In this document: piece after piece, positions 1 to 64,000 of the stretch | Layout: the number at the start of each line of letters is the position of its first letter | How positions within the stretch are numbered: position 1 is the stretch's first letter | Assembly (NCBI RefSeq): GCF_016593235.1 | Contig: NZ_AP023065.1 | Span: 1,426,001-1,490,000, forward strand | Length of the DNA: 64,000 nt | Direction: 5' to 3' | Origin: Nitratiruptor sp. YY09-18 | Lineage (GTDB): Bacteria; Campylobacterota; Campylobacteria; Campylobacterales; Nitratiruptoraceae | The notes under the pieces: generated by a model | What the model was told of the DNA's origin: nothing | The model's database searches: none | The model's input: only the letters and a program-made list of their open reading frames with translations | Made by a program: the position numbers and the translations under genes

Positions 1-508
1 GTATATCTTTGGCTCCACTCGCCTCAATTTTTTTGCTCTTTATATCTACATCTTTGATATATTCATCAATAAAAGGCACCATGAAACTTTTTGGCAAGCC
101 CTCTTCTATCAAGGCTTTATCTGTGTCGATGATGAGATAGTCAGCTGCTGGGAGACGTTGAATATCTTTGATACTTCCTAGCAACTCTCCATTTTCATAA
201 AGATTGCATCCAAGAATATCAAACCAGAAATACTCATCATCTGCTAGATCGATACTCGCTTTTGTAGACTCTTCGTCGCTATATAGATATGCATTTGTAT
301 AACGTTTTGCCTCTTCTGGAGTATTGACTCCCACAAGCTTCACAGTTCCTCGCTGTGGGTTAATCTTCTCAATTGTTACAGTCCCCCTGTCACTCTCAAA
401 GCTGCTACCCTCTTGAAACTGCTCAGGAAAGTCAGAGAGATCGAAAAAACGCATCTCTCCCTTGAGACCCACGCTACGTCCAATTCTTGCGATAGCAAGC
501 TTCTTCAT
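1..508 (-). CDS. rimM: RimM, 16S rRNA processing / 30S maturation factor (3' end cut off by window edge)
   Basis: The frame opens at an ATG (complement of 506-508) and stays open for about 169 codons to base 1 without a stop, so the C-terminus lies outside the window. The N-terminus (MKKLAIARIGRSVGLKGEMR) is typical of RimM, which assists late assembly of the 30S head together with S19; family members are about 165-185 residues, so only a few codons should be missing. It follows the KH-protein gene by three bases in the conserved ffh-rpsP-KH-rimM-trmD order, which supports the call. Confidence 0.92.
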   Translation of the reverse strand, partial: MKKLAIARIGRSVGLKGEMRFFDLSDFPEQFQEGSSFESDRGTVTIEKINPQRGTVKLVGVNTPEEAKRYTNAYLYSDEESTKASIDLADDEYFWFDILGCNLYENGELLGSIKDIQRLPAADYLIIDTDKALIEEGLPKSFMVPFIDEYIKDVDIKSKKIEASGAKDI

Positions 509-511
509 GTG

Positions 512-754
512 CTACTCCACAGGCTGGACATTGACTTTGTAACTCACTCCATCTTTTGCTTTGCAGCCAGAGATTACTGTCTTGATAGCTCCTATCATTT
601 TGCCCTCTTTTCCGATGATTTTACCTGCATCGGCTCTATTGGCATAGATAGTGATCTCGCTATAGCTCTCATTGACCTGGTTGAGTTCGACACGCACATC
701 TTCTGGGTAGTTTGCAAGAAGTTTTGCAAACTTCTCCACAAAATCTCTTACCAT
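512..754 (-). CDS. khpA: KH-domain RNA-binding protein (KhpA/YlqC type)
   Basis: This 80-residue protein is a single type-II KH domain. The GxxG loop region is visible as GKIIGKEGK around residues 43-51, preceded by the acidic strand and the ITIYANRADAG segment. Members bind RNA with low specificity and in other bacteria pair with KhpB/Jag-like proteins; no such partner is in this window. The start codon shares its last base with the stop region of rpsP, so the two are almost certainly co-translated. The position between rpsP and rimM is the usual one for this family. Confidence 0.9.
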   Translation of the reverse strand: MVRDFVEKFAKLLANYPEDVRVELNQVNESYSEITIYANRADAGKIIGKEGKMIGAIKTVISGCKAKDGVSYKVNVQPVE

Positions 755-993
755 TACTTATCTTCCGCCCACTCGCTGATTTTTTTCACACGATCGCTCA
801 TCTTCGCACCAACACCTAGCCAGTAGTTGAGTCTTTCACGATCTATTTTTGCAGTTGAAGGATCTGTAAGAGGATTGTAGTATCCGATCACTTCTATCCA
901 ACCACTATCTCTTCTTTTTCTACTATCTGTAACTACAATTCTATAGAAAGGTTTCTTCTTTCTACCAAATCTTGCAAGTCTGATAACTGTCAT
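754..993 (-). CDS. rpsP: 30S ribosomal protein S16
   Basis: A 79-residue protein of normal S16 length, with the family N-terminus [20 protein letters not shown] and the conserved [19 protein letters not shown] stretch. S16 binds 16S rRNA early in assembly of the 30S body. A ribosome binding site (AAGGAG) lies about eight bases before the ATG. The upstream gap of about 70 bases to ffh holds an inverted repeat listed separately. It heads the rpsP-KH-rimM group. Confidence 0.97.
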
Positions 994-1031
994 TGTGTTT
1001 TTCTCCTTTGTTGATTAATAATATTTTAACC

Positions 1032-1053
1032 ACTTTGCACCATTATGCAAAGT
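1032..1053 (-). promoter_or_regulatory. Hairpin in the ffh-rpsP gap
   Basis: Eight-base perfect inverted repeat, ACTTTGCA (1032-1039) and TGCAAAGT (1046-1053), with a six-base loop. On the minus strand it lies between the ffh stop and the rpsP start. It has no clear U-tract after it, so it is better read as a leader hairpin or processing site than as a strong terminator. Confidence 0.5.
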
Positions 1054-1065
1054 AGTCAAAATATC

Positions 1066-2421
1066 TCAGCGAATCGGTGGCATTCCTCCACCACCCATCT
1101 GCTTCATGAGATTTTGCATATCCTGCATTCCCTTTTTACCAGCAAATTTTTTGGCAAATTTGGCTGCATTGTTAAACTGCTTAAGGATTTTGTTGACCTC
1201 CTGCTGGCTCAGACCTGCACCTTGTGCTATACGGCGCTTGCGAGAATTGTTTTTGAGAATGAGATCTGGATCTTTGCGCTCTTTTGGAGTCATGGAATTG
1301 ATCATAGCTTTGATTTTTTTGATCTCTTGTGAGTTTTCAAGATCGAGATCTTTTATGGCCTTTGCCATATTTCCCATACCTGGGATCATAGAGATGAGGC
1401 TTTTGAGACTCCCCATTTTCTTAATTGACTCAAGCTGATCGAGAAAGTCTTCGAAATTAAACTTCCCTTTTGCGATCTTTTTGCTAATCTGCTTCGCTTT
1501 CTTCTCATCAATGACTGCTGCAGTCTTTTCAGCTAAAGACTCGATGTCACCCGCACCCATCAAGCGGTTTGTGATTCTTTCAGGTATAAAGACTTCCAAA
1601 TCTGGCATCTTCTCGCCAGTCCCTATGAAGCGAAGAGGCACGCCGATTTGATGTGCGAGGGAAATTGCTACACCACCTTTGCTATCCCCATCATATTTTG
1701 TAAGGATAACACCAGTGATACCTACATCTTCATTGAATTTTGCTGCACTTCTGACTGCATCTTGACCTGTAAGTGAGTCAGCTACATAAAACACCTCATC
1801 AGGATTTGCTGTCTCTTTGACACGACGCAGTTCATCCATCAAGGCTTTATCAATTGCCAAACGCCCTGCAGTATCTATAATCACCACATCATAGAGCTTC
1901 TCTTTGGCAGTTGCAAGAGCGTCTTTGACCACTTTAACTGGGTCTTGCTCACCCTCTTCGCCAAAAAAGTCTACATCTATTTGCTGTGCAATCTGGCGTA
2001 GCTGCTCCACTGCTGCAAGTCTTTGGAGGTCGGCAGCCACAAGGAGCACTTTTTTACCTCTGAGCTTGAGATAGTTTGCAAGTTTTCCAGAGGTTGTCGT
2101 CTTCCCACTTCCTTGCAAACCTGTCATCAAGACTACAGTTGGAGGTTTGCTTGCATATACAAATCCCTGTTTGCCAGGAGCTGTGAGGATATCAGTGAGA
2201 TTTTTTTGAAGCGCTTGCAAAAATGTATCACGCCCAATCCCTGCTGCTTTTGTATCAAGCTCCACACGTTGCAAAAGCTCTTTGACAACTTTATGGTGCA
2301 CATCAGCCTTAAGCAGGCTCTTTTTGAGCTCAGTAAGCGCCTTCTTTAGAGCTTTCTCATCATCTTTGAATCTGATCTTTTTTATGGCATTGCTAAATGA
2401 GCTCGAAAGCGTTTCAAACAA
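1066..2421 (-). CDS. ffh: Signal recognition particle protein Ffh (SRP54)
   Basis: A GTPase of 451 residues, normal for Ffh, that binds signal sequences of nascent membrane proteins and docks to FtsY. N domain about 1-90; the P-loop GLQGSGKTT is at 101-109, DTAGRL near 190 and TKYDGDSKGG near 245; the M domain follows, with a methionine-rich tail ending MPPIR. The start codon is TTG: an in-frame TGA sits two codons upstream, so TTG is the only start giving the normal MFETL-type N-terminus. A terminator separates it from the upstream pseudouridine synthase gene, so ffh probably has its own promoter. Confidence 0.97.
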   Translation of the reverse strand: MFETLSSSFSNAIKKIRFKDDEKALKKALTELKKSLLKADVHHKVVKELLQRVELDTKAAGIGRDTFLQALQKNLTDILTAPGKQGFVYASKPPTVVLMTGLQGSGKTTTSGKLANYLKLRGKKVLLVAADLQRLAAVEQLRQIAQQIDVDFFGEEGEQDPVKVVKDALATAKEKLYDVVIIDTAGRLAIDKALMDELRRVKETANPDEVFYVADSLTGQDAVRSAAKFNEDVGITGVILTKYDGDSKGGVAISLAHQIGVPLRFIGTGEKMPDLEVFIPERITNRLMGAGDIESLAEKTAAVIDEKKAKQISKKIAKGKFNFEDFLDQLESIKKMGSLKSLISMIPGMGNMAKAIKDLDLENSQEIKKIKAMINSMTPKERKDPDLILKNNSRKRRIAQGAGLSQQEVNKILKQFNNAAKFAKKFAGKKGMQDMQNLMKQMGGGGMPPIR

Positions 2422-2458
2422 ATCTCATCCCTTCCTCTTTTTGAGTTTGCAATTTTAC

Positions 2459-2493
2459 TTAAAAAAAGATTAATTTTAGCTAAATTTAATCTT
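2459..2493 (-). terminator. Rho-independent terminator after the pseudouridine synthase gene
   Basis: On the minus strand an eight-base stem AAGATTAA / TTAATCTT, extended inward by TTTAG/CTAAA after one A-A mismatch, is followed by a run of seven T. The stem overlaps the stop codon of the upstream gene at 2492-2494. It insulates ffh from the waaA-rlu operon. Confidence 0.75.
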
Positions 2494-3220
2494 ATCGAAT
2501 TATAAAATCTTGTGGTTCTGGTGCTTCGAAGCTGTAATCTAACAGCTCTATTTTTTTTGCATGGAGCATTATTCTACTCCAAGGTTTTCCTCCATAGAAC
2601 ACATCACCCAAAATAGGATGACCACTGCGAGCCAGATGGACTCTGATCTGGTGCGTCCTGCCTGTTTTGATTATGGCTTTGATCTTGGTCTTTTTGCCAT
2701 GGATCTCCAAAGGCTCAACAATTGTAAGAGCGGGTTGTCCTTTGGAGCGAGAGATGCGACTCTTGGCTTTTCCGTTTTTCTTAATCGTCAAAATTGGCAG
2801 ATCTATCTCAAAAGGCTCTGCAATAATTCCCTCTACCCAAGCAACATACTCTTTATAGACACGCTGATTTCTAAACTCCTCTATCGCTTTTTTGCGAAAC
2901 TCTTTATCTTTTGCTAGCAGCAACACACCGCTTGTCTCTTTATCGAGTCTATGGAGCAGTTCATATCCGCTATCTTGCTTTATCTCTTCGCTAGTGATAT
3001 GTGCAGGCTTATTGATAGCCAATACCTTCTCATCTTCATAAATTACTTGTGGTTTTTCTACCTTTTTGACGCGAAATTTGGTCTTTACATCTATCTCGCC
3101 TCTTGCAATCTGTACTTTGCGATCACCCACATAGACCAAACCTCTATCGATCAACTCTTTTGCTTTTTTGTTTGAAATATCTAGCTGCTTTGCCAATACT
3201 TTATAGGCTTTATCCTTCAT
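2492..3220 (-). CDS. RluA/RluD-family RNA pseudouridine synthase
   Basis: A 242-residue RluA-family enzyme that isomerises uridine to pseudouridine in rRNA or tRNA. Residues 1-50 form a short S4-like domain. The catalytic motif HRLDKETSG is at 90-98, with D93 the expected nucleophile. GRTHQIRVHLA near 190 is the second family signature. The target RNA cannot be told from sequence. It is shorter than RluD (about 320) and close to the small RluA-type enzymes of Campylobacterota. Its start overlaps the end of the DUF167 gene by 11 bases. Confidence 0.9.
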   Translation of the reverse strand: MKDKAYKVLAKQLDISNKKAKELIDRGLVYVGDRKVQIARGEIDVKTKFRVKKVEKPQVIYEDEKVLAINKPAHITSEEIKQDSGYELLHRLDKETSGVLLLAKDKEFRKKAIEEFRNQRVYKEYVAWVEGIIAEPFEIDLPILTIKKNGKAKSRISRSKGQPALTIVEPLEIHGKKTKIKAIIKTGRTHQIRVHLARSGHPILGDVFYGGKPWSRIMLHAKKIELLDYSFEAPEPQDFIIR

Positions 3221-3500
3221 TCATACTCTCCAAAAACTCTTCTATTTTCTCATTCATCGGTAACTTGATAGCTTTTCTCTTGCTTGTCTCCCCACTCACA
3301 AATGCTATCTGGCTCTTTGGAACTTTAAAGCTTTTACTCAAAAATTTTATAAGCTCTTTGTTTGCTGCACCCTCAACTGCTGGTGCTTTTATATTTATTT
3401 TCAAAGCATCTCCGTACACTCCCGCAATTTTGCTGCGACTAGAGTTTGGCTGCGCTTTGATATAAAGAATAATGCTATCACCTCTTTTTTCATACCACAT
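3210..3500 (-). CDS. DUF167 / YggU-family protein
   Basis: A 96-residue protein of the YggU (DUF167) family. Recognisable parts are the IILYIKAQPNSSRSKIAGVYGDALKI region and the AVEGAANKELIKFL segment, the family signature. The molecular function is not established. Both ends overlap neighbours (the waaA 3' end and the pseudouridine synthase 5' end), so it is translated as part of the operon. Confidence 0.88.
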   Translation of the reverse strand: MWYEKRGDSIILYIKAQPNSSRSKIAGVYGDALKINIKAPAVEGAANKELIKFLSKSFKVPKSQIAFVSGETSKRKAIKLPMNEKIEEFLESMNEG

Positions 3501-4635
3501 CTTCTAACACTTTCCATACTGGATCAAGGGAAACATCCGCTACTATTTTACTCTTTTTCCAGTTATAATGCTGCAATACCGAACCTAAATCATTTGCAGG
3601 TACAACTTCGATACCCTCAACATACGCATAGCTCTCTTTTTGGTTGAAATAATAAGGACCACTTACAATTGGAGCTCCAAAATATGCAGGTTCAAGAGGG
3701 TTATGCCCTCCACTTTCTACAAAGCTTCCACCAAGAATCACAAGATCTGCAACTGCATAGAGGTTATTGAGTTCGCCAAGTTTATCTATAAGTATTATAT
3801 CAGCTTCAAGATTTTCTGTTTGGCTAAGAAGCGAAAATGTGAGATCTTCTCTGGCAGCAATATGCTCCAAAAGTTCCGCTACTTCATCAAATCGCTCAGG
3901 ATGCCTTGGTGCAACTACGAGAGTGCTTTTGCCCTTTTGGTGCACTACCCATTCAGTTGCTATGATCTCCTCTTCAGGATCGTGCGTGCTTGCAGCCACT
4001 ATAATGGGTCTACTCTTTTCATACTTTTTTGTCACTTGTGGAATGCTTAGCAACTTGATATTGCCAATAACCTCAATATTTTTGGCTCCAAGCTGCTCTA
4101 GCCTCTTTGCATCCTCCTTCGTTTGCGCAAAAACATAGTCGATATGGGCAAAGACTCTTTTGTAAAACCAAATAAAGCGCATATAGCGATGAAGACTTCT
4201 ATCACTTATACGGGCATTGAGAAGTATCGTTTTTGCTCCACGTTTTTTAGAGATATAAAAAAGCAAATACCATAGCTCAGCCTCCATCACTACCAACGCC
4301 TTTTGGGGCTTGAGCCATACCCACAAAAGTGGTTCAAAAGGAAGATAGCGCACCTGGGCATTTGGATAACTTGAAGCTGCTGCAAAACCGGTCTGCGTGA
4401 TGACGCTGATATTGCATTTTTCAAGCTTTTGCACTAAAGGTGCGAGAGCCTTTGTCTCACCGAGGCTACATGCGTGAAAATGTATGAGTTTTTGAGAAAA
4501 GGGAGGGTTGTTGATGAGGAAAAATCGAGCTGGAATTGCTTGGCGATACTTCTTTTTAAGAGCAAGAAGCAATAATATAGGAATAGCAAGAATGTAAGCT
4601 ATAAGAGTGATGAGCGTATAGAGATAAGTAAACAT
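3490..4635 (-). CDS. waaA: 3-deoxy-D-manno-octulosonic acid (Kdo) transferase
   Basis: A GT30 glycosyltransferase of 381 residues (family usually 390-425) that adds Kdo to the lipid A precursor at the inner face of the cytoplasmic membrane. The N-terminus has one strong membrane segment (about 5-27). FHACSLGETKAL near 52-63 carries the conserved catalytic Glu. The C-terminal GT-B half has GGSFVESGGHNPLEPA, the CMP-Kdo binding signature. It implies an LPS-containing Gram-negative envelope. Confidence 0.95.
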   Translation of the reverse strand: MFTYLYTLITLIAYILAIPILLLLALKKKYRQAIPARFFLINNPPFSQKLIHFHACSLGETKALAPLVQKLEKCNISVITQTGFAAASSYPNAQVRYLPFEPLLWVWLKPQKALVVMEAELWYLLFYISKKRGAKTILLNARISDRSLHRYMRFIWFYKRVFAHIDYVFAQTKEDAKRLEQLGAKNIEVIGNIKLLSIPQVTKKYEKSRPIIVAASTHDPEEEIIATEWVVHQKGKSTLVVAPRHPERFDEVAELLEHIAAREDLTFSLLSQTENLEADIILIDKLGELNNLYAVADLVILGGSFVESGGHNPLEPAYFGAPIVSGPYYFNQKESYAYVEGIEVVPANDLGSVLQHYNWKKSKIVADVSLDPVWKVLEDVV

Positions 4636-4661
4636 CTGTTGCCTCGGAGGAGTGCCCCGAG

Positions 4662-5375
4662 TTAGGCTTCCTCTTCTTCGATATAGAGTATACGGCCGCA
4701 GTGTGGGCAGGTTGTGATCTCTTCACCTTTGATAACACTCGCATATGCTTTGTCATTGATTTTCATAAAGCATCCCATACAAGCTTGCTTTTTGACTGGA
4801 ACCACTGCACTGTTTCCAGCCCATCTGCGAATCTTTTCATAAAATACTTGAATTTGTGGAGGAATTTTGGCTATGAGCTCACTCTTTTTGGCAAAAAGCT
4901 CTTCTCTTGCTTTTTCTAAATTTGCAAGCTCCTCTTCTACGCCCTTTTTCGTCTCTTCATACTTCTCATCTATCTCTTTGAGACGCTCTTTGAATGATTC
5001 GATCTCCTCTTTTTTTGTCTCACACAAATTATCGAGGCGCTCAATCTCCTCGTTTGCGAAGTTAATCTGCTCTTTTGCGATATCCTCTTCTAGCTGGATG
5101 GCTTTGAGCTCTTTTTCTGTTTTTACCTGCGCGCTCTTTTTCTCTAGCTCTTGTAGCTTTTGGGCAAGCTCTTTGAGGTGGAGTTCGTTTTTTGCCTTTT
5201 TGACTTCACACTCTTTGATCTCATTTTCAAGTTGCTCAAGAGTATCGACAATTGTCTGTCTCTCTTCTTCTACGCGCTTGAGTTTTGCTTGTACTTGCTC
5301 AATTTTGGGGCCAAAGTCATCAATGGCTTTATCGATTTTTGCAAGCTCTACAAGCTGCCTAATATATTCTTTCAT
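4662..5375 (-). CDS. Coiled-coil protein with C4 zinc ribbon
   Basis: A 237-residue protein: residues about 10-175 are a Glu/Lys-rich coiled coil and the C-terminus is a zinc ribbon with Cys199, Cys202, Cys223 and Cys226 (CMGC...CPHC). This is the family of chlamydial CT398 and the Campylobacterota zinc-ribbon proteins found next to waaA and the Nif3 gene. It probably contacts nucleic acid or protein partners, but no function is assigned. The start overlaps the 3' end of the Nif3-like gene by 17 bases. Confidence 0.88.
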   Translation of the reverse strand: MKEYIRQLVELAKIDKAIDDFGPKIEQVQAKLKRVEEERQTIVDTLEQLENEIKECEVKKAKNELHLKELAQKLQELEKKSAQVKTEKELKAIQLEEDIAKEQINFANEEIERLDNLCETKKEEIESFKERLKEIDEKYEETKKGVEEELANLEKAREELFAKKSELIAKIPPQIQVFYEKIRRWAGNSAVVPVKKQACMGCFMKINDKAYASVIKGEEITTCPHCGRILYIEEEEA

Positions 5376-6093
5376 CCTTGACCTTTAAGGGATTTTTTAT
5401 TGTCGCAATTATAGCTTGTATTGGCTCTTTTTTCAATTGCTCAGCAAGAGCCTGGGCAAAATAGCGCTCACTCTCATAATGACCAATATCTATGATACTC
5501 AGCCCCATCTCTTGCGCCTTCATAGCCTCATGATACTTCAAATCACCAGTCAAAAAAAGATCAGCCTCTACTTCATCGATGAGACTGCCGCCACTGCCAG
5601 TAGTGAGGGCAATACGCTTGATTGTATCTTTTGCTTTTACATAGCGCGGACAAGCAAGACCAAAAGCTTTGCTCACCCACTCTAGCGCTTCATCAAAGTA
5701 CATCTCTTTTTCAAAGTAGCAGATAAACTCTTCACACTCAACATCCACTCCTAGCACATTGCGTGCTACATAATTATTGAGATGGGTCTTATCAAAATTT
5801 GTATGCATAGCGATGTGGGCTATATCTTTTTTGATCATTTTGACTAAGAGTTTGGCTGGATAGTGGTTATACTCAAGTGATGTGAGCTTGCCAAAGATGA
5901 GAGGATGGTGTGTAATGATGAGTGAGTGAGGAGGCAGTGAGTCAATAAGCTCTGCATCGATATCGATACACAGATAGATATTTTTGATTTCAGCCTCCAA
6001 ATCTCCCAATTGTAGTCCACTATTATCCCACTTCTCTTGTAGCATAAAAGGACTGATGGTATCGAGGATCTGATAGATTTTCTTAAGCTTCAA
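5359..6093 (-). CDS. Nif3-like dinuclear metal-centre protein (DUF34)
   Basis: A 244-residue member of the Nif3/YbgI family. Metal-binding signatures are visible: ITHHPLIFG near 59-67, AMHTNFDK near 95-102 and DIGHYESE near 205. The hydrolase-like fold binds two metal ions; GTP cyclohydrolase I type activity has been proposed for the family, but the physiological reaction is uncertain. It overlaps glyQ by 11 bases. Confidence 0.9.
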
Positions 6094-6943
6094 CTGCCAG
6101 TCCTAAACTCTTGCGATACTTTTGGGCACACCCTTTTGCAAGTTCGCGCACTTTGAGGATGAAGTTCTGCCGCTCAGTAACACTGATAGCTTTGCGTGCA
6201 TCGAGGGTGTTGAAGATATGGCTAGCAAGGAGGCAGTAGTCGTATGCTGGAAGTGGAAGATCTGCATCTAAGCAGCGCATGCACTCAGCACGCGCCTCTT
6301 CAAACCACTCAAAGAGCATCTGCGTATTGGCAACTTCGAAGTTGTACTTGCTATACTCATACTCTCCGCGCTTATGTACATCTGCATAGGTCACACCCTT
6401 GCTCCAGACAATATCAAAGACACTCTCGACTCCTTGCAAATACATCGCAAGACGCTCAGTTCCATATGTGATCTCCACAGCCACTGGATCGCACTCAAAT
6501 CCGCCAACTTGCTGAAAATATGTAAACTGTGTCACCTCCATACCATCAAGCCATACCTCCCAGCCAAGACCCCATGCGCCAAGGGTTGGGCTCTCCCAGT
6601 TGTCTTCTACGAATCGTATATCGTGCTTGCGCCACTCTAGCCCTAGAGCCTCAAGGCTTCCTAGATAGAGCTCTTGGATATTTGCTGGACTTGGCTTAAT
6701 AAGTACTTGGAATTGATAGTAGGATCCAAGGCGGTTGGGGTTTTCACCATAGCGTCCGTCAGTAGGACGGCGGCTTGGAGCCACATAAGCAGTAGCCCAA
6801 GGCTTTGGATCAAGGGATCGCAAAAATGTGGCTGGATGGAATGTCCCAGCACCACTTGGTATATCATATGGCTGCATGATCACACAGCCCTGCTTTGCCC
6901 AGTACTCTTGGAGTTTGAGAAGTAGTTCGCTAAAAGTTATCAT
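6083..6943 (-). CDS. glyQ: Glycyl-tRNA synthetase alpha subunit
   Basis: The 286-residue alpha chain of the heterotetrameric bacterial GlyRS; it holds the class II active site that activates glycine. [20 protein letters not shown] near 23-42 and [23 protein letters not shown] are family hallmarks. The beta subunit glyS is not in this window; in Campylobacterota it is often encoded elsewhere. Confidence 0.97.
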
Positions 6944-6946
6944 AAT

Positions 6947-7183
6947 CTACAATCCTAGCTCTTTTTCAATTTTTGCTTGATCAAATCCACAGATCCAGCG
7001 GCTTCCCACAAGCACCACCGGAACTCCTCTACATCCATGGCGTACACAATCTTGTGCTGCTTTTTGGTCCTTACTAATATCAATCTCTTTGAAGCGGATA
7101 TTATTTTTGCGAAAAAACTGCTTGGCTCTAGTACACCATACACATCCTGGACTTGTAAAGAGTACGACTCTCTTTTGACTCAT
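6947..7183 (-). CDS. Glutaredoxin/NrdH-like thiol-redox protein
   Basis: A small thioredoxin-fold protein with the CxxC pair CVWC near residues 14-17, the cis-proline loop GVPVVLVG and a C-terminal GFDQAKIEKEL helix. I place the start at 7183 (MSQKRVV, 78 residues), because GGAGG lies 5-9 bases before it; an upstream in-frame ATG at 7204 would add seven residues without a better site. CVWC is not the classic glutaredoxin CPYC, and the substrate is unknown. It lies three bases upstream of glyQ. Confidence 0.85.
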   Translation of the reverse strand: MSQKRVVLFTSPGCVWCTRAKQFFRKNNIRFKEIDISKDQKAAQDCVRHGCRGVPVVLVGSRWICGFDQAKIEKELGL

Positions 7184-8043
7184 ATATCCTCCTTTGTAGC
7201 GCATATAAGATCTCCGATGTTTTTGCTTATACGGTTTGCCACGACACTACATTTTACTTTAAATAAAAAAAAGATTCTGCTATCTTCGTAGCTCTCCATA
7301 CACTCAAAATTCCCCATCCCTTTAGCTAGAATAAGATCGGCTTCATCATAGATAGCTTTAGCCTTCGCATTGGCTTTCTCATAGATAAATCCAGGCGTAT
7401 ACACACTGCTATCTACTACTTCACACACCTCATCAAGTCCGATAGCCAAAGCATCTTCATATGTCACATCATTGATGATTGGTTTACCTCGCACAAAGTA
7501 ATAAAGAGGAATATCATAAAACTCTTTTATCGTCTCAAGCAAAACTTTGTCAAAGAGGTGCTCACCTACATTATCACCAATGAGGAGGAGATTCTTTGCA
7601 GTTGCAAGCTTTTGTATAAAATCGCTTTTTCTATCTATTGCAAAAGGGGTGTCAAAAATCTTTGCAATCTCCTCTTTTATATCAAACATCACCTGTGTCG
7701 CAAAATCTATCACATTTCCAGCTACTGCAGCACGCAAAGCTGCATCGAGTCTATTTGGAGAAGATGCGATTTTTTCTCTCACATAAGGAATAAGCTCTTG
7801 CGCTTTTTGGATTGATTCTTTCTTTTTATCAGCATACAGATCCTCTTTCCCCACAAGCTCACTGATTGCTGGATAGAGTGCAGCTGCAGCTTCTGGAGGT
7901 GTCTGGTGTACACTGATCTGCGCTAATACACTCGCACTTCTTTGCATGATAGCATCAGCGCACTCCTCATCGCACTCTAGCACCTTGCTTACGCGCAGTG
8001 CCTGGTTATAAAGACATGCAAAGCAATCAGGCTTGAGTTGCAT
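7180..8043 (-). CDS. DUF89 / ARMT1-like metal-dependent phosphatase
   Basis: A 287-residue protein of the DUF89 family, proposed to act as damage-control phosphatases that remove phosphorylated metabolites. The N-terminal DCFACLYNQ holds a Cys pair (7, 10). The active-site loop [12 protein letters not shown] near 155 and AKGMGNFE near 245 carry the family Asp/Asn metal ligands. It overlaps purE at its start and the glutaredoxin start at its end. The substrate is not predictable; linkage to purE may be only operonic. Confidence 0.85.
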
Positions 8044-8536
8044 CGATGATTACTTCTACTTCACTTGAATCTGTCTCTACTTTTTTGGCTTTGCTAAGGC
8101 GATCCTCTTCAAGTTTTGCACGGAGCTCCTCATCATCAATTGCTAAAATTTGCATCGCAAGATATGCAGCATTGACTGCGCCTGCTTTACCCACAGCCAC
8201 AGTGGCAACTGGCATACCTGCTGGCATCTGTACAGTAGAGAGGAGTGCATCCAGCCCATCCATAAATCCACCTTTCATCGGCACACCAATAACTGGTTTG
8301 ACTGTCAAAGATGCTACCACACCAGCAAGATGTGCCGCCATACCTGCTGCACAGATGAAGACCTTCGCACCCTTCTTCTCCGCCTCTGTTACATAGCTTT
8401 TGGTTCTATGAGGACTTCTGTGGGCACTAGAGATAATCAGTTCATACTGTACGCCAAACTTATCGAGCACATTGGCGCACTCTTTCATCACATCATAATC
8501 GCTCTTACTTCCCATTATAATTGAGATAAATCGCAT
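8027..8536 (-). CDS. purE: N5-carboxyaminoimidazole ribonucleotide mutase
   Basis: A class I PurE of 169 residues. [11 protein letters not shown] near 8-18, [10 protein letters not shown] near 36-45 (catalytic His) and [13 protein letters not shown] are diagnostic. It moves the carboxyl group of N5-CAIR to give CAIR in purine synthesis. No purK is adjacent. The last codons overlap the DUF89 gene. Confidence 0.96.
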
Positions 8537-8545
8537 TTTTGCTCC

Positions 8546-8818
8546 TTATTTGATAGCGGCTTTACGATAGCTATCGAGATCTTTTGGTACATAGAGTCGA
8601 TATTTTTGTATCACATACGCAAAAAAATAGATACTTGCGTAGAGCGAAATAGCAAAAGATAAAATTGTTGTAATTATAGAAAAAGTATGTTGAGAGATTC
8701 CTAATAGCGACCTAGCCACACCTAAAATCAACCCAAAAGTAAAATTGGCTAGTATAACACTCACCACTACGCGCCACTGCCATGACCACCAAATACCAAG
8801 AATATCTCTAATCCGCAA
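8546..8818 (-). CDS. Small membrane protein, function unknown
   Basis: Ninety residues with two clear hydrophobic segments (about 16-38 and 47-70), separated by GVARSLLGISQHT, and a basic C-terminus. I do not recognise the family. It overlaps the U32 gene by 11 bases and sits 10 bases upstream of purE, so it is real and co-translated rather than a chance frame. Confidence 0.75.
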   Translation of the reverse strand: MRIRDILGIWWSWQWRVVVSVILANFTFGLILGVARSLLGISQHTFSIITTILSFAISLYASIYFFAYVIQKYRLYVPKDLDSYRKAAIK

Positions 8819-10070
8819 TTCTTTTCCTTAAAAACGAGTAGGCTGGAAGTTTGCAAGGAAGTTTGACAGGATTTACATTTCCACTATGAATACACTCAAA
8901 CTCTTTGTTAGCTTCAATTTTATCGAGTCTGAGCCACCATTTGCCATCTTTTGCAAATACTTCACCGATCTCATTTTTACATGGTGCAATATCTGCGTCT
9001 GCTGGCAAAACGATCTCAAGTATATCACCCTTGCATATCTTATCTTTTGTCAAAAAGTGTATCCCATCTTCGATCACTTCCGCTTTTACCTGGTGTGTTC
9101 CCTCGCTGATAGAGCTATCGAGCTTTTGCGTATCACCCCGCTCAAATGGTCTATGCACTAGATATGCATCAGTAAATCCACGATGCTTTGTTGTATGGAG
9201 CTCCTCTTGATATTTTTGGGGATGAAACTCTCCTTTATAATAATCATCTATCGCCATACGATAGGCTTTAGTCGTAGCTGCCACATAGTAGTTGCTCTTG
9301 GTACGCCCCTCAATCTTGAGACTATCCACAGCACCAGAATCGAGAAGCTCTTTGACATGGCTTGCAAGATTGAGATCTTTTGCATTCATGATGTAGGTGC
9401 CCTCACCTTCAACCTCTTCGAGCTTGAAGAGTGTTCCTGTCTCAGGATTTTCAGCATAGAGGGTATACTCAAAGCGGCAGTCATTTGCGCAACTTCCCCG
9501 ATTTGGCACACGCCCACTTTGTACACTACTAATGAGACAACGCCCACTATATGCAAAACACATACTCCCATGTACAAATACTTCAAGTTCAAGGTCTGGG
9601 AGTTTTTCTTTTATCTGTTTTAAATCTTTGAGACTGATCTCTCTTGCTGCAATGATGCGACTCACTCCCATTTCATAGTAAACAGCTGCATCAAGATAGT
9701 TCATCACATTGGCTTGTGTTGAAAGATGGAGAGGAATATGGGGTGCAATATCTTTGCAGAGCTTTATCACTCCTGGAGTGCTTACGATAAAAGCATCTGG
9801 CTCCATTGCTGCCATCTTCTCAATATGGGTAGCATAGAGTTTAATCTGGGAGTTAAAAGGAAATCCATTAATTGTTGCATATACTTTTTTGCCTATGCTG
9901 TGTGCATACTCAATCCCCTCTTTGAAACTCTCATAACTAAACTCTTTGCCACTACGAATACGCAGGCTAAAGTGGCTTACTCCACCATAGACTGCATCTG
10001 CCCCATAAGCAAAGGCAATTTTGAGTTTTTTGAGATTACCAGCGGGACTGAGAAGTTCTACTTTTTTCAA
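8808..10070 (-). CDS. U32-family protein, TrhP (YegQ)-like tRNA hydroxylation protein
   Basis: A 420-residue protein annotated historically as a collagenase-like peptidase. LLSPAGNLKKLKIAFAYGAD at the N-terminus and FVHGSMCFAYSGRCLISS near 165, followed by RGSCANDCR, give four cysteines spaced as in the Fe-S U32 proteins. The closest characterised relative by motif is TrhP, which works in the prephenate-dependent 5-hydroxyuridine modification of tRNA. TrhP versus other U32 subfamilies cannot be settled by eye. Confidence 0.85.
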   Translation of the reverse strand: MKKVELLSPAGNLKKLKIAFAYGADAVYGGVSHFSLRIRSGKEFSYESFKEGIEYAHSIGKKVYATINGFPFNSQIKLYATHIEKMAAMEPDAFIVSTPGVIKLCKDIAPHIPLHLSTQANVMNYLDAAVYYEMGVSRIIAAREISLKDLKQIKEKLPDLELEVFVHGSMCFAYSGRCLISSVQSGRVPNRGSCANDCRFEYTLYAENPETGTLFKLEEVEGEGTYIMNAKDLNLASHVKELLDSGAVDSLKIEGRTKSNYYVAATTKAYRMAIDDYYKGEFHPQKYQEELHTTKHRGFTDAYLVHRPFERGDTQKLDSSISEGTHQVKAEVIEDGIHFLTKDKICKGDILEIVLPADADIAPCKNEIGEVFAKDGKWWLRLDKIEANKEFECIHSGNVNPVKLPCKLPAYSFLRKRIAD

Positions 10071-10071
10071 T

Positions 10072-10551
10072 CTATTTTCCTCTTTTATCTAAAATATCTA
10101 TTAAGTGTTTATAGCCTGTCATCTTCGCATAATCTCTTGCACTCTTTTCAAAAGTATCGAGCACTTCAGTATCTACACCACACTCTTCAACTAAATAGCG
10201 GGTAATTGCTTCATCCCCATACGCCATTGCTGCCATGAGAGGTGTAAAACCAGATTTGCGCTTTGTGGTATTTGGATCGATGCCAGACTCTACTAAAAAC
10301 TTCACAATATCGAGTCTTGCTTTTTTAATTGCTTCATCAATGAGTCCTACTCCCTCTTCATCTACTTCATAGATATCTGCACCTCTTTCAACTAAAAATA
10401 CAAAAATCTCTAAACTTGCTCTGTTTTTGATGGCACTACGCAAAACTGAATCGCCACTTTCGCTCTTTATAGCATTTATATCATCAAATTCTTGACAAGC
10501 TTTCTTCACTCCTACCAAGGAATCCCTTTTGATCTGTTCAAAAATATCCAC
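10072..10551 (-). CDS. Ankyrin-repeat protein
   Basis: Three ankyrin repeats are visible: GDSVLRSAIKNRASLEIFVFL, GVGLIDEAIKKARLDIVKFL and GFTPLMAAMAYGDEAITRYL, followed by a capping helix. There is no signal peptide, so it is probably cytosolic and binds protein. I chose the GTG at 10551 (VDIFEQIKRD, 160 codons including stop), since AGGGGG lies about five bases upstream and a minus-strand TATAAT is properly placed. The longer frame from 10677 would run through the divergent hisJ gene and its promoter. Confidence 0.8.
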   Translation of the reverse strand: MDIFEQIKRDSLVGVKKACQEFDDINAIKSESGDSVLRSAIKNRASLEIFVFLVERGADIYEVDEEGVGLIDEAIKKARLDIVKFLVESGIDPNTTKRKSGFTPLMAAMAYGDEAITRYLVEECGVDTEVLDTFEKSARDYAKMTGYKHLIDILDKRGK

Positions 10552-10566
10552 CACTTCCCCCTGTGA

Positions 10567-10584
10567 TATAATTATTTTATTATA
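10567..10584. promoter_or_regulatory. Overlapping divergent -10 elements for hisJ and the ankyrin gene
   Basis: A plus-strand TATAAT at 10567-10572 serves hisJ and a minus-strand TATAAT at 10579-10584 serves the ankyrin gene, each about 20-25 bases before its start codon after allowing for the start site. The two promoters face each other across six bases, so polymerase binding to one should hinder the other. Confidence 0.6.
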
Positions 10585-10598
10585 GCAAAAGGAGCAGT

Positions 10599-11423
10599 AT
10601 GCGCGCAGATCTGCACAATCATACCAAGCGGTGTAACCACGCAATAGGTGAGATGGAAGAGTATGTGCAAAGAGCAATTGCGGAAGGCATTGATATATAT
10701 GGTTTTAGCGATCACGCCCCTATGAACTTTGATCAAAAGTATCGCATGGGCTTGGAAGAAGCAGATGCGTATGAAGAGGAAGTAAAAGAGCTTAAAGAAA
10801 AGTATAAAGATAGCTTAGAGATACTTTTAGCATATGAAGTAGACTTTTTGCCAGGACTTATGGAAGATCGTATTTTGCAAGCCGATGTAGATTACTTGAT
10901 AGGTTCAGTCCACTTCTTGCCCAAAAGCTGCAAGCATGGTGAGATCCTCATCCATCAAGATCTTTGGGGATTTGATAATCCAGAATTTATTGGAGAGTAT
11001 AAAAATAGAGACATAGATACCATTTGGGAAGACTACTTCAGTGCAATAGAAGCACTGGCAAAGAGTGGACTTTTTCAAATTGTCGGTCACTTAGACCTTA
11101 TCAAAGTATTCAACTTCAAACCCAAAAAAGATGTGCGTCTCATTGCCAAAAATGCATTGAAAACTATCAAAAAGAACGATTTAGTACTTGAAATTAGCAG
11201 CGCAGGTCTAAGAAAACCAGTTGGTGAGCCCTATCCAAGCAAAGAGCTTTTAGAAGAAGCTTACGTACTTGATATTCCTATCACTTTTGCTTCTGATGCC
11301 CATGCACCTGAGCAAGTTGGCTATAAGCTTGATGAAGTTATGCAAATGGCAAAAGAGATAGGTTATACACGATATGCTGTTTTTAGAAAGAAAGAAAGAG
11401 AGTTGGTAAATTTCACTATCTAA
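10599..11423 (+). CDS. hisJ: Histidinol-phosphatase, PHP family
   Basis: A 274-residue PHP-domain phosphatase. Metal ligands are visible as ADLHNHTKRCNHA near 3-15, GFSDHAPM near 35, HFLPKSC, GHLDLIKVF and ASDAHAPE near 235. In histidine synthesis it dephosphorylates histidinol phosphate. AGGAG lies five bases before the ATG. A function on other phosphorylated small molecules is possible within PHP proteins, but length and motif pattern fit HisJ/HisK. Confidence 0.88.
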   Translation: MRADLHNHTKRCNHAIGEMEEYVQRAIAEGIDIYGFSDHAPMNFDQKYRMGLEEADAYEEEVKELKEKYKDSLEILLAYEVDFLPGLMEDRILQADVDYLIGSVHFLPKSCKHGEILIHQDLWGFDNPEFIGEYKNRDIDTIWEDYFSAIEALAKSGLFQIVGHLDLIKVFNFKPKKDVRLIAKNALKTIKKNDLVLEISSAGLRKPVGEPYPSKELLEEAYVLDIPITFASDAHAPEQVGYKLDEVMQMAKEIGYTRYAVFRKKERELVNFTI

Positions 11424-11431
11424 TTTTTAGT

Positions 11432-12202
11432 TTACACAACAAATAATTTTTGATCTGTCTCTTCCATAATTCTTTTTTTCGCAAGTTCACAATACTCTTG
11501 ACTAATATCCACACCAACTCCATTTCTATTTAACAGCGCACTTTCGATGAGAGTTGTTCCACTCCCCATAAAAGGATCAAATACAGTATCTCCAACATAA
11601 CTAAAAAGTTTTATGCACCTTCTAGGAAGTTCTCTAGGAAAAGGGGCTGGATGGCCAACTCTTTTTTTACTTTCTCCACTAAAAGTCCATAATCCGTTTG
11701 TCCACTGCATAAACTCTTCTTTTGTGATATCACTTGTCCCTTTATAAACTTTTTTCCATTGTTCTTTGTAAAAAATAACAATAAGCTCAACCGGAGCTAT
11801 AACATAGGGTGCTGAAGCGCTCATCCAACTACCCCATGCTGTTCTTCTTGAAATATTTCCTTCATTCCAAATAATTGTACTTTGATACTTCCATCCAGCC
11901 TTTTGGGCAATATTTGTAATATCTGCACCTACAGGTTTCAATCCACCTTTATTCTTATCAAGTGGTATATTTAGACAAAGTCTTGCACTCTTCTTGCTCC
12001 ATTCATAACAATTTTTTAGCCATTTATGACTAAAATCAAGATATTCTCCATAACTCATAGCATCATGGTGTGAATCATAATTGATATCAACATTGTATGG
12101 CGGTGAAGTTACAATTAAATCAATAAATTCTTTGTCAAATAGATTTTTATCTAGAATATCGGCATTATAGATTTTTATATTATCTTTTTTCCAAAAAATC
12201 AC
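11432..12202 (-). CDS. Type II DNA methyltransferase, beta class (probably N4-cytosine)
   Basis: 256 residues. The catalytic motif IV TSPPYN is at 32-37 and the AdoMet-binding motif I DPFMGSGTT at 209-217, an order typical of beta-class amino-methyltransferases. SPPY rather than DPPY favours N4-methylcytosine. It starts within the last four bases of the restriction gene (ATGA overlap), which makes a classic R-M pair. The base composition is visibly AT-richer than in flanking genes, which suggests transfer. It converges with hisJ, nine bases away. Confidence 0.9.
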   Translation of the reverse strand: MIFWKKDNIKIYNADILDKNLFDKEFIDLIVTSPPYNVDINYDSHHDAMSYGEYLDFSHKWLKNCYEWSKKSARLCLNIPLDKNKGGLKPVGADITNIAQKAGWKYQSTIIWNEGNISRRTAWGSWMSASAPYVIAPVELIVIFYKEQWKKVYKGTSDITKEEFMQWTNGLWTFSGESKKRVGHPAPFPRELPRRCIKLFSYVGDTVFDPFMGSGTTLIESALLNRNGVGVDISQEYCELAKKRIMEETDQKLFVV

Positions 12203-12855
12203 AATAATTTCTCCAAATCATCAAAGAGATTCTCTATAGATTTTACTTTATCGCTTCCCTCAAAATCTTCCTTTGCAAGATATATACCATCGAGTTCATA
12301 TTCCATTACAATTCTCGCTTTTCTTGGTCCTCTTTGTGATGTTTTAAAACTTATTTCATTATCTTTATCTGGAGTTATCATAAAAACTTTTATATCTTCA
12401 GTTATTTTATCTTGTAATAATTTTAGTTTCCAATAAGGTGTTTCCGTATAACGTTCTCTAAATGAATTTTTTATAGAAAGAATAGCTTTTACCCAAATAG
12501 GATCTGTTGTATAAATTACTATATCAGCATCTGGCAAAAGCATATATTCACCAAAATTTACAGAAATTTTTCTTTTAACCTCAGATAATTCTGGAGAAAG
12601 TTCCTTTCCTTTTAGTATTTTATCTTTTGTTATTTTGTAGCCCTTGTTTGTACAAAAATCCTTTATCATTTCTTCAAAAATCGTCTCTAAGTTATGGCCT
12701 ACATAGCTTACCCATCCTTGTCGTATCTCATTTTCCGTTTTTCCATCTTTTTTACCTAATTCATAAAATCTTCTCTTTTCATTCTCAAGAAAATCTGAAA
12801 TTTTTTTATAAGGATTTTCTGTATTGTTTTTAAAATGTTTAAATCTTTCTATCAC
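12199..12855 (-). CDS. Type II restriction endonuclease, possibly of the CCGG (BsaWI-like) family
   Basis: 218 residues, starting at GTG with GGAG eight bases upstream. It shows a PD-(D/E)XK core: LLPDAD at 107-111, then AILSIKNS at 124-131 with K129, followed by RERYTE at 133-138. The SIKNS...RER arrangement resembles enzymes that cut CCGG-containing sites, BsaWI among them; this subfamily call rests on motif memory only. N-terminal residues 1-45 are helical and basic. The overlap with the methyltransferase gene supports the R-M assignment more strongly than any single motif. Confidence 0.75.
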   Translation of the reverse strand: MIERFKHFKNNTENPYKKISDFLENEKRRFYELGKKDGKTENEIRQGWVSYVGHNLETIFEEMIKDFCTNKGYKITKDKILKGKELSPELSEVKRKISVNFGEYMLLPDADIVIYTTDPIWVKAILSIKNSFRERYTETPYWKLKLLQDKITEDIKVFMITPDKDNEISFKTSQRGPRKARIVMEYELDGIYLAKEDFEGSDKVKSIENLFDDLEKLL

Positions 12856-12877
12856 AACAATATCTCCGAATTTATTG

Positions 12878-12883
12878 ATTATA
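12878..12883 (-). promoter_or_regulatory. -10 element of the R-M operon
   Basis: A perfect minus-strand TATAAT lies 22 bases before the GTG of the restriction gene, so the leader would be about 15 bases. I see no separate controller (C) protein gene. Confidence 0.5.
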
Positions 12884-12911
12884 ACAATTTAAAAGCGTGT
12901 ATATTAATATT

Positions 12912-12931
12912 ATTGGGGCAGAGCCCCAAAA
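12912..12931 (-). terminator. GC-rich hairpin directly after the glnA stop
   Basis: On the minus strand TTGGGGC-TCT-GCCCCAA begins four bases after the glnA TAA and is followed by AT-rich sequence. The same element, with one loop change, follows trxA at 47552-47578. Confidence 0.65.
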
Positions 12932-14377
12932 TTAGCAAGAGTAGGTAGTAATGAATTCGTATGGGTGCGGTCTTCCTTCCCAAGGCCAGATAGATGTTTC
13001 AAATTTGTAGTGCTGATATGTTTGGATAAACTCTTCAGTCATAACATCGCCAACTTTAAAGAGATCTCTGTTTGCAAGCATATTCTCGATCGCTTCTCTA
13101 AGCGTATGAGGCATCTGCTGGATACCTTTTTCACGAATCTCATCAAGAGTGAGTTCGAAAAGATCCATCTCCATAGGATCACCTGGATCGATTTTGTTTT
13201 TTATGCCATCGATACCAGCTAGAAGCAGTGCAGTGAATGCAAGATATGGGTTACCAGAGCTGTCTGGGAATCGGAACTCTGCTCTTACACTCTTCTCTCC
13301 CGCTCCCCAAGGAATACGACAACTTGCACTTCTGTTTTGTGCTGAGTATGCAAGAATTGAAGGCGCTTCAAATCCAGGAATAAGTCGTTTATAAGAGTTG
13401 GTAGAAGCGTTTGTAAAGGCTGCTACAGCTTTAGCGTGCTTCAAAACGCCACCGATGAAGTATTTACCAAATTGGCTGAGGTTTGCATATCCGTTTGGAT
13501 CATAAAAGAGATTTTTGCCATCTTTCCAGATAGAGATGTGTGTATGCATACCGTTACCGTTATCGCCATAGAGTGGTTTTGGCATAAATGTAGCAGTTTT
13601 ACCGTTGATGTGCGCAACGTTTTTGACTACATATTTGAGCTTTTGCACATTGTCAGCTGCTTCGATGAGAGTTCCAAACTTCACACCAATTTCACCTTGT
13701 CCCTGTGCAACTTCGTGGTGCAATACATAAGTCTCAAGACCGATCTCTTCCATAACCTGACTCATCTCAGCTCTTAAATCCATCATGGAGTCTACTGGAG
13801 GAACCGGGAAGTATCCACCTTTTGTACCAGGTCTGTGGCCGATGTTGTAAACATCATATTCGGGATTATCAACACCTCTATTCCACTCACCTTCACTTGT
13901 GTCTACTTCATAGTATTGACAGTTGATTTCATCTCGCACTTTTACATTGTCAAAAACGAAAAATTCATTTTCTGGACCAAAGTACGCAACATCACCAATA
14001 CCACTCTCTTGAAGATATTTGAGTGCTTTTTTTGCGATACTTCTTGGACACTTCTCATATGGCTGATTTTTATAGATATCAAATACATCACAAATAACCA
14101 CTAACGTTGGATCAGCAGTAAACGGATCAACAAACTCAGTACCTGCTTCTGGAACCAAAACCATGTCAGATTTGTTGATTGGCTGCCATGCTGGAAGAGA
14201 ACTACCATCAAATGGAAGACCATTTTTGAAAGTATCTTCATTGACCGCTTTGACATTGTATGTCACATGGTGCCATGTCCCTTTGATATCAGTAAAACGG
14301 AAGTCTACAAACTGTATCTCCTCCTCTTTGATAGTATCGAAGAGTTTTTGTAGTTTAGCTTCATCGACTTGAAACAT
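12932..14377 (-). CDS. glnA: Glutamine synthetase, type I
   Basis: 481 residues, ATP-dependent ligation of ammonia to glutamate. Signatures are DGSSLPAWQ near 57, [10 protein letters not shown] near 128, [11 protein letters not shown] near 220 and [10 protein letters not shown] near 357. Near the usual adenylylation loop the sequence reads MDLFELT: the regulatory tyrosine of enteric GSI (NLYDL) is phenylalanine here, as I recall for Helicobacter, so control by adenylylation is unlikely. It is transcribed from a TATAAT at 14408-14413 with AAGGAG before the ATG. Confidence 0.97.
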
Positions 14378-14407
14378 CTATGCTCCTTTGTTTTTTGTTT
14401 CCAGCAT

Positions 14408-14413
14408 ATTATA
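14408..14413 (-). promoter_or_regulatory. glnA -10 element
   Basis: Minus-strand TATAAT, about 31 bases upstream of the glnA ATG. No clear -35 hexamer is seen, which is usual for Campylobacterota housekeeping promoters. I see no sigma-54 -24/-12 pair. Confidence 0.6.
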
Positions 14414-14469
14414 TCTCAATCAAAATAAGAAAATTGTTTAAAAGTTAAGCAATATGCTCAATTGCATCT

Positions 14470-14655
14470 ATTTTGTTTCTAAAAGAGCTTTTTGAACATT
14501 TCCATAGCTCTTTAAGAGTCTATTTGCAAGAGAAACTATTAAGCTACAGCAACAGTATCAGCAACTGCATGCAAAGCATAATAACAATAATTCTTCTTAC
14601 GTAGTAAACCTATAAAATTCACCAACTTCCAATCACTTTAATAATTCCCATTCTA
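14470..14655 (-). pseudogene. Decayed fragment of a YidB-like (DUF937) gene
   Basis: This gap between glnA and the Kbp gene is not empty. Read on the minus strand, its end encodes AMEMFKKLF-stop, against AMDMIKKLF-stop in the intact gene at 15139-15582. A segment about 80 bases upstream reads RKKNYCYYALHAVADT, against SAKKALADALPAVVDQ. Between them are in-frame stops and a net two-base deletion relative to the intact gene. It is the 3' part of a former paralogue, now non-functional; the 5' part is unrecognisable. The rest of 14414-14693 shows nothing else. Confidence 0.75.
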
Positions 14656-14693
14656 AGCACCATCGCTGTAAAGCTTTATAGCAATAAGAACTA

Positions 14694-15128
14694 TCAATCT
14701 TCTAAAACAATCCTTATCTTCTGTCCTGGATAGATTTTGTTGGGATCTTTTATCACTTCTTTATTATCTTCAAATATCTTTTTGTATTTATTACCATCTC
14801 CGTAGAATTTCTGTGCTATAGCCCAAAGAGTATCCCCCTCTTTAATCTCATAGATTTCAACCTTCTTATTCGCAGTCTCTTTAACTTGTACTTCACTAGT
14901 ATCTACTTTTTCCACTCCTTGAACATTTCCAGCCATGAGTGCTACTTTTTCTAGTGCTGCTTGATCTTTCGCTTCTCCTTTGATACTTACATTGCCCTCT
15001 TCATTGACAGTAACTTCGAGATTTTCGATACCTGGATTATCCTCTTCAATATGTTCTTTGATCTTTTCTGGAGCCTCTTCATGATGTGAAAAGAGCTTTT
15101 TGCCTATATTTTTGATAAATTCGAACAT
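14694..15128 (-). CDS. kbp: BON-LysM protein, Kbp (YgaU)-like potassium-binding protein
   Basis: 144 residues with the layout of E. coli Kbp: a short N-terminal helix (MFEFIKNIGKKLF), a BON domain at about 25-85 and a LysM domain at about 92-142 (YEIKEGDTLWAIAQKFYGD...KIYPGQKIRI). There is no signal peptide, so it is cytoplasmic as Kbp is. Kbp binds K+ and changes shape. The adjacent CPA2-type antiporter makes a role in ion homeostasis attractive but unproven. It lies 10 bases downstream of the YidB-like gene. Confidence 0.88.
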   Translation of the reverse strand: MFEFIKNIGKKLFSHHEEAPEKIKEHIEEDNPGIENLEVTVNEEGNVSIKGEAKDQAALEKVALMAGNVQGVEKVDTSEVQVKETANKKVEIYEIKEGDTLWAIAQKFYGDGNKYKKIFEDNKEVIKDPNKIYPGQKIRIVLED

Positions 15129-15138
15129 CGTATCTCCT

Positions 15139-15582
15139 TTAAAATAGTTTTTTTATCATATCCATAGCCCCTTGGAGACCACCTACTTGTGAGAGAAGTT
15201 GCTCAGCCAAAGAGGGGTCTTCGTTGGTAGCTTGATCTACAACTGCTGGCAAAGCATCAGCTAAAGCCTTTTTAGCACTTTCTTGGGAAATTCCTAACTG
15301 CTGCGCAAGCTGCTGGACTTTATCATTTGAAACAAGCTGCGTCACCGTATCAGGATCGATAGGAGCATTTTCCCCACTTCCTATCCAGCTACTCACAATC
15401 TCCATCAAACCACCACTTTGTGCTTTGGCTATAAGTGAAGTAATATCTATGCTTCCACCTTCTCCACCTAAAACTCCCTGCAAAGCCTGTGTTATATTTT
15501 CTACATCTATCCCCGTAGTGCTCTCATCATCATTGTTTTGTATATACTCTGCACCAATTTTGATAATTTGCATCCAATCCAT
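15139..15582 (-). CDS. YidB-like protein (DUF937 family)
   Basis: 147 residues, acidic, without a signal peptide. The central SSWIGSGENAPIDPDTV and the following LAQQLGISQESAKKALADALP segment are the YidB/DUF937 signature; the C-terminus ends in GLQGAMDMIKKLF. The family has no settled function. It heads a two-gene unit with the Kbp gene, and a decayed second copy lies on the far side of that gene. Confidence 0.85.
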   Translation of the reverse strand: MDWMQIIKIGAEYIQNNDDESTTGIDVENITQALQGVLGGEGGSIDITSLIAKAQSGGLMEIVSSWIGSGENAPIDPDTVTQLVSNDKVQQLAQQLGISQESAKKALADALPAVVDQATNEDPSLAEQLLSQVGGLQGAMDMIKKLF

Positions 15583-15654
15583 AGCATCTCCTTGGAAGAT
15601 TGTATAAATTAGTATACCATTAAAATGTTACATTATTGTTGCAAAAGGTTTAAA

Positions 15655-17250
15655 GTGGAACAGTTCTGGATATTACTTGCGGCTATCCTTTTAGCCACTG
15701 GACTCAATATATTCTTAAAAAAATTCGATCTACCTACGGCTATTGGCTACATTTTTACAGGTATCATCATCGCAAATATCCTCCATCTTAATGTCCATAA
15801 CTCAGAAGTTTTGCAATATATTTCAGAACTAGGCATTGTGCTATTGATGTTCACTATCGGGCTAGAATTTAGCTTCCAAGAACTCAAAATTATGAAAAAA
15901 GAGGTGTTTTTTTACGGCGCTGCACAAGTATTGATAAGTGGGCTCTTTTTTGCTAGCTTAACATATTTGTTGGGATTTGAGCTCAAAACTGCGATTATTA
16001 TAGGATTTGCACTCTCGCTTTCTTCTACTGCGATAGTTTTGAAGATTCTCAATGAAAATGGTGATATCCATGCAAGCTATGGACGTAAAGCTTTAGGAGT
16101 TTTACTTTTTCAAGATATTGCAGTTATTCCGCTTCTTTTAATGATTGAAATTTTTACAAAAGATGTCTCTTTGACAACTCTACTCCTACAGACTCTTATG
16201 AATATGATCTTCTTTTTTCTCTTGCTCTATCTTTTGGGACATTTTGTAATTGACAGGTTTTTACAGTATGCGGTGACTACGAAAACCCAGGAGATATTTT
16301 TATTAGCGATATTTTTCATAATTTTTCTCAGTGCTGAATTAGCCCATTTTTTTGGATTTTCTTACTCTCTTGGTGCTTTTTTTGCAGGTATGCTCCTTGC
16401 AGAATCAAAATATAAATACCAGGTAGAAGCAGACCTTGCTCCTTTTCGTGATCTTTTACTTGGTGTATTCTTTTTCTCAGTTGGAAACCGCATAAATTTC
16501 ATAGATATTATGGATAATCTCTTCCTCATTATAGCAGCAACTTTTACTATCATGCTTCTCAAAGCACTGCTTATCTTCTTGATTCTTTTTAAATTTGAGC
16601 AAAAGCGCACAGCATTTAAAACAGCCCTAGCCCTCTCGCAAGTTGGTGAGTTTTCTCTGGCTCTTTTTCTCTTGGCCAACTATAATAATCTTTTAGATAA
16701 CCACTGGATGCAGATACTCTCTTCTATTGTCATCATATCAATGATTTTGACTCCTTTTGTACTCAAAAAGATCAAAATACTTGCTGATAGATTTTTCAAA
16801 GAGCCTACAAGAGAGATCAAAATAGTATCCACTGGCCTCAAAAACCATGTAATTGTATGTGGATATGGGCCCCTTGGCAAGAGGATGTGTGAAGAGCTTA
16901 AAAGAAGAAATTTTGAATATGTGATAATTGAACACGATCTAGCCCTCTATGAAGAGGCACTGGCAAAAGGTGAGCCGATATTTTTTGGCAATGCAGCGCA
17001 GCGTACAGTATTAGAGAGTCTCGATCTCAAAAACGCTATAGCAGTGGTGATCACATTTCACAATCTTGAAAAAATAAGACTCGTAAGTCAATCAGTCTTG
17101 GATCTTGCGCCCCATGCGCATATTGTAGCACGTGTTAGAGATGAAAAAGAGGCAAAGACACTAGAAGATTTACACATCAAAAGCCTCGTTATTACCACGC
17201 AAACACTGGCCAAGGAGATGATCCAGCAGCTCTTTTACTGTACTCTTTAA
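15655..17250 (+). CDS. CPA2-type monovalent cation:proton antiporter with TrkA-N domain
   Basis: About 531 residues. Residues 1-380 are a Kef/Nha-like transporter with about 12 membrane segments (EFSFQELK, SLSSTAIVLKIL and FFSVGNRINF are typical). A cytosolic TrkA-N nucleotide-binding domain follows: VIVCGYGPLGKRMCEEL near 402, then VVITFHN and ARVRDEKEAK. I chose the GTG at 15655 (VEQFWILL), as AAAGG precedes it by six bases; an ATG at 15625 would add ten hydrophilic residues. It probably exchanges K+ or Na+ for H+ under NAD(H) control. It shares its stop region with PBP1A. Confidence 0.88.
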   Translation: MEQFWILLAAILLATGLNIFLKKFDLPTAIGYIFTGIIIANILHLNVHNSEVLQYISELGIVLLMFTIGLEFSFQELKIMKKEVFFYGAAQVLISGLFFASLTYLLGFELKTAIIIGFALSLSSTAIVLKILNENGDIHASYGRKALGVLLFQDIAVIPLLLMIEIFTKDVSLTTLLLQTLMNMIFFFLLLYLLGHFVIDRFLQYAVTTKTQEIFLLAIFFIIFLSAELAHFFGFSYSLGAFFAGMLLAESKYKYQVEADLAPFRDLLLGVFFFSVGNRINFIDIMDNLFLIIAATFTIMLLKALLIFLILFKFEQKRTAFKTALALSQVGEFSLALFLLANYNNLLDNHWMQILSSIVIISMILTPFVLKKIKILADRFFKEPTREIKIVSTGLKNHVIVCGYGPLGKRMCEELKRRNFEYVIIEHDLALYEEALAKGEPIFFGNAAQRTVLESLDLKNAIAVVITFHNLEKIRLVSQSVLDLAPHAHIVARVRDEKEAKTLEDLHIKSLVITTQTLAKEMIQQLFYCTL

Positions 17251-17256
17251 AAGAGT
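17242..17256. terminator. Palindrome at the convergent antiporter/PBP1A stops
   Basis: ACTCTTTAAAAGAGT is a 15-base palindrome that contains both stop codons: TAA of the antiporter at 17248-17250 and TAA of PBP1A at 17247-17249 on the other strand. It is AT-rich with a tiny loop, so it is weak as a terminator, but it is the only intergenic signal here. Confidence 0.35.
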
Positions 17257-19202
17257 AGATCTTCGCTCTCTTTCTCCTGTGGTGTGGTATCAAGAGGTTT
17301 TGGCTTTGATATGTCGGTAAAGTAGTAGCGTTTTCCATCAATAGTGAGACTATAGACTCCTGCTGGAACGGTGAAATTTTTACGCAGTTGCGGCCATAAG
17401 GCATAGATACGTTTAATTATGCGTCCAACGACCGGTGCTGCAGCTTTTCCACCAGACTCACTATGCTTCAAAGGAGTATTATCATCTTGACCATACCAGG
17501 TCACTACCTCAAGATCTGGCGTAAATCCACAAAACCATGCATCCATATAGTTATTTGTCGTTCCAGTTTTGCCAGCAACTTCTACTCCAGGTACTCTTGC
17601 TTTACGTCCTGTTCCTCTATTGACCACATCACGCAAGATATCTATCATTAAAAATGCCTGCTTTGGCTCTTCAAGTTTTTTGCTTTGCGTCTCTTGGGCA
17701 AAGATCTCATTGCCTTGAAAGTCCAAAACTCTTCTAATCAAAATCGGCTCTGTTTTTTTGCCATAATTGGAAAAAATAGTATAAAAACCCGCTAACTTCA
17801 AAGGTGAGAGGGAGACAGTTCCAAGAGCTAAGGAGAGGTTGTGAGGGAGATTTTCAAATCCATACTCTTGGAGCCTTTTTATTACATTTTGGAGTCCCAA
17901 CTGCTCTACAAGATTGATTGTAGCAAGGTTGCGTGAATGCACTAGTGCTTCTTTGAGTGTCACAACCCCTTCAAAATTCTTCTCATAGTTTTTTGGCTTC
18001 CAGATCTTCTTTTGTCCATTGATATAGTATGTATATGTCTTCGCTATATCTGGAATTTTAGAGAGCTGCGAATAGCCCATATCAAGAGCGATCTGATAGA
18101 TAAAAGGTTTGAATGCACTCCCGGGTTGGCGCTTTGCTTGTGTGACTCTATTGAATGCACTTTTTTGATAATCAACTCCTCCTACAAATGCAAGTATCTC
18201 GCCACTTTGCGGTCGCACAACTACACTCGCTCCATTGAGGCGAGCGTAGTTGTACCCAACTCCTCGTTTCATAATCTCTTCATAGCCCCTTTGAAGCTCC
18301 TCTTTGACAATATCTTGCAATTCTAAATCAACGGTAGTATAGATCTTATATCCAGCTGTTTTAATATGAGGCAAGAGGCTGCTGTAGCTACGCACTATTT
18401 CGTCAACTATATACGGAGCTCTGTTTTCATAAACTGTCTTTTTATACACTTTTGGCTGCTCTGCAATTGCTTGGACAAAAGTCTTCTCATCGATCCAGCC
18501 AAGCTCATACATGCGATTGATAACTCTATCTGCCCTCTTAAGAGCCTCTTGATAGTTTCTTGTTGGATCATAGTAACTAGGAGCCCTTGGAAGCCCCACA
18601 AGCATTGCTATCTCTTTGAGAGTGAGTTTTGAGAGAGGTTTATGGAAGTATCCCTTGGCTGCGCTCTTGATACCATAGTAGCGATGACCAAAATAGATCT
18701 GGTTGAAGTAGCGCTCAAGTATTTGCTCTTTTGTTAAAGCGCTCTCTACTTTCATCGCTATGAGGATCTCTTGGAATTTGCGGCTTAGCTTCTTTTTGCG
18801 TGTAAGTACCATATTTTTAACAAGTTGCTGCGTGATAGTGCTTGCTCCCTCTACAAATTTTCCAGCTTTTATATCCTTAATAGCAGCGCGAAAAATTGCA
18901 TCAAAATTGATCCCTCTATGCTCGAAAAACTTTGTATCCTCAATCGCTAGTAGCGCTTCTATCATGCGGCCTGGAATCTCATCATATTTAACATAATCTC
19001 TATTTTCTTTATAAATCGTTGCTATGAGATTGCCATTGCGATCATAGATTTTTGTAGCAAGATTTGGATGATACTCTATGATCTTTTGCGCTTTTGGTGC
19101 AACTTTGGAGTAGAGCTCCCCTAGATAAAAAAAACCAAAAATAACAGTCGCTAAAGTAGCAAGAAGTATCACACTTGCAAAAAACTTCAAAACCTTTTTC
19201 AT
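17247..19202 (-). CDS. pbpA: Penicillin-binding protein 1A (bifunctional transglycosylase/transpeptidase)
   Basis: 651 residues. A membrane anchor lies at about 7-28. The GT51 glycosyltransferase domain has EDTKFFEHRGI near 88 and GASTITQQLVKN near 120. The transpeptidase has the SxxK serine in PGSAFKPF near 355, SRN near 423 and KTGTTNN near 540. It polymerises and cross-links peptidoglycan in the periplasm. It overlaps the ABC ATPase gene by four bases at the end of the alaS operon; alaS-maf-pbpA is a conserved order in Campylobacter. Confidence 0.95.
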   Translation of the reverse strand: MKKVLKFFASVILLATLATVIFGFFYLGELYSKVAPKAQKIIEYHPNLATKIYDRNGNLIATIYKENRDYVKYDEIPGRMIEALLAIEDTKFFEHRGINFDAIFRAAIKDIKAGKFVEGASTITQQLVKNMVLTRKKKLSRKFQEILIAMKVESALTKEQILERYFNQIYFGHRYYGIKSAAKGYFHKPLSKLTLKEIAMLVGLPRAPSYYDPTRNYQEALKRADRVINRMYELGWIDEKTFVQAIAEQPKVYKKTVYENRAPYIVDEIVRSYSSLLPHIKTAGYKIYTTVDLELQDIVKEELQRGYEEIMKRGVGYNYARLNGASVVVRPQSGEILAFVGGVDYQKSAFNRVTQAKRQPGSAFKPFIYQIALDMGYSQLSKIPDIAKTYTYYINGQKKIWKPKNYEKNFEGVVTLKEALVHSRNLATINLVEQLGLQNVIKRLQEYGFENLPHNLSLALGTVSLSPLKLAGFYTIFSNYGKKTEPILIRRVLDFQGNEIFAQETQSKKLEEPKQAFLMIDILRDVVNRGTGRKARVPGVEVAGKTGTTNNYMDAWFCGFTPDLEVVTWYGQDDNTPLKHSESGGKAAAPVVGRIIKRIYALWPQLRKNFTVPAGVYSLTIDGKRYYFTDISKPKPLDTTPQEKESEDLLF

Positions 19203-19900
19203 TGTCTAAACTCTCTATATGCAAAATTGGATGCGATGAGACTCTTTGTATACTCTTGTTGAGGATTGCGCAACAACTCCTGTGTCACACCAGATTCGAT
19301 AATTTTACCATCTTTAATGACACTCATCTCTTTGCAAAGTTTTGCAGCGCTATCGATATCGTGTGTAACAAAGAGCATCAAAAAGCCAAGTTCGTGCTGC
19401 AATTTTTGCAAAAGATTGATAACGAGATCTTTGAGTTTGGGATCGAGTGCGGTTGTGGGCTCATCAAGCAGTAGAAGTTTTGGCTCATTGAGCAAAGCCA
19501 TTGCAATCACAACACGCTGCAACTGTCCGCCACTTAGCTGTGGAGGATAGCGCTCAAAAAATGCAGTATCTAGATCAACAAGTTCGAAAAAGTATGCTGC
19601 TTTTTCTCGTTCAATAAAGAGCTGATTTTTGATTTTTGTAAGGGGACTAAGGGCTGTGAAAGGATTTTGAGGCACGAGAGAGACAGTTTTACCCCGTTTT
19701 AATTCATACTCCCAGCTATACTCTAGCTCTTTTGCCAGATTTTTAGGCAAGAGATCAAGAAGCGCTTTGAGTGTGATACTCTTGCCACTTCCACTCTCTC
19801 CCACTAGTGCCAAAGACTTGTTGATACGAAATGCAATATCCACAAGCTGTCTCTGTTTGACTAGATCAGTAATGACTAATCTTTTACACTCAAAGCTCAC
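19199..19900 (-). CDS. ABC transporter ATPase, oligopeptide/nickel type, without partners
   Basis: 233 residues with Walker A GESGSGKS near 34-41, Q-loop VPQNPFTAL, signature LSGGQLQR near 122 and Walker B LLLLDEPTTALDP. The order of insertions (QNPFTALSPLTKI) places it with DppD/NikD-type ATPases. No permease or binding-protein gene is adjacent; the neighbours are bioF-like and pbpA. It is shorter than usual DppD (about 320) and lacks the C-terminal oligopeptide extension. Confidence 0.88.
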   Translation of the reverse strand: MSFECKRLVITDLVKQRQLVDIAFRINKSLALVGESGSGKSITLKALLDLLPKNLAKELEYSWEYELKRGKTVSLVPQNPFTALSPLTKIKNQLFIEREKAAYFFELVDLDTAFFERYPPQLSGGQLQRVVIAMALLNEPKLLLLDEPTTALDPKLKDLVINLLQKLQHELGFLMLFVTHDIDSAAKLCKEMSVIKDGKIIESGVTQELLRNPQQEYTKSLIASNFAYREFRQ

Positions 19901-20951
19901 GTATTAGCTCCAGCAAAACTTCTAGATCCTCTTGGCTCTCTCCCACGCGTGCAATTATACGCACTATGGGATGAGGTACTGTCGGAGGCCTGATAGCTCC
20001 TACCAAAAATCCTCTTTTTATAAGCTCCTCTTGAACTCTTAGTACATCTTTTTTGGGAATGTCTATTATCAAAGATTGGCTCTCATAGCCAAATCTTCTA
20101 GCAATCTCTTGGCGTTTTTTTATCGCATCTTTGTAATATGCAAGATTTTTTTGCATCTCTTGCATTCCCTCATGCGCTAATGCTACATCCATCAAAGAGA
20201 GAGCTGTTGTATAGATGATGCTTTTTGCCCTGTTTTCAAGATACTCTATGATGTGAGCACTCGCTAAGATATAAGCACCATAGCTTCCAAGAGCTTTGCC
20301 AAGGGTTCCCATTTTGATGTAGTTTGGTTTGATCTCTTTGCCATCAAGAACTCCCAACAGTCTCTCACCAACCACACCTACGCTATGAGCTTCATCTACT
20401 ATGAATAGACATTCATCTCCGACTACATCTACTATTTCGGGATGCAAAACATCTCCACTCATCGAGTAGACCCCCTCTACAGCTACTACAACTCTCCCTT
20501 TTGCCTCTTTGATCGTGCACATCAAATCATCAGGATCATTGTGACGAAATATTTTGACATTTTCTACAAGACGGCTTGCCAAAATACCGCTGGCATGAAA
20601 CTCTTCATCCATAACAAGTGTATCACCTTTGCGCACAAGTGATTCAATGAGTGCGATATTGGCCAAAAAGCCGCTCCCTACTGTTATACAATCTTCAAAT
20701 CCACTCAACTTGCTCATATAGTGCTCAAAATCATAATGGATTTGGGTATAGCCATTGATCAGTTGTGAAGCTTTGGCAGCATTGAGAGGAAAGTTATAGA
20801 TCCTTTGGTACGCTAGATCCAAAAGCTCTTTTTTGTGTGCAAGTCCCAAGTAATCATTGGAAGCAAAATCTTTAATCTCTAAATCAAAAAGCTGGCGTTT
20901 GCGAAGTCTATTTGCTCGCTTGAGAGCGCGCAACTCTTTGTCATAGCGCAT
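19890..20951 (-). CDS. bioF: BioF-like PLP-dependent acyl-CoA:amino acid synthase
   Basis: 353 residues of the alpha-oxoamine synthase family. FASNDYLGLA near 29-38, DEEFHASG, VDEAHSVGVVG near 186 and GTLGKALGSYGAYI near 213 (PLP lysine) fit 8-amino-7-oxononanoate synthase, the first committed biotin step from pimeloyl thioester and alanine. It is somewhat shorter than E. coli BioF (384). No other bio gene is nearby, so a different oxoamine synthase role is possible. It overlaps the kinase gene by 11 bases. Confidence 0.8.
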   Translation of the reverse strand: MRYDKELRALKRANRLRKRQLFDLEIKDFASNDYLGLAHKKELLDLAYQRIYNFPLNAAKASQLINGYTQIHYDFEHYMSKLSGFEDCITVGSGFLANIALIESLVRKGDTLVMDEEFHASGILASRLVENVKIFRHNDPDDLMCTIKEAKGRVVVAVEGVYSMSGDVLHPEIVDVVGDECLFIVDEAHSVGVVGERLLGVLDGKEIKPNYIKMGTLGKALGSYGAYILASAHIIEYLENRAKSIIYTTALSLMDVALAHEGMQEMQKNLAYYKDAIKKRQEIARRFGYESQSLIIDIPKKDVLRVQEELIKRGFLVGAIRPPTVPHPIVRIIARVGESQEDLEVLLELIREL

Positions 20952-21459
20952 CGATAGCCTCGTATAGCAGTTCTAAAGCTTTGGTTTTATTCTGTTTATA
21001 GAGTTCGATGAGATCGAGAGAAACAACATCTCGCATATAAAATCCGATAAATTGCAAAACATTTCGTGGACTTTTACTCCACTGCGCTCTTTCAAAATCT
21101 ATAACGCACAATCCCTTTTTGGTAGCTATGAAGTGGTAGTAGCGTCCTAACTCTCGATGATAGATGCCCGCTTTATCAAGCATGTAGCATATTTGTAGCG
21201 CATCTTTGAGTGCTACTTTGCGATTTCTTTGCAAAAGTGATTTGAAACTAAGCCCTTGCAGATACTCCATGATAATATAATCAGCTCCCACTTCATACAC
21301 CATTGGAGCTATCCGCAAAGGCTCAAGATATTGCAAAATTTTTGCTTCTTTGATCAGTGTATTTGGCTTATCAATTTTACGCTTTTTTAAGATAGCCTCT
21401 TTTCCAAAATAGTCTACAAGATAGATCTCGCCACGATTACCTTCAAAGATCTTTTGCAA
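20941..21459 (-). CDS. Small protein kinase-like protein (COG2112-type), atypical catalytic loop
   Basis: 172 residues, far shorter than a canonical kinase and close to Bud32/RIO-sized folds. Visible parts: GNRGEIYLVDYFGKEAILKKR (glycine-rich loop and Lys), IMEYLQGLSFKSLL (hinge), YHRELGRYYHF near 123-133 where a kinase would have HxD, and VIDFERAQ near 142 in place of DFG. The HRELG...IDFE pattern matches predicted Ser/Thr kinases of the COG2112 group. It overlaps maf by 17 bases. Substrate and true kinase activity are unknown. Confidence 0.72.
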   Translation of the reverse strand: MQKIFEGNRGEIYLVDYFGKEAILKKRKIDKPNTLIKEAKILQYLEPLRIAPMVYEVGADYIIMEYLQGLSFKSLLQRNRKVALKDALQICYMLDKAGIYHRELGRYYHFIATKKGLCVIDFERAQWSKSPRNVLQFIGFYMRDVVSLDLIELYKQNKTKALELLYEAIDAL

Positions 21460-22000
21460 TTTTGGCCAACCTTTCTACCTGCAATCCCATCGCAGTCGAT
21501 TCTTTGCCTTTCACATCTTTAATATATTTTTTGCAAAAGCCCTCTACCATGCAAGCTCCTGCTTTGCCTCTCCACTCACCACTTGCAAGGTAGTTATCCA
21601 AATCTTTTGGATCAAAGGGTGCAAAATAGTAGCTTGTGGTATCGAGATCTTCGATAGTGCGCTCTTTATCTTTATAGATCATGCATGTGATGATATCTAC
21701 GCGATTGCCGCTTTGCTTGAGCAGTATCCTCTTCGCATCCTCTGCGTCTTTGGCTTTACGCAGTATCTCATCTCCTACCGCAACTACTGTATCAGCAGCA
21801 ACAATGGGAATATCAAGTCCATACTTTTTGATCGCTTCTTGGAGTTTGCCTCTTGCAGCAGCACAGACAAATTCGCGAGGATTTTTGTAAATTTGCAAGA
21901 GCTTTTCTTCATCAAAATTTACAGGACTTTGTATAAACTCTATACCTGCATCTTGCAAAAGTTTAGCACGCGTTGAACTCGTACTGGCTAATCGAATCAT
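21443..22000 (-). CDS. maf: Maf-like nucleoside triphosphate pyrophosphatase
   Basis: 185 residues. [19 protein letters not shown] at the N-terminus, [19 protein letters not shown] near 66-84 and [15 protein letters not shown] near 140 are Maf signatures. The enzyme hydrolyses non-canonical NTPs (dTTP/UTP or modified pyrimidines, by subfamily) and may act in cell division control. ATGA overlap with speD. Confidence 0.93.
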
Positions 22001-22416
22001 CCTATCTTTTTATCCTCGCAACTGCCTTTGATACAGCTTCCACCAGGTTTGTGGCGAAGATCGGGAATATTAAGAACTCCCCGTAAAATAGTCTCTACAG
22101 TAGCATTTTGCGTTTTGAATACCGCTTTGAGGTACTCATGGGCTTTCATAGGATCCACATGGTCTCCACATGTAAAAACATCAACTGCTGCAAAACCATA
22201 CTCTGGCCATGTGTGAATGGTCAGATGCGATTCACTGATAACCACTACTCCACTCACTCCATAGGGCTCAAATCGATGAAAAGATTTTCCAATAACTGTA
22301 GCTCCTGCGATCTCGGCTGCAGTTACAAGAGCCTCTTCTACTTTCTTTACATCATTGATAGAGTTTTCATCGCAGCGATAGTACTCAGCCAGAAGATGTT
22401 TGCCTAACGATTTCAT
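21997..22416 (-). CDS. speD: S-adenosylmethionine decarboxylase proenzyme
   Basis: 139 residues, the prokaryotic class 1B proenzyme. [23 protein letters not shown] near 55-77 holds the Glu-Ser self-cleavage site that creates the pyruvoyl cofactor, and FTCGDHVDP follows. The product feeds spermidine synthesis through aminopropyl transfer. No speE is adjacent. It sits between a membrane protein and maf within the alaS operon. Confidence 0.95.
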
Positions 22417-22425
22417 TACATTCCT

Positions 22426-22896
22426 TTAAAAACCTCGTAAAATAAGACCAAAATAGATAGCAGCTAATCCCAAAAAGATATTGACTGGCAACATATATTT
22501 TGCTATGGGAGCTAAATAATTTTTTGCCATCATAAAATTTCCAGCCAGATAGTAGCTTTGGGCTTTGAAGCGCAACCAAACCATGGCACTATAATTGAGA
22601 GCCATAATAAACCAGATAGCCTCCTTGAGATGAACAATTTTGCTCAAATCTGTATGTCCACGAAATCCAAAGATGTACGCCATATAAAGTCCAGTAGCGA
22701 TCAAAAGTATGATAAATGGCAACACCAAAGCAAAGAGCCGTCCCGTAATCTCTAGCGTTCTTGCAAGGCGCACCTCATCATCGCTGATGTTTTGCAACGC
22801 TGGATGCACAGCAAACCGCACAGCTATCATTCCACCGATCCAAATAACCGCACCAAGAATATGAAAAAAGACCACATATATAAGAAGTGAAGCCAT
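22426..22896 (-). CDS. CopD-like integral membrane protein
   Basis: 156 residues with four membrane segments (about 5-27, 50-74, 84-107 and 130-152). FHILGAVIWIGGMIAVRF at the N-terminus, with its conserved His and Trp, and LKEAIWFIMAL resemble the CopD/DUF2269-type family, whose members may bind haem or copper. The function is not established. Its start overlaps the alaS stop by one base (TAATG). Confidence 0.7.
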   Translation of the reverse strand: MASLLIYVVFFHILGAVIWIGGMIAVRFAVHPALQNISDDEVRLARTLEITGRLFALVLPFIILLIATGLYMAYIFGFRGHTDLSKIVHLKEAIWFIMALNYSAMVWLRFKAQSYYLAGNFMMAKNYLAPIAKYMLPVNIFLGLAAIYFGLILRGF

Positions 22897-25457
22897 TACT
22901 CTCCTTCGAGCTGTTTTTTTACATACGCTAAGGCAGCCTCTTTGGCCTGGGCAATTTTTGAGGGATCTTTACCACCAGCTTGGGCAAAATCTGCTCTGCC
23001 GCCACCTCCTCCTCCAACAATTGGAGCTATCTCTTTAACCCACTCACCTGCCTTGATATTTGCACCTTTGACGCCAGCTGCGATAAGCACCTTCTCGCCT
23101 TTTTTCTGAAAAAGCATGACTGCAATTTTTTCATGGGCATTTTTGAGATCATCTATAATCTTTTTGATATCTCCCGCGTCAACCTCATCTATAACAACTT
23201 TTACACCATCAATATCGTAACTTGCAAGCTCTTTTTTATTTATGCTTGTAGCATTTTTGAGCTCATCTTTGAGCTGTTTTATTTCGTTTTTTAGTTTTTT
23301 GATGCCAACAAGCACATCTTTATTCTTAACCTCTTCTTTGGCAACTGCAAGTTCTTGACGCCAAGTTTTTGCAAGATTAAGAGCGCTCATCCCACATACT
23401 GCCTCAATGCGGCGCACTCCACTACTTACTCCAGACTCTTTTTTAATAAAAAAACTTCCAATCTCAGCACTATTTTTCACGTGGGTTCCACCGCAAAGTT
23501 CAACACTCACATCGCCAAACTCTACTACACGCACAACCTTGCCATACTTTTCACCAAAGAGTGCCATGGCACCCTTCTCTTTGGCTTTGTCAATTGGCAT
23601 CTCCTCTACATGCGCTTCAATTCCTTGTGCTATTACTTCATTGACAAAGTCTTCTATGCGAGTAAGCTCATCACGTGTAAGAGGTTTTGGATGAGAAAAA
23701 TCAAAACGGAGCCTAGAAGCCTCCACAAGACTTCCTTGCTGTGTCACATGTTCACCTAATATTTTGCGCAGTGCACTATGGAGAATGTGAGTCGCTGAGT
23801 GATGCTTGGCAATTTCTCGGCGAGATTTATCAACAATCGCTTCCACGGCCTCATCCACTTTTACCTCTTGTAATGCCTCTATTTGTGAAAGATTAAGCTC
23901 AAAGAACTTCTTTGTGTCTAAAACACGGGCAATAACATCACCCTCATAGAGACGAATCTCTCCTCTATCACCAACCTGCCCACCACTTTCGGCATAAAAT
24001 GGAGTCTCTTCAAGAAGAACCCATCCCTTTTGTCCAGGTTGAAGAGTATCAACCTTTTTAAACTGCTCATCTAAAAGAGCAAGAATAATAGTATTGGATT
24101 TGAGACGTTCGTACCCCACAAACTCATTTTTGAGACCAACAAGCTCTTTAAAATCGCCCTGCAATGCAGCATCTCCACTCCCTTTCCAGGCTGCTTTGGC
24201 TCTTTGGCGCTGCTCTTGCATACGCTTCTCAAACCCTTCTTTATCAAGTTTTAGGCCCTTTTCTCTAAGCATATCTTCAGTCAAATCGAGAGGAAATCCA
24301 TAAGTATCATAAAGCTTGAATGCTACATCCCCACTAAAAATAGTTTTTGTTTTTGCAAGTTCCTCTTCAAATAGACGCATACCAGCTTCAATAGTCTGAT
24401 AAAATCGCTCCTCTTCAGCCTTGATCTGCTCTTGTATAACAGGAAGTTTCTCTGGAAGATAATCGTAGTGCTTGCCCATGAGATCTGCAACGTTTTGTGT
24501 CAATTTATACATAAAAGGCTCTTTGAGACCAAGAAGATAGCCATGACGTACACCACGACGTAAAATTCTGCGCAGCACATAGCCTCGTCCCTCATTGCTA
24601 AACATTACACCTTGCGCGAGCAAAAAACTCACAGCCCGGATATGATCAGCAATTACACGAAAACTTGCTCCCTCTTCATAGATATACTTTCTCTTTGCCA
24701 TCTCACTTATTGCTTCAATGAGAGGCATAAAAAGCGAGCTATCATAGTTACTCAAAACTCCCTCTTTGATAGCAGTAATACGCTCGAGTCCCATACCTGT
24801 ATCAATACTCGGTTTGGGTAGCGGTAGAAGTTCTCCAGCTTCATTGCGCTCATACTGCATAAAGACAAGATTCCAAATCTCTAAAAATCTATCACCATCG
24901 CCGCCAAGGTAGTCTTCTGGTCCCTTGAAATGCTCTTCACCTTGATCATAGAAAATTTCGCTACAAGGACCACATGGACCTGTATCACCCATCTGCCAGA
25001 AGTTGTCTTTGTCACCAAATCTTTTAATACGCTCTGGTTTTACATATTTTTGCCAAATCTTCTCGGCCTCTTCATCGCTCTCGTGCACTGTCACCCAGAG
25101 TCTCTCAATTGGTAGTTCTAAGACTTTCGTTACAAACTCCCATGCGTAAGCTATGGCTTCCTCTTTAAAATAGTCACCAAAACTAAAATTGCCAAGCATC
25201 TCAAAAAAAGTATGGTGACGGGCTGTATAGCCAACATTTTCTAAGTCGTTATGCTTTCCACCAGCACGGATACATGTCTGACAGCTTGTTGCGCGTGGAG
25301 TTGGTGCTGGCATCTCACCAGTAAAGATCTTCTTAAATGGCACCATCCCTGCATTGGTAAATAGGAGTGTGGGATCCTGTGGTACAAGGGGTGCACTGGG
25401 ATAGACTCTATGATCTTTGCTTGCAAAATAGTCCAAAAAAGCCTTACGTATATCCAT
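22896..25457 (-). CDS. alaS: Alanyl-tRNA synthetase
   Basis: 853 residues, close to the usual 850-875. The class II aminoacylation domain has [16 protein letters not shown] near 33 and [11 protein letters not shown] near 293. The editing domain has the zinc set in [12 protein letters not shown] near 556 and [15 protein letters not shown] near 657. The C-Ala part is glycine-rich ([15 protein letters not shown]). It charges tRNA-Ala. It is the first gene of the long operon running to PBP1A. Confidence 0.97.
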
Positions 25458-25501
25458 CAGTTCCTCATTGTGTTATAAAGTTTGATGATATTTTACCAAA
25501 A

Positions 25502-27250
25502 TTACTCAGAAGCCTCAGGCTGGAGGTAACCTTCGTTGATTAGCTCGATAACAATATCACGAAATACAGGAACGGCAGTTTGGGAAGCAAAATGTTTTGT
25601 TTTTGGACGAATTACTGTCACACCGATTGTATAACGGTGTTTGGCATCATTGGCAAAACCGAAAAAGGAGCTATTGTAGTTATGCCCATACCCTCCTCTT
25701 GTAGCAATTTGGGCTGTACCAGTTTTCCCACCAATTATCAGTCCTTCTATCTTGGCAACAGTACCTGTACCTTTTTCAACTACTTTTTGGAGAATATTTT
25801 TCATTGTTGCCGCTGTTGCCACCGAAATTATTCGCCTTTTTTTAGGTGGATTCAAATACAGTTTCTTTCCTTCTGCAGTACTTAAAAAATCAGCAATACG
25901 TGGTTGTACTTCAATTCCTTCGTTGTTAAAAACATTATAGGCTTTAAGCAGCTGCATAAAAGTAGTCCTGATACCATATCCGTAAGCCACAGTGGCTTTA
26001 TATATTTGACTACGAAATTTTACTACCGGTATGAGTGTACCTGGAAGATCTCGTGGCAAATCCACTCCGCTGGGCCTTCCAAATCCAAAATTTTTCAATC
26101 CTTTATAAAAATCAACTGGCGTCAAGCGCTGAGCAAGCTGTGCTATACCGATATTACTCGAATAGATAATGACATTCTCTGCACTAAGCCAGTCAAATTT
26201 ATGCTCATCGGTAATGGTTTTGCGCCCAATTTTAAAGCGACCATTGTGACCATTAATAACCTCATAGGGGTTGACCATTTTTTTTTCTAAAAGGAGCGCA
26301 AAGGTTATCGGCTTCATAACTGAACCAGGCTCAAAAATATACTCTACAAATTTAGCGTTAAGCGAAGATATATCTCTTTGGCGGATATTTTTCGGATCAT
26401 ATCGGCTCGTTGAGGCGATAGCTATGATTTTGCCGGTTTTTGACTCCATTACCGCTGCGATAATTTCATCAGCATCTTGATCAAGTCTGTGAATATCAAG
26501 AATATGCTCTAGGCTCTTTTGCAAGAGCATATTCACATTGAGATGGACATTGTATCCATCGATACGCTTCTTGATAAAGGCCTCTTTGTTGAGAATAATA
26601 TTGTTTCCAATATCTCGTCTACCTCTTATTATCCCATCTTGCTTTGGCGAGATGGAGCGCTCATAGAATTTTTCTATTCCCTTGGCACCCTTAATGCTCG
26701 TATATCTTCCATCAACCTTTTTCACATACCCAACCACAGGAGTAAGAGCATCTTTGTAGGGATAGACCCGCGTCTCTCCACTCTCTACAATCTCCATTCC
26801 TCTTTTGTAGACTCTATTGCCTACTTTGAAAGGGACAAAAAAGTCCATCTGATAAAATTTTCGTGCAAGGATTTTGAGCTGATAAGCGGTTTTTGTGTCG
26901 ATATTGTATGAGATAACAGTATAGCCCTTCTTGCGCAACGCTTTGCGAATCTTTTTTGCCTCTATCCCGCTATAAATAGAAAAGAGCTTGATGAAGATCT
27001 CTTTTTTGGCTGGATCGATGCTGCGGGTATCTACAGCAACTTTGTAGAGTTTATTAGAAAATGCTACCTGATATCCGTCAGATGAGATAATTGAGCCTCG
27101 TATAGCTCGGTTTTTGTCTGTTACAAAGAGAGCTGGAAGGTGCCTGTCTTGGACTATTATTTTGAGGACCACAAACAAAAAGATGGAAAAAAAGAAGACA
27201 AAGAGGAGAAAAATTCCGATAATAGTAGCAGATTTTGTATTGCGATTCAT
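25502..27250 (-). CDS. ftsI: Septal transpeptidase FtsI (penicillin-binding protein 3 class)
   Basis: 582 residues. A single N-terminal anchor at about 10-33, a PBP dimer domain, then the transpeptidase with SxxK as SVMK in FEPGSVMKPITF near 306, SSN in IYSSNIGIAQL near 360 and KTG in GGKTGTAQIA near 509. Class B PBPs lack a glycosyltransferase domain and cross-link septal peptidoglycan. It is divergent from ftsW, its usual functional partner, with about 80 bases between them. Confidence 0.9.
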   Translation of the reverse strand: MNRNTKSATIIGIFLLFVFFFSIFLFVVLKIIVQDRHLPALFVTDKNRAIRGSIISSDGYQVAFSNKLYKVAVDTRSIDPAKKEIFIKLFSIYSGIEAKKIRKALRKKGYTVISYNIDTKTAYQLKILARKFYQMDFFVPFKVGNRVYKRGMEIVESGETRVYPYKDALTPVVGYVKKVDGRYTSIKGAKGIEKFYERSISPKQDGIIRGRRDIGNNIILNKEAFIKKRIDGYNVHLNVNMLLQKSLEHILDIHRLDQDADEIIAAVMESKTGKIIAIASTSRYDPKNIRQRDISSLNAKFVEYIFEPGSVMKPITFALLLEKKMVNPYEVINGHNGRFKIGRKTITDEHKFDWLSAENVIIYSSNIGIAQLAQRLTPVDFYKGLKNFGFGRPSGVDLPRDLPGTLIPVVKFRSQIYKATVAYGYGIRTTFMQLLKAYNVFNNEGIEVQPRIADFLSTAEGKKLYLNPPKKRRIISVATAATMKNILQKVVEKGTGTVAKIEGLIIGGKTGTAQIATRGGYGHNYNSSFFGFANDAKHRYTIGVTVIRPKTKHFASQTAVPVFRDIVIELINEGYLQPEASE

Positions 27251-27331
27251 ATGAAATCTTAAATATTTTCTTTGTTTTTTGTGGGTACAATAATACTCTT
27301 AAACCTATAAAGATAGACTTAAAGATATTTT

Positions 27332-28492
27332 ATGGATAGAAAACTCTTCTACATTGCTGCGGCAATTATGATTCTTAGCATTTTCAGTGCTTATTCACTT
27401 ACAACTTATACTATTTTGTTTTTTAATTACTCCCAATACCATTTCTTCATACGCCAACTTGTTTTTGCTCTCTTTGCAATACTTCTCATGTGGGGCGTCG
27501 CCCAGCTTGATCCTGATAAGTGGGGCAATAAACTAGGAGTTGGACTCTTTTTGCTCTTTTTTACGCTCATGCTGCTCATGAGTGTACTGCCCCACTCGCT
27601 TGTCACAGCTGTAGGTGGAGCGAAGCGGTGGATTCATATAGGGCCAGTGAGCATTGCACCTGTGGAGTTTTTCAAAGTTGGTTTTATCTTCTTTCTTGCT
27701 TGGAGTTTTACTCGCAAATTTGACCGCACACAAAGAGTACGAAAACTCTGGAATGAGATCAAACTCATAGCACCCTATCTCTTTATTTTCATAGTTGCAG
27801 TTGTCTCTATCGCAATATTCCAAAACGATATTGGACAGGTAATGGTACTTGGAGCGACCCTTGCATTTATGTTCGTTCTAGGTGGACGCAGTCTCAAGCT
27901 CTTCTTTATCTTGGTTTTTATGGCTATTGGAATGTTTATCCTCTTCGTCTCAATCTCAGCACATAGGATCGCACGTATTAAGATGTGGTGGGCAAGTGCA
28001 CAAAACTACCTCCTCTCCTATATGCCAAGCTGGATGGCGCAAGAGCTCAAACTCGACAACGCAAAAGAGTCCTATCAGATAGTCAATTCCCTCCATGCTA
28101 TTCATCATGGTGGCATACTTGGCCAAGGACTTGGCAATGGTCAACTCAAACTTGGATTCTTGAGTGAGGTGCATACAGACTTCGTCCTTGCCGGACTCAC
28201 TGAAGAGCTTGGATTTATCGGAGTAGCTGCTATTATGTTTTTATATCTTCTCCTCATACAAAGGCTCCTGCGCATCGCAAATAAGTCGCAAAATATGACA
28301 ATTTCTCTCTTTAGTGCAGGAGTAGCAATGCTCATAGGCTTTTCCCTTCTCATCAACTCTTTTGGAATCAGTTCAATTGCTCCTATCAAAGGAATTGCTG
28401 TACCGATGCTCAGCTACGGAGGAAGTTCCATTGTAGCTAATGCCCTCGCGCTTGGAATGGTGTTGATGTTTAGTAAAAAGGTGAGAGTGTGA
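27332..28492 (+). CDS. ftsW: SEDS peptidoglycan glycosyltransferase FtsW
   Basis: 386 residues, about ten membrane segments. GGAKRWIHIGPVSIAPVEFFK near 95-115 and the C-terminal PMLSYGGSSIVANALALG are SEDS signatures. The enzyme polymerises lipid II at the septum together with FtsI. Direct overlap with murG (four bases, GTGA) and the divergent ftsI favour FtsW over RodA. Confidence 0.92.
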   Translation: MDRKLFYIAAAIMILSIFSAYSLTTYTILFFNYSQYHFFIRQLVFALFAILLMWGVAQLDPDKWGNKLGVGLFLLFFTLMLLMSVLPHSLVTAVGGAKRWIHIGPVSIAPVEFFKVGFIFFLAWSFTRKFDRTQRVRKLWNEIKLIAPYLFIFIVAVVSIAIFQNDIGQVMVLGATLAFMFVLGGRSLKLFFILVFMAIGMFILFVSISAHRIARIKMWWASAQNYLLSYMPSWMAQELKLDNAKESYQIVNSLHAIHHGGILGQGLGNGQLKLGFLSEVHTDFVLAGLTEELGFIGVAAIMFLYLLLIQRLLRIANKSQNMTISLFSAGVAMLIGFSLLINSFGISSIAPIKGIAVPMLSYGGSSIVANALALGMVLMFSKKVRV

Positions 28493-29487
28493 AGCTCCTT
28501 ATCACTGGCGGTGGAACAGGCGGCCATCTTTCTATTGCAAAAGCTATCAAAACTGAGCTCAACTCCAGAGGTTTAGAGCCTGTGTTTGTAGGATCCACTG
28601 CTGGACAAGATAGGGAGTGGTTTGAAAACGATAGCGGCTGGGAGGTGTGCTACTTCTTGCCAAGTAGTGGAGTTGTGAATAAAAGGGGATTGCAAAAAGG
28701 TGCAGCCGCACTCAATATCCTTAAACTCTCATGGCAGTGTCGAGAAATTTTCAAAAAACACAAAATTGAAGCAGTGCTCAGTGTAGGTGGCTATTCAGCT
28801 GCTCCAGCATCTCTTGCTGCAATTACTCTGCGTACTCCACTCTTTATCCATGAACAAAATGCGATTCTTGGCCGCCTCAATAGGCTCTTGCAGCCACTGA
28901 GCAAAGAGCTCTTCAACTCCTTCATACCACCATTTTACCCCTATCCCACACACCCAGATTTTTTTGCAAAGAGGCGCATCCGTAAAAGTGTAGAAACAGT
29001 GCTCTTTTTGGGTGGAAGTCAAGGAGCAAAGCAGATCAACAATATTGCAATCTCTCTGGCTCCACTACTGCACAAAAGAGGTATAGCAATTATCCATCAA
29101 ACTGGGAAGCAAGATTTTGAGAGAATAAAACAGTTTTATGAAGAGCAAAATATTGCAGCTGAAGTTTTTGCCTTTGATAAAAATATCGCATCAAAGATGA
29201 GCAGAGCTGATCTAGCAATTGCGCGTGCAGGAGCAAGTTCCTTGTGGGAACTGGCTGCAAATGCCTTGCCAGCAGTATTTGTACCCTACCCTTACGCAGC
29301 AGCAAATCATCAATATTACAATGCAAAATTTTTTGTTGATAAGGGCGCAGGATATCTGTATAACTCCAACGAAGATATTATTGCACTTCTAGATAGCTCT
29401 GTTGAAGATGTTAGTCAAAAACTTATACAGATTACAAAGCCAGAGGGTGCCAAGATTATAGTTGATCGCATTTTAGAAGCTATTTGA
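28489..29487 (+). CDS. murG: UDP-GlcNAc:lipid I N-acetylglucosaminyltransferase MurG
   Basis: 332 residues (usual about 350). It starts at GTG (GTGAAGCTCC) inside the ftsW stop. ITGGGTGGHLSIAKAIK at 5-21 is the N-terminal glycine-rich loop, and FLGGSQGAKQIN near 175 and WELAANALPAVFVPYPYAAANHQ near 250 complete the GT28 pattern. It converts lipid I to lipid II on the cytoplasmic face. Its 3' end overlaps the convergent GGDEF gene by eight bases. Confidence 0.95.
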   Translation: MKLLITGGGTGGHLSIAKAIKTELNSRGLEPVFVGSTAGQDREWFENDSGWEVCYFLPSSGVVNKRGLQKGAAALNILKLSWQCREIFKKHKIEAVLSVGGYSAAPASLAAITLRTPLFIHEQNAILGRLNRLLQPLSKELFNSFIPPFYPYPTHPDFFAKRRIRKSVETVLFLGGSQGAKQINNIAISLAPLLHKRGIAIIHQTGKQDFERIKQFYEEQNIAAEVFAFDKNIASKMSRADLAIARAGASSLWELAANALPAVFVPYPYAAANHQYYNAKFFVDKGAGYLYNSNEDIIALLDSSVEDVSQKLIQITKPEGAKIIVDRILEAI

Positions 29488-30478
29488 TAACTACTCTGTT
29501 TTTCCCCTCTTTTTTAGCCTGGTAGAGCGCCTCATCTGCTCTTTTTATCACATCTTTTACACTATCACCTTCTTGACGCTGCGTTCCACCAAAACTCGCA
29601 GTAAAATGGATATATCCATTTTGCTCAACTTTATAGTCTCTATTCTCAATCACATCACGGAGTCTCTCACCCACAATTTTGGCTGCTTTGAAATCGCCAT
29701 TTGGCAAGAGAATTACAAACTCCTCTCCTCCATAGCGATAGGCTTTTGTATTTTGACGCAAATAATTCTCAAGAATCTCTCCCATGACTTTTAGAATCTC
29801 ATCTCCCACAAGATGTCCATAGGTATCATTAATCTTTTTAAAATTATCGATATCAAGAATGAGTATGCTATAAGAAGCATTGAGTTCGTGAAGTTTTTCT
29901 ATATCTATATCAAATGCACGTCTATTCAAAAGACCTGTCAAAGCATCACGCTCAGCTTCTTGCTTCTGTTTGACAAATTTTTCTTCTATAAATTCCAACT
30001 TTTTGCGGTTTTGTTCAAGAAACTTTTTGAGTTTTTGATTCTCTGCCTCTAAATGCGCAATTTTATCTTTGAGCTGGGCCATTTTTGATTTATCTTGCTC
30101 ATCAATCGCTTCGATACTCTCATCGATGTAGCTTGAGTGTGCGGTGATATTATCTTCAAACTTATCAAGAGCTTTTTCACTCCCTTGCGCCAAAGATTTC
30201 AAGCTCACTGAGAGCTCTTTGATCTCTTCAATATCTTCGATGAGAGGATCCTCTTTGAAATATTTATCATGGAGAATCTGGAGGTTTTTGTCACTGAGGT
30301 GATGATTTTCTGTAAGAGCCTTACAGATGACAAAAAACCACTCCTGGTAGTTGGTAGGCGTGATAGGAATCTTGTGTTTTGCCAGATATGAGAGAGTTTT
30401 TTTAGCTATCTGTGCAACAAATTCATTATGTCCCTCTCCCTCTATCTCTTTAGCAAGGAGGAGTTTTTTACAATCCAT
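29480..30478 (-). CDS. Diguanylate cyclase (GGDEF), degenerate I-site
   Basis: 332 residues, soluble. Residues 1-110 are helical with no recognised sensor; about 110-175 is a coiled coil; the GGDEF domain is at about 180-332. The active site reads RYGGEEF. The inhibitory site five residues before it should be RxxD but is RQNT, so product inhibition by c-di-GMP may be lost. It converges with murG and lies three bases downstream of panC. Confidence 0.9.
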   Translation of the reverse strand: MDCKKLLLAKEIEGEGHNEFVAQIAKKTLSYLAKHKIPITPTNYQEWFFVICKALTENHHLSDKNLQILHDKYFKEDPLIEDIEEIKELSVSLKSLAQGSEKALDKFEDNITAHSSYIDESIEAIDEQDKSKMAQLKDKIAHLEAENQKLKKFLEQNRKKLEFIEEKFVKQKQEAERDALTGLLNRRAFDIDIEKLHELNASYSILILDIDNFKKINDTYGHLVGDEILKVMGEILENYLRQNTKAYRYGGEEFVILLPNGDFKAAKIVGERLRDVIENRDYKVEQNGYIHFTASFGGTQRQEGDSVKDVIKRADEALYQAKKEGKNRVVIK

Positions 30479-30481
30479 TAT

Positions 30482-31303
30482 CTATATCCATATATTATCT
30501 ATTAATCGTGTTGAGCCAACATAGCCGGCAACTAATATTATCGTATCACCTATCTTGATTTGGTCAATTTGATTAAATTCCCTATCTACTATTTCAACAT
30601 AATCAAGCTTAATCGGCTCTAAAATATCGTACATCCGCTTCTTGATCTCTTCGGCATCTATTACACCGCTTTGTACCATTTTTGCAGCTTTTTTTAAAGA
30701 TTTTGCAATGAGAAGCGCTTTTTGTCGCTCCTTTTGGGATAGATAGACATTGCGACTGCTAAGAGCCAATCCATCTTGGTCTCTAACAATATCGCAAGGC
30801 ACAATTTGCGTATCGAGAAAGAACTCTCGCACCATTTTTTGTACCAAATAAAGCTGCTGGGCATCCTTTTTGCCAAAATAAGCGCGTGTGGGATTGGTGA
30901 TATGGAGCAGCTTATTGACTACTTGCAAAACCCCATCAAAATGTCCTGGTCGAAAATGTCCCTCTAAGATATATCCTTTGATTTTTGGTGCATACATACC
31001 TACCTCATCCTTTTCATACATATCCTGTGGGGTTGGCATAAAGAGCAGATCTACCCCAGCTATTTCACAGATTTTTTTATCCGCTTCGTAGCGTCTTGGA
31101 TACTTTTCAAAATCTTCACCTGGCAAAAACTGGGTAGGATTGACAAATATTGAGACGATAGTATGATCATTTTCAAGTTTTGATCGCTTAATCAAAGAAA
31201 GATGTCCCTCATGCAGAGCACCCATAGTAGGTACAAAACCTACACTTCCTTTGAGAGTTTTTCTTAAACTTTTAAGCTCTTGAGGAGAGTGCACCAGCTT
31301 CAT
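30482..31303 (-). CDS. panC: Pantothenate synthetase
   Basis: 273 residues. [15 protein letters not shown] near 23-37, the nucleotide-binding HxGH motif, and [15 protein letters not shown] near 115 are diagnostic. It condenses pantoate and beta-alanine with ATP hydrolysis to AMP in CoA synthesis. No panB or panD is adjacent. It is divergent from prfB. Confidence 0.96.
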
Positions 31304-31317
31304 TGCATGCCTTTTGA

Positions 31318-31323
31318 TATAAT
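31318..31323 (+). promoter_or_regulatory. prfB -10 element
   Basis: TTTTGATATAATTTC contains TATAAT at 31318-31323, 35 bases before the TTG start of prfB; the leader would be about 29 bases. Confidence 0.6.
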
Positions 31324-31358
31324 TTCAATACAATTTTACCCAAAATTAGGAGAGACTT

Positions 31359-32468
31359 TTGGATAGCTACGAATATAGTGAACTTCTCAAAAAACTTGAA
31401 AACAAAATAGAAAATATCAAAAACATTATCAAACCCGATCAGATAGAAAAACGTATCGCAGAAATTGAAAAGCTTGAAAATGATCCCAACTTTTGGAACG
31501 ATGCGAAGAAAGCGGGAGAGATACAAAAAGAAAAAAACCGACTTTCCCGCATTTTAGCAAAGTATAACGAAGCAAAAAATGCAGTCGAAGAGAGCAAAGA
31601 GCTTTTTGAGATGGCGAGTGAAGAGGAAGATAGTGAAACTCTTGCAATGCTTTTTGAAGAGGCTCCAGCTTTAGAAGAGAAGGTGAACAAAGTAGAGATT
31701 GAAACAATGCTCAGTGGTGAAAATGATGATAAAAATGCAATTATCTCTATACACCCAGGAGCTGGAGGAACTGAGTCACAGGATTGGGCGAGCATCCTCT
31801 ATCGCATGTATCTGCGCTGGGCAGAACGCCATGGATTTAAGGTGGAAGTGCTTGATTATCAAGAGGGTGAAGAGGCAGGCATCAAGGATGTGAGTTTTAT
31901 CATAAAGGGTGAAAATGCCTACGGATACCTCAAAACTGAAAACGGCATCCACCGCTTGGTGCGCATTAGCCCATTTGACTCAAATGCTAGACGCCATACA
32001 TCTTTTGCCTCAGTTATGGTGAGCCCTGAAGTAGATGATGATATCGATATTGTAATAGAGGACAAAGATATTAGAGTAGATACATACCGTGCAAGTGGTG
32101 CAGGTGGACAGCATGTGAATAAAACAGATTCAGCTATTCGCATCACTCACATCCCTACAGGTATCGTGGTACAGTGTCAAAATGACCGTAGCCAGCACAA
32201 AAACCGTGCAACTGCAATGAAAATGCTCAAATCTCGCCTCTATGAATTAGAACTTGAGAAGAAAAAAGCTGAACAAGAGGGAATAGAAAAGAGTGAAATT
32301 GGATGGGGACATCAAATCCGCAGCTACGTCCTTGCTCCCTACCAACAGGTCAAAGACAACCGTAGTAACAAAGCCTACTCTAATGTAGAAGCTATTCTAG
32401 ATGGTGATATCGATAAAATAATTGAAGATGTACTCATTGCCGAAGCACAAAAAGAGGAGAATCATTAA
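31359..32468 (+). CDS. prfB: Peptide chain release factor 2
   Basis: 369 residues. The stop-codon reading motif SPF is present in VRISPFDS near 203, and the catalytic GGQ in [11 protein letters not shown] near 247-257. It releases peptides at UGA and UAA. The start is TTG at 31359, with TTAGGAGA ending five bases before it. The frame is continuous: the programmed frameshift at an early in-frame UGA, which autoregulates RF2 in many bacteria, is absent here. Confidence 0.96.
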
Positions 32469-32473
32469 CTTGT

Positions 32474-32499
32474 AGAGTTGTGAAATTTTTCACAACTCT
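32474..32499 (+). terminator. Perfect 12-base inverted repeat after prfB
   Basis: AGAGTTGTGAAA (32474-32485) pairs perfectly with TTTCACAACTCT (32488-32499) around a two-base TT centre, six bases after the prfB stop. There is no long U-tract after it, so it may work as a 3'-end protector or a weak terminator. Confidence 0.65.
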
Positions 32500-32584
32500 C
32501 ATCGTATCATCTAAATATTTTATATTCTTCATCAAATTATCTCATTAATAAACTCTCTCTTACTTTGTCCTCCTTTCAATAACC

Positions 32585-32593
32585 CTTTTTACT
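32585..32593 (+). promoter_or_regulatory. Segment able to compete for hairpin pairing
   Basis: CTTTTTACT occurs here and again at 32662-32670, and its complement AGTAAAAAG lies between them at 32642-32650. The middle segment can pair with either copy, giving two exclusive folds. Just after this segment is a perfect 13-base inverted repeat, ACCTTATTAAGGT. Confidence 0.35.
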
Positions 32594-32612
32594 ACCTTAT
32601 TAAGGTGCTTTT

Positions 32613-32638
32613 AAAGGGATAGTAGTTACTATCTTTTT
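32613..32638 (+). terminator. Hairpin with T-tract upstream of the 29-residue ORF
   Basis: GATAGT-AGTT-ACTATC, extended by two G-T and three A-T pairs, ends in TTTTT. It has rho-independent terminator form on the plus strand and lies about 70 bases before the small ORF, so it could end prfB transcripts or attenuate the small gene. Confidence 0.55.
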
Positions 32639-32641
32639 ATC

Positions 32642-32670
32642 AGTAAAAAGAATGTTTCACTCTTTTTACT
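32642..32670 (+). promoter_or_regulatory. Leader hairpin of the 29-residue ORF
   Basis: Ten-base perfect stem, AGTAAAAAGA (32642-32651) with TCTTTTTACT (32661-32670) around a nine-base loop. It ends 37 bases before the start codon of the small gene. Confidence 0.5.
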
Positions 32671-32707
32671 ATATAAGCAATTCTAATATATAATATAAGG
32701 AGGAACT

Positions 32708-32797
32708 ATGGCACCATCTGAAATTTTAGGAATCGTCTATGCAGCATTGATGGGCATATCGTCAGTTATGTGGCTAGGATTTAACGTAAAAAAATAA
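32708..32797 (+). CDS. 29-residue single-span membrane peptide, unknown
   Basis: ATG to TAA, 29 codons. The product starts MAPSEILGIVYAALMG, has a hydrophobic span at about 5-24 and ends FNVKK, so it looks like a single membrane helix with a basic cytosolic tail. A near-perfect Shine-Dalgarno (AAGGAGGAACT) precedes the ATG, much better than that of most genes here, and the leader is highly structured. It converges with lolD seven bases later. I know no homologue; its size and form are like small subunits of respiratory or transport complexes. Confidence 0.7.
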   Translation: MAPSEILGIVYAALMGISSVMWLGFNVKK

Positions 32798-32804
32798 TCC
32801 TCTA

Positions 32805-33449
32805 TTACAATGGCTCCAGACGTTGCTCTTGGAGCCTAAAGATTCTATCACATCTCTTTGCCAGCTCCATATCGTGAGTCACCAAAAATAGTCCAGCTTC
32901 GTAGCTATTAACATAGTCAAAGACCCCATCCATCACTTCATAAGCTGTTTTTCTATCAAGATTTCCGGTAGGTTCATCTGCAAAGAGGAGCTTTGGTTTT
33001 TTTGTGAGAACCCTTGCGATACTCACACGCTGCTGTTCACCTCCACTAAGCTGTGTGACTCTTTTGTGAATAACTCGCTCAATCCCAAAGGCCTCTATGA
33101 GCTCATTGTCAATCTCTTGCTTGCTCAAAAGTGCGGCAACTTCTATGTTCTCTATAGCACTAAATCCTTTGAAGAGGTAGTGGGATTGAAAGACTATTCC
33201 GATTTTTTCTCGACGAATTTCGATAAGTTTTTTTTGATTCTTTTTTGCATATATATCGGTACCGAAGAGCTCAACTCTTCCTTTATTGGGAGCTAGAAGT
33301 GTTGCTAAAATATGCAAAAGCGTCGATTTGCCACTTCCGCTTACACCTACTATCGCTACACTCTCCTTGGCAGCTATAGTGAGATTAATATCATGAAAGA
33401 GTGGATAGTCGAATGCATGGGAGAGATTGGTTGCTTGTAGTAGCGTCAT
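32805..33449 (-). CDS. lolD: ABC transporter ATPase, LolD/MacB type
   Basis: 214 residues from the ATG at 33449 ([13 protein letters not shown]), which has GGGAAATC just before it; a longer frame to 33485 would start inside a repeat. Walker [10 protein letters not shown]-loop [15 protein letters not shown], signature [15 protein letters not shown] and Walker [13 protein letters not shown] fit LolD, which powers release of lipoproteins to the outer membrane. The LolC/E membrane partner is not adjacent, so another MacB-like role is possible. Confidence 0.85.
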
Positions 33450-33478
33450 GATTTCCCTTTTCTTTGGGAAGCTAAAAA

Positions 33479-33530
33479 GAGGCAAAGGACAAGCAGTTGT
33501 CCTTCACAAAAGCTTTTGGCTCTTGGCCAC
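33479..33530. repeat. Palindromic repeat, copy 1 (degenerate)
   Basis: Begins GAGGCA, then the hairpin AAGGACAA-GCAG-TTGTCCTT (33485-33504), then the palindrome CAAAAGCTTTTG (33507-33518) and CTCTTGGCCAC. It aligns along its length with copy 2 at 33677-33732, same orientation. Confidence 0.65.
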
Positions 33531-33673
33531 AAACTTTGCTTCTTTATATTTTTGAACTTAATCGCAAAACTTCGTTCGCTTCACTCACTTGCTTTACTTC
33601 AAGGTAACCCAGCAGCTCCCATGCTCATCACAAAATTCCTTGAATTTCGGATTTGCATATAGTCGCTGCTTTC

Positions 33674-33733
33674 AGTGAGGCACGAAGAACAAGTAGTTGT
33701 TCTTCTAAGAAGCCTTCGGCTTCTTGCCTCACT
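33674..33733. repeat. Palindromic repeat, copy 2, three-way-junction fold; overlaps tsf stop
   Basis: A nine-base outer stem, AGTGAGGCA (33674-33682) with TGCCTCACT (33725-33733), encloses two perfect hairpins: GAAGAACAA-GTAG-TTGTTCTTC (33684-33705) and AAGAAGCC-TTC-GGCTTCTT (33707-33725). On the minus strand it begins at the tsf stop codon and could act as its terminator. The rest of 33531-33673 has a small AAATTC/GAATTT repeat but no gene. Confidence 0.75.
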
Positions 33734-34646
33734 TCATCTGTGCAGCAACTTCTGCAGCGAAATCCTCTTCTTTCTTTTCAATTCCTTCACCAAGTTCGTA
33801 GCGGATGAATCCTACAATTTTTGCACTGCCGCCAGCAGCTTTCGCAACTTCATTGAGAACTTGCTCTACGCTCTTCTTATCATCTTTGACAAATTTTTGT
33901 CCTAGAAGTGTGTTCTCTTCGATAAATTTTTTGATTTTTCCAGGAATAATCTTTTCGATAATATTTGCAGGCTTGCCCTCTTTTTCAAGCTGCGCTGCTG
34001 CGATCTCTTTCTCTTTTTCGATCACTTCAGCAGGAATTGAACTTGCATCGAGATATTTTGGATTCATAGCAGCGATATGCATTGCAACATCTTTGAGGAA
34101 ATCTTTGATCGCATCACAAACCTCTTCTTTATCACATGTTGCAGCTACAATAACCCCAATTTTACCACCCATATGGAGGTATCCGTTGACAACGCCAGGA
34201 CCTTCAACGCAGAGTCTATCAAATCGTCTTACAACAATGTTCTCACCGATTTTTGCAATCTCAGCTTTCATATACTCTTCAAAAGTTGCATTATCGATTG
34301 TAGTTTGATAGAGCTCTTCTACGCTCTCTACACTTGCAGTAGCTACATGTCCTTTTACTTTTTCAACCAAAGCTTTGAAGTTTTCGTTTTGCGCGACGAA
34401 ATCTGTTTCAGAGTTTACTTCTACGATTGTTGCACATTTATAATCTGGACTTACTTCTACTGCTATTGTCCCCTCGCTTGCAACTCTGTTAGCCTTTTTC
34501 GCAGCTTTTGCAATCCCTTTTTTGCGAAGGATCTCAATAGCTTTGTCCATATCTCCATTTGCTTCTTGCAAAGCTTTTTTACAATCCATCATACCGGCGC
34601 CCGTGCGCTCGCGAAGCTCTTTTACTTGTGCTGCTGTGATTGCCAT
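33729..34646 (-). CDS. tsf: Elongation factor Ts
   Basis: 305 residues. RERTGAGMMDCKKAL near 11-25 and SETDFVAQNE near 79-88 are the EF-Ts signatures. It recycles EF-Tu by GDP exchange. It starts one base before the rpsB stop and is co-transcribed with rpsB, the universal order. Its stop codon is inside the outer stem of the downstream palindromic repeat. Confidence 0.96.
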   Translation of the reverse strand: MAITAAQVKELRERTGAGMMDCKKALQEANGDMDKAIEILRKKGIAKAAKKANRVASEGTIAVEVSPDYKCATIVEVNSETDFVAQNENFKALVEKVKGHVATASVESVEELYQTTIDNATFEEYMKAEIAKIGENIVVRRFDRLCVEGPGVVNGYLHMGGKIGVIVAATCDKEEVCDAIKDFLKDVAMHIAAMNPKYLDASSIPAEVIEKEKEIAAAQLEKEGKPANIIEKIIPGKIKKFIEENTLLGQKFVKDDKKSVEQVLNEVAKAAGGSAKIVGFIRYELGEGIEKKEEDFAAEVAAQMK

Positions 34647-35461
34647 TACTCTTCCTCCTTGGCTGTTTCTTCGCCTGCTTCTTCTTGTGCTATCTCTTCA
34701 CGTGCTTCTTCGATAACCTCTTGCTTCTCCTCTTCTGTTACAGGAGTGCTCTCTTCTTGCTCTTCACTCTCAAGCTCTTGCTCTCTGAGCTCTTTTCCTT
34801 CGATGATTGCGTCTGCAATTTCGCGGCAGAAAAGCTGGATACTTCTGATCGCATCATCATTTCCAGGAATTGGATAGTCGATCAAGTCTGGATCACAGTT
34901 TGTATCAAGAGGTGCAACGATAGGGATACCGAGCTTATTTCCCTCTTTGACAGCGATATGCTCTCTTACTGCATCGATGATGAAAAGCATATCAGGAATC
35001 TTTTTCATATCACGGATACCGCCGAGGAAATTCTCTAGTTTCTCTTTTTTTCTGCGAAGCATCAAAGCCTCTTTTTTTGTAAGAAGGTCGATCTGACCCG
35101 TCTTTTCCATCTCTTCGATTACTTCGAGTTTTCTAATAGATTTTCTAATTGTATTGAAGTTTGTAAGTGTTCCACCAAGCCAACGTGCATTGACATATGG
35201 CATACCACATCTTTTTGCATGTTCTTCGATAGCGTTTTTCGCCTGTTTTTTAGTCCCAACAAAAAGGATTGTCTTGCCCTCTTTTGCCGCATCTCTTACG
35301 ATATTGTATGTATAGCGGAAATAGCGAAGAGTCTTTTGTAGGTCGATAATATGGATGTTTTTTCTTACACCAAAGATAAAAGGTTTCATCTTTGGATTCC
35401 ATCGACGTGTCTGGTGACCAAAGTGCACACCGCACTCAAGCAAATCTTTCATTGTAACCAT
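34646..35461 (-). CDS. rpsB: 30S ribosomal protein S2
   Basis: 271 residues. [19 protein letters not shown] near 7-25 and [11 protein letters not shown] near 92 are S2 signatures. The C-terminal 50 residues are an acidic Glu-rich extension, so the protein is longer than E. coli S2 (241). It has AAGGAG before the ATG and a folded leader of about 90 bases (listed). Confidence 0.97.
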
Positions 35462-35494
35462 AGGTTCTCCTTGTTTGAATTAGGTTTATGCCTC

Positions 35495-35540
35495 CGCAGT
35501 CATCAACGGCTTATGCCGCAACCCGTCAAGGATTACTGCG
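35495..35540 (-). promoter_or_regulatory. Folded rpsB leader, possible autoregulatory element
   Basis: In the rpsB 5' leader, CGCAGT (35495-35500) can pair with ACTGCG (35535-35540), enclosing CGGC-TTAT-GCCG (35507-35518) and, alternatively, ACGG (35506-35509) with CCGT (35523-35526). A minus-strand TATTATAAG near 35559-35567 is the likely -10. S2 is known to repress its own operon in other bacteria; that this leader does so here is inference. Confidence 0.5.
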
Positions 35541-35578
35541 TGTGAAATAAAAGGCAGCTTATAATACTCAAAAAGAGC

Positions 35579-36049
35579 TTAAGAGTTTATTAGCTCTTTG
35601 AGTTTTTCCAAAACCTTTTCTACATGCCCCTTGACACGCACTTTTGGCCACACAGCAGCCACTTTTCCTTCTGGATCGATAAGATATGTGGTACGAATCA
35701 CCCCTTCATACTCTTTGCCGTACATCTTCTTCATACCCCATGCGCCATATTTTTTGAGCACCTCTTTGTCTGTATCGCACAAAAGTGTGACCGCAAGGTT
35801 TTTTTTCTCGATAAACTTTTGATGACTCTCGCAACTATCCGGACTCACGCCAAGCACTACTGCACCTAGTTTTTGAAACTCATCCAAATGAGCTGTAAAA
35901 TCGAGGGCTTCAGTAGTACATCCTGGAGTATTATCTTTTGGATAGAAGTAAAGAACCACCCACTTTCCTCGCAAATCTTTGAGACAGATCTCTACTCCTT
36001 GCGCGTTCGGCAAACAAAAATCTGGTGCACCTTGTCCAACTCCGATCAT
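35579..36049 (-). CDS. bcp: Thiol peroxidase of the PrxQ/Bcp family
   Basis: 156 residues. The peroxidatic cysteine is C44 in DNTPGCTTEA. The usual PrxQ resolving Cys five residues later is a leucine; Cys73 in SPDSCESHQ is the likely resolving residue, which is the alpha-3 type. It reduces H2O2 and organic peroxides with thioredoxin, which is encoded in this window at 47.6 kb. ATGA overlap with the DUF523 gene. Confidence 0.92.
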   Translation of the reverse strand: MIGVGQGAPDFCLPNAQGVEICLKDLRGKWVVLYFYPKDNTPGCTTEALDFTAHLDEFQKLGAVVLGVSPDSCESHQKFIEKKNLAVTLLCDTDKEVLKKYGAWGMKKMYGKEYEGVIRTTYLIDPEGKVAAVWPKVRVKGHVEKVLEKLKELINS

Positions 36050-36477
36050 TTCCTTCCCTCCCTTTCATAAAATTTAGTTTTTGGATAGAGCTTTTTGAGC
36101 TCTTTGGCAAAGATTCCTTCGCCTTTGTCTGTTACGAGGTTTTTATCTTTATCATACACCCTTGCGCTGCACAGAGCACAGCTGGGTGATTTTGATTTGA
36201 GATATATCGCATCGAAACTGCTAGCTTTTTTCTGTAGAGACCTTGCCTGCTCTTGCAGCTGCTTTGTATAGTCTTTGCCACTCTCGTTTCCGATGGCTCT
36301 ACTTTCAATGATATCGATAGTCTCACGGGGAGTACCTAGGATATTCTCCTCAGGACAAAAGGCTATAATGTGAGCATCTTTGAGCTTTTCTATAAGATCA
36401 AAATCAAATTTGTTGCCACCATTATAGCGACAGTTTTGCCCAAGAAGACATGCACTCACGAGCACCTTTTTAGACAA
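36046..36477 (-). CDS. DUF523 family protein
   Basis: 143 residues. The N-terminus VLVSACLLGQNCRYNGGNK and the central KSKSPSCALCSARVYD hold conserved cysteines of the DUF523 family. Function is unknown; the Cys pattern suggests metal or cluster binding. It overlaps both neighbours, so it belongs to the operon from the aldehyde dehydrogenase to PrxQ. Confidence 0.88.
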   Translation of the reverse strand: MSKKVLVSACLLGQNCRYNGGNKFDFDLIEKLKDAHIIAFCPEENILGTPRETIDIIESRAIGNESGKDYTKQLQEQARSLQKKASSFDAIYLKSKSPSCALCSARVYDKDKNLVTDKGEGIFAKELKKLYPKTKFYEREGRK

Positions 36478-37714
36478 CTGTAACTCCTCTTACTTTCTTG
36501 GCCTCATAGAGCTTCTCATCTGCTTTTTGGATGATATCTTCTAAGCGATCGCCGCTATCGCAAATCCCGCACGAGAAGTTGTAGCGAATCTCAGACCCAT
36601 CATAAGCAAGTATCTGCTCAGCAACTCTCTTTCTCACCCTTTCTTCAATGATCTGATAAGCATACTCTTTGTTACAATTACCCAAAAAGAGCAAAAACTC
36701 TTCGCCACCATAGCGAACCACAAAATCACTCCCCCGAATTGATTCTTGTAAAATCTTTGCAAAATCTTTGAGCACCATATCGCCGGCTACATGGCCATAG
36801 GTGTCGTTGATCTTTTTGAAGTGGTCAAGATCGCATATTGCAATACTCACACTCTTATCGGCACGCTTGAGCGTATAAAACAACTTCAAACCAGCATCAA
36901 AGAGGTAGCGCCTGTTGTAACATCCTGTGAGGTAGTCTTTGTTGGAGTAATTTTTGATCTCGTCAAACTGGATGAGGGATTTGACGATGTTGTCTATACG
37001 GCAGACAAATTCGAAATTGTTAAAACTTTTGTTGAGAAAATCGTTTGCACCACTTTTGAGAAAGCGCGCCATGATATTGTTGATATCCAAAGCGGTAAGA
37101 GCCACAATAGCCACATCATCAAAGAGGTAGTTTTGGCGAATCTCCTTGACAAGTTCAAGGCCGTTTGTGTTATTTGCCAAGACATAGTCGGTAACGACCA
37201 GGCGGATAAAGTCATCATTATTGACAAGGATCTCCATCGCTTCATTCTTATCACTTGCAACCATGATATTGGCATAAGGGTAATAGATCTTGAAAAAGTT
37301 GTAGAGGTATCTTCGATAACTACTCGAGTCTTCCACCACAAGCACGCCGTAATTTTCCATAAATTGGAGGATTTTGAGCTTCATTATGAGGTATTCCAGG
37401 CGCACCATATCGTTTTTGATCACATAGTCTATAATGCGCTTGCGATTGTAGCGTTCAAAGACCTCATTATCTTCTGAAGCTGTAATGATAATCACCGGCT
37501 TTTGTTTTTCTAGGAGCTCATCTACAAGCCCACAATCCATGCAGTCTTTTAAAAAAATATCCAAAAGTACATATTTATACTCATCAAGGCTTGGCAGAGC
37601 CTTATACTCCTCATAGCCGTGCACTACATCCACTTCGTAGCCAAGACGCTCTTGAATGAATATTTTGAGCTGTTTGGCGTAGAATTTATCATCTTCGATT
37701 ACTAAGAGTTTCAT
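36470..37714 (-). CDS. Response regulator with two REC domains and a GGDEF domain
   Basis: 414 residues. REC1 at about 1-115 (VIEDD, phospho-acceptor in LLDIFLKD near 52). REC2 at about 120-240 (VVEDS, LVVTDYVLAN, VALTA, LNKSF), with its acceptor Asp intact. GGDEF at about 255-414, active site RYGGEEF, and an intact I-site RGSD exactly five residues upstream. The layout is that of PleD: phosphorylation-driven dimerisation makes c-di-GMP. No histidine kinase is adjacent. ATGA overlap with the aldehyde dehydrogenase gene. Confidence 0.92.
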   Translation of the reverse strand: MKLLVIEDDKFYAKQLKIFIQERLGYEVDVVHGYEEYKALPSLDEYKYVLLDIFLKDCMDCGLVDELLEKQKPVIIITASEDNEVFERYNRKRIIDYVIKNDMVRLEYLIMKLKILQFMENYGVLVVEDSSSYRRYLYNFFKIYYPYANIMVASDKNEAMEILVNNDDFIRLVVTDYVLANNTNGLELVKEIRQNYLFDDVAIVALTALDINNIMARFLKSGANDFLNKSFNNFEFVCRIDNIVKSLIQFDEIKNYSNKDYLTGCYNRRYLFDAGLKLFYTLKRADKSVSIAICDLDHFKKINDTYGHVAGDMVLKDFAKILQESIRGSDFVVRYGGEEFLLFLGNCNKEYAYQIIEERVRKRVAEQILAYDGSEIRYNFSCGICDSGDRLEDIIQKADEKLYEAKKVRGVTVV

Positions 37715-39129
37715 ACAATGACCACCGATTTTATTTCAGTAAACTCTTCTAGAGCAAATTTTGGCCCCTCTCTTCCAATTCCTGAGAGTTTCACGCCACC
37801 ATAAGGCTGGATATCGAAGCGTAGAGTAGGGATGTCGTTGACAACTACTCCGCCAGCTTCAGCATCATCCACAAAACGCTTGATAAGTTCGATATCTTTG
37901 GTAAAGATTGAAAACTGCAGACCGTATGGTGAATCATTCATTTTGGCTATCGCTTCATCGTAGCTTCTCACTTTCACAAGGCTCACAATCGGTGCAAATA
38001 CCTCTTCGCAAACGATTTGCATATCATCTGTCACATCAGCCAAAATCGCTGGATAGAAGTAGCGCCCTTCTCTTTTGCCTGGCAAAATAGCTCTTGCTCC
38101 TTGCTCTATTGCACTTTTGACCCAGCGCTCAGCTCGCATTGCAGCCTCTTCATTGATCAAAGGTCCCATAAAAGTATCTGGCTCATACGGATCACCCACT
38201 TTGAGCTTCTTCGTATCCTCTGCAAGTGCTGCTGCAAACTCCTCATACACATCCTCATGGACATAGATGCGCTGCAAACTGATACATACCTGCCCGCTAT
38301 TGACAAAAGCACCAACCGCACAGCGACTAGCAGCATGAGCGATATCAGCATCTTTATCGATAAACGTAGCAGCATTACCACCAAGCTCAAGGCTTACCTT
38401 CTTGATCCCTGCATTTTTCATGATGATTTTGCCAACAGGCACACTGCCAGTAAAACTGATCTTGCGAGGAATATCGCTCGTAACTAGCGCTTCACCAACT
38501 TCTGCATCACCATAGACGACACTGAGCATATCTGGCAGAGCATGCTCACTCTCTATGAAGAGTTTTGCAAGTTTATATCCAGTAAGTGGAGCTTCAGGAG
38601 TTGGCTTATAGACAACGGCATTGCCAGCAACAAGGGCAGGTGCAAGTTTGTGTGCAGAGAGGTTAAGTGGGAAATTGAATGGAGTAATGGCGACAACTAC
38701 TCCAACTGGCACCCTTTTATAAAAGGCCATAGATTTGCGACCACTTTGCGTTGCATCAGTATTGATAGTCTCGCCCACCAAAGAGGTAGCAAAATCTGCA
38801 CTCAGCTCTATTGTCTCAATTGCTCGCTGTACCTCAACACGGCTAAATGTGATAGGCTTGCCAATTTCTTTGGTGATTGTGAGGGCAAACTCCTCTTTTT
38901 GCTCTTTGAGCTTCTTTGCCACATCTCGAAGCCACGCTATGCGCTGAGCAAGCATTGCATGGAGATTTCTTTGGAATGCATCTTTTGCTATTTCTAAAGC
39001 TTTTTTCGCATCTTCAGCATCGCAGATTGGATAGGTAGCGACCACTTTATCATTGAAAGGACTGCGAATTTCTCCCTTTTGCTCTTTTGTTGCCGGAGTC
39101 GAGCCCAAATATATTTTTGCCTCTTCCAT
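37711..39129 (-). CDS. NAD(P)-dependent aldehyde dehydrogenase (succinate-semialdehyde/lactaldehyde type)
   Basis: 472 residues. ITPFNFPLNLSAHKLAPAL near 150, LELGGNAATFIDKDAD near 248 (general base Glu) and NSGQVCISLQRIYV near 282 (catalytic Cys). The VCISLQR form and the FNFPLNL stretch resemble the archaeal lactaldehyde and related dehydrogenases more than betaine types. The physiological aldehyde is not predictable; placement before a c-di-GMP protein gives no clue. A minus-strand TATAAT at 39182-39187 is a good -10. Confidence 0.88.
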   Translation of the reverse strand: MEEAKIYLGSTPATKEQKGEIRSPFNDKVVATYPICDAEDAKKALEIAKDAFQRNLHAMLAQRIAWLRDVAKKLKEQKEEFALTITKEIGKPITFSRVEVQRAIETIELSADFATSLVGETINTDATQSGRKSMAFYKRVPVGVVVAITPFNFPLNLSAHKLAPALVAGNAVVYKPTPEAPLTGYKLAKLFIESEHALPDMLSVVYGDAEVGEALVTSDIPRKISFTGSVPVGKIIMKNAGIKKVSLELGGNAATFIDKDADIAHAASRCAVGAFVNSGQVCISLQRIYVHEDVYEEFAAALAEDTKKLKVGDPYEPDTFMGPLINEEAAMRAERWVKSAIEQGARAILPGKREGRYFYPAILADVTDDMQIVCEEVFAPIVSLVKVRSYDEAIAKMNDSPYGLQFSIFTKDIELIKRFVDDAEAGGVVVNDIPTLRFDIQPYGGVKLSGIGREGPKFALEEFTEIKSVVIV

Positions 39130-39181
39130 AATCTCCCTTTCTTAAAGAGTTTGCATGCTAGCCTCTTCAAACATTGTAATT

Positions 39182-39187
39182 ATTATA
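39182..39187 (-). promoter_or_regulatory. -10 element of the aldehyde dehydrogenase operon
   Basis: Minus-strand TATAAT, 52 bases upstream of the start codon, in the divergent gap to ilvE. Confidence 0.45.
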
Positions 39188-39244
39188 TTTTAACCATTAT
39201 TTTGATAGACTTAAACCTACTTTTGCAATAAGGAAAAGGACAGA

Positions 39245-40159
39245 ATGGAAAAAGCAAAATATATTTGGATGAACGGCGAGTTTGTTAACTGGGATGATGC
39301 AAAGGTACATATTCTCACACACACACTCCACTATGGCAACGGGGTTTTTGAGGGCACCAGAGCATACAAAACCCAAAAGGGACTCGCTATTTTTCGTCTC
39401 AGAGACCATACAAAACGCCTTTTAAATTCGGCAAAAATTACAGCTATCAAGACTCCTTATACACTCGAAGAGCTTGAGAAAGCACAGATTGAGCTTTTGC
39501 GCAAAAATGATTTTGATGGCAATGTCTATATCCGTCCTCTTATCTATCTTGGCTATGGAGTTATGGGACTTTACCATATCAATGCTCCTGTTGAAGTTGC
39601 AATTGCAGCATGGAAATGGGGAACATATCTTGGCGAAGAGGGCTTAGAGAAGGGAATACGCGTTAAAATCAGCTCTTTTGCAAGAAACAGCGTCAAATCT
39701 ACTATGGGTAAAGCCAAAGCAGTAGCCAATTACCTCAACTCGCAGCTTGCTAAATATGAAGCGATTGAGGCAGGCTATGAGGAGGCGCTCTTGCTTGATG
39801 AAGAGGGATTTGTAGCAGAAGGAAGTGGTGAATGTCTCTTTATCGTTCGCGATGGAGTCCTTATCACTCCACCAAACGATAACTCTCTCGAATCGATCAC
39901 ACAAGATACAGTCTTGCGCATAGCAAGAGATAAAAATATTCCAATTGAGCGCAGACGCATTACTCGCGACGAGGTCTACATCTGCGATGAAGCCTTCTTT
40001 ACAGGAACTGCTGCAGAAGTTACACCTATTCGAGAGGTTGATGCAAGAGTAATCGGCAATGGAGCAAGAGGTCCCATAACAAAAGAGCTCCAAGAGGCCT
40101 ACTTCGATGTGGTTTATGGACGCAACGAAGCATATGAGCATATGCTCACATATATTTAA
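39245..40159 (+). CDS. ilvE: Branched-chain amino acid aminotransferase
   Basis: 304 residues, fold-type IV PLP enzyme. IWMNGEFVNWDDAKVHILTHTLHYGNGVFEGTRAY at the N-terminus is diagnostic in form (read in part), with KAKAVANYLNS holding the PLP lysine near 158 and GTAAEVTPI near 257. It makes or degrades Leu, Ile and Val. It starts a plus-strand group with the SPFH, hisIE and RNase T2 genes. Confidence 0.95.
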   Translation: MEKAKYIWMNGEFVNWDDAKVHILTHTLHYGNGVFEGTRAYKTQKGLAIFRLRDHTKRLLNSAKITAIKTPYTLEELEKAQIELLRKNDFDGNVYIRPLIYLGYGVMGLYHINAPVEVAIAAWKWGTYLGEEGLEKGIRVKISSFARNSVKSTMGKAKAVANYLNSQLAKYEAIEAGYEEALLLDEEGFVAEGSGECLFIVRDGVLITPPNDNSLESITQDTVLRIARDKNIPIERRRITRDEVYICDEAFFTGTAAEVTPIREVDARVIGNGARGPITKELQEAYFDVVYGRNEAYEHMLTYI

Positions 40160-40168
40160 GGAGGCACA

Positions 40169-41212
40169 ATGCCAGCAGACATGAATGACTATTTTAAAAA
40201 TAAATTAGAAAATAACAACGAACCACCGAAATTTTTGAAAGAGTTTAGTAAAAAAGCAACGATCCTCTACGTAATTTTGGCTGTTATCGTTTTGCTCATT
40301 ATCGCTAAACCTTATGAGATTATCCAATCAGGTGAAGTGGGTATCAAGGTTACAGCAGGGAAGTTTGATCCAATTCCTTTGGGACCTGGTATACACTTCT
40401 TCATCCCAGGCATCCAAAAGATTATCAAAGTCGATACAAAGGTGCGCATCATCAACTACAAGAGTGAGAGAGATACCGCCTTTGGCGATGTGAATGAGGG
40501 TATTATTGAAAAGCCTTCTATCTCTGTGCTTGATGCGAGAGGTCTTCCAGTCAGTATCGACCTTACTGTCCAGTATCGCCTCAATCCGGCCAACGCGCCA
40601 CAAACCATAGCAACGTGGGGGCTTACTTGGGAAGAGAAGCTCATCAATGCGGTTGTGCGTGAAGTTGTACGCAATGTTATAGGCCGCTACAAAGCTGAAG
40701 AGCTTCCAGTCAAAAGAAACGAGATTGCAAAAATGATCGAACAAGAGATTCGCCAAAAAATCGAGAGTTTCCAAAACAAGCCTGTTATCTTAGAGTCTGT
40801 ACAGCTAAGAGAAATCAACCTGCCTCCAAAAATCAAAGAGCAGATTGAGCGAGTACAAATTGCCAAACAAGAGGCAGAGCGCGTGAAGTATGAGGTAGAA
40901 AAGGCAAAACAAGAGGCTGAGAAGAAAGCAGCTCTTGCTAAAGGTGAAGCAGAAGCCAAAAAGATCCGTGCACAAGGTGAAGCTGAGCGCATCATGATCG
41001 AAGCAAAAGCGCAAGCCCAAGCAAATGAAGTGATAGGCAAAAGCATCACACCTGAGCTTCTCAAACTCAAGCAGATCAATGTGCAGGGTAAATTCAACGA
41101 AGCTCTTCAAAACAATAAAGATGCCAAGATCTTCCTCACACCTGGTGGAGCAGTGCCAAATATCTGGCTCAACGCAGAAGATAACAAAAAGGCTACAAGC
41201 ATAGGACGCTAA
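40169..41212 (+). CDS. SPFH/prohibitin-family membrane protein
   Basis: 347 residues. One membrane segment at about 30-47, then an SPFH domain (SGEVGIKVTAGKF, LGPGIHFFIPGIQ) to about 220 and an Ala/Glu/Lys-rich coiled coil at about 225-290. Prohibitin-like proteins form large rings in the membrane and often modulate proteases such as FtsH. No protease gene is adjacent. AAGGAGGCACA precedes the ATG. Confidence 0.88.
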   Translation: MPADMNDYFKNKLENNNEPPKFLKEFSKKATILYVILAVIVLLIIAKPYEIIQSGEVGIKVTAGKFDPIPLGPGIHFFIPGIQKIIKVDTKVRIINYKSERDTAFGDVNEGIIEKPSISVLDARGLPVSIDLTVQYRLNPANAPQTIATWGLTWEEKLINAVVREVVRNVIGRYKAEELPVKRNEIAKMIEQEIRQKIESFQNKPVILESVQLREINLPPKIKEQIERVQIAKQEAERVKYEVEKAKQEAEKKAALAKGEAEAKKIRAQGEAERIMIEAKAQAQANEVIGKSITPELLKLKQINVQGKFNEALQNNKDAKIFLTPGGAVPNIWLNAEDNKKATSIGR

Positions 41213-41218
41213 AGCGTC
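41205..41218 (+). terminator. Short hairpin across the SPFH-gene stop
   Basis: GACGCT-AA-AGCGTC contains the TAA stop and is followed by TTAT. It is small; hisIE starts 19 bases later, so it probably tunes rather than ends transcription. Confidence 0.35.
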
Positions 41219-41236
41219 TTATGCCAAAGGAAGCAG

Positions 41237-41908
41237 ATGCAGTTTTCAATAGATTGGCAAAAGCATCCTCTCATCCCAGCAATCGTGCAAGATAGCAAGA
41301 GTGGTGAAGTATTGATGCTTGCTTACATGAATGAAGAGGCTTTGCAAAAGAGCCTTGAGACTGGATATGCGCACTACTACTCTAGAAGCCGCCAAAAGCT
41401 ATGGAAAAAGGGTGAGAGCAGCGGGAATGTCCAAAAAATTGTAGATATCAAGCTCGATTGCGATAACGATACAATTCTTTTGCAAGTAGAGCAAAAGGGG
41501 CCAGCTTGCCATACAGGACGCAAGAGCTGCTTTTTTAAGAATCTCTCAACAGGCACAATCACGAGTGAGCCGATACAAGATCCAAACAAGATGTATGATG
41601 ACGTGATCGATCGCCTCTATCATATTATCCAGGAGCGCAAAGAGGCTGATCCCCAAAAGTCGTGGACTGCAAAGCTTTTTGCGAAGGGTGAGAATACAAT
41701 TTTGAAAAAGGTAGTCGAAGAGGCTGGTGAGTTTTGCTTTGCTATAAAAGATAGAGACACAGAGCAGATTATCTATGAGTGTGCCGATCTCGTCTACCAC
41801 TGCCTCGTAGCACTTGCAAGTAAAGATATCTCACCAGAACTTGTGCGACAAGAGCTTAAACGCCGCTTTGGAATGAGTGGCATTGAGGAGAAGGCTGCAA
41901 GAAAATGA
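41237..41908 (+). CDS. hisI: Bifunctional phosphoribosyl-AMP cyclohydrolase / phosphoribosyl-ATP pyrophosphatase
   Basis: 223 residues with both activities in one chain. HisI part about 1-115: [17 protein letters not shown] and the zinc-site [11 protein letters not shown] and [12 protein letters not shown]. HisE part about 120-215: [10 protein letters not shown] and [10 protein letters not shown]. It performs steps two and three of histidine synthesis. Its stop overlaps the RNase T2 start (ATGA). Confidence 0.95.
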
Positions 41909-42561
41909 TGAAAAAACTACTCCTCTCTGTCCTCCTTGCACTCAGTGCACTAGCAAGTGAATATGTGCTCGCTATCAACTGGTATCCGAGTGTTTGCAAA
42001 GTGCACCACTATAAAACCTGCAAAAAGCCTCTACCCTTTTGGCAAAACCACCTCACTCTCCATGGGCTGTGGCCCAAAAAGCAGTATTGCAACGTGCCAA
42101 TTCGCTGGAAGCTTCTTGATAAAAGAGGTTACTGGAATCATATCGATCTCAAACTCCCTCCCCAGCTCCAGGCACTCCTGCTCCAATACATGCCAGGAAG
42201 TGCAGTGGGACTGCACAACCATGAGTGGGTTAAACATGGAAGCTGCTATAGCCATGATCCACAAAAATATTTCCTCGATGCAATTTCACTTGTAAAAAAG
42301 ATCAACGATTCACCAGTACTCTCTTTTATCCATGAACACAGAGGGCATCGCATCCAAACCTATAAGATTCGTAAAATTTTTGATGGAACCTATTTTAGTG
42401 GTGCTGGGAAGCGTGTGAAATTTATCTGCCGCAAAGGTTATCTTACAGAGATTCGCATCAACCTCAAAGGCCGAATAACTCCAAAAACTCCACTCTCTTC
42501 CCTTTTGCAAAGAGCACGCAAAACAGGTATGGGCTGCTCTAGAGGTTTCATAGCTCGCTAA
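41905..42561 (+). CDS. Secreted ribonuclease, T2 family
   Basis: 218 residues. A signal peptide at about 1-18 ([16 protein letters not shown]) points to the periplasm or outside. Both active-site signatures are present: [14 protein letters not shown] near 50-59 and [18 protein letters not shown] near 109-121. Several cysteines should form disulfides. RNase T2 cuts RNA through 2',3'-cyclic phosphates; in bacteria it scavenges extracellular or periplasmic RNA. The family is patchy in bacteria, and its pairing with hisIE seems incidental. Confidence 0.9.
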
Positions 42562-42598
42562 TTGTTACATTTTGTTACATCTGCAACATATGTTGCAG
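42562..42598 (+). promoter_or_regulatory. Operator-like palindrome and direct repeats upstream of the YfdX gene
   Basis: CTGCAACATATGTTGCAG (42581-42598) is an 18-base perfect palindrome. Directly before it TTGTTACAT occurs twice (42562 and 42572) at a ten-base period, i.e. one helical turn. The palindrome covers the -35 zone of the promoter whose -10 is at 42620. Confidence 0.65.
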
Positions 42599-42619
42599 AC
42601 AGAATCACCTCCTTAAGTG

Positions 42620-42625
42620 TATAAT
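42620..42625 (+). promoter_or_regulatory. -10 element of the YfdX gene
   Basis: TATAAT, 28 bases upstream of the ATG at 42653; AAGGAGG follows 42640. The leader would be about 21 bases. Confidence 0.6.
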
Positions 42626-42652
42626 ATCGTAACACTTTTAAAGGAGGTAACA

Positions 42653-43507
42653 ATGAGTGAAAGACTCAAAGAGAACAAAGAAGTAACAAAAAAAGTGCAA
42701 GAGGCAAAAGATAATTACGTAGAGGAAAAAGATAACAAAATCGCTGATGAAGCAGTAGATGCTGTCAATCTTGTCGTTGATGTCATTGAGCACCTTAAAA
42801 ATAAGAAAAAAGATGAAGCGCTCACAACAATAGAAAAGGCTCTTGGAAAGCTTGAGCTTCTTGTAGCTCGCGATCCAAACTTGCAGTTAGTTCCTGTCAA
42901 TGTACAAGAGCAGATTATCGATTTTCCTGGAACTATCGATGATGTGGCTGCAGCAAAAAATGAGGTTGTATCCCTCATAGAAGCTGGAGAAGTACAAAAA
43001 GCTAGAGACATTATGCTCAATCTAGCTAGTGAGCTCGATATCATCATCACAGCTCTACCAATTGGCACATACCCAATAGCAATCAAAGCAATAGTGCCAC
43101 TCATTGAAGAAGAGAAGTATGATGAGGCAATAGCACTGCTTGCAAAAGCGTTGGAGACACTTGTTTTAGAAAAGATTATTATTCCACTCCCAATTTTGCG
43201 CGCTGAGCAAGCGATCAATAGAGCAAGTGAACTTACAAAAAATAAAGAGGATGCAAAAAAAGAGGAGCTCAAAGAACTGACAGCGTATGCAAAAGAGCAG
43301 CTACTTCTTGCGCAAGCTTTGGGATATGGAAGAGTGGAGGAAGATTACAAAGATCTTCTCGCTGAAATTGAAAAGATCGAAAAAATTTTGGAGAGCGAAG
43401 AGAGCACAAAAGATATCTTTGAAACACTCAAAGCAAAACTCAACACCTTCATGGCAAGCTTCAACAAAGCCCACAAACCTCACGATATGCCAAAGGCTAG
43501 TAAATAA
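42653..43507 (+). CDS. YfdX-family stress protein, cytoplasmic form
   Basis: 284 residues from the ATG at 42653, which has AAGGAGGTAACA just before it. It is almost wholly helical and charged, with two recurring segments: KAREIML-type helices followed by ALPIGTYPIAIKAI, and LPILRAEQAINRA. These match the YfdX family, which in enterobacteria is acid-induced and linked to an antibiotic/acid tolerance locus. Enterobacterial YfdX has a signal peptide; this one has none. The 3' end overlaps the convergent radical SAM gene by 11 bases. Confidence 0.78.
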   Translation: MSERLKENKEVTKKVQEAKDNYVEEKDNKIADEAVDAVNLVVDVIEHLKNKKKDEALTTIEKALGKLELLVARDPNLQLVPVNVQEQIIDFPGTIDDVAAAKNEVVSLIEAGEVQKARDIMLNLASELDIIITALPIGTYPIAIKAIVPLIEEEKYDEAIALLAKALETLVLEKIIIPLPILRAEQAINRASELTKNKEDAKKEELKELTAYAKEQLLLAQALGYGRVEEDYKDLLAEIEKIEKILESEESTKDIFETLKAKLNTFMASFNKAHKPHDMPKASK

Positions 43508-44444
43508 GGCCTTTGGCTAAGAGGGCTTTGCGAATAGCTAAGAGCTGACGGTTTTTATCAGCACACCATGCAGGTGCTAACAGTGAGCTATCGCCGATAC
43601 CGGCGGTGAGCCGCTGCACTACTATATCTTTTGGTAGGATTTCAAGGGCTTTGAGGAGTGTATCGATATACTCTTCTTGCGTAATAGGAGTAAATTTACC
43701 TTTCATAAACTCAACTGCCAAAGCTGTATTTTTCACAACATAGAGCGGATGGATTTTAATTGAATCGATACCCCACTCTATTGCTTTACGAATAGTCTCA
43801 AGCATCATCTCCTGATTCTCTCCAGGCAAGCCAAAAATCACATGCCCGCAAACACGCAATCCCCTATCTTTTGTCTTTTTGATCCACTCTTCCACATTCG
43901 CACTATCATGCCCTCTGTTGATGCGCTCCAAAGTCTCATCAAAAACACTCTGGATCCCATACTCTACCCACACTTCATGCTCACTATCAATCTCTTGCAA
44001 AAGATCAAGTACCTCATCACTGACACAATCACTGCGCGTCCCGATACTCAAACCTATACAGTCTGGCTGCTTGAGTGCATGGGAGTAGAGAGTTTTGAGA
44101 GTATCGATTGGGGCATAGGTATTGGTAAAAGCTTGAAAATAGGCCAGAAACTTCTCATATCCTCGTCTTTTATAGTACTCTGCAGTTGCACTATATTGAA
44201 AATCGATCTCTTTGAGCTGCTTTTGTAAGAGTGGATTCTCTTTGCTCTCGGGACTGAGGAAGATTTTTTTGGTTTTAGCAAGATTGGGGGCAAATGATTC
44301 ATTCTCACAAAATGTGCAACCACCTTTGGCAACACGTCCATCAATATTGGGGCAGGTAAAACCAGAGAGCCCCAATGGAATCTTTTTGACTCTTCTGCCT
44401 ATACATTTTTTATAGTATCTCCCAAATGTCAGAACTTTTCGCAA
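43497..44444 (-). CDS. Radical SAM protein, YhcC/TIGR01212 family
   Basis: 315 residues. The cluster motif is TCPNIDGRVAKGGCTFC near 30-46: here the first Cys is separated by 12 residues from the CxxC part, the form special to this family. GLSIGTRSDCVSDEVLDLL and EYGIQS follow the Elp3/HemN-like core. The substrate is unknown. It ends the trxA-trxB-dapB-purF group. Confidence 0.87.
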   Translation of the reverse strand: MRKVLTFGRYYKKCIGRRVKKIPLGLSGFTCPNIDGRVAKGGCTFCENESFAPNLAKTKKIFLSPESKENPLLQKQLKEIDFQYSATAEYYKRRGYEKFLAYFQAFTNTYAPIDTLKTLYSHALKQPDCIGLSIGTRSDCVSDEVLDLLQEIDSEHEVWVEYGIQSVFDETLERINRGHDSANVEEWIKKTKDRGLRVCGHVIFGLPGENQEMMLETIRKAIEWGIDSIKIHPLYVVKNTALAVEFMKGKFTPITQEEYIDTLLKALEILPKDIVVQRLTAGIGDSSLLAPAWCADKNRQLLAIRKALLAKGLIY

Positions 44445-44452
44445 TCTTTTCC

Positions 44453-45793
44453 TTACTCTTTTGGCAATATCGGATAGTTTCCATCAAAACATGCCATACA
44501 GTAACTTAAGTCATTACCAACACTGCGAAGTAATCCATCGATTGAAAGATAGGCTAACGAATCTGCTCCTATATATTTTTTTATCTCTTCTACTGACATA
44601 CGAGAGCTTATGAGTTCCTCTTTTGTAGGAGTATCGACACCATAGTAGCATGGTCCAGTAGTAGGAGGTGCAGAAATGCGCATATGCACCTCTTTGGCTC
44701 CAAACTCTTTGAGGATATTGACAATTTTTCTACTTGTCGTTCCTCGCACTATACTATCATCGATAACAATGAGGCGCTTACCTTTAATCACATTCTTGAT
44801 AGGGTTGAGCTTCATTTTTACTTTGAGATCGCGGATCTCTTGCGTTGGCTCAATAAATGTGCGTCCCACATAGTGGTTACGTATGATTCCAAGTTCAAAT
44901 GGAATCCCACTCTCTTCAGAGTACCCAATAGCAGAAGCCACACCACTATCTGGTACAGGCACAACCATATCTGCTTCTACCGGATACTCTTTTGCAAGTT
45001 CCCGTCCCATAGCTTTGCGTAGTTTATAGACATTTTTACCAAAAATATTGCTATCAGGTCTTGCAAAATAGATATACTCAAAGATACATTTGGTTGGTTT
45101 TGGCTCAAACACCTGAATGGAGCGTGGCTCTTTGCCCTCTTCAAAAACCACAAGCTCACCAGGTTTGATGTCTCTTACAAACTCTGCACCAATGAGATCA
45201 AAAGCACACGTCTCACTTGCCACGACCCAGCCATCGCCTAGTTTTCCCATAGATAGCGGACGGAATCCGTTGGGATCGCGCATAACAAACATCTTTTTGC
45301 GGCTAAGGAGAATGAGAGAGTAGGCGCCCTCTACTTTATGCAACGCTTCAATAATGCGATCGTAGAGCTGCTCTTTTTTGCTTCTGGCAATAAGGTGAAT
45401 GAGGTTTTCAGTGTCCATATAGGTCTGAAAGATTGCCCCCTCTTTGATAAGCTCTCTTCTTACCTGCAAAGCGTTGGTGAGGTTGCCATTGTGCACAACA
45501 GCAATCTGTCCAAGATCGTAGCGGGCAAAAATCGGCTGTGCATCAAGCATTGAGTCTTCACCAGCAGTGGAGTAGCGTGTGTGTCCTACTGCACTATTGC
45601 CGATAAGCTTTTTGAGCTTTGCTTCATCAAAGACTTGAGTCACAAGTCCTCGCCCTTTTGCTATATGGATCTTCTCTCCATCACTGCTTGCAATCCCAGC
45701 AGCCTCTTGTCCGCGGTGCTGAAGCGAAAAGAGACCAAAATATGCATACTTTGCAGCTTCAGGAACGTTAAAAAGCCCTATAACTGAACACAT
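44453..45793 (-). CDS. purF: Amidophosphoribosyltransferase
   Basis: 446 residues. After Met, Cys2 (MCSVIGLF) is the N-terminal nucleophile of the glutaminase domain; the phosphoribosyltransferase domain has VIDDSIVRGTTSRKIV near 345. It makes phosphoribosylamine, the first committed purine step. It starts two bases after the dapB stop. Confidence 0.96.
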   Translation of the reverse strand: MCSVIGLFNVPEAAKYAYFGLFSLQHRGQEAAGIASSDGEKIHIAKGRGLVTQVFDEAKLKKLIGNSAVGHTRYSTAGEDSMLDAQPIFARYDLGQIAVVHNGNLTNALQVRRELIKEGAIFQTYMDTENLIHLIARSKKEQLYDRIIEALHKVEGAYSLILLSRKKMFVMRDPNGFRPLSMGKLGDGWVVASETCAFDLIGAEFVRDIKPGELVVFEEGKEPRSIQVFEPKPTKCIFEYIYFARPDSNIFGKNVYKLRKAMGRELAKEYPVEADMVVPVPDSGVASAIGYSEESGIPFELGIIRNHYVGRTFIEPTQEIRDLKVKMKLNPIKNVIKGKRLIVIDDSIVRGTTSRKIVNILKEFGAKEVHMRISAPPTTGPCYYGVDTPTKEELISSRMSVEEIKKYIGADSLAYLSIDGLLRSVGNDLSYCMACFDGNYPILPKE

Positions 45794-45794
45794 T

Positions 45795-46559
45795 TTACAA
45801 TCCTAAACAATCATCTATCGTATAGAGACCCGGCTCTTGGGAAACCACCCATTTGGCTGCCTTAATAGCACCCTTAGCAAAAGTATCGCGACTCGTAGCA
45901 GTATGGTTGAGTTCAAGATACTCTCCATCATTGTAAAATCCCACGGTGTGACGTCCAACAATATCTCCACCACGCAGCGCAAAGACACCTATCTCATCTT
46001 TTGTGCGCTCACCAATATTGCCATCACGGCCGCTCACGCGCACTTTGTCAAGTTCAAGACCTCTTGCTTTTGCTGCAAACTCTGCTAGAGTCAAAGCCGT
46101 TCCACTTGGAGCATCCTTTTTGTAGCGGTGGTGCATCTCAACGATCTCTATATCAAAATCGCGAAGCTTATCACTGGCTAATGCCACAAGGCGCTTGAGT
46201 ATTGCAATACCAAGGCTCATATTTGTTGCATACAAGACTGGCGCTTTTGTTGCTAGCTCTTTGAGAAGATTTTGCTGATGGAGTGAGAGCCCTGTAGTTC
46301 CACTCACAAGAGGTTTTGGCTTTTGCAAGAGCTTTTCTACAAGCGCCTGCGTCCCTTCTGGAAGTGTAAAATCTATAATCACATCACAATTATCTATAAA
46401 AGTATCTAGATCATTTGTCACAACTGCACCAGGTACTTCACTCTCAAGCTTTTCGAGCGCATGCACAGCACTCACTTTTGCCACATCGTCATTTGCTAAA
46501 TTTTTAATCAGAAGAGTCCCAACTCTTCCGCTTCCACCATATATTCCGATATTGAGCAT
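45795..46559 (-). CDS. dapB: 4-hydroxy-tetrahydrodipicolinate reductase
   Basis: 254 residues. Rossmann GIYGGSGRVGTLLIKNL at the N-terminus, VSGTTGLS near 90, and EMHHRYKKDAPSGTAL near 145 with the catalytic His pair. It makes tetrahydrodipicolinate for lysine and peptidoglycan. One base separates it from trxB. Confidence 0.96.
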   Translation of the reverse strand: MLNIGIYGGSGRVGTLLIKNLANDDVAKVSAVHALEKLESEVPGAVVTNDLDTFIDNCDVIIDFTLPEGTQALVEKLLQKPKPLVSGTTGLSLHQQNLLKELATKAPVLYATNMSLGIAILKRLVALASDKLRDFDIEIVEMHHRYKKDAPSGTALTLAEFAAKARGLELDKVRVSGRDGNIGERTKDEIGVFALRGGDIVGRHTVGFYNDGEYLELNHTATSRDTFAKGAIKAAKWVVSQEPGLYTIDDCLGL

Positions 46560-46560
46560 A

Positions 46561-47499
46561 CTACTCCCCCATCTTTTCGATATAGCTTATGACATCAATT
46601 GCTGCAGCTGCACCATCTCCAGCAGCACAAACTACCTGCTTTGCAGCATCTTCGCGTACATCTCCAGCAGCATAGAGACCAGGGACTGAAGTACGCATCT
46701 TCAGATCCACCTTCACCTCTCCCCACTCATTCACATCACACAAAAATGATCCATCCTCTTGCTTGAGGACTTCATTGTTCACATTCATACCTACAAAGAC
46801 GAAAACTCCAGGAACCTTGAGATCGATCTCTTTACCCTCTTGATCGATTATGACTCCTTGCACACCGCTTTGGTCTCCATAGACCTTCTTTACTTTTGCA
46901 TTGAGAATGAGCTCAATTTTTGGATTGTTCATCACTCTCTCAACAGTTGAGGGTGCTGCGCGAAATTTATCGCGTCTATGAATGAGATAGACCTTTTCGA
47001 CAATATTTGCCAGATAGAGTGCCTCTTCAAGGGCAGTATCTCCACCTCCTACAACTGCTACTTCTTTGCCTTTGTAAAAGAAGCCATCACATGTTGCACA
47101 AGTACTCACACCCTTGCCAATGAACTCCTCTTCACCTTCAAAGCCGGCTCGCTTTGGAGTGCTTCCGGTTGCGACAATCACTGCTTTTGCCTGCTCTGTT
47201 TTGCCACTGGCAAGCTCAAGGGTAAAGGTGCCATCCTCATTGCGCTTTATACGTTCAACCTTCTCCATCTCATGCTTGAGCCCAAAACGCATAGCCTGCT
47301 TTGGCCAGCACTCCATAAGCTCCATTCCTGTAACAACTTCACACACACCCGGATAGTTCTCTACTTCGCTACTTTGCGTGATAGCTCCTCCGGGCATCCC
47401 CTGCTCATACATTACTACATTTTTCAAACCGCCCCGTGTTGCATAGAGGCCGGCTGTCAATCCTGCAGGACCTCCGCCAACAATTGCTAAGTCGAGCAT
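46561..47499 (-). CDS. trxB: Thioredoxin reductase
   Basis: 312 residues, FAD/NADPH flavoprotein. FAD motif [17 protein letters not shown] near 8, redox pair STCATCDG near 132-139, NADPH loop [15 protein letters not shown]. It reduces TrxA, which is encoded just upstream; the 78-base gap holds two hairpins. Confidence 0.96.
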
Positions 47500-47510
47500 A
47501 GATTTCCTTT

Positions 47511-47550
47511 TATTGAGAGTAAAGAATGAAGCAGCCTTGACTCTTTACTC
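47511..47550 (-). promoter_or_regulatory. Hairpin in the trxB leader
   Basis: GAGTAAAGA and TCTTTACTC, nine-base complementary arms about 16 bases apart, lie between the trxA hairpin and the trxB start. There is no U-tract. It may set the trxB level relative to trxA. Confidence 0.45.
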
Positions 47551-47551
47551 C

Positions 47552-47578
47552 CAATATCTGGGGCAAAGCCCCAAATAT
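47552..47578 (-). terminator. GC-rich hairpin directly after the trxA stop
   Basis: On the minus strand AATATTTGGGGC-TTT-GCCCCAGATATT pairs with one mismatch and starts at the trxA stop. The core equals the element after glnA (12912-12931), except for the loop. Confidence 0.65.
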
Positions 47579-47901
47579 TAGCTCAAAAGTGCATCAAGCT
47601 TTTGCTTGAAAACATCTTTGCTTGCTGCACCAACCATCTGATCAACAAGCTCACCATTTTTGAAAAACAAGATTGTAGGAATTGAGCGAATTCCGTAGCG
47701 AATTGCAATATCTTGCTCTTCGTCAGTATTGACTTTCGCCACAACTGCTTTTCCTTCATACTCCTCAGCAAGCTCATCGATAATTGGAGCGATCATTCTA
47801 CATGGCCCACACCAAGGTGCCCAAAAATCCACCATTACAACTTCATTGTTTTTGATAGTATCATCAAAATTTGAAGCATTGAGTTCAACATATTTTCCCA
47901 T
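47578..47901 (-). CDS. trxA: Thioredoxin
   Basis: 107 residues. Active site WAPWCGPCRM near 28-37 and cis-Pro loop IRSIPTILFF near 71. General disulfide reductase, electron donor to the PrxQ and probably ribonucleotide reductase. A minus-strand TATAAT at 47939-47944 in an extended -10 context gives it its own promoter. Confidence 0.97.
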   Translation of the reverse strand: MGKYVELNASNFDDTIKNNEVVMVDFWAPWCGPCRMIAPIIDELAEEYEGKAVVAKVNTDEEQDIAIRYGIRSIPTILFFKNGELVDQMVGAASKDVFKQKLDALLS

Positions 47902-47938
47902 TTTATTCTCCTTTTTCTAAATTATCTTTAAGGTTCAT

Positions 47939-47944
47939 ATTATA
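47939..47944 (-). promoter_or_regulatory. trxA -10 element
   Basis: Minus-strand TAGTATAAT contains TATAAT, 38 bases before the trxA start codon. Confidence 0.6.
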
Positions 47945-47961
47945 CTAACTTTTCCTTAACA

Positions 47962-48297
47962 TCATATTGAAATATTTTCTACTAGTTCGATTTGAGAGTT
48001 TTTCACAAGTATTGCATCTACTTGGTATGGAAGCGTTATATTGTTCTTCATCAAGTAGTATTCTATAGCTTTGTAAATCTTTTGCATCTTTGCTGGAGTT
48101 ATAGCAAAAATCGGCTCATATCTACTCGAGGTTTTGACTTCAAAGAAGTGAATAGTGCCATCTTTTTTGGCAATGATATCAATCTCTCCAAACTTAGCAT
48201 AGAAGTTGCGCTCAACTATCTCATAACCATGCTTGATAAGATATACTACTGCCCTCTCTTCGCCCTCATTTCCTGTAATTTTTGCCTCTTTTCCCAT
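47962..48297 (-). CDS. YraN-family (UPF0102) nuclease-fold protein
   Basis: 111 residues. GEERAVVYLIKHGYEIVERNFYAKFGEIDIIAKKDG carries (read in part) the conserved Glu/Asp of a PD-(D/E)XK-like fold, followed by FFEVKTSSRYEP. The family resembles Holliday-junction-type nucleases, but activity is not established. The start overlaps the stop of the formate dehydrogenase gene by one base. Confidence 0.9.
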   Translation of the reverse strand: MGKEAKITGNEGEERAVVYLIKHGYEIVERNFYAKFGEIDIIAKKDGTIHFFEVKTSSRYEPIFAITPAKMQKIYKAIEYYLMKNNITLPYQVDAILVKNSQIELVENISI

Positions 48298-50339
48298 TAG
48301 ACTATCTTGACCTTTACACTCTTAAAGCGCGCAGTTTTGACAAAACTGTCTGCTTCATCACCAAAGAGGTAATTGATATGGCTCTTTGCATGGTGGAATG
48401 TTACATAGAGGGTACCTCGCTTGATATTTTTTGAAAATTTTATTTTTAATGGATGGGATCTTCCATATTTGCTCTCAAGCACAACTCTATCACGTCCTTG
48501 GAAAAATTCGCGATCCTTTTCACTCACGAGCAAAATATCCTCTTCATAGCGTTTAGCTAGACTCGGACACGCTTTAGTCTGTGCAGCGTTGTTGTAGTGA
48601 GCGAGGATTCTGCCGGTTGTTAGATAAAAGTGAGGATCTCGCTTTTGCAAAAGCTCTCTCATCATACCTCTTAGCTCATACTGCTTATAGCGAAAATATC
48701 CATATCCATCTTTTGTGCGGAAGCTTTCAGTATGCAAAATAGGAGTACCCTTATTGTGAATTGGCCACTGCATACCTCGTAGACGATTTTTTTTGAGCTT
48801 TTCATAGCTAGCCCCACTGAAGCGATCACGCGCAACTTCTCTCACCTCATCCCAAATCTCTTGCGAAGCCTTGTAATCAAACTTCCCATCAAGATAGCAC
48901 CCTATTCCTACCAGTACTTCCCAATCATCAGGAAGCTGTGAAGTTACAAGGGGCTGTGAAAGATGTAAACGGCGCTCAGCATTAATATAGACCCCCTCTT
49001 TTTCATATGCACTCTTTACACCGAATACAAAATCTGCATACTTGGTAATTTCGTTCATAAAAAGCTCATTGACTACCAAAAGATCGAGATTTTTGAGAGC
49101 TTTTTTGACTTTTGTCTGATTTGGATGAATATGGGCAATATCTTCCCCCATGTTAAAGATAGCTTTGATCTTACCGTCTATCGCAGCATTCATAATATCT
49201 GGCGTCATGAGTCCTTCAACGGCAGGTTTCTTATAATCTGGCAAGTAGTAAGGCAGCATTCCCATGTCACAGGTTCCTTGGACATTATTCTGCCCTCTTA
49301 GCGGCATGAGACCAGCACCCTCTTTGCCGATATTGCCAGTTAGAAGTGCAAGATGAGTAATGGCCATCACTGCATAACTGCCGTCAAGATGCTCAGTAAC
49401 TCCTAATCCCCACAGAATGAGGCTCTTTTTGTGTGCAAGATCATATGCAATCTGTTCGATCTTTTGTGGAAGATCCTCATAGCCTCGAATATGTGCAAAG
49501 ATATCTCTATCAGCCCACTCATCAGATAAAATTGCCTCTTTGTACTCTTCAAAATTTTTGCACCGCTTTTGGATAAACTCTTTATCTTCCCACCCATTTT
49601 CCAAAATAGTGCGAGCAATCATGTTAAGTACCATGAGATTTGTCTCAAAAGGAATGCTTAGATGGTTGTCTGCAAAACGACTGAGTGTGATACGGCGAAC
49701 ATCTATGACATGAAGGCTCACACCCTTTTTGATCACATCCATGATACGATTGGCGACGATGGGGTGAGCTTCGGTGGTGTTTGAGCCAATGACTACAAGA
49801 TTTTCGGTTTTGTAGATATCATTGAAAGGATTTGTCGCTGCACCCTCACCAATCGTAGCTCGCATTCCTTTGAGGCTTGGTGAGTGGCAGACTCTTGCAC
49901 AATTATCAACATGGGGAGTCTTTATGATTTCTCTTGCAAATTTTTGCAAGAGATATCCACTCTCACAGCTTGTACGTGCTCCACCAATAGCTGCTACTGC
50001 GTCTGCTCCGTGATTTTGCACAACCTCTTGGAGCTTGGCTGCTACAATTTTATAAGCCTTTTCATAAGGGATAATGTAAAAATCTTCATTAAATTTTTGT
50101 AAAGAAAGTGAGGAAAAAAAGTGAGGATTTTTCTCAACAAATCTGCACTGTACTAAAGCATTGCGCAGTCTCTTGGGATGTTCCAGGTACTCCCAGCCAT
50201 ATTTACCCTTGATACATAGCTTTCCTTGACTTACTTCGCCATCTTTGTGGGCAAAGAAGCGCTGGATTTTATTCTCTTCCACCTCAGCTACCACATCGCA
50301 GCCAACACCACAGTAGGTGCATACACTCTCAATTAGCAT
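48297..50339 (-). CDS. Formate dehydrogenase catalytic subunit (molybdopterin oxidoreductase, FdhF-like)
   Basis: 680 residues from the ATG at 50339, which GGAG precedes by five bases; a GTG at 50345 would add two. The [4Fe-4S] cysteines lie in SVCTYCGVGC and KLCIKGK. The active-site residue is Cys in ARVCHSPS near 151, where FdhF of E. coli has selenocysteine. GQNNVQGTCDMG and the C-terminal dinucleotide-binding part are typical. It oxidises formate or runs in reverse. No small, membrane or NAD subunit and no fdhD or moa gene is adjacent; it sits inside an otherwise conserved block. Confidence 0.82.
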   Translation of the reverse strand: MLIESVCTYCGVGCDVVAEVEENKIQRFFAHKDGEVSQGKLCIKGKYGWEYLEHPKRLRNALVQCRFVEKNPHFFSSLSLQKFNEDFYIIPYEKAYKIVAAKLQEVVQNHGADAVAAIGGARTSCESGYLLQKFAREIIKTPHVDNCARVCHSPSLKGMRATIGEGAATNPFNDIYKTENLVVIGSNTTEAHPIVANRIMDVIKKGVSLHVIDVRRITLSRFADNHLSIPFETNLMVLNMIARTILENGWEDKEFIQKRCKNFEEYKEAILSDEWADRDIFAHIRGYEDLPQKIEQIAYDLAHKKSLILWGLGVTEHLDGSYAVMAITHLALLTGNIGKEGAGLMPLRGQNNVQGTCDMGMLPYYLPDYKKPAVEGLMTPDIMNAAIDGKIKAIFNMGEDIAHIHPNQTKVKKALKNLDLLVVNELFMNEITKYADFVFGVKSAYEKEGVYINAERRLHLSQPLVTSQLPDDWEVLVGIGCYLDGKFDYKASQEIWDEVREVARDRFSGASYEKLKKNRLRGMQWPIHNKGTPILHTESFRTKDGYGYFRYKQYELRGMMRELLQKRDPHFYLTTGRILAHYNNAAQTKACPSLAKRYEEDILLVSEKDREFFQGRDRVVLESKYGRSHPLKIKFSKNIKRGTLYVTFHHAKSHINYLFGDEADSFVKTARFKSVKVKIV

Positions 50340-50421
50340 CGCCACTCCGCAAAGTTTTTTTAATAATAAACATTTATGCTTTAAGAGTCGCTCAAAAAAA
50401 GAGGTAGAAGAGAATCTTTAG

Positions 50422-51684
50422 CTACTCTTCCATTCTTATCATAACAGGTTCTTGGCGAAGAAACTCTTGCGTTTTAAGGCTTTCAAGAGCCCTATTGATA
50501 TCTGCTTCATTGCATTTGTGGGTAGAGAGCAAAAGATGTGCAAGCGAACCTTCGGCTGGTTTTTGCAACATCGATTCTATTGAAATCGTATGCTCACCAA
50601 AAATTTTTGCAATCTTTGCCAGGATTCCAGGCCTATCTTCAACTAAAAGGCGCAGATAATATTTTGTCTCAATACTCTCCCTAGAAGCAAGGCGCATACC
50701 ACTCTCTAATGGCTTTTTAAATCCCAGCATTGGAGAGCATTTACCGCCGCGGGCAATATCGATAATATTTGATATCACTGCACTTGCTGTGGCATCTCCA
50801 CCAGCTCCAGGACCATAATACATAGTTTCACCTACCACATCCCCAATAACACTCACACCATTCATCACACCATCAACTTTTGCAATCATCTCCGAGCGCT
50901 TGATGAGTGTAGGATGGACACGTAGCTCCACTTCATGATCTCGCTTCTTAGCAATTGTCAAAAGTTTGATCGCATAGCCAAACTCTTTGGCAAACTCAAA
51001 ATCGAGTGTCGTGATCTTGGTAATTCCCTCAATCAAAATATCTTCTGGTTTGGCATCGATCCCGTAAGCAATACTTGCTAATATGAGCAGTTTGTGTGCA
51101 GCATCAAAGCCTTCTACATCAAAGGTTGGATCGGCTTCTGCATAGCCTAGCTCTTGTGCCTCCTTGAGCACTGTAGCAAAGTCAGCTCCCTCTTTATCCA
51201 TTTTGGTGAGGATATAGTTGCACGTTCCATTCATAATGCCGCGAATCGCTTCAATATGGTTGGCACTTAGCCCCTCCCGTAAAGCTTTGATGATAGGAAT
51301 ACCCCCAGCAACACTCGCCTCAAACTCAAATGGAATATCTTTGGCTAGCTCTTTGAGATCATAGCGGTGATAGGCAAGTAGAGCCTTATTTGCTGTTACT
51401 ACAGCTTTTTTATTTTGCAATGCTTTCTTAACAATCTTGTAAGCATCTTCTACGCCACCCATAAGCTCCACAACGATATCGATACTTGGATCATCAGTCA
51501 CTTCATAGGGATCTGTTGTCAGAGGTATGTTGATATCACGGTGTTTTTGCAAGTTGCGTACAACACCTTTGACTACTTTGATCTCTTTTCCAGCTCTTGC
51601 AGTAATAATATCACGGTTTTTTTCTAAAACTTTTACAACACTTGTGCCAACAGTTCCTACTCCAATGATTCCTACTCGTATCAT
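50422..51684 (-). CDS. hom: Homoserine dehydrogenase
   Basis: 420 residues. NAD(P) motif [13 protein letters not shown] near 5, ANKALLAYH near 99, [14 protein letters not shown] near 147 and [14 protein letters not shown]-terminal ACT domain (about 345-418, [15 protein letters not shown]) points to threonine feedback. It acts at the branch to Thr and Met. ATGA overlap with the aminotransferase gene. Confidence 0.96.
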
Positions 51685-52898
51685 CCTTCACCTCTGTATT
51701 CACGCAAAAACTGCTTGACATTTTTCGCTGCTTGTCTGATACGCTTTTCGTTTTCAATGAGAGCTATACGCACATACTCTTCTCCTCCCTCGCCAAAGCC
51801 TATGCCAGGACTTACTGCTACTTTAGCTTGGGTGAGAAGTTTTTTGGAAAACTCCAGGCTTCCCATATCGCGAAACTCTTCAGGAATTCTTGCCCAGACA
51901 AACATAGTGGCATGAGGTTTATTCATCTTCCATCCAGCTCTGCCAAAAGACTCGATGAGCACATCGCGTCTCTTTTCATACTTCTTACGAATCTCCTCTA
52001 CACAATCTTGCGGACCATTGAGTGCTACAGTCGCCGCTACTTGGATTGGCGTAAACATACCATAATCTATCCAACTCTTAATCTTTTGCAAAGCTCCCAC
52101 AAGTTTTTTGTTTCCTACAACAAATCCTACGCGCCATCCTGCCATATTATAGCTTTTAGAGAGGGTAAAACTCTCAACAGCTACATCTTTAGCACCATCT
52201 ACCGCCAAAACCGAAGGGGTTTTATAGCCATCATATGTGAGATCTGCATACGCAATATCGCTAATAATATAAAAACGCTCTTTTTTTGCAATTTTCACGA
52301 GCTCTTTGTAAAACTCTGGTGTCACTATTGCAGTGGAGGGATTGTGTGGAAAGTTGACAACAAGATATTTTGGCTTTGGAAATGCATCATTGAGAGCTTT
52401 GTGGAGATCTTGGAAAAAGCGCTCTTCATCTACACGAAACTCCTCATCAAAAACAAGTTCCGTCTTATGCACGCTTCCGCCAGCAAGGATAAAAGCATAT
52501 GAGTGAATTGGGTAGGTAGGATCTGGAACTATTGCTACATCTCCAGGATTGGTGATGGCCTGCACGAGGTGGACATAACCCTCTTTGCTACCCATGGTAG
52601 CAACAGCTTCAGTCTCAGGGTCAAGTGCTACACCATAGCGTCTTTCATACCAGTTGCAGATTGCTAAACGGAGTTTATAAATACCTTTGCTTGCACTATA
52701 TCCATGATTTTTTGGTTTTTGCGCAGCTTCTATGAGTTTATCTATAATGTGCTGTGGAGCTGGGCCATCGGGATTTCCCATACTAAAATCGATTACATCT
52801 TCTCCTGCTCTTCTTGCTGCCATCTTAAGCTCATTCACAGCTGCAAAGACATATTTGGGAAGTCTTTCTATTTTATTAAATCGTATCTCATTAAACAT
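51681..52898 (-). CDS. PLP-dependent aminotransferase class I/II (AlaC/aspartate aminotransferase-like)
   Basis: 405 residues. [16 protein letters not shown] near 36, [11 protein letters not shown] near 175 and the PLP lysine in [16 protein letters not shown] near 240. Sequence style is that of AlaC and the Campylobacterota enzyme encoded next to hom. Alanine, aspartate or LL-diaminopimelate may be the amino donor; I cannot decide from sequence. Confidence 0.87.
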
Positions 52899-52907
52899 TT
52901 TTACCCT

Positions 52908-53705
52908 TTATCGAGCCACAATTTGCAGTCCATTGCGTAAATTTTTTATAGTGAATTTGTCTGCAATTTTAATATAATAATCACCTTTTGGCAAAGGTAT
53001 ATCGAGAGTTTTTGTTGTCTCATTTTTTTTAATAACTTTTATGGGATGAAGAAATTTATCATAAACAAAAACTGCTGGAGACCAGTGGTTGCCATTGAGA
53101 GAATGTATGCTTATGCTCCCTTTTGCATGCACCCAGACCGGTTTTTGCATTGCTCCTGTCTGTATCTGTGAATCAACTTCCAAAGCATGAAGATGCACAT
53201 TGATTGCATTTATATAGTATTTCCAAGACCTGTTATTATGCACGATATCGACTACAGACAATCCTGCATCTTGAAAAACTTTTACAATAGTTGATGGATC
53301 TGGCACGTAAGCTGCTTGAAATTGCACTTTTATAGCATAACCGTCACTATTTCTTACCAGTCTATCGATTGAATAATTTATAACAGCCGCAGCACTCAGG
53401 GCATCAAAAACTTTATAAAAAAATATTCCAGGATGTGAATATGCTATAAACTCCAGCGATTGCGTACGGACTTCAGGATAGCGCAGTTTTACCATACCGA
53501 GGCGTTTGAGAACATCAACAATTTTCTGTGTATCTATAGTTCCTTGGGGTGTGCGAAATTTATCAGTATGCATAAAAACTGCATTGAGTATAGCTCTATT
53601 TTTATTATATGTAGATGATCCTACAATATGGGCTACACGATCTTGTATAGATGCTGCAAAAGCAAACAGAGTAAGAGAAAGGACTAGGAGTATCTTTTTT
53701 ACCAT
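52908..53705 (-). CDS. Periplasmic protein of unknown function
   Basis: 265 residues with a signal peptide (KKILLVLSLTLFAFAAS, cut near 18). The rest alternates beta strands and short helices; a C-terminal beta part (LDIPLPKGDYYIKIADKFTIKNL) looks like an Ig- or carboxypeptidase-regulatory-like sandwich. I recognise no family. It follows a RodZ-like gene with a seven-base overlap, so a role in the envelope is likely. A protein gene is also found in this slot in Campylobacter. Confidence 0.78.
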   Translation of the reverse strand: MVKKILLVLSLTLFAFAASIQDRVAHIVGSSTYNKNRAILNAVFMHTDKFRTPQGTIDTQKIVDVLKRLGMVKLRYPEVRTQSLEFIAYSHPGIFFYKVFDALSAAAVINYSIDRLVRNSDGYAIKVQFQAAYVPDPSTIVKVFQDAGLSVVDIVHNNRSWKYYINAINVHLHALEVDSQIQTGAMQKPVWVHAKGSISIHSLNGNHWSPAVFVYDKFLHPIKVIKKNETTKTLDIPLPKGDYYIKIADKFTIKNLRNGLQIVAR

Positions 53706-54592
53706 ACTCTTCCTCTATTATACTCTTTGAACGTCTTCGTATCTAGTTTTTCAAGCTCTCCTGCACGGTAGATAAACTTGCCTTTACCAGTGAGATTGTA
53801 GTCTACTTTTTTACCATCGATATCAAAAAAGAAGGCTCCATGACCTGTGAGGATAAGTTGATCACGAGAAGTATTGAGTTCAATTGGCCTAGCAGTGCTA
53901 TACATTTTTCGTCTATAGTTATCAAGATAGATAATGCCCAGCCATATTCTCTTTTTGGGAATGATAGTAATATGTGGCAAGGTTACTTCTTGACTTGCTC
54001 CACTACTGTTGGTTTCATTGTTTTCTAAATCTAGGGAAATCTCTTCACTGCTTTGTGATGCAGCTTGTACAGATGTTACATTCTCCTCACTCGATGTGCT
54101 ACTTTCTTCTTCTATTTTTGTTCCACTCTCATTGGATACAGTTGCGTTTTGTTCCGATGAAGGCTCACTGATTTTCTCCACATGCTGTGTTATATTTTCA
54201 TCTACCACAGGTTGGACAGCTGGTGGAGGATTATTATCTTTTTTGATAAAGTCATGGTATACAAAAAACCCACCAATGAGTATTATGACAAATATGAGTA
54301 TTTTTAAAAGGCTTCCAAATGCAAAGCTTTGTGCAACTGATTTCTCTTTAATGATAAAAGCAGAGTTGTAATCTAAATTATCACTAAAATATTCCTCAAT
54401 TTTCTCTCTTAACTCACGCAAATCAAGATGGAGTTCACGCTCAATTATCTTGACAAAACCTAAAGCTTTGGCCTTTGTTCCCAATTTTTTAAAATTCTCA
54501 TTTTGAAGGTTTGCTATAACTCGAGGAGATATAAAGGTCTTTTTGTGCACTTCTTGAGGGTCGAGCTCTTTGAACTTTTCGTAATCACTCAT
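53699..54592 (-). CDS. RodZ-like bitopic membrane protein
   Basis: 297 residues. Residues about 10-75 (KTFISPRVIANLQNENF, then GFVKIIERELHLD) resemble the second half of the RodZ helix-turn-helix; the first helices are missing. One membrane span at about 93-113. A Ser/Glu/Asn-rich linker at about 118-210. The C-terminal 80 residues are a beta domain like DUF4115 of RodZ. RodZ links MreB to the elongation machinery; that this protein does so is inference. It overlaps rlmB by eight bases. Confidence 0.62.
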   Translation of the reverse strand: MSDYEKFKELDPQEVHKKTFISPRVIANLQNENFKKLGTKAKALGFVKIIERELHLDLRELREKIEEYFSDNLDYNSAFIIKEKSVAQSFAFGSLLKILIFVIILIGGFFVYHDFIKKDNNPPPAVQPVVDENITQHVEKISEPSSEQNATVSNESGTKIEEESSTSSEENVTSVQAASQSSEEISLDLENNETNSSGASQEVTLPHITIIPKKRIWLGIIYLDNYRRKMYSTARPIELNTSRDQLILTGHGAFFFDIDGKKVDYNLTGKGKFIYRAGELEKLDTKTFKEYNRGRVW

Positions 54593-55268
54593 CTCTCATC
54601 CTATCGATAAAAATTGCTGCAGCAGCCGCTACATTGAGAGAGTCAAAGGGTCTCTTCATTGCAATTTTGAGTGTTTTATCACACTTTTGCAGAGCCTTTT
54701 GTGGCACCCCTTCACTCTCGCTTCCCAATATTATAGCTCTTTTAGATGTAAACCTTTCACTCCTTACATCAACTCCTTGCATATCTGCCCCATATACTTT
54801 TGTGCCAAGATCTTGCAACTCTTTAATAAGATCAAAAATATTCTCTTTCAAAGCTATTGGCATGTCTAGAGCAGCACCACTACTTCTACGCACAACCCCA
54901 CTCATCTTTAGCTGCTTAAGTCCACTGATCACTACACCATCAACACCCAAAGCATAAGCGCTACGTACAATCGATCCGATATTACCTACATCGGTAATCC
55001 CATAGAGAACCACCAAAAATGGAGACTCTTTAATCTCGTTAAATGGAGTGAAAATAAACTCTTTGATTTTGAGCAAAACTCCCTGATGATTGCCACCGCG
55101 GCTAAGGCTTTGCGCCTTTTTATTATCTATTTTGATAACTTTTACACCCATTTTTTGCAGTTTTGTAAACTGCTCTTTTTCTAATGGTCTTGCGACATAC
55201 ACCTCTTCGATAAGCTCTGGATGGCGAGCTAAAATATACAAAAAAATCTGTTTGCCATAAACTATCAT
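54585..55268 (-). CDS. rlmB: 23S rRNA 2'-O-methyltransferase, RlmB/TrmH family (SpoU)
   Basis: 227 residues. An N-terminal substrate-binding part (about 1-75), then the SPOUT knot: LYGITDVGNIGSIVRSAYALG near 88, ILGSESEGVPQ near 180 and DSLNVAAAAAIFI near 207. It methylates a 23S rRNA ribose, G2251 in E. coli; the exact target here is assumed. Confidence 0.9.
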   Translation of the reverse strand: MIVYGKQIFLYILARHPELIEEVYVARPLEKEQFTKLQKMGVKVIKIDNKKAQSLSRGGNHQGVLLKIKEFIFTPFNEIKESPFLVVLYGITDVGNIGSIVRSAYALGVDGVVISGLKQLKMSGVVRRSSGAALDMPIALKENIFDLIKELQDLGTKVYGADMQGVDVRSERFTSKRAIILGSESEGVPQKALQKCDKTLKIAMKRPFDSLNVAAAAAIFIDRMRDE

Positions 55269-55293
55269 ACTAAAGATTGTAGCTATTTCTTAC

Positions 55294-56112
55294 TTAAGAT
55301 TTCGTAAGTATGCTATACCACTCTTTAACACTTTTTTCACTCACTTTGGCAAGGAGTTTAGCAAGCTCTTTTTTGGGTAGTGAAAGTGCTAGAAGATCCT
55401 CCACACCAAGGCATAATTGCTCCTGTTTTTGCTGACTTGCTCGCACTACAACAACCCACTCACCTTTGATATTTTCATTTTTTAGCTGCTCGAAAAGATC
55501 CTTGGCTTCTCCTTTATAAAATTTCTCGTGTATTTTAGTCAGCTCTTTTGCCAAGAAAAGATCTCTTGATGGGTCGATTTGTGTAATCTCTTCCAAAAGC
55601 TTCAAGAGACGGTGAGGTGCTTCATAGAGGATTACATTGTGAGAATTTTGGAGGATTTTTTGAAGGCTTTGCGACCGCTCTTGCCCTTTGTGTGGCAAAA
55701 AACCATAGAAACAAAACTCTTTCTGGCCAAAACCACTAGCCACATATGCTGTCACAAATGCACTAGGTCCTGGAAGAACGGTATATGGGATATTATGCTC
55801 TTGTGCATATGCTACAAGCTTTGCCCCTGGATCACTGATACCAGGCATACCTGCATCACTCATGTAGACTACATCTTGCGAAAAAAAAGATGGCTCAAGT
55901 TTTGCTAAGAATGCATTTTGGTTATGTTCATGCAAAGAGATGAAGCGTTTTTGACCAAACTCTAGAGAAAATTTTTGTGCTAGAAGTTGGAGGAGTCGTT
56001 TTGCTACTCGCGTATCTTCACATAAGACTACACTGCATTGCTCAAGAGCCCGCAGGGCTCTGAAAGTAATATCTTCAAGATTACCGATGGGGGTAGGAAG
56101 AAGTGTGAGCAA
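55294..56112 (-). CDS. rsmI: 16S rRNA (cytidine-1402-2'-O)-methyltransferase
   Basis: 272 residues, tetrapyrrole-methylase fold. LLPTPIGNLEDITFRAL at the N-terminus, CEDTRVAKRLL near 31, SDAGMPGISDPG near 80 and LPGPSAFVTAYVASG near 107. With RsmH it modifies the P-site cytidine. It follows rpmE directly. Confidence 0.95.
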   Translation of the reverse strand: MLTLLPTPIGNLEDITFRALRALEQCSVVLCEDTRVAKRLLQLLAQKFSLEFGQKRFISLHEHNQNAFLAKLEPSFFSQDVVYMSDAGMPGISDPGAKLVAYAQEHNIPYTVLPGPSAFVTAYVASGFGQKEFCFYGFLPHKGQERSQSLQKILQNSHNVILYEAPHRLLKLLEEITQIDPSRDLFLAKELTKIHEKFYKGEAKDLFEQLKNENIKGEWVVVVRASQQKQEQLCLGVEDLLALSLPKKELAKLLAKVSEKSVKEWYSILTKS

Positions 56113-56313
56113 TTACTTGAGATTGTATTTTTTCTTAAACTTATCTACACGTCCAGCAGTATCTACAATCTTTTCACTACCAGTAAAAAATGGGTGACAT
56201 TTATTGCAAATATCAATTTTGAGCTGTGGTTTATTTGAAAGCACTACAAAATGGTTCCCACAAGCACATGTTACTTCACACTCAACATACTCTGGGTGAA
56301 TTCCTTTTTTCAT
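56113..56313 (-). CDS. rpmE: 50S ribosomal protein L31, zinc-binding form
   Basis: 66 residues. Cysteines in VTCACGNHF and [12 protein letters not shown] form the C+ zinc site, so the protein may also be a zinc store. In many bacteria a C- paralogue replaces it when zinc is scarce; none is seen here. The 118-base leader has a strong promoter and a hairpin (listed). Confidence 0.96.
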
Positions 56314-56374
56314 TGTCCACGCCTTTTTTGGATTTTGGAGCGAAATGATACCAAATTAAATATTTAATAATAAT

Positions 56375-56416
56375 TAAATAAGAAAATTAAGAGCGCAGGG
56401 CTTGACCCTGCTGCTC
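56375..56416 (-). promoter_or_regulatory. rpmE leader hairpin: attenuator or end of a short RNA
   Basis: On the minus strand GCAGGG-TCAAG-CCCTGC, extended by GAGC/GCTC across an asymmetric bulge, is followed by TTAATTTTCTT. It would form about 15 bases into the transcript from the promoter at 56438-56465, so it can stop transcription early or release an RNA of about 55 bases. The rest of 56314-56390 is very AT-rich. Confidence 0.5.
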
Positions 56417-56437
56417 CATAGGGGGAGGGGAATAAAA

Positions 56438-56465
56438 ATTATATCACATTTTTAATCTATTGCAA
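56438..56465 (-). promoter_or_regulatory. rpmE promoter with both hexamers
   Basis: Minus-strand TTGCAA (56460-56465), 16-base spacer, TATAAT (56438-56443). It is one of the few promoters in the window with a plausible -35. Transcription should begin near 56431. Confidence 0.6.
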
Positions 56466-56469
56466 AACC

Positions 56470-56496
56470 TAAAAATATTTTTATCTCACCCGATAA
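56470..56496 (+). promoter_or_regulatory. Sigma-28 (FliA)-like promoter of the pseudopilin genes
   Basis: TAAAAATA (56470-56477), exactly 11 bases, then CCCGATAA (56489-56496). The general FliA consensus is TAAAGTTT-N11-GCCGATAA. A competing housekeeping -10, TACAAT, lies about 10 bases downstream, near 56507. Either gives a leader of 40-60 bases. Confidence 0.45.
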
Positions 56497-56561
56497 TAGA
56501 AGATGGTACAATTGCGTGCCGGAATGACCGATGCTGCAAAAAAATATATAAAGGAGAAATA

Positions 56562-57044
56562 ATGCGCAAGGGATTTACGCTCATAGAGCTCATATTCGTA
56601 ATGGTAGTTATAGGTGTGTTGGCAGCAATCGCTCTGCCTAAGTTCAAACAGCTCAAGCAAAATGCTGAGCTTACAAACCTCATTTCAGCTTATACAACTG
56701 TAGTGCAAAACGCTCCTGCTTCGTTTTTTAATGAAACAGAGCTCAACAACATAAGACCACAAGATCTCAATATGACAGATTTACTCCAAGTACAAGCATA
56801 TCAAACAAATACAGGTAAAGGCTGGTGGAAAAGCAGTGATAATGATACCGTAAGATATTATGTTGATCCATATGATTATATCCAGTTCTATTACAACGAT
56901 AGTCAGTACTCTCCTCAAATAAGAATATTTACTTACATTCATGGTTCGAAAAAGGCTGATATGCAAAGTAAATTGGCAAATAAATTAGGTCTCGTGTTTG
57001 CTAACGATAGAAATACAACAACGTTAGATCTTGCTGATCAGTAA
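56562..57044 (+). CDS. Type II secretion/competence pseudopilin 1
   Basis: 160 residues from the ATG at 56562, which AAGGAG precedes by five bases; an upstream in-frame ATG at 56460 lies inside the promoter region. Class III prepilin leader RKG|FTLIELIFVMVVIGVLAA with Gly at -1 and Glu5. The rest is a soluble pseudopilin head with aromatic-rich WWKSSDND. It should be cut and methylated by PilD and assembled by the CtsE/F motor coded on the other strand. Corresponds in type to Campylobacter CtsG. Confidence 0.87.
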   Translation: MRKGFTLIELIFVMVVIGVLAAIALPKFKQLKQNAELTNLISAYTTVVQNAPASFFNETELNNIRPQDLNMTDLLQVQAYQTNTGKGWWKSSDNDTVRYYVDPYDYIQFYYNDSQYSPQIRIFTYIHGSKKADMQSKLANKLGLVFANDRNTTTLDLADQ

Positions 57045-57523
57045 TGCAACGATCTTTTACCTTAGTTGAACTCATATTTGTTATGGTGGTCATAGGTGTT
57101 TTGGCCGCCATAGCAATCCCTAAATTTCGAGGCCTAACCTCACACTCCAAAATAACTGCTGAGATTGCAACAGCTTCGACGATACAAACGGCAATAGATG
57201 ATGTACATAGTGATTGGATTGTAAGTGAGAATGGCTTTAGCTGGGGCAATAATCGTAGCGATCAAGATCTGAATTCCAAAGGCTATCCCAAAAAGCTTGG
57301 TGATTGTCCACCTGCATTTAACTGGATACTTAAAAATTCAAACAGTACAGATGCTAAATGGAGCTGCGAAGAGAGAAGCGGAAAATTTTACTACCACGGA
57401 CCAGCTTCAAATCCCCAAAGTGGTGTCAAAGAGAATGGAGCTAGCAAACCAGACCACAATGACTGCTGGATATATGACCCAAATACAGGCACTTTTAGCT
57501 TCAGTGAAAACTGTAGCGGTTAA
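57044..57523 (+). CDS. Type II secretion/competence pseudopilin 2, Ser at cleavage site
   Basis: 159 residues, sharing one base with the stop of pseudopilin 1. Leader MQRS|FTLVELIFVMVVIGVLAA: the hydrophobic part is nearly identical to that of pseudopilin 1, but position -1 is Ser instead of Gly. The head carries four cysteines (GDCPPAF, WSCEER, DCWIYD and FSENCSG), which suit two disulfides. It arose probably by tandem duplication with head divergence. Confidence 0.85.
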   Translation: MQRSFTLVELIFVMVVIGVLAAIAIPKFRGLTSHSKITAEIATASTIQTAIDDVHSDWIVSENGFSWGNNRSDQDLNSKGYPKKLGDCPPAFNWILKNSNSTDAKWSCEERSGKFYYHGPASNPQSGVKENGASKPDHNDCWIYDPNTGTFSFSENCSG

Positions 57524-57615
57524 ATCTCTCCCATCTTCTTCATAATCCACAGACCAAATCCAAGCAGTATCATACTAATCACTGCTATCACGATGCTTCC
57601 AGTTTCAATATTCAT
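57520..57615 (-). CDS. 31-residue membrane peptide coupled to ctsF
   Basis: ATG to TAA, 31 codons. Starts MNIETGSIVIAVISM and ends WIMKKMGEI, with one hydrophobic span at about 7-25 and a basic tail. The ATG is three to four bases after the ctsF stop, so translation is probably coupled to ctsF. The 3' end overlaps the convergent pseudopilin 2 gene by four bases. I know no homologue. It could be a minor part of the inner-membrane platform. Confidence 0.62.
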   Translation of the reverse strand: MNIETGSIVIAVISMILLGFGLWIMKKMGEI

Positions 57616-57619
57616 CACA

Positions 57620-58858
57620 CTACCCACTCACTTGTGTGAGGTTCCACATAGGTAAGAATATACCAAGCGCGAGTGTGAGGACAAATCCAGCAATTGCAGC
57701 AATAAGTAGAGGCTCAATGAGAACTGCAATATTGTCCACCATATAGTCGAAGCGGTCTTTATAGATTTTATTTATCTTTTGAAACATCCTCGACATCCCA
57801 CCACCAATCTCACCACTTCGAATCATCTCTATCACCATATTTTCAAAAAGCTCTGTTTGGGCAAAACCCTGGTAGAGTGATTTACCCTCCTCAATCGATT
57901 CGACAATTTTGGAAAGCTTCGAGCGAAGGTAGCTGTTTTCTACAATCTCCAAAGCAATTTTAATCGAATCAATAAGTGGTACTCCCGCATCATTGAGCAC
58001 CTGGAAAATATAGGTAAAACGGCTCATCATCGCATAATATATGGCATTTCCTATAATAAATATCTTTAATAAAATCTTATCTAACAAGAGACGCACTTTC
58101 TCATTGTTTTTATACAGATACCCCAACACTCCACTCATACCCAATGCACCTATCAAAATATATGGACCATAATCGATGAGGGCATGTTCAAACCAGAGCA
58201 AAAATTGTGTAGGTAGAGGAAGTTCCATATCTGACTCTTTGAAAAAGGCTTCAAACTGCGGGATGACTAAAATTGTAACAACAACAAACGCAATAATCAT
58301 AGCAATGATGATAAATATAGGATAGCGCGTTGCCTTTTTGAATTTGCGGCGGTTATCGAGAATCTCTTGCATCACTTTTGCTAAATGCCCAATCTCTTCA
58401 GCAAGATTCCCCGTCTCTTCGCCCAAGCGAAAAAGAGAAAGAGAGAGCGTACCTAACTGTATTTTGTATCGCTTGGCAGCTTCATAGAGACTCTTGCCAC
58501 TCTCTATATCATCTGCAATTTGAGAAAAAATAGCTTTGAGCATCGGATCTTTTTCATTTTTGATCACTTCAGAAAGAGCGAAATTCAAGGGTAATCCAGC
58601 ATCAAGCATAACGCTAAGCTGCTCTAAAAGTGCAATATAGTGCTCAAGATTGACACTGCGGTTTTTGATAGGATTGGTGAGTCTTTTTTTGAGGCGCTCA
58701 AGTTTTATTGAGAGCGGTTCACTAATTTGTGTAATCTCTATCAATACCCCAATTCCAAGGGAGAGAAATTTATTGATCGCATCTGCTCTATTTTCGGCTT
58801 GGAGAATGTAATAGTCCTTCTTGCGACCGATTTTATAGAGAATGCGATAGTATTTCAC
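57620..58858 (-). CDS. ctsF: Type II secretion/competence inner-membrane platform protein (CtsF/GspF)
   Basis: 412 residues. An N-terminal cytosolic part, then two repeats of the T2SF domain (SVMLDAGLPLNFALSEV near 90; VLNDAGVPLIDSIKIAL near 287) with three membrane segments (about 178-200, 225-250 and 378-402). It couples the CtsE motor to pseudopilin assembly. Its start overlaps the ctsE stop by one base. Confidence 0.93.
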   Translation of the reverse strand: MKYYRILYKIGRKKDYYILQAENRADAINKFLSLGIGVLIEITQISEPLSIKLERLKKRLTNPIKNRSVNLEHYIALLEQLSVMLDAGLPLNFALSEVIKNEKDPMLKAIFSQIADDIESGKSLYEAAKRYKIQLGTLSLSLFRLGEETGNLAEEIGHLAKVMQEILDNRRKFKKATRYPIFIIIAMIIAFVVVTILVIPQFEAFFKESDMELPLPTQFLLWFEHALIDYGPYILIGALGMSGVLGYLYKNNEKVRLLLDKILLKIFIIGNAIYYAMMSRFTYIFQVLNDAGVPLIDSIKIALEIVENSYLRSKLSKIVESIEEGKSLYQGFAQTELFENMVIEMIRSGEIGGGMSRMFQKINKIYKDRFDYMVDNIAVLIEPLLIAAIAGFVLTLALGIFLPMWNLTQVSG

Positions 58859-60534
58859 TACTTTTCCTTCGTTACCCGCAAAACTTCTTCAATAGTTGTA
58901 ATGCCCTTAAGAGCCTTCTTGATCCCATCATAGATCATAGGTTTAAAGCCTTTGTGACTCACTGCATACTCATAGATCTCAAATTTTGTAGCCCCTTCGC
59001 TAATGAGTTTGGCTATATCTTCATCAATTACTAAAATTTCAGAGATCATTGTTCTGCCAAAATACCCTGTAAAGTCGCACTTTGGACATCCAAGACCTCT
59101 GTAAACTGTATAATCATCTGGTAGATATTTTTGTACAATTTTGTAAATTGATGGCGGAAGGTGAGTCTCTTTTTTGCAATATGGACAAATTTTGCGCACC
59201 AACCGCTGCGCAACAACTCCTACCATCGCATCAGCTATCATATAAGGAGCTAATCCCATTTGTGCAAAACGTGAGATCGCACCAGGTGCATCATTGGTAT
59301 GGAGGGTGGAAAATACCAGGTGACCAGTGAGTGAAGCTTGCGCAGCAGCATTGAGGGTTTCGCTATCGCGAATCTCACCTATGAGAATCACATCTGGATC
59401 TTGTCGCAAGAAGCTTCGCACCGCCACAGCAAAGGTAAGCCCAGCTTTCTCATTGACCTGCACCTGCTGCACCAGTGGCAAACGATACTCTACTGGATCT
59501 TCTATGGTCATCACTTTATTGTGAATATTTTTGATCTCATTGAGCGCAGCATAGAGTGTAGTCGTTTTACCACTTCCTGTTGGACCGGTGATAAGAACTA
59601 TTCCGTATGGATAGTGGATAATGCGATTAAAATTTTCTAGATTTTCATCCTCAAAACCAAGCTCTTCGAGGCGTAAGAGTGCCTTTTCTCTATCAAGCAC
59701 CCGCATAACCAGTGATTCGCCATAAATTGTTGGCGACGTCGAAAGCCTAAAATCGTAGAGCTTGTTTTCTATCGTCATAGAAAAGCGCCCATCCTGGGGC
59801 TTACGCTTCTCTGAAATATCGAGACCCCCCAGGAGTTTGATACGCGTATCAAGAGCATTGTAGATCTCTGTATCAAATACAAAGGTCTCTTGCAACACAC
59901 CATCGATACGTGCACGTACAACTGCCTTTTTCTCATCTGGCTCTATATGTATATCACTTGCTCGACGAAGAATTGAATCTTTGATGATAAGATGAATGAG
60001 GCGCATAACCGCACTCTCTTCACCCTCTTTTTTCAATCCTTCGGTATGGAGCTCTTTTTTCACCTCTTCGATAATAAATTTGGTATCTTCCAATATAGAG
60101 AGGCGGTGGAAGATCGCCTCGACCTCATCATCGGGTGCGAGATAGATCTTGAGCGGTTTCATAAGTGTGCGTTCAAGTATATCAAGAGCCTCGTAGTTGA
60201 GGGGGTCTGATGTGGCTATATAGATATAGTCTTCATCTTCATCAAATGGAACGGCTTTGGCGTTTTTGAGTATCTGGAGGGGATAGCGCGCAAGCTTGTC
60301 AAAATCGATCTTCTGACCATAGAGATCTATAAACTCGTATCCCAATTGCTTACTTAAAACTTTGAGGAGATCTTTTTGGGTAACAAATCCCTCTTCTACA
60401 AGAATCTGCCCAAGTTTTTTGGAGTAATTACTCTCCTTTTGCAGTTTGAGCGCATGTTCGAGCTGCTCTTGGGTAAGAAGTTCCTCTTGGATGAGGAGGT
60501 CGCCTAGGCGAATCTTTTGTCGTATCATTGCCAA
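58858..60534 (-). CDS. ctsE: Type II secretion/competence assembly ATPase (CtsE/GspE)
   Basis: 558 residues. N1E/MshEN domain at about 10-150; Walker A GPTGSGKTTTLY near 318; Asp box RSFLRQDPDVILIGEIRD near 378 (Walker B); HLVFSTLHTND. A C4 zinc site in CPYCKK...CPKCDF near 455-490. It drives pseudopilus assembly. Overlaps the next upstream gene by 10 bases. Confidence 0.95.
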   Translation of the reverse strand: MAMIRQKIRLGDLLIQEELLTQEQLEHALKLQKESNYSKKLGQILVEEGFVTQKDLLKVLSKQLGYEFIDLYGQKIDFDKLARYPLQILKNAKAVPFDEDEDYIYIATSDPLNYEALDILERTLMKPLKIYLAPDDEVEAIFHRLSILEDTKFIIEEVKKELHTEGLKKEGEESAVMRLIHLIIKDSILRRASDIHIEPDEKKAVVRARIDGVLQETFVFDTEIYNALDTRIKLLGGLDISEKRKPQDGRFSMTIENKLYDFRLSTSPTIYGESLVMRVLDREKALLRLEELGFEDENLENFNRIIHYPYGIVLITGPTGSGKTTTLYAALNEIKNIHNKVMTIEDPVEYRLPLVQQVQVNEKAGLTFAVAVRSFLRQDPDVILIGEIRDSETLNAAAQASLTGHLVFSTLHTNDAPGAISRFAQMGLAPYMIADAMVGVVAQRLVRKICPYCKKETHLPPSIYKIVQKYLPDDYTVYRGLGCPKCDFTGYFGRTMISEILVIDEDIAKLISEGATKFEIYEYAVSHKGFKPMIYDGIKKALKGITTIEEVLRVTKEK

Positions 60535-61418
60535 CTCTCTAGCAGTTTTTTTGCTTGTTTGGAATCTTTAAAATCTAAAAATGCGCGAAGCACCTCTTTG
60601 GCTTTTGTTTTATAACCCTTTTTATAGAGACTCTTTGCATAGAGTATCCATGCTCCCTCTTGCTGTGGATCGAGTCTATTAGCCCTCTTTGCCCATTTTG
60701 CTGCTTGGGAGTAATTGCTCTTTGCGTAGTAACTCTTAGCTATCTTCATAGCTAAGTCGTAGCTCTTTCTTTGGCTATAGAGCTTTTTGAGAGCCTCTAC
60801 ATCTACGCTTTTGGTCTCTATCGATACCTTTTGCTCTTTGGGAGCAGATACTGTACTTATAATCGGCTCTTTGCGCTTTTCTTTTATACGTTTTTTGCGC
60901 TTTTTATACTCTACGTAGCGGCACTCATCATTGACGACTACATAGTCCCAATGGAGCCTTTTTACCTGGTTTATGAGAGGTTTGAGTGCACTCTTTTTTG
61001 GTGATGTTGCACAGATGAGATAGACCTCTTTTTTTCCATTTTCCAATGTTTTACCATATCGTATATGGCACGGAATCCCCATTTTCAATGCTTTTAACTT
61101 CATATTAAAAACATTATCCATCATAGTATCGTATGCATACATCACCTGAATGCCAAAACATTTGCGCTCTGGAGGTTTTGGCGATGGCTCTTTTTGTAAG
61201 CTTTTTGTTGCAGGTTTCGATGAAGGATTGGATCTAGGAGCAGGTGACTCTTTTTGTTTATTAGCTATCTCATTTTTGACATATGAACTCTTTTGCATAT
61301 AGCTATATCCATACCATGCTACACTTGTTAAAATTACTATCAATAGCCCCAAAAGTGTAAATCTCTTGAGTTTACGCCTTTTGCAGCGGCGCTCCAACTC
61401 CTCAAATTTACTAATCAA
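60525..61418 (-). CDS. CtsX-like bitopic protein with C-terminal TPR
   Basis: 297 residues. A basic cytosolic start, one membrane span at about 19-40, a Pro/Ser/Lys-rich linker at about 55-85, a middle domain (CFGIQVMYAYD) with the look of a SPOR-type fold, a highly basic stretch near 170-185 and two TPR-like helices pairs at about 215-290. Position between ctsP and ctsE is that of ctsX in C. jejuni; sequence identity to CtsX I cannot judge. Confidence 0.6.
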   Translation of the reverse strand: MISKFEELERRCKRRKLKRFTLLGLLIVILTSVAWYGYSYMQKSSYVKNEIANKQKESPAPRSNPSSKPATKSLQKEPSPKPPERKCFGIQVMYAYDTMMDNVFNMKLKALKMGIPCHIRYGKTLENGKKEVYLICATSPKKSALKPLINQVKRLHWDYVVVNDECRYVEYKKRKKRIKEKRKEPIISTVSAPKEQKVSIETKSVDVEALKKLYSQRKSYDLAMKIAKSYYAKSNYSQAAKWAKRANRLDPQQEGAWILYAKSLYKKGYKTKAKEVLRAFLDFKDSKQAKKLLESWQ

Positions 61419-62208
61419 TCAAGCCTCCATCCATGGCAGCCATTGTTACAAGACACTTATTTGGCTTGTCGTACCCTTTTTTATCAAGTGAAAGTGCTGC
61501 ATCCATAAGCAAAAACATACGATTGAGCAGTTTCTTTGTATCGCGAAAATTCCCTTTTGTCAGTTTATAGATATATTTCGCTAAATCATTAGAGATTTTT
61601 TGCTCTAATATATATTCTCCCTCTCTTAAAAGCTCTTTGTGAATGTATTCTTGCACCTCATTAGGTTGCATCAAACCCATCTCGAGAACTCTATGAGGAC
61701 GAGATGAAAACTGCGGCTCTTGTAATATCTTGCTTGATTCGTGTTTGTGCATGGCAAGCAAAAACCAAAAAGCCTTGGAATCAGCAAGTATGCGAATAAG
61801 CTCTATCATATCCTTGGTTAGAAGCTGCGCTTCATCTATTGCGATGAGTGTTTGAGAGTTTTCATACTCTTTGATGAGCTGCTCTAAAAGCTCTTCGAGA
61901 GAATTTGCAGCAGCGTCTATGCTCTTCTTTTGTAAAAGGTTTCTTACAAAATCTACTGGCTCAAAAAAGGGGGTGTTGTATTTGATGACTTCATAGCGAT
62001 TTTCAAGCAATGAGGAGAGATTTTCTAAAAAAACCGACTTTCCACATCCTGGCGCTCCTACCAAAAAGAGCATCTGACGCGTCTCATTTTCCAATATATC
62101 AAGAAGCTGATTTTTTGTCTGCAAGAAGGAGCGGGTTTGATAGAGCTCGATTCCCTCTACCCTATCTTCAAATATTTTGGCAATGGCTTTAAAATCAGCC
62201 ATCATCAT
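61411..62208 (-). CDS. ctsP: ExeA/CtsP-like AAA ATPase
   Basis: 265 residues. Walker A GAPGCGKSVF near 51, Walker B TLIAIDEAQLL near 119, and a C-terminal AAA lid with GNFRDTKKLLNRM near 225. The family includes GspA/ExeA and CtsP, which is needed for natural transformation in Campylobacter. There is no peptidoglycan-binding or membrane part, so it is cytosolic. Start overlaps the ctsD stop by 14 bases. Confidence 0.85.
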   Translation of the reverse strand: MMMADFKAIAKIFEDRVEGIELYQTRSFLQTKNQLLDILENETRQMLFLVGAPGCGKSVFLENLSSLLENRYEVIKYNTPFFEPVDFVRNLLQKKSIDAAANSLEELLEQLIKEYENSQTLIAIDEAQLLTKDMIELIRILADSKAFWFLLAMHKHESSKILQEPQFSSRPHRVLEMGLMQPNEVQEYIHKELLREGEYILEQKISNDLAKYIYKLTKGNFRDTKKLLNRMFLLMDAALSLDKKGYDKPNKCLVTMAAMDGGLID

Positions 62209-63697
62209 CCTTGAATATTGCTACATCATCAATAGTAGGGACATTGTGCTCTTTGATAATTTTTGGCACCAAGAGGATAAAGAGTTCACTCCTTTTTTGA
62301 ACCCTTTTGGTACTGTGAAAGATTCTCCCAATAATTGGTACATCACCTAAAAGAGGTACTTTGGTATGGTCATTATTGTAGTTTTTACTCACAAGTCCAC
62401 CGATGAGAATCTTTTGGCCATCTCTCACTTTGACTATGGATGTGAGCTGCTTAATCTTCACATCAGGTGGCAATACGCGCATCGATTGGTTATTTTCATC
62501 AGCATGGATAAGTTCACTAGATACCGGATTAACCTTCATAATGATCTGATTATTATCTGTGATCTCTGGAATGACATAGAGTGTCACACCTATGAATGAT
62601 TGGCCAATCGCATACGTCTGCGTCCCAACAGTAGAACCACTTTGAATATTTGTCGTCCCACTTGTCTCATAGCGATAAGAAAGCTGGTCTCCTACATTGA
62701 TGATTGCTGGCTGGTTGTTAAGCGTGAGAATCTTTGGATTGGAAAGGACCTTCACATCCCCATACTTTTTCAAAAAGTCGAAGAGTCCTTGCATAGAGAA
62801 ATTGTATCCTATGAAGTAGTTTGGATGAGCAAGATTACTCACACTCACCCCATCTGCTCTTGTTTTATACCCTTCTCTACTTCCTGTGAGAGTAAGATTG
62901 AACTTGCTCCAGTCTATTCCTAGGGTCTGCTCATCCTTATACTTTACTTCAATGATTTTTGCTTCTATGAGCACCTGCTTGTGCATGCGATCTGCAAGCT
63001 TATCCAAAAACCTCTTCACAGCTTCAAGCTCTTTTTTTGTTCCTGTAACAGTCACAAGTGAGGCATCTTGGTTAATAAAAATTTTGAAATCTCTCCTACC
63101 ACTTACACCTATCAAAAGGGTTTCGAGCTGCTTGTGCAAACTTTGCCAAAAAGTAAACTGCGATTTTGTTGTAATAGTGGTGTAGTCATTGGTATAAGCA
63201 CTACTCTCTTCATTGCCGGTAGTGCCTGTTGTACCACCACTTCCATTTCCACTACCAATCCCTCCAGAACCGTATGTATCTGATCCTGAAGTGGTGCCAA
63301 GGATTACCATCTTTTTGCTCTCACTTGTCAAAGAGCTAAGATTGATATAGTCGATATTGAAGTTTTTTGTTTTATAATAGGCAACCTTCAATATATGTTT
63401 GCGTGGATTGTAATTATAAAAAAGGTTATTCTCTCCCAAAATAAAATCAAAAAGCTCTTCGAGAGTGTAGTCTTTGATATTGACATAATCGAGACTCTTG
63501 TGGACTTTAATACGCGCTTTTGGATCTTCAAAAATGATAGAGATATTGCATGTTGCTGCTATATCTTTGAGCACCGAGTTTATTGTAATACCTCGGCCAT
63601 TATCGCTCATAGCCTTGAGACTAAAGAGCTTGGTATCACAATCTTGTGCCCACAAAACAATTGCTGTAAGAAAAATTATAGTAATCTTTTTTATCAT
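62195..63697 (-). CDS. ctsD: Secretin (CtsD/PilQ/GspD)
   Basis: 500 residues. Signal peptide at about 1-17 (KKITIIFLTAIVLWAQ). N-domains with a Gly/Ser-rich insert near 138-165, then the secretin domain with VPLLGDVPIIGRIF near 455 as the family signature. It forms the outer-membrane channel. It is smaller than GspD (about 650) and near the size of Campylobacter CtsD. Confidence 0.92.
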   Translation of the reverse strand: MIKKITIIFLTAIVLWAQDCDTKLFSLKAMSDNGRGITINSVLKDIAATCNISIIFEDPKARIKVHKSLDYVNIKDYTLEELFDFILGENNLFYNYNPRKHILKVAYYKTKNFNIDYINLSSLTSESKKMVILGTTSGSDTYGSGGIGSGNGSGGTTGTTGNEESSAYTNDYTTITTKSQFTFWQSLHKQLETLLIGVSGRRDFKIFINQDASLVTVTGTKKELEAVKRFLDKLADRMHKQVLIEAKIIEVKYKDEQTLGIDWSKFNLTLTGSREGYKTRADGVSVSNLAHPNYFIGYNFSMQGLFDFLKKYGDVKVLSNPKILTLNNQPAIINVGDQLSYRYETSGTTNIQSGSTVGTQTYAIGQSFIGVTLYVIPEITDNNQIIMKVNPVSSELIHADENNQSMRVLPPDVKIKQLTSIVKVRDGQKILIGGLVSKNYNNDHTKVPLLGDVPIIGRIFHSTKRVQKRSELFILLVPKIIKEHNVPTIDDVAIFKDDDG

Positions 63698-64000
63698 TTC
63701 TCCACCACTTTCAGTACATGAGGACGATAGAGCACCAATACTCTTTTCTTCTTACCTCGCTGTAAAATCACATAACTATCTTTTATATCCACTATCTTAA
63801 ATCCTCTTATTATATCACCCCTTTTATAAGATTTCCCATTAATGTAGGCTTTGTCATTAAAAATCGCTTGCAGTTGCAATGGTCGTACAAAGGGGGTAAA
63901 AAATATCGGCTTATGACTCTTTTTGATAATCTTTTTGGCACTGTTGAAGGGATCATAGTTAACTGGAAGATCCAAAGCCAAAAGCGACAAAGAGGCTAAA
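63694..64000 (-). CDS. CtsR-like small periplasmic protein (5' end cut off by window edge)
   Basis: The frame is open to base 64000. The visible N-terminal part reads LASLSLLALDLPVNYDPF, the end of a signal peptide, so the real start lies outside; the TTG at 63990 is probably not the start. A conserved-looking C-terminal half (AYINGKSYKRGDIIRGFKI) is a small beta domain, like a pilus-assembly PilP type. The four-base overlap with ctsD and the C. jejuni order ctsR-ctsD support the call. Confidence 0.65.
   Translation of the reverse strand, partial: LASLSLLALDLPVNYDPFNSAKKIIKKSHKPIFFTPFVRPLQLQAIFNDKAYINGKSYKRGDIIRGFKIVDIKDSYVILQRGKKKRVLVLYRPHVLKVVEK

Follow-up and report, generated by a model that had tools for sequence, protein, structure and literature searches.

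A conserved, unannotated gene for a 29-residue, predicted single-helix membrane protein downstream of prfB in Nitratiruptor

The 64,000-nucleotide stretch of Nitratiruptor sp. YY09-18 DNA analysed here (the window) contains a 29-codon ATG-TAA frame on the forward strand (32708..32797) whose product, MAPSEILGIVYAALMGISSVMWLGFNVKK, has one hydrophobic helix. The ATG is preceded at a distance of 4 nt by the Shine-Dalgarno (SD) sequence AAGGAGG (32697..32703, + strand), and both the frame and this site, as given in a preliminary description of the locus, proved exact when re-read from the sequence. Further upstream on the same strand lie TTTAAA (32610..32615), an AT-rich upstream promoter signal 11 nt before a -10 element, TACTAT (32627..32632), and a leader inverted repeat, AGTAAAAAGA-9 nt-TCTTTTTACT (32642..32670). 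Directly 3' of the stop codon is a hairpin, GGCTCCA...TGGAGCC (32812..32836, + strand), which we call only terminator-like because it has no long U tract. The upstream neighbour on the same strand is a gene that we take, from its sequence, to be prfB, encoding release factor 2 (31359..32468, +). On the other side the microprotein gene converges with an ABC-transporter ATPase gene, presumably LolD-like (32805..33485, - strand). Between this ATPase gene and tsf (window positions 33486-33728) there are two inverted repeats, GGACAAGCAGTTGTCC and GAACAAGTAGTTGTTC, that are explained by neither gene. The 29-codon gene is present in a single copy in its own 1.76-Mb genome.

Within the window alone, open reading frames of 20-60 codons with a suitably spaced AGGAG numbered 7, compared with 4.7 in shuffled sequences, and 2 of these were strongly hydrophobic where 0.2 were expected. 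The second of the two sits inside a larger open reading frame, presumably ftsW by its look. The evidence from this one sequence is thus moderately, and not far, beyond chance, and it is cross-genome comparison rather than window statistics that makes the frame at 32708-32797 certain.

For this comparison we used 22 genomes of the family of the window (f1), drawn from Nitratiruptor and its sister genus. A search of 60 relatives with the peptide gave strong matches (E 2.4e-4 or better) in 15 of 16 genomes of the window's genus, its own included, and in 4 of 5 genomes of the sister genus. A profile search over the 22 family genomes returned the same 19 carriers, one of which (G010) has a copy cut by a contig end. 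The gene usually lies just after prfB in these carriers. In the complete genome G017, a hemerythrin-like gene comes immediately after prfB and the peptide has truly been lost; in G015, prfB is followed by a PAS gene and no peptide was seen in the stretch examined. The contig of G021 stops at prfB itself, which leaves no sequence in which to judge presence or absence. The region 3' of prfB also varies in its other genes: in sister genera (L016-L018 and L103), genes that we presume to encode hemerythrin, DUF2249-like and NnrS-like membrane proteins follow prfB or the peptide, a set that genomes of the window's genus either lack or have exchanged for a PAS gene.

The ATG, the frame, an AAGGAG-type site and the stop codon are kept in all 18 full-length family copies, so that the loss of frame or start codon that would have spoken against a gene is seen in none of them. 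Additionally, the strong ribosome binding site noted in the preliminary description is a family trait, with a GGAG core 4-7 nt before the ATG in 18/18 leaders. A comparison of synonymous and non-synonymous change, which that description had recommended, gave pN below pS in every one of 153 pairs (mean pN 0.19, mean pS 0.71). Codon position 3 varies most (0.398, against 0.18 and 0.105 at the other positions), and purifying selection is thus on the protein and not on the nucleotides. Because orthologues exist, because frame, start, ribosome binding site and stop are kept, and because pN is below pS, we regard it as secure, at the level of sequence comparison, that 32708-32797 is a real, unannotated, protein-coding gene. 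Plasmid records held no match to the peptide, and phage records held a single phage, under two accessions, at chance level (E=9). The gene therefore fits a housekeeping part better than a mobile element. Its neighbours among the carriers are prfB or a UbiA-like gene on one side and the ABC ATPase gene with tsf, hemerythrin or PAS genes on the other; among these there was no constant functional link and no adjacent partner gene.

Alignment of the 18 upstream stretches revealed a TANNAT motif that is invariant at one place (18/18) and follows TTTAA-type elements; the TACTAT of the window lies within this block. The microprotein gene thereby has its own putative sigma-70-type promoter, and TTTAAA/TACTAT is presumably akin to promoters of the Campylobacter kind. 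Transcription would start about 60-70 nt before the ATG in most copies, just 5' of the inverted repeat. The description of the leader as structured was right in substance: the stretch from -78 to -12 has a mean fold z of -2.20, compared with -0.39 in the adjacent upstream control (18 loci), and z is negative in all 13 testable leaders (-1.8 to -6.6), but the leaders of 5/18 loci are too short for the hairpin. In relatives the arms of the repeat have other sequences and are still complementary, and it is on these inverted repeats and fold z values that the conservation of the leader hairpin is based. A hairpin directly 3' of the stop codon is likewise found in most family copies.

The leader hairpin of several copies has a 3' arm that is also able to pair with the SD sequence. 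The combined duplex z is -3.9 over 13 leaders, and a repeat of the SD region inside the leader has a combined z of 3.85 over the same number, values that overstate significance because the loci (18 in all) are related. Individually, pairing reached p<0.05 in 5/13 leaders, and two leaders (L006 and L010) paired worse than their shuffled versions. The SD-region repeat is no more than suggestive. When mRNAs with inferred ends are folded, the SD is in pairs for the most part (probability of being unpaired 0.01-0.50, 18 loci), and for this reason we do not claim an open site; regulation of the ribosome binding site by leader pairing is possible.

The peptide itself has a maximum Kyte-Doolittle value of 1.88 over 19 residues, and comparison across relatives supports the membrane helix of the preliminary description. 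An alignment of 17 rows has 9 invariant positions out of 29: M1, P3, S4, L7, Y11, W22, F25, N26 and K28. Entropy along the helix (residues 6-26) is one-sided, with a conserved face and a face that varies among hydrophobic residues, the pattern expected if the helix packs against a partner. The conservation moment over these residues was significant in 16 family sequences (permutation p=0.009) and after addition of five peptides from a second family, f4, described below (p=0.006), and was not significant for those five alone (p=0.09). MAPSEILGIVYAALMGISSVMWLGFNVKK probably inserts in the membrane with its N-terminus outside and its KK tail in the cytoplasm, the latter following from the positive-inside rule.

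To define the wider distribution, we ran a profile search over 397 genomes of the class, in which strong matches were confined to the family of the window. Three further families of the class (f4, f17 and f6) have similar stand-alone peptides of 29-30 residues. The f4 peptide, MTPMEIVASIYALAAVGIAPTWAIFQLKKH, was first met as a full-length weak match with an E value of 0.06, about the chance level for such a search. It is a conserved stand-alone gene in 5 of the 18 genomes of one f4 genus (g6), where the copies are 67-87% identical and share the register of ATG and stop. A search with a second profile (A2) found MELMAIVYGAVLVVGAGMYFYFNTGDRAH as a stand-alone gene in 8/397 genomes, seven of f17 and one of f6 (G176, G223, G310, G316, G333, G354, G387 and G422; L151-L158). 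A weak ninth match, in a 499-aa frame of G195, was left out. The f17/f6 peptide ends in NTG[DS]R[AK]H. The three patterns can be written as M.PSEIL...Y..........W.GFN.KK for f1, MTPME.....YA.......PTW.IFQ.KKH for f4 and E......Y.........M....NTG.R.H for f17 with f6.

Pairwise shuffles gave p<1/2000 for both f1-f4 and f1-f17, and weaker support for the g59 version (p 0.0035-0.07). Compared with f1 in hhalign, f4 reached 95.0% over all 29 columns and f17 94.3% over 23, but helices with no relation to it score about as high over 17-19 columns. We consider the f4 peptide a likely, though not proven, homologue of the f1 peptide and the f17 peptide a candidate homologue. Beyond these genomes, when the f1 profile was run against the GTDB genome collection, 11 out of 25 candidate stretches were confirmed, all from Campylobacterota and including metagenome-assembled genomes of Nitratiruptor.

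The window peptide had no match in NCBIfam, Pfam or PDB, and its profile had none in PDB. When members of the wider profiles were compared with profile libraries, only single-member weak matches appeared (best E 0.01 and 0.012). The open-licence literature yielded no paper on Nitratiruptor small proteins of this sort or on unannotated Campylobacterota small membrane proteins. What is new is therefore the unannotated peptide; its kind, the single-helix membrane microprotein, is known. In one report, the C. jejuni annotation is described as having had no protein below 30 aa, and 28 of 42 new small ORFs are of 30 aa or less (PMC11955535).

The comparisons bring out the gene itself, protein-level selection on it, a promoter, the hairpins and a helix conserved on one side. 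On this basis we think it probable that the locus is a monocistronic microprotein gene with its own promoter and hairpins, and that its product crosses the inner membrane once and serves a complex there as an accessory or regulatory subunit, packing by its conserved face. The sigma-70-type promoter would make a transcript of about 200 nt that carries a 5'-proximal hairpin, followed by a strong ribosome binding site, a frame of 29-31 codons and the terminator-like hairpin. The product would span the membrane as a single helix with its N-terminus outside and its lysine tail inside; the face formed by L7, Y11, W22 and F25/N26 would then pack on a conserved inner-membrane partner, of whose complex the peptide would be a small accessory or regulatory subunit that may serve in its assembly, stability or regulation. 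The preliminary description had suggested a small subunit or regulator of a membrane complex. This is still the best class, although no partner has been found, next to the gene or elsewhere, the complete genome G017 does without the peptide, and three that might be named, cytochrome bd, cbb3 oxidase and a COX2-type oxidoreductase, are unsupported.

A broader proposal, which we put forward tentatively and think more doubtful than the reading just given, is that the peptides make up an undescribed family of stand-alone single-helix proteins of 29-31 residues in at least four Campylobacterota families, each encoded alone at changing places, and that in f1 the leader hairpin, by also masking the ribosome binding site with its 3' arm, would let the cell switch production of one subunit in a conserved membrane complex. 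In either case, a conserved unannotated membrane microprotein family is added to a phylum with few known. Stabilising respiratory complexes is a frequent role of small subunits with one helix, and finding a partner would therefore be expected to bring to light a part of vent Campylobacterota energy metabolism that has so far been hidden.

The main rival to a subunit of a membrane complex is a type I toxin: as in aapA/IsoA, a structured mRNA would encode a small hydrophobic peptide with a lysine tail, and an antisense RNA together with pairing of the SD would keep it silent. In size (TisB 29 aa, AapA 30 aa), single helix and positive C-terminus the peptide fits type I toxins, and concealment of the SD in the primary transcript is a hallmark of such systems (PMC8309996, PMC6733600). 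The possible pairing between leader and SD, with its combined z overstated by the relatedness of the loci, and the mostly paired SD in the folds of the inferred mRNA would both suit a toxin. Against this, an antisense TANNAT occurs in at most 3/18 sequences at any offset between -30 and +99, compared with 18/18 for the sense -10. Additionally, the gene is single-copy, stays beside prfB in nearly all carriers, has a one-sided face under strong purifying selection (conserved E, Y, W, F and N) and lacks any match among plasmids. A toxin controlled by a cis-encoded antisense RNA is rejected for want of a conserved antisense -10, a trans-encoded antitoxin is conceivable, and the toxin reading as a whole is, in our judgement, unlikely.

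Next to it in plausibility, and also improbable, is the proposal that the peptide is a detached transmembrane helix of a heme-copper oxidoreductase, comparable to subunit IIa of ba3 oxidase or CcoM of cbb3 oxidase. Enzymes of this kind in the family of the window comprise CcoN, a cNOR-type enzyme and an enzyme of about 550 aa with a COX2-like partner. The peptide profile repeatedly matches the first helix of the COX2-like protein, with a best E of 4.3e-4 per genome and the same inferred topology, and shuffles of that helix against the two family peptides tried gave p<1/2000. In hhalign, however, an unrelated SecF helix taken as a control scored 95.8%, higher than the COX2-like helix at 94.7%, and five complete genomes (G000, G001, G003, G011 and G018) have the peptide and lack the enzyme of about 550 aa. 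For these two reasons homology to the COX2 helix was rejected. In L098 (G008:C4, 2562-4898) and L099 (G017, 2179-4430), the gene for this enzyme adjoins that for the COX2-like protein, which has the stretch STEYSGP without the cysteines of what we take to be the CuA-site motif.

On the cbb3 side of the proposal, similarity to CcoM (compared as PDB 5djq_N) was at chance, with shuffle p 0.07-0.98 for six peptides. CcoN was seen in 17 of the 19 family carriers, both misses being incomplete genomes, and gave no match in two of the five g6 carriers of f4, G433 (96% complete) and G434 (88%), again incomplete assemblies. An obligate partnership with cbb3 is weakened by these carriers without CcoN, all of them incomplete assemblies. 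All three enzyme types occur without the peptide in two f4 genomes, G024 and G059. CcoQ was also considered and set aside: shuffle p was 0.016-0.025 for f1 peptides and 0.06-0.94 for the other four, and ccoQ is already present in its operon.

A regulatory RNA, or one with a dual function, whose short frame would be either incidental or a leader peptide, is a very unlikely reading of the locus. Together the hairpins in the leader and after the stop would give a compact, sRNA-like transcript, but selection is on amino acids and not on nucleotides, Rfam had no match in the window, and in the window's genus most of the genes downstream are convergent, leaving nothing to attenuate.

Least of all do we favour the peptide as a missing small subunit (CydY/CioY) of cytochrome bd, an idea prompted by CioY, with 34 aa and conserved W, P and Y (PMC11955535), and by cydA in 7/8 carriers of the f17/f6 set and 0/13 non-carriers (Fisher p 7e-5; the 13 f17 non-carriers were chosen among g19 genomes and judged by sequence searches), a correlation for much of which shared ancestry inside g59 may account. 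It is refuted for the window's peptide, as CydY is already present, similarity is absent and there are carriers without cydA: a CydY-like gene follows cydB in 9/9 cydAB loci read, the window's genome included, hhalign of the peptide profile with CydY gave 4%, the peptide gene adjoins prfB and not cydB, and cydA is found in 5/19 family carriers (none shown in 14/19) and, in g6 of f4, in 1/5 carriers and 2/13 non-carriers. As a separate observation, the CydY/CioY-like gene of the window's own genome encodes a 36-aa product, MDYSEALFWYATWPVVIWLAYKFVRLNLKHAPKDKV, just after cydB at position 3863 of L181 (G000:C1:124300-129800), with an AAGGAGG site, and genes like it occur in eight other cydAB loci.

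Among known systems, CcoM, the 36-aa subunit of Pseudomonas stutzeri cbb3 oxidase, is similarly very small, with one helix and a positive C-terminus, and is encoded away from its oxidase operon; it differs in that the peptide resembles it no more than shuffled sequences do and that an association of the peptide with cbb3 is not supported. Subunit IIa of Thermus ba3 oxidase has the same size, about 30 residues, and one helix, whereas neither the peptide nor its profile has a PDB match. CioY/CydY of CioAB from Campylobacter jejuni (34 aa) shares the bacterial class, the single helix and the history of being missed by annotation, but sits after cydB and has a W-x3-WP motif, and the profile comparison gave 4%. 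Lastly, the AapA toxins of Helicobacter and its relatives are 30-aa membrane peptides made from structured mRNAs in the same phylum; unlike them, the window gene has no conserved antisense promoter and is single-copy, syntenic and strongly conserved.
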